Source of the DNA: Rubrivirga sp.
Lineage (GTDB): Bacteria > Bacteroidota > Rhodothermia > Rhodothermales > Rubricoccaceae
Direction of reading: 5' to 3'
Assembly (NCBI GenBank): GCA_012269805.1
Contig: JAAXJP010000083.1
Location: 1,971-13,137 of the forward strand
DNA: 11,167 bases
Below the pieces are notes generated by a model. That model searched no databases. It saw only the letters and a program-made list of their open reading frames with translations, and was not told the DNA's origin. A program made the translations under genes and the position numbers. Shown piece by piece: positions 1-11,167 of this stretch. The stretch's first letter is position 1. Each line of letters opens with the position of its first letter.

Positions 1-2382
1 GAGCGGGCCACGGTCGAGTTCGACGCGAGCCGGACCTCGCCTCTGGCGCTGGCCGAGGCCGGCCAGCGAGCGGGCTACGACGTGCGGACCGAGGAGGTGA
101 GCTTCGCCGTCGGCGGGATGACGTGCGCGGCGTGCGTCGGCCGCGTCGAGCGGGCGCTGCAAGGCGCGGACGGCGTGGTCGAGGCGAGCGTCAACCTGGC
201 GACCGAACGGGCGCGCGTGCGCTACGCGGCCGGGACCGACGTCGAGGCGCTCTTCGAAGCCGTTCGCCGGACGGGCTACGACGTCGTCGAGGCCGTGGGT
301 GGCGCGAGCACGGAGGACGCCGAACGTACAGCACGCGAGTTGGATCGCCAGCGGCTGCGGCGACGTCTGCTGTGGGCGGCCGGGCTGTCGCTCCCGCTCT
401 TCCTGATGGAGATGGTGCCGATGGCGATCCCCGGCGGGATGGCCTTCGTGGATGGGCTGGTCCCGATGCACACGCGCTGGCTCGTGGCGTTCGCGCTCGC
501 GACGGCCGTCCAGTTCGGGCCGGGCTGGCGGTTCTACCGCGCCGGGTGGGCGGCGGCGCGCCACGGCGCGCCCGACATGAACACGCTCGTCGCGCTCGGG
601 ACGTCGGCGGCCTACGGGTACTCCGTCGTCGCGACGTTCGTGCCGGGCGTGCTGCCCGAGGGCGCCGTCCACGTCTACTACGAGGCGTCGGCGACGATCA
701 TCACGCTGATCCTGCTCGGCAAGTGGTTCGAGGCGCGGGCGAAGGGCCAGACCTCCGACGCCGTCCGGGCGCTGTTGGGGCTCCGCGCCGAGACGGCGCG
801 TGTGGTCGAGGGCGGTAAGGAGCGGGAGGTCCCCATCGACGAGGTGGCCGTCGGCGACGTCGTCCGCGTGCGGCCCGGGGAGAAGGTGCCGGTCGACGGC
901 GTGGTCACGGAGGGTACGAGCTACGTCGACGAGTCGATGGTGACGGGCGAGCCGGTCCCGGTCGAGAAGGGCGCCGGCGCCGAGGTCGTCGGCGGGACCG
1001 TGAACCAGGCCGGGTCGCTCTTGGTCGAGACGACGCGCGTGGGGGCCGACACCGTCCTCGCCCAGATCGTCCGGCTCGTCGAGGAGGCCCAGGCGTCGCG
1101 GCCCGCGATCCAGGCCCTCGCCGACCGCGTCGTCGCCGTGTTCGTGCCGGTCGTGCTCGTCGTGGCCGCCGTCGTGTTCGGCGTCTGGCTCGCCGTCGGC
1201 CCGAGCCCGTCGCTGACCTACGCGCTCGTGGCCGCGGTCTCGGTCCTCATCATCGCGTGCCCGTGCGCAATGGGCCTCGCCACGCCGGTCTCCGTGATGG
1301 TCGGGACGGGGAAGGCGGCCGAACTGGGCGTCCTGTTCCGGAAGGGCGAGGCGCTCCAGACGCTGTCCGAGGCCGACGTCGTCGCGCTCGACAAGACGGG
1401 GACGCTCACCGAGGGGCGGCCGACGCTGACCGACGTCGCGCTGGCGGAGGGCGCGGGTCTGGACGAGGCCAAGCTGATCCGCTTTGTGGCCGCCGTCGAG
1501 GTGCCGAGCGAGCACCCCGTCGGTGCCGCCATCGTCCGCGCGGCGGACGAGCGAGAGATTGACGTGCCGACGGCGTCCGACTTCGAGGCCGCGCCCGGCT
1601 TCGGCGTGCGCGGCACGGTCGAGGGCCGCCGCGTCGAGGTCGGGGCCGACCGCTACCTCGCCCGCCTCGGGCTCGACGTGTCCCCGCTGGCGGAGGCTGC
1701 GGGCGCGCTCGCGGCCGTGGGCAAGACGCCGCTCTACGCCGCCATCGATGGACGGCTGGCGGCGGCGATCGCGGTCTCCGACCCCGTCAAGGCGACGACG
1801 CCCGCGGCCATCGACGCGCTGCACGACGCCGGCTTGCGCGTGGCGATGGTGACGGGCGACAACCGTGCCACCGCCCAGGCCGTGGCGCGGCGGCTCGGGA
1901 TCGACGAGGTGCTCGCCGAGGTGCTCCCGGCCGACAAGGCCGAGGCCGTCCGCCAGCTCCAGGCCGAGGGCGGCCGGGACGGCGGGGCCGCCCACGTCGC
2001 GTTCGTCGGCGACGGGATCAACGACGCGCCGGCGCTGGCGCAGGCCGACGTCGGCGTCGCCATCGGGACCGGGACCGATGTGGCCATCGAGGCCGCCGAC
2101 GTGGTCTTGATGCGCGGGGACCTGACGGCGCTCGTGGACGCCCGCGCGCTCTCGGCGGCGACGCTCCGGAACGTCAAGCAGAACCTGTTCTGGGCCTTCG
2201 CCTACAACGTCGTGCTGATCCCGGTCGCGGCGGGCGTGCTCTACCCGGCGCTCGGCGTGATGCTCTCCCCCGTCCTCGGGGCGGCGGCGATGGGACTCTC
2301 GTCGGTCTTCGTCCTGACCAACGCGCTCCGGCTGCGCCGCTTCACGGCGCCGGCCGTCGGCGCGTCCTCGGCCGCTCGGTAA
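1..2382 (+). CDS. copA: Cu+-exporting P1B-type ATPase, 5' truncated
   Basis: Inner-membrane heavy-metal pump that exports Cu+ (or Ag+) from the cytoplasm using ATP. The frame is open from base 1. The first 28 codons read as the tail of one HMA domain (ending AGQRAGYDV), followed by a second HMA domain with GMTCAAC at codons 39-45, so the protein has at least two HMA domains and starts outside the window. Further motifs: TGEP of the actuator domain (codons 315-318), CPC in the transport helix (420-422), the phosphorylation site DKTGTLT (D464), the nucleotide-binding HP pair in SEHPVG (H505-P506) and the hinge GDGIND (670-675). The last helices carry YN followed by P, and [15 protein letters not shown]; with CPC these are the Cu+ (P1B-1) signature. 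A GTG at 82 is not taken as the start because the coding homology continues upstream. A CorE-like sigma gene follows after 46 bp, which fits copper control. Substrate call is strong by family; Cu versus Ag cannot be separated. Confidence 0.96.
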
Positions 2383-2428
2383 CGCTTGGCCGCCGACTGC
2401 GTTTGTAGCGGTGAACGCCCTCCGTACC

Positions 2429-3241
2429 ATGTCCCTCTCCCCCACCCTGCTCGAAGCCGCGCTCACCGCCCAGGGCGAGCCGCTCCTCGCCTACGTCCGC
2501 CAGAGGCTCGGCCCCGACGTGGCCGAGGACGTGGTCCAGGACGCGCTCTTGAAGGCGGTCGAGGGCGCGCCCGCGATGGACGACGAGTCCGACCTCACCC
2601 GGTGGCTGTGGCGCGTCGTCCGGAACGCGACCGTCGACGCCCACCGCCGACGCGACGCCGCAGGCCGACGCGAGGCGGCGTGGTCGGGCAAACAACCGGA
2701 CGCCGAGATGCCGCCCGAGGAGGCGCCCCGGCTATGCGCGTGCTACCGCCCGCTCCTGGCCGACCTCGCGCCGGACGCCGCCTACCTGATCCGGGCCGAG
2801 CTCAACGGCGAGCCGTCGGCCGCGCTGGCGGGGCGGCTCGGCGTCTCGCCCGGCGCCCTCCGCGTCCGCCGTCATCGGGCGCGGGGCGCGCTCCGCGAGC
2901 GGCTCGAAGACGCCTGCCGGGCCTGCGCCGGCTGCCTCGACTGCACGTGCGACACGCCCGACTCCCCCGTTTCACACGCTTCCCTTTCACCACCCTCCCC
3001 CAGTCCCATGAACACGAACACCCAGAACGACGAGACCCTCCGCTTCGGCATCGAGGGCATGACCTGCGGCGGCTGCGTCGCCTCGGCCACGCGCGCGCTG
3101 GAGCGCACGCCCGGCGTGACCGTCGAGCAGCTCACGCTCGACGGCCCGGCGGTCGTCCGCCTCTCGGACGGCGCCGACCGCGACGCCGTACGCGGCGCCG
3201 TCGAGAGCGCGGGCTTCCGGCCCGTCTTCGACGCCGCGTAG
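2429..3241 (+). CDS. CorE-like (ECF44-type) sigma factor in frame with a C-terminal HMA domain
   Basis: Predicted ECF sigma factor, 270 residues from ATG 2429 (an in-frame GTG at 2411 would add six). Region 2 lies at about residues 14-75 (VAEDVVQDALLKA, then WLWRVVRNATVDAHRRR). Region 4 lies at about 118-160 (LAGRLGVSPGALRVRRHRAR). The linker between them holds C-A-C at 103-105, and region 4 is followed by five cysteines at 163, 166, 169, 172 and 174. A linker CxC plus a C-terminal cysteine-rich domain is the layout described for CorE of Myxococcus xanthus, which senses copper directly without an anti-sigma factor; no anti-sigma gene is seen here. After a Ser/Pro-rich stretch (about 175-193) the frame continues into an HMA domain with GMTCGGC (C213, C216). 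The gene lies 46 bp behind copA, its probable target. Odd: I know of no CorE-type factor with an HMA tail, and the linker codons look non-coding, so two genes are possible. Sigma call is firm, copper sensing is inference. Confidence 0.85.
   Translation: MSLSPTLLEAALTAQGEPLLAYVRQRLGPDVAEDVVQDALLKAVEGAPAMDDESDLTRWLWRVVRNATVDAHRRRDAAGRREAAWSGKQPDAEMPPEEAPRLCACYRPLLADLAPDAAYLIRAELNGEPSAALAGRLGVSPGALRVRRHRARGALRERLEDACRACAGCLDCTCDTPDSPVSHASLSPPSPSPMNTNTQNDETLRFGIEGMTCGGCVASATRALERTPGVTVEQLTLDGPAVVRLSDGADRDAVRGAVESAGFRPVFDAA
3008..3241 (+). CDS. HMA-domain copper chaperone (alternative separate start inside the sigma frame)
   Basis: If translated from ATG 3008 this is a 77-residue free-standing HMA protein of the CopZ/Atx1 type, which would carry Cu+ in the cytoplasm to CopA. 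It has GMTCGGC near the N-terminus (C20, C23) and ends FRPVFDAA, a usual length and layout for such chaperones. Support for a separate start: the ATG follows a C-rich leader ending CAGTCCC, like the leaders of other genes in this window, and the 19 codons before it have many A/T third positions, unlike the flanking coding sequence. Against it: no stop codon separates it from the sigma frame and there is no Shine-Dalgarno sequence. The domain is certain; whether it is made alone, only as the tail of the sigma factor, or both, cannot be decided from the sequence. Confidence 0.5.
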   Translation: MNTNTQNDETLRFGIEGMTCGGCVASATRALERTPGVTVEQLTLDGPAVVRLSDGADRDAVRGAVESAGFRPVFDAA

Positions 3242-3252
3242 GCCCCCGTTGC

Positions 3253-3269
3253 CCTGGTGTGATACCAGG
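3253..3269. terminator. small hairpin after the copper unit
   Basis: CCTGGT, a 5-nt loop, then ACCAGG: a 6-bp stem starting 12 bp after the sigma/HMA stop. There is no T-run after it, so a role as an intrinsic terminator is only suggested by its place between convergent genes. Confidence 0.35.
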
Positions 3270-3308
3270 TCCGGTTGATCTGTGGGGGTAGTCGTCGGGG
3301 CCGTCGAC

Positions 3309-3326
3309 CCGGTACGGTGCTACCGG
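3309..3326. repeat. inverted repeat CCGGTA / TACCGG
   Basis: A 6-bp stem with a 6-nt loop, the middle of three inverted repeats in the convergent gap. The overlapping bases 3303-3310 (GTCGACCC) could instead pair, with one G-U pair, with 3331-3338 (GGGTTGAC), which is also the outer arm of the large hairpin to the right. The two folds exclude each other. Function unknown. Confidence 0.4.
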
Positions 3327-3330
3327 ACTC

Positions 3331-3369
3331 GGGTTGACGCGGCTCCTCGTACGAGGGCCGCGTCAACCC
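3331..3369. terminator. 39-nt near-perfect hairpin, probable bidirectional terminator
   Basis: GGGTTGACGCGGC at the left pairs fully with GCCGCGTCAACCC at the right, and the inner CCTCGT pairs with ACGAGG. Together they form a 19-bp arm interrupted only by one unpaired T at 3344. There is no T-run on either side. It sits 36 bp beyond the end of the minus-strand ferredoxin gene and 89 bp beyond the plus-strand sigma/HMA stop, so a terminator or transcript-end stabiliser shared by both units is the simplest reading. Confidence 0.55.
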
Positions 3370-3405
3370 AGGGCGGGTCAGGCTACGTTGCCAGACGGCG
3401 TCGCG

Positions 3406-3768
3406 TCAGGCGCCGGGGTCCCCCTCCCACGTGAGGATGTCGGCTTCCGAGTGGGGGCGGTCGGCGCATGAGAGGTCCGTCGCGGGGGGCGACCCGGGCC
3501 GCTTCTCGACGAGGTTGTGGCCGAGGGCCTGCCAGCGGGGCGCGAGGTACGCGTTCCACTCGGCGTAGTGCGCCCACTTCTCGGGCAGCTCGTCCTCCGG
3601 GTAGATGGCCTCGACGGGGCAGACCGGGACGCAGGCGTTGCAGTCGATGCACTCGTCGGGGTGGATGGCGATGAAGTTCGGCCCGACGTAGAAGCAGTCG
3701 ACGGGGCAGACCTCGACGCAGTCGGTGAACGTGCAGCCCACGCAGGGCTCGGCGACGACGTAGGCCAT
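3406..3768 (-). CDS. fdxA: 7Fe ferredoxin ([3Fe-4S][4Fe-4S], FdxA type)
   Basis: Small soluble electron carrier of 120 residues. The N-terminal half holds two iron-sulfur binding sets: C9, C12, C17, C21 and C25 in CVGCTFTDCVEVCPVDC, then C40, C43, C46 and C50 in CIDCNACVPVCP. The spacing is that of the seven-iron FdxA family, in which one site carries a [3Fe-4S] and the other a [4Fe-4S] cluster. The tail from about residue 60 (WAHYAEWNAYLAPRWQ) is the usual C-terminal extension of this group, here with some extra residues ending GDPGA. The start MAYVVAEPC matches the family start. It is the last gene of the minus-strand run, 59 bp after the GAPDH gene. Its redox partner is not visible; neighbours suggest central carbon or quinone-linked redox work, but that is inference. 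The leader has no Shine-Dalgarno sequence. Confidence 0.95.
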   Translation of the reverse strand: MAYVVAEPCVGCTFTDCVEVCPVDCFYVGPNFIAIHPDECIDCNACVPVCPVEAIYPEDELPEKWAHYAEWNAYLAPRWQALGHNLVEKRPGSPPATDLSCADRPHSEADILTWEGDPGA

Positions 3769-3827
3769 AGGTCTTCGAGCGAGTTGAGAGAACGAACAGG
3801 GCGCGGCCGCCGCGCTCCTGACAGCGA

Positions 3828-4886
3828 CTACGCGGCGACCGGTTCGGGCACCAGCTGCCCGGTGATGCCGAGGGCCTCGTTGGTCTTCTCGATGGACGTG
3901 GCCCCGTCCGCCTCGATCTCCGTCAGCGCCCGGATGGCGTCGATGGTCTCGGGGATGACGATGGCCTGGTTGTCGACCATGTAGGCGTAGAACGCCTCGT
4001 CGCCCTGCACCGTCAGCATGTCCTCCCAGACGGCGACCTCGTAGAGGTTGTCGTGCGGGCGGCCGAGGTCGGCCATGAGCTCCTTCACCGAGTTGAGCGC
4101 GACGAGGCCGTCGGCCATGCGGATGAACGCGATGCGAGACGAGGCGCGGAGGGCACCCAGCACCTCGTCCTTCGAGGCCTCGCGCGTGAGCTGGACCGTC
4201 CAGTAGTGGAGGTGGCTGAGGGTTTCGGGCGCCTTCACGGCCATCGTCACCACGTCGAGCTCGGGGTCCACGGTCTGCGCGTCCGGCCCCTGGTGGCTGG
4301 GGATGTCGGCCTCGGGGACGAGAGTGTTCATGATGCCGCCGAGGTGGCTCTCCCACGGGTCGGTGGCGCGACGGATGAGCACGCCGCGAGCCTTCTTCAA
4401 CAGCCCGGCCTGTTTGAGCGCGGAGAGCGTCCGTACCGTCGAGGTCGTGTTGCACGAGACGACGCGCGTGCTCTGGCGGCCGAGCGCGGTGTCGTAGTTG
4501 TTCTCGGCGGTGAACGAGTGCCCGGTGACGGCGTGCTTCTCGCCGCCCTGCACGATGAACTTGATCCCGCGCTCGCGGTAGCGCTCGACGTTGCCGGCGG
4601 CCACCTTTTTCGGCGTGCAGTCCACGACGACGTCGGCGGCGCCGAGGAGGTCGTCGAGGGAGCCGGCCGGGTCGAGACCGGCCTCGGTCATGGCGCGGAC
4701 GTGCTCGAGCGTCGCCCCGAAGAGCGGGTAGCCCTTCGCGCGGGCCACGGCCACGCGCCAGTCCGTCGCCACGTCGGCGACGCCGGCGAGGGTCATGTCG
4801 TCCTGCGCCGCCACGGCGGCGGCGACGCGCTTGCCGATGACGCCGTAGCCGTTGACGGCGACGCGGGTGTTTTCAGTGTGGGTCAT
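3828..4886 (-). CDS. gap: type II (archaeal-type) glyceraldehyde-3-phosphate dehydrogenase
   Basis: Cytoplasmic enzyme, 352 residues, oxidising glyceraldehyde 3-phosphate with NAD(P)+. The sequence follows the archaeal type II GAPDH pattern, not the common bacterial GapA pattern: VAVNGYGVIGKRVA (dinucleotide fold, residues 9-22), VVVDCTPKKV (87-95), IVQGGEKHAV (111-120), catalytic VVSCNTT (C145), LIRRATDP (170-177), then PSHQGPD (196-202) and VIPETIDAIRA (310-320). Family members are tetramers and often use both NAD+ and NADP+. Here D38 stands near the end of the second strand where many archaeal proteins have Lys; an acidic residue there might favour NAD+, a weak inference. The ATG at 4886 has a possible weak Shine-Dalgarno GGAG 9 nt upstream. 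It lies 42 bp after the UbiB gene and downstream of phosphoketolase, whose product it would consume. Bacterial homologues are less common than GapA, so acquisition by transfer is possible; base composition matches its neighbours. Confidence 0.93.
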   Translation of the reverse strand: MTHTENTRVAVNGYGVIGKRVAAAVAAQDDMTLAGVADVATDWRVAVARAKGYPLFGATLEHVRAMTEAGLDPAGSLDDLLGAADVVVDCTPKKVAAGNVERYRERGIKFIVQGGEKHAVTGHSFTAENNYDTALGRQSTRVVSCNTTSTVRTLSALKQAGLLKKARGVLIRRATDPWESHLGGIMNTLVPEADIPSHQGPDAQTVDPELDVVTMAVKAPETLSHLHYWTVQLTREASKDEVLGALRASSRIAFIRMADGLVALNSVKELMADLGRPHDNLYEVAVWEDMLTVQGDEAFYAYMVDNQAIVIPETIDAIRALTEIEADGATSIEKTNEALGITGQLVPEPVAA

Positions 4887-4928
4887 GATGGGGTCTCCAG
4901 TGGATGGGTTTATGAGAGGGAACGAGCG

Positions 4929-6602
4929 TCACAGCCGGCCGCGACGCCAGAGCGCCGCGACGAGGCCGAGGACGAGAAGGACGGCGAGGACCGCGACGGC
5001 CACGAGGGCCGGGTGGCCCCCCGTCGGGTGGTAAGCGAGGGCGAGCAGGCTGCCCCCGACGACGAAGGCGGCCGTGAGCACGCTGACGGCGACGCGGTTG
5101 GCCGCCCGGTCGATCCGCTGCAGCGTCTCCGGAGAGGGGTCGGCGGCAACAGTGAGCGGCAGCGCGCCCTGTTCGAGCCGGTGGGTCAGGCGGCGGAGCT
5201 GGCGTGGGAGCGCCTCTCCGAGGTCGGCGAGGTCGGCGAGCGACCCGCTCAGGCGCCGGGCCTGTGCGCGCGGCGAGAGCGTGCGGAGCCAGAACCGCCG
5301 GACGTAGGGGAGCGAGAAGGCGAGGATCTCGAAGTCGGGGTCGAGTTGGAGGGCGGTCCCCTCGGCCATCGCCGTCACCTTCGCCAGCTGGACCAGCTCG
5401 GCCGGCAGGCGGAGGCGGTGGCGGCGGGCCACGTCCATGATGTCCTGGAAGGCCTCGGCGGCGGCGATCTCCTTGAGCGGGCGCGTGGCGTAGCGGCGGC
5501 GGAGCCGCTCGAGGTCCTGCTTGAGCGGACCGCGCGCGACCGCCTCGCCGGTCACGCCGAGCGCCGTCAGCTCGTCGACGAGGCGGTCGGTGTCCTCGGC
5601 GGCCAGGGCGAGGACGATGCGGAGGAGCGCCTGGCGCGTGGCCGCGTCGAGCGCGCCGACCATCCCGAAGTCGAGCAGCCCGATCCGGCCGCCGGGCAGG
5701 ACGAGCACGTTGCCCGGATGGGGGTCGGCGTGGTAGAACCCGTTGCGCAGCACCATCCGGAGCATGACGCGGGTGGCCGTGCGCGCGAGCTCCTGGCGGT
5801 CCACGCCGGCGGCGTCGAGGGCCGCCGCGTCGTCCACCTTGACCCCGTCGAGCCGCTCCATCGTGAGCACGCGCCGGGCGGAGCGCTCGGGGAACACCAC
5901 CGGGACGTGGAGCGCCGGCTCGTCGGCGAAGTCGCGTCGGACCTGCTCGGCGTGCCGGGCCTCGGCGGCGTAGTCGAGCTCGTCGCGGAGGGTGAAGGCG
6001 AACTCCCTCACCCACCCCACGATGTCGTAGTCCTGTCCCCACGACGTGCGCGCAGCGGCGGTACGGGCGAGGGCGTCGAGGAGGGCGAGGTCGGCCTCGG
6101 CCTGGGCCTCGACGCCGGGCCGCCGCACCTTCACCACGACGGCTGTGCCGTCGGGGAGCGTCGCCGCGTGGACCTGCCCGATAGAGGCCGCCGCGAGCGG
6201 TTCGGGGTCGAACGCCGCGAAGAGCGCCTCGAGCGGCTGCCCCAGCTCCGCTTCGACGACGGCGCGGACGGCCTCGAAGGGCACGGGCGGCACGCGGTCC
6301 TGGAGCCGGGCCAGCTCCGCCGCGAGGTCCGCCGGGACGAGGTCGGGGCGCGTGCTGAGCACCTGCCCCAGCTTGACGGCCGTGACGCCGAGGTCTTCGA
6401 GCGCGAGGCGGAGGTGCTCGGGCTTGGTGTACGGGTCCTCCTGCGCGGCGTGCCGGAGGACCCCGCGGTGGAACGGGACGAGACGGCCGAGACCGAGGTC
6501 GAGTACGAGCCAGCCCAGGCCGTGCCGGGCGAGGGCGCGGGCGACCTGGCGGAGGCGGTTCTGCCGCGACGGCGGGTACGCAGGGGCGATGGCCGTTGCC
6601 AC
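4929..6602 (-). CDS. ubiB: UbiB/AarF (ABC1) family atypical kinase-like membrane protein
   Basis: Member of the ABC1/ADCK/UbiB protein-kinase-like family, which supports isoprenoid quinone synthesis or lipid handling; members bind ATP and show ATPase more readily than protein kinase activity. The 557 residues show the family marks in order: the KxGQ motif in VKLGQVLSTRPDLVP (K77), the Ala-rich loop AAASIGQVHAA in place of a Gly-rich loop (137-147), VVVKVRRPG (K158), the catalytic loop HADPHPGN (291-298) and the metal-binding LLDFG (D311). Two hydrophobic helices at about 503-525 and 531-552 anchor the C-terminus, ending in the basic WRRGRL. The start is GTG at 6602, three bases after the phosphoketolase stop, so translation of the two is probably coupled; no ATG lies near it. 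A role in menaquinone supply for the redox genes around it is inference. Confidence 0.93.
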   Translation of the reverse strand: MATAIAPAYPPSRQNRLRQVARALARHGLGWLVLDLGLGRLVPFHRGVLRHAAQEDPYTKPEHLRLALEDLGVTAVKLGQVLSTRPDLVPADLAAELARLQDRVPPVPFEAVRAVVEAELGQPLEALFAAFDPEPLAAASIGQVHAATLPDGTAVVVKVRRPGVEAQAEADLALLDALARTAAARTSWGQDYDIVGWVREFAFTLRDELDYAAEARHAEQVRRDFADEPALHVPVVFPERSARRVLTMERLDGVKVDDAAALDAAGVDRQELARTATRVMLRMVLRNGFYHADPHPGNVLVLPGGRIGLLDFGMVGALDAATRQALLRIVLALAAEDTDRLVDELTALGVTGEAVARGPLKQDLERLRRRYATRPLKEIAAAEAFQDIMDVARRHRLRLPAELVQLAKVTAMAEGTALQLDPDFEILAFSLPYVRRFWLRTLSPRAQARRLSGSLADLADLGEALPRQLRRLTHRLEQGALPLTVAADPSPETLQRIDRAANRVAVSVLTAAFVVGGSLLALAYHPTGGHPALVAVAVLAVLLVLGLVAALWRRGRL

Positions 6603-6605
6603 GGC

Positions 6606-9014
6606 TCAGGCTCCCTGGACGCCCGACGGCGAGGCGGGCTCGTGCGGCCAGACCCAGTCGCGGATCTCGGGCATGTCCTGCCCGTGCCGGGTGATGTACT
6701 CCCGGTGCTCGACGAGCCGGTCACGCATCGTCTGGTGCACGTGGGGACCGTGCGGCCCGACCGTCGGCACCCGCTCGGCCACGTCCATCACGAGGTGGAA
6801 GCGGTCGAGCCCGTTGCGGACCACCATGTCGAACGGGGTCGTGGTGGAGCCCTCCTCGACGAACCCGCGGACGTGGAAGTTGGCGTGGTTCGTCCGGCTG
6901 TAGGTGAGCCGGTGGATGAGCCAGGGGTAGCCGTGGTAGGCGAAGATGACCGGCTTGTCCGTCGTGAAGAGCGCGTCGAAGGCGCGGTCGGAGAGCCCGT
7001 GCGGGTGGGTGCGCTCGGGCTGGAGCCGCATGAGGTCCACGACGTTGACGACGCGGACCTTCAGGTCCGGGAGGTGCCGGCGGAGGAGGTCCACGGCCGC
7101 CAGCGTCTCCAGGGTCGGGACGTCGCCGGCGCAGGCCATCACCACGTCCGGCTCGGCGTGCTGGTCGTTGCCGGCCCACTCCCAGATCCCGATCCCGGCG
7201 GCCGTGTGCTTGATGGCCGCGTCGAGGTCGAGGTACTGGGGCTCGGGCTGCTTGCCGGCCACGATCACGTTGACGTAGTGGCGGCTCCGGAGGCAGTGGT
7301 CGGTGACCGAGAGGAGCGTGTTGGCGTCGGGCGGGAGGTAGACCCGGACGACCTCGGCCTTCTTGTTGACCACGAAGTCGATGAAGCCGGGGTCCTGGTG
7401 GCTGAACCCGTTGTGGTCCTGGCGCCAGACGTGCGAGGTGAGGAGGTAGTTGAGCGAGGCGAGGGGCCGCCGCCACGGGATGTCGCGAGTCACGTCGAGC
7501 CACTTCGCGTGCTGGTTGAACATCGAGTCGACGATGTGGATGAAGGCCTCGTAGCACGAGAACAGGCCGTGGCGCCCGGTGAGGAGGTAGCCCTCGAGCC
7601 AGCCCTGGCAGAGCTGCTCGCTCAGGACCTCCATCACGCGCCCGTCCGGCGCGAGGTGGTCGTCGGTCTCGAGGGCGGGCTCCATCCAGGCACGGTCCGT
7701 CACCTCGAAGAGGGCCGAGAGCCGATTTGAGGCCGTCTCGTCCGGGCCGACCACGCGGAAGGTCTCAGGGTTCATCGCCATCACGTCGCGGAGGAGCCGG
7801 CCCATCACGCGCGTCGCCTCGGCCGTGACCGCGCCGGGCGCAGGGACGTCGACGGCGAAGTCGCGCCAGTCGGGCATCCGGAGGTCCTTCAGGAGGAGGC
7901 CCCCGTTGGCGTGGGGGTTCGAGCCCATGCGCCGCTCGCCCTCGGGTGCGAGCGCGGCCACCTCTGGGACGAGGCGGCCCGACTCGTCGAAGAGCTCCTC
8001 GGGCCGGTAGCTCCGCATCCACGCCTCCAGGGCGGCCAGGTGCTCCGGGTTCTCGGCGAGCCCCGCCAGCGGGACCTGGTGCGAGCGGAAGGTGCCCTCG
8101 ACCTGGACGCCGTCCACCTTCTCCGGGCCGGTCCAGCCCTTCGGCAAGCGGAGCACGATCATGGGCCAGCGCGGGCGCTCCGTGACGCCATCCTCGCGGG
8201 CGTCGTGCTGGATGCGCTGGATCTCGGCGAAGGCGTCGTCGAGGGCCGCCGCCATCCGCTGGTGCATCGCCGCCGGTTCGTCGCCCTCGACGAAGACGGG
8301 CGCGTAGCCGTAGCCCACGAACAGGGCCTCCAGCTCCGCCTCGGGCATCCGGGCCAGCACCGTGGGGTTGGCGATCTTGTAGCCGTTGAGGTGGAGGACG
8401 GGGAGCACGGCCCCGTCGCGCGCCGGGTTGAGGAACTTGTTCGAGTGCCAGGACGCCGCGAGCGTCCCCGTCTCGGCCTCGCCGTCCCCGACGACGCAGC
8501 AGGCGACGAGGTCCGGGTTGTCGAAGACGGCCCCGTAGGCGTGGGCGAGGGAGTAGCCGAGCTCGCCGCCCTCGTTGATCGATCCGGGCGTCTCGGGCGA
8601 GGTGTGGCTCGGGATGCCGCCGGGGAACGAGAACTGGCGGAACAGCTTCCGCATCCCCTCGGCGTCCTGCGTGATGTCCGGGTAGTGCTCGGTGTAGCTC
8701 CCTTCGAGGTACGTGTTGGCGACGATGCCGGGGCCGCCGTGGCCCGGCCCGGTGACGTAGAGCACGCTGAGGTCGCGCTCCCGAATGAGCCGGTTGAGGT
8801 GGACGTAGACGAAGTTGAGGCCGGGCGTGGTGCCCCAGTGGCCGAGCAGCCGCGGCTTGACGTGCTCCAGCGTGAGGGGCTCGCGGAGGAGCGGGTTGTC
8901 GAGGAGGTAGATCTGGCCGACCGAGAGGTAGTTGGCCGCGCGCCAGTAGGCGTCGAAACGGGCAAGGTCGTCGTCGGAGAGGGGGAGCGGGTCTGTCTGG
9001 TCGTCGATGGTCAT
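6606..9014 (-). CDS. xfp: phosphoketolase (xylulose-5-phosphate / fructose-6-phosphate)
   Basis: Thiamine-diphosphate enzyme that splits xylulose 5-phosphate (and in many members fructose 6-phosphate) with phosphate to acetyl phosphate plus glyceraldehyde 3-phosphate (or erythrose 4-phosphate). At 802 residues it has full family length. Visible marks: [13 protein letters not shown] (58-70), TGPGHGG (88-94), the phosphoketolase signature [15 protein letters not shown] (148-162), the cofactor-binding GDGEAETG (177-184), and in the second half [40 protein letters not shown] and [11 protein letters not shown]. The start [13 protein letters not shown] at 9014 matches the usual start; the open frame extends further upstream only through the lgt gene in another frame. 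It follows lgt by 38 bp and runs into the UbiB gene with a 3-bp gap. No acetate kinase or phosphate acetyltransferase is visible here. Substrate preference cannot be read from the sequence. Confidence 0.97.
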
Positions 9015-9052
9015 GGCGGTGGGGAGGCGAAGGCGGGGCGTGAGAGGGGACG

Positions 9053-10054
9053 TCAGAGGGGCGATCCGGTGGAGACGGCCTCCGGGACCGGCCTCGACAC
9101 GGGCGCTTCGAGGGGTGGCCGTCGGCGCGTCGTCACGGCGAGGCCGACGAGTCCGGCGACGACGAACCCGATGGAGATGATCTGCGACTGCGGGAGGCCG
9201 AACGCGGCCTCGGGGTTGACGCGGATCTCTTCGATGAGGAACCGCTCGGCCCCCGCGAACACGGCGTAGAGCGAGAACAGCCAGCCGGCCTTGAACGGGT
9301 GCTTCCGGAGGAGCCACAGGGCGCCCGCGAGGGCCGCCGCCATCGCCAGCTCGTAGAGCATCGTCGGGTAGACTCCGTCGGGGGCCGCGAGCGCGCACTC
9401 GGCCCCCCGGTACTGGGCGTTGAAGACGACGGGGTCGATGGTCGTCCGCCCCGGACCGACGATGTTGCGGGGGAACGTCTCGCTCCAGAGGAAGGCCGGG
9501 ATCCAGCCCGGCTTGTCGGCGAGGCTGGAGCAGACGCCCCAGTCGCCGTCGCCGGAGAGGTAGCAGCCGACCCGGCCGATCCCGTACGCCAGCAGCATGC
9601 CCGGCGCGGCGGCGTCGGCCAGGCGCGGCACGCGGAGGCCCTTGCGGTAGGCGTACGCCGCCACGGCGACCGTCGCCACGACGAGGCCGCCGTAGAACGT
9701 CAGGCCCGACGTCGAGACCACCATCCCGACCGGGTCCTGGGTGAGCTCGTCCCAGTAGTCGACGACGTGGAACAGCTTGGCCCCGGCGATACCGAAGCCG
9801 GCTGCGAGCAGCGCCATCGTCCAGACGAGCGCGGAGGGGCTCTGCGCCGTCGTCCGGGGCCTGCCCTTGGCGTCTTTCGCCCGCACGCGCACCGAGCCGA
9901 CGAGGCCGAGGCCGTACATCCGGTCGAGCTCTCGCTGCGTCATCCACGCCGCCGCGAGGATGGCGAGGGCCACCATCAGCCCGAACGAGTAGAACGGGAG
10001 GGCGACGTCGACCCCGAGGAGGTCCTGAAAGAGGTCGCTGATGCGGGGGTACAT
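9053..10054 (-). CDS. lgt: prolipoprotein diacylglyceryl transferase (Lgt)
   Basis: Inner-membrane enzyme that transfers diacylglycerol from phosphatidylglycerol to the lipobox cysteine of prolipoproteins, the first step of lipoprotein maturation. The 333 residues include several hydrophobic helices (about 19-38, 75-95, 117-136, 233-250, 257-275, 288-308). Family motifs: GLTFYGG (117-123), [14 protein letters not shown] (160-173, holding the key Arg 161), YPTMLYE (229-235) and ERFLIEEIR (270-278). The variants differ from the proteobacterial GLSFHGG and GRIGNFxNGE forms and resemble those of Bacteroidota. Tyr121 stands where Escherichia coli has a His reported as important. A basic loop (about 54-68) and a long stretch between 172 and 228 add to the length, which exceeds the usual 260-290. 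The ATG at 10054 has no Shine-Dalgarno sequence. It lies between a small membrane protein (48 bp upstream) and phosphoketolase; a functional link to the latter is not obvious. Confidence 0.93.
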
Positions 10055-10102
10055 GCGGAGAGCGATGAGGCCGGGTCATTTCGGCCGTAGGAGGCACGGC
10101 GG

Positions 10103-10276
10103 TCAGGGGCCGGATCGAGGCAGGCCGTCGGTTTCGGGGTCGTCCGTTGGCCCTGACGGAGGCGACGCGGCGCGCTTCCGGCGCGCCTGCCACCAGGGCA
10201 CGACGTAGAGCACGACGACGATGAGGAGGATGAGGCCGCCGAGCCAGATGGCCAGGCCGAAAGGGACGTCATGCAT
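10103..10276 (-). CDS. small single-pass membrane protein, 57 residues, unrecognised
   Basis: A short frame that fills the gap between the cold-shock gene (16 bp upstream) and lgt (48 bp downstream). It begins [20 protein letters not shown]: one hydrophobic helix at about residues 7-27, then the aromatic PWW edge, a basic cluster ARRKR (31-35) and a polar Pro/Asp-rich tail ending LPRSGP. The basic cluster just after the helix predicts an N-out, C-in orientation. Translation evidence: the frame fits its neighbours with the same close spacing, the helix is coherent, and the leader ending CCACGACCCC before ATG nearly repeats the leader of the cold-shock gene. I do not recognise a family and give no function. 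A chance frame in GC-rich DNA is possible but less likely given the helix and the placement. Confidence 0.68.
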
Positions 10277-10292
10277 GGGGTCGTGGGATTTG

Positions 10293-10568
10293 TCAGGCGC
10301 CGGGGTTGACGGCTCCGCCCTCGTTCTCCCACCGCTGCACGGCGGGGAGCAGGGCCAGGTCGGTCGCGGTGCGTTTGCCCCCCTCAGTCCGTACCTGGAA
10401 CCGCACGCGGTCCCCGGCCGCCAGCGAGGCGACGCCGCAGGCGCGGAGCGTGCCGGCGTGGACGGCGCAGGGCGCCGCGCCGTCGTCGGACGAGATGAGC
10501 CCGACGCCGCGCTCGGCGTCGAACCACTCGACCGTCCCCGTGGCGTGGGTGGTGGCTTCGTCGGTCAT
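10293..10568 (-). CDS. divergent cold-shock-domain protein
   Basis: A 91-residue protein with one cold-shock domain at about residues 10-74, a five-stranded barrel that usually binds single-stranded RNA or DNA. The domain start GTVEWFDAERGVGLI matches the family GTVKWFNxEKGFGFI, and AGDRVRFQV matches the fifth-strand region. The two nucleic-acid-binding motifs have lost most aromatics: RNP1 reads RGVGLI (Val and Leu for two Phe), and RNP2 reads CAVHAG where VFVHFS is usual, keeping only the His. W14 and F15 remain. Binding may therefore be weak or altered. About 17 residues follow the domain (ending GGAVNPGA), more than in the typical 65-70 residue CspA. It is first in the seven-gene minus-strand run, with about 200 bp of gene-free DNA before it, so the operon promoter may lie there. 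The domain call is good; a role in cold response is not implied. Confidence 0.82.
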   Translation of the reverse strand: MTDEATTHATGTVEWFDAERGVGLISSDDGAAPCAVHAGTLRACGVASLAAGDRVRFQVRTEGGKRTATDLALLPAVQRWENEGGAVNPGA

Positions 10569-10769
10569 GGGTCGTGGCGGTTTCAGGTTGTTCGTGATCT
10601 CGGCGAGACACGGGCCGCGCGCCCGCCGAACGAGACGGTCACCGGCGGCGGGCCAGAAGGCCCCGTAGCCGATGGCCGGGTGGCGGACGGGCGCGTCGAG
10701 GCGCGCACGTCCCGTGCTGGCATATGTGGCGGTGTCCTCATGGCGATGTCGAGAGGGGGTTGGCGTCGG
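10569..10769. other. gap between cold-shock gene and cls, no clear gene
   Basis: About 200 bp between two minus-strand genes. I find no convincing promoter: the minus strand contains no TTG for a Bacteroidota -33 box. One short inverted repeat, GGGCC-AGAA-GGCCC at 10650-10663, could be part of a terminator for cls but lacks a T-run. A 52-codon frame here (10741 to 10583) is rich in Pro, Arg, Ser and Thr and has weaker GC at third positions than real genes nearby, so it is not called. The promoter of the downstream operon would be expected here. Confidence 0.4.
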
Positions 10770-11167
10770 TCACAGCCAGCGCCGAGCGGTCCAGCCGACC
10801 GCCTCGGCGGCCATCCCGCCCCACGGGCGCCTCGACCAGCCACGGGCGGTGACCTCAACCGCATCGCCCAGGTCCGTCCTGAACTGTTCCTCCAGGGCCG
10901 TGCACAGGGCGCGGTTGGCGGAGAAGAGGTTGATCTCGTAGTTGACGAAGAAGCTGCGGTAGTCGAGGTTGGCCGTGCCCACGGTCGCGACGACGCCATC
11001 CGCGACGGCGGTCTTGGCGTGGAGCATGCGCGGCTGATACTCGAAGACCCGGATGCCCGCCGCCAACAGCGTCCGGTAGGCGGCCCGGGCCGCCCACCGG
11101 GTGATCGGGACGTCGCTCTTTCCTGGCAGCAGCAGACGGACGTCCACACCGCGTTTCGCAGCCTGGA
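10770..11167 (-). CDS. cls: cardiolipin synthase, C-terminal part (truncated by window edge)
   Basis: Membrane-associated phospholipase D-type enzyme that joins two phosphatidylglycerols (or a related donor) into cardiolipin. The last 131 codons are visible. They begin QAAKRGVDVRLLLPG, typical of the start of the second PLD half, and reach the second HKD motif: His-Ala-Lys, then Asp five residues after the Lys, then GTANLDYRSF (coded at about 11021 to 10953). The end, LEEQFRTDL followed by a Trp- and Arg-rich tail, is the usual C-terminus of Cls. A GTG at 11147 is not the start because the homology continues to the window edge. The first HKD motif and the N-terminal helices lie outside. Thr replaces the more common Ser in the GSxN part, a tolerated variant. 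About 200 bp separate it from the operon downstream, so co-transcription is uncertain. Confidence 0.92.
   Translation of the reverse strand, partial: QAAKRGVDVRLLLPGKSDVPITRWAARAAYRTLLAAGIRVFEYQPRMLHAKTAVADGVVATVGTANLDYRSFFVNYEINLFSANRALCTALEEQFRTDLGDAVEVTARGWSRRPWGGMAAEAVGWTARRWL

Follow-up and report, generated by a model that had tools for sequence, protein, structure and literature searches.

The window analyzed here, an 11,167-nt stretch of DNA from Rubrivirga sp. (genome G000), contains the 3′ part of copA, whose product matched the Cu(I)-ATPase family of NCBIfam (TIGR01511, ATPase-IB1_Cu) at 600.9 bits against a cut-off of 397. Directly behind the copA stop codon (TAA, 2380-2382) lies a single uninterrupted frame of 270 residues, running from its ATG at 2429 to a TAG at 3239-3241, in which both an ECF sigma factor and an HMA domain are encoded (Table 1). 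This one-frame fusion was confirmed as an observation. The sigma-HMA gene has as its neighbors copA and two frames of the opposite strand, a ferredoxin-like one (identified by eye) and a gene for a type II glyceraldehyde-3-phosphate dehydrogenase. The latter (3831-4886, minus strand) encodes a phosphorylating enzyme of the archaeal type in a bacterium and scored above both cut-offs. In locus L013, an outer-membrane efflux protein (NodT/TolC-like, under the cut-offs) is encoded divergently from copA at 3-1208 on the minus strand; an outer-membrane efflux gene is also reported in the corE region of Myxococcus xanthus (PMC3107203).

Table 1. Features of the copA/sigma-HMA locus, in window coordinates.
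Feature	Position	Strand	Basis
copA, Cu(I)-exporting P1B ATPase with two GMTCxxC motifs	1..2382	+	begins upstream of the window (C601:1794); TIGR01511
Candidate ECF-type promoter element of the sigma-HMA gene, GTAACG-N15-CGTTTGT	2379..2406	+	putative activity
CorE-like ECF sigma factor joined in frame to a CopZ-like HMA domain, 270 aa	2429..3241	+	frame, Pfam, relatives, model
Sigma region 2, residues 19-76	2483..2656	+	Pfam PF04542 (Sigma70_r2), E 5e-10, over cut-off
CxC between sigma regions 2 and 4 (C103-A-C105)	2735..2743	+	both Cys invariant in 48-row alignment
Sigma region 4, residues 119-155	2783..2893	+	Pfam PF08281 (Sigma70_r4_2), E 2.6e-4, under cut-off; helices in model
Cysteine-rich tail CxxCxxCxxCxC, residues 163-174, shortened CorE-type CRD	2915..2950	+	alignment; pN/pS 0.05
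Linker, residues 175-193, C/T-rich leader-like DNA, predicted disordered	2951..3007	+	GC3 0.65; no third-position excess; pLDDT
Internal ATG (Met194), at which a free 77-aa CopZ-like protein probably starts	3008..3010	+	conservation
HMA domain, residues 206-263, MTCGGC (C213, C216)	3044..3217	+	Pfam PF00403, 29.4 bits, cut-off 24.8, E 1e-6

The sigma part of the protein passed the cut-off of TIGR02937 (sigma70-ECF; 43.6 bits against 42.9), while its best NCBIfam match, SigZ, fell below the cut-off of that family (73.1 bits against 168.65), and the Sigma70_r4_2 match reached 21.0 bits against a Pfam cut-off of 25.7. The tail that follows region 4 contains C163, C166, C169, C172, and C174, of which C172 was nearly invariant and the other four were invariant in the 48-row alignment. 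The HMA motif, MTCGGC at residues 211-216, is the MxCxxC of CopZ-type chaperones, and the HMA part scored 38.6 bits against NCBIfam CopZ_AFE_1862, under its cut-off of 85. The structure of the 270-residue protein was predicted using AlphaFold2 on 48 sequences and was found to consist of confident sigma helices and a complete HMA fold at residues 203-267, with residues 172-199 predicted to be disordered (pLDDT under 50). Since the pTM of the whole model was 0.40, the prediction fixes the domains and not their placement relative to each other. Foldseek matched the model to the ECF sigma factors SigH, SigL, and SigW and to the HMA proteins HMA7, PacS, and CopZ, in agreement with sequence searches of solved structures.

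The protein was compared with CorE and CorE2 of M. xanthus (CorE-like, formerly ECF44 and now grouped with ECF238). Like these, it is a two-domain ECF sigma factor with a CxC in the linker (residues 103-105), a C-terminal cysteine-rich domain (CRD; residues 163-174), and adjoining copper genes, all as read in the first-pass annotation, and its candidate promoter has the AAC...G spacing of CorE-type promoters; unlike CorE, it carries an HMA domain joined in frame. We regard the sigma part as CorE-like and probably copper-sensing on the basis of these sequence features. By the published positions, the window tail, CxxCxxCxxCxC, is set against C181-C184-C189-C192-C194 of CorE (CxxCx4CxxCxC; PMC3107203): C163, C166, C172, and C174 match the order of CorE cysteines 181, 184, 192, and 194, and the middle stretch is two residues shorter, a correspondence drawn from the order and spacing of the cysteines rather than from an alignment with CorE. 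By the same order, C169 would stand in the place of Cys189, which is reported to be the main copper-activation residue of CorE (PMC3107203). Among relatives outside the clade described below, which were taken from the top of two protein searches and are not a census, the CxC was found in 82 of 85, and all 85 possess a 4-residue CRD loop (CxxC-x4-C) that includes a histidine. Within the clade, the loop has two residues in 39 of 41 proteins and four in the other two (P0040 and P0041, both unfused), and the histidine occurs in none of the 41; P0038, P0043, P0044, P0056, and P0057 did not fit the pattern used for scoring. The loop histidine is a feature of the relatives found here and not a published criterion for CorE-like proteins, and the text of the CorE paper does not mention histidine by that word (PMC3107203). 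The tail had been described earlier as the CorE type, which holds for the cysteine cluster as such but not for its length.

The distribution of the tail cysteines is reported to decide the metal in CorE and CorE2 (PMC8999054), and the different spacing in the window would fit a sensor that answers another soft or borderline metal (Zn, Cd, or Ag), in the manner of CorE2, which responds to Cd and Zn. We consider such a sensor quite improbable here, given that the gene and the shared promoter element stand at a Cu-ATPase, that the fused domain is CopZ-like, and that the cysteine in the place of CorE Cys189 is kept (C169, if the order of the cysteines is followed).

Several further CorE-like sigma factors were encountered. 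The window genome encodes a second one (G000:C167; L010, 484-1104) with CLC in the linker, the tail CTACPDHGFHACDC, and no HMA fusion; sigma factors resembling it, 42-45% identical to that of the window, are present in G001, G003, G007, and G029. The CorE-like sigma factors encoded at loci L023-L026 (genus g6) are unfused; their linkers contain CRCF or CECF, and CISCPHYTYFDCDC is an example of their tails. A Corallococcus genome was also found to encode CorE-like sigma factors, one with the tail CGACAAHGCLDCSC; no frame bearing the HMA motif turned up in a 6.4-kb stretch of it, and a copper neighborhood was not established.

Both parts were found in one frame in 31 more full-length proteins (P0002-P0032; 66-99% identity), two of which (P0002 and P0016) are named Rubrivirga marina by their source, and in two further, partial proteins (P0035 and P0038). 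The joining of an HMA domain to the sigma factor in one frame behind copA, as first proposed from the window, is therefore real and mostly conserved. At the DNA level, six distinct genomic copies were seen to contain the fused frame (one each in G000, G001, G002, and G039 and two in G003), and each of them stands behind a copA-like frame. The copy in G007 is split over two contigs and is 99.3% identical to that of G001, in two stretches totalling ~9 kb around the gene (L070 compared with L072 and L073). These two genomes are assigned to different genera, and the near-identical stretch points either to recent transfer or to misbinning. A search of 114 genomes of the order produced matches in 15 at an E value of 1e-15 or better, and the fused frame was read in six of the 114 (G000, G001, G002, G003, G039, and, split, G007); the reading for a downstream HMA gene left out the matches in G071, G098, and G038. 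For G039, a member of another family, transfer or misbinning may account for the copy. One fused protein, P0011, lies on a 199-kb contig labelled Sandaracinaceae, which reflects either transfer to Myxococcota or a mislabelled assembly.

A contig scan across genomes gave 22 loci. A match across both parts was obtained for one of them, L045, the locus that was read, and it is identical to the G002 stretch over 8655 bases. Outside the clade, no HMA domain was found among the best 120 of 1206 profile-search hits, and a plasmid search returned three partial matches, all to the sigma part only. Most of the fused rows are unnamed in the databases; the names given are mainly sigma-70 family or ECF sigma factor, and one row is also named HMA domain-containing protein. 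The genome of the window is fragmented (751 contigs) and 81% complete, so that an assembly error is conceivable in which a missed stop codon or a frameshift joined two genes. An artefact of assembly or sequencing was nonetheless ruled out, its probability being vanishingly small, by the presence of the same frame in the 31 other full-length proteins, which come from several sources, and, in G039, G002, G001, and G003, by its presence on contigs ranging from 33803 to 4711327 bases.

Phylogenetic analyses were performed using 52 sigma parts, with P0035, P0038, P0043, P0044, P0056, and P0057 left out and the long branches of G029, P0048, and P0052-P0055 flagged. A single supported clade (100/99) takes in all 32 fused rows and eight unfused ones, 40 in total, and the fused or unfused state changes at least eight times on the tree, three of the changes being forced by well-supported branches. 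The first-pass annotation had asked whether the HMA domain is fused in orthologs and had named a stop codon consistently separating the two parts as evidence against the fusion; the domain is fused in 32 of the 40 clade rows and not in the other eight, and part of the clade, rather than the orthologs consistently, shows a stop or an apparent frame slip between the sigma factor and the HMA domain. P0033, P0034, P0037, and P0039 stop within the linker or just beyond it and P0036 right at its start, and the tail of P0033 can be read as the start of an HMA domain in another frame. The unfused proteins P0039, P0033, and P0041 pair with the free HMA proteins P0133, P0141, and P0150, respectively. 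The two members of each pair come from contigs of identical sizes (88432, 167139, and 29539, respectively) and on that account presumably lie on the same contig.

In G029, which lies outside the clade on a long branch, the sigma gene ends in TGA and is followed after 17 nt by the ATG of an HMA gene whose first six codons, ATG AAC ACG AAC ACC CAG, are identical to those of the HMA part of the window. G001 encodes a free 75-aa HMA protein (G001:C3) directly behind a different copA-like gene, with no sigma gene intervening, and the free form also occurs in Rubrivirga litoralis. As the parts are separate in G029, in G001, and in the unfused relatives within the clade, separate genes are likely to be the ancestral state and the fusion a loss of the sigma stop codon. 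Loss of the loop histidine, shortening of the loop, and loss of the stop codon may have followed one another in that order, a path that is only suggestive, since the tree does not resolve the base of the clade.

A Met stands just before the HMA domain in 33 of 34 fused proteins, and with this Met as the anchor none of the other columns between -16 and +7 was above 28/33; the exception is P0026, a protein from a short contig that is fused and lacks the internal Met. The corresponding ATG of the window, at 3008, matches the start of the free HMA protein in G029 and in G001:C3. In the six DNA copies, with G003a not paired with G000 since the two are nearly identical, differences in the linker numbered 82/62/78 at codon positions 1/2/3 (pN/pS 0.80; GC3 0.65), and 97/75/75 (GC3 0.65) when the linker was re-anchored on the Met, again without an excess at the third position. 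The sigma part, the CRD, and the HMA domain did show a third-position excess, with pN/pS of 0.47, 0.05, and 0.41, respectively, and GC3 of 0.94-0.99. The dozen residues after the Met likewise lack the excess but have a GC3 of 0.98, so the missing excess is not special to the linker. Taken as a whole, the linker resembles a C/T-rich leader sequence that has come to be translated. No Shine-Dalgarno sequence was seen before the internal ATG. The pyrimidine fraction in eight start contexts of the window, several of them with gene names assigned by eye, ranged from 0.45 to 0.80 (0.80 for the HMA and 0.60 for the sigma start), and a C/T-rich start context is therefore neither unusual nor universal.

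These observations suggest that the HMA part is also made alone, from 3008, as a free CopZ-like protein. The fusion had earlier been proposed to let the chaperone be made at a fixed ratio with the sigma factor. A fixed ratio is doubtful, because the HMA domain stands alone in relatives, its own ATG is kept in nearly all fused proteins, and a free chaperone is probably made too. If the free chaperone did all of the HMA work, the HMA tail on the sigma factor would be idle and the loss of the stop codon nearly neutral. The leader-like linker with its retained ATG, the nesting of unfused relatives within the clade with its repeated changes of state, and the free HMA genes of relatives are all consistent with an idle tail. 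We nonetheless hold it to be improbable, for the fusion is kept across 66-99% identity, in-frame insertions and deletions are somewhat enriched, and P0026 could make the fused form only.

Upstream of the Met, at least seven in-frame changes of length were counted among 31 fused rows, against four apparent slips (binomial P 0.039; P 0.10 with two stop cases added). The slips (P0033, P0034, P0037, and P0042) and the stops (P0036 and P0039) were read from protein tails without DNA, and among them a matching free HMA protein was found only for P0033 and P0039. Not counted in the test were P0040 and P0041, as possibly ancestral, and P0142, which looks like one more slip. The counts lend weak support to selection for keeping the frame, and the conservation of the frame may be weakly selected or neutral. 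They also bear on the possibility that the fusion protein is itself the functional unit, in which the HMA domain would either load the cysteine tail with Cu(I) or strip it of Cu(I) in cis and in this way determine the threshold or the shut-off of the sensor, and the internal Met would be an inherited residue. The prevalence of the fusion in the clade, the excess of in-frame changes over slips, the fused state of P0026 without the Met, and the missing loop histidine in the same clade all speak for it, as does the known transfer of copper from a chaperone to a regulator in trans (PMC7558416). Eight of the 40 clade rows manage without the fusion, however, the linker DNA shows no protein-level constraint, the Met is the most conserved residue of the linker, and the linker is predicted to be disordered in a model that leaves the placement of the domains unfixed. 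On balance, we think it unlikely, though with a real chance, that the fusion protein works as this unit.

A candidate ECF-type promoter element precedes the sigma-HMA gene. Its -35 part overlaps the copA stop codon, and it ends 22 nt before the sigma ATG. A second element lies before copA, outside the window (C601:1745-1772; the copA ATG of G000 is at C601:1794). All six fused copies, and G007 as well, have the element in both positions; its -35 part lies over the copA-like stop codon in six of seven loci, whereas in G002 the copA-like frame runs on past the element; in the second copy of G003 the copA start could not be read, the bases behind the copA element being masked. L013 contained two element matches, against 0.01 expected. 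A search for the exact motif GTAACG-N14-16-CGTYTRT in eight genomes returned 15 matches, 14 of them at copA or sigma-HMA and one elsewhere (G039:C35); G004, G029, and the reversed control gave no match to the exact element. The motif was derived from these same loci, so the matches at copA and sigma-HMA follow by construction and the scarcity elsewhere is the informative part. When one mismatch or none was allowed, five genomes gave 17 matches, 12 at copA or sigma-HMA and five elsewhere, and the reversed control gave four. In G029, the variant GTAACC...CGTCTT occurs before the sigma gene and again downstream of its HMA frame. From the AAC to the G of the -10 part the element measures 17 nt, and CorE promoters of M. 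xanthus are reported to have 16-18 nt between the two (PMC3107203), a spacing that agrees with CorE-type promoters at copper genes. From the placement of the elements we infer a narrow, self-amplifying copA circuit.

The HMA part resembles CopZ in its fold of ~70 residues, its MxCxxC, and its position beside copA, and stands free in G001, G029, and R. litoralis; unlike CopZ, in the window it is the C-terminal part of a sigma factor. Its MTCGGC fits the CxGC motif reported for the CopZ1-like subgroup (PMC7558416). Transfer between separate proteins has been described for Pseudomonas aeruginosa, in which CueR is metallated by CopZ1 in trans, and, according to a title cited in the same paper, for Enterococcus hirae, in which Cu(I) is delivered to CopY by CopZ (PMC7558416). 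An HMA-domain gene, MXAN_3427, belongs to the reported CorE regulon, and its locus number follows that of corE (MXAN_3426; PMC3107203). The production of a large protein and a small HMA chaperone from one gene region, as proposed here, is reported for copA of E. coli (PMC7558416); there the large product is the ATPase and the small one arises by ribosomal frameshift, whereas here a sigma factor takes the place of the ATPase and an internal start would give rise to the small product. C-terminal regulatory domains are joined to the sigma factor in ECF41 (SnoaL-like) and ECF42 (TPR) as in the window (PMC8999054, PMC8103513), but those extensions are not metal chaperones. In our searches of the literature on CorE, ECF44, and ECF238, on HMA domains, and on copper in Rubrivirga, which reached mostly open papers, no description of a sigma-HMA fusion was found, which accords with the first reading that the architecture is not known from described CorE proteins.

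The window genome also contains a second copper operon (L014; G000:C477), with a MerR-like gene (by eye), a copA-like ATPase gene, and a gene for a free 82-aa HMA protein with MTCDHC; G000 may therefore use two kinds of copper regulator and two types of chaperone motif.

The reading that we favor, and hold to be probable, is that a CorE-like, probably copper-sensing sigma factor was joined to a downstream copZ by loss of a stop codon and that the locus yields the fusion and probably a free CopZ as well. The loss of the sigma stop codon would date back to an ancestor of the Rubrivirga-type lineage, and since then translation of the sigma frame would continue across the leader of the following gene and on into its Cu(I) chaperone, which is CopZ-like. 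Copper would load the CxC and the cysteine tail and activate the sigma factor, which would then transcribe its own gene and copA from the two matching promoters. Two products would be translated, the sigma-HMA fusion and, starting at the internal ATG, a free CopZ-like chaperone supplying CopA. The fused HMA domain would be a tethered Cu(I) binder near the sensor site and, lying by an all-cysteine site, might suit Cu(I) exchange in cis. A fuller version, which we put forward tentatively and think doubtful, is a self-chaperoned Cu(I) sensor: a CorE-type site that has lost its loop histidine and two residues would be loaded or stripped of Cu(I) in cis by the HMA domain, and the internal start would also supply the free chaperone of the pump, all in one two-promoter circuit of sensing and export.

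The CorE paper asks which factor works upstream of CorE (PMC3107203), and the naturally occurring fusion to a copper chaperone suggests one candidate for metal delivery to CorE-type sigma factors. The fusion makes a one-gene system in which transfer in cis would be testable through two cysteines or by separating the parts, and the relatives in which the parts are already separate may serve as natural controls.
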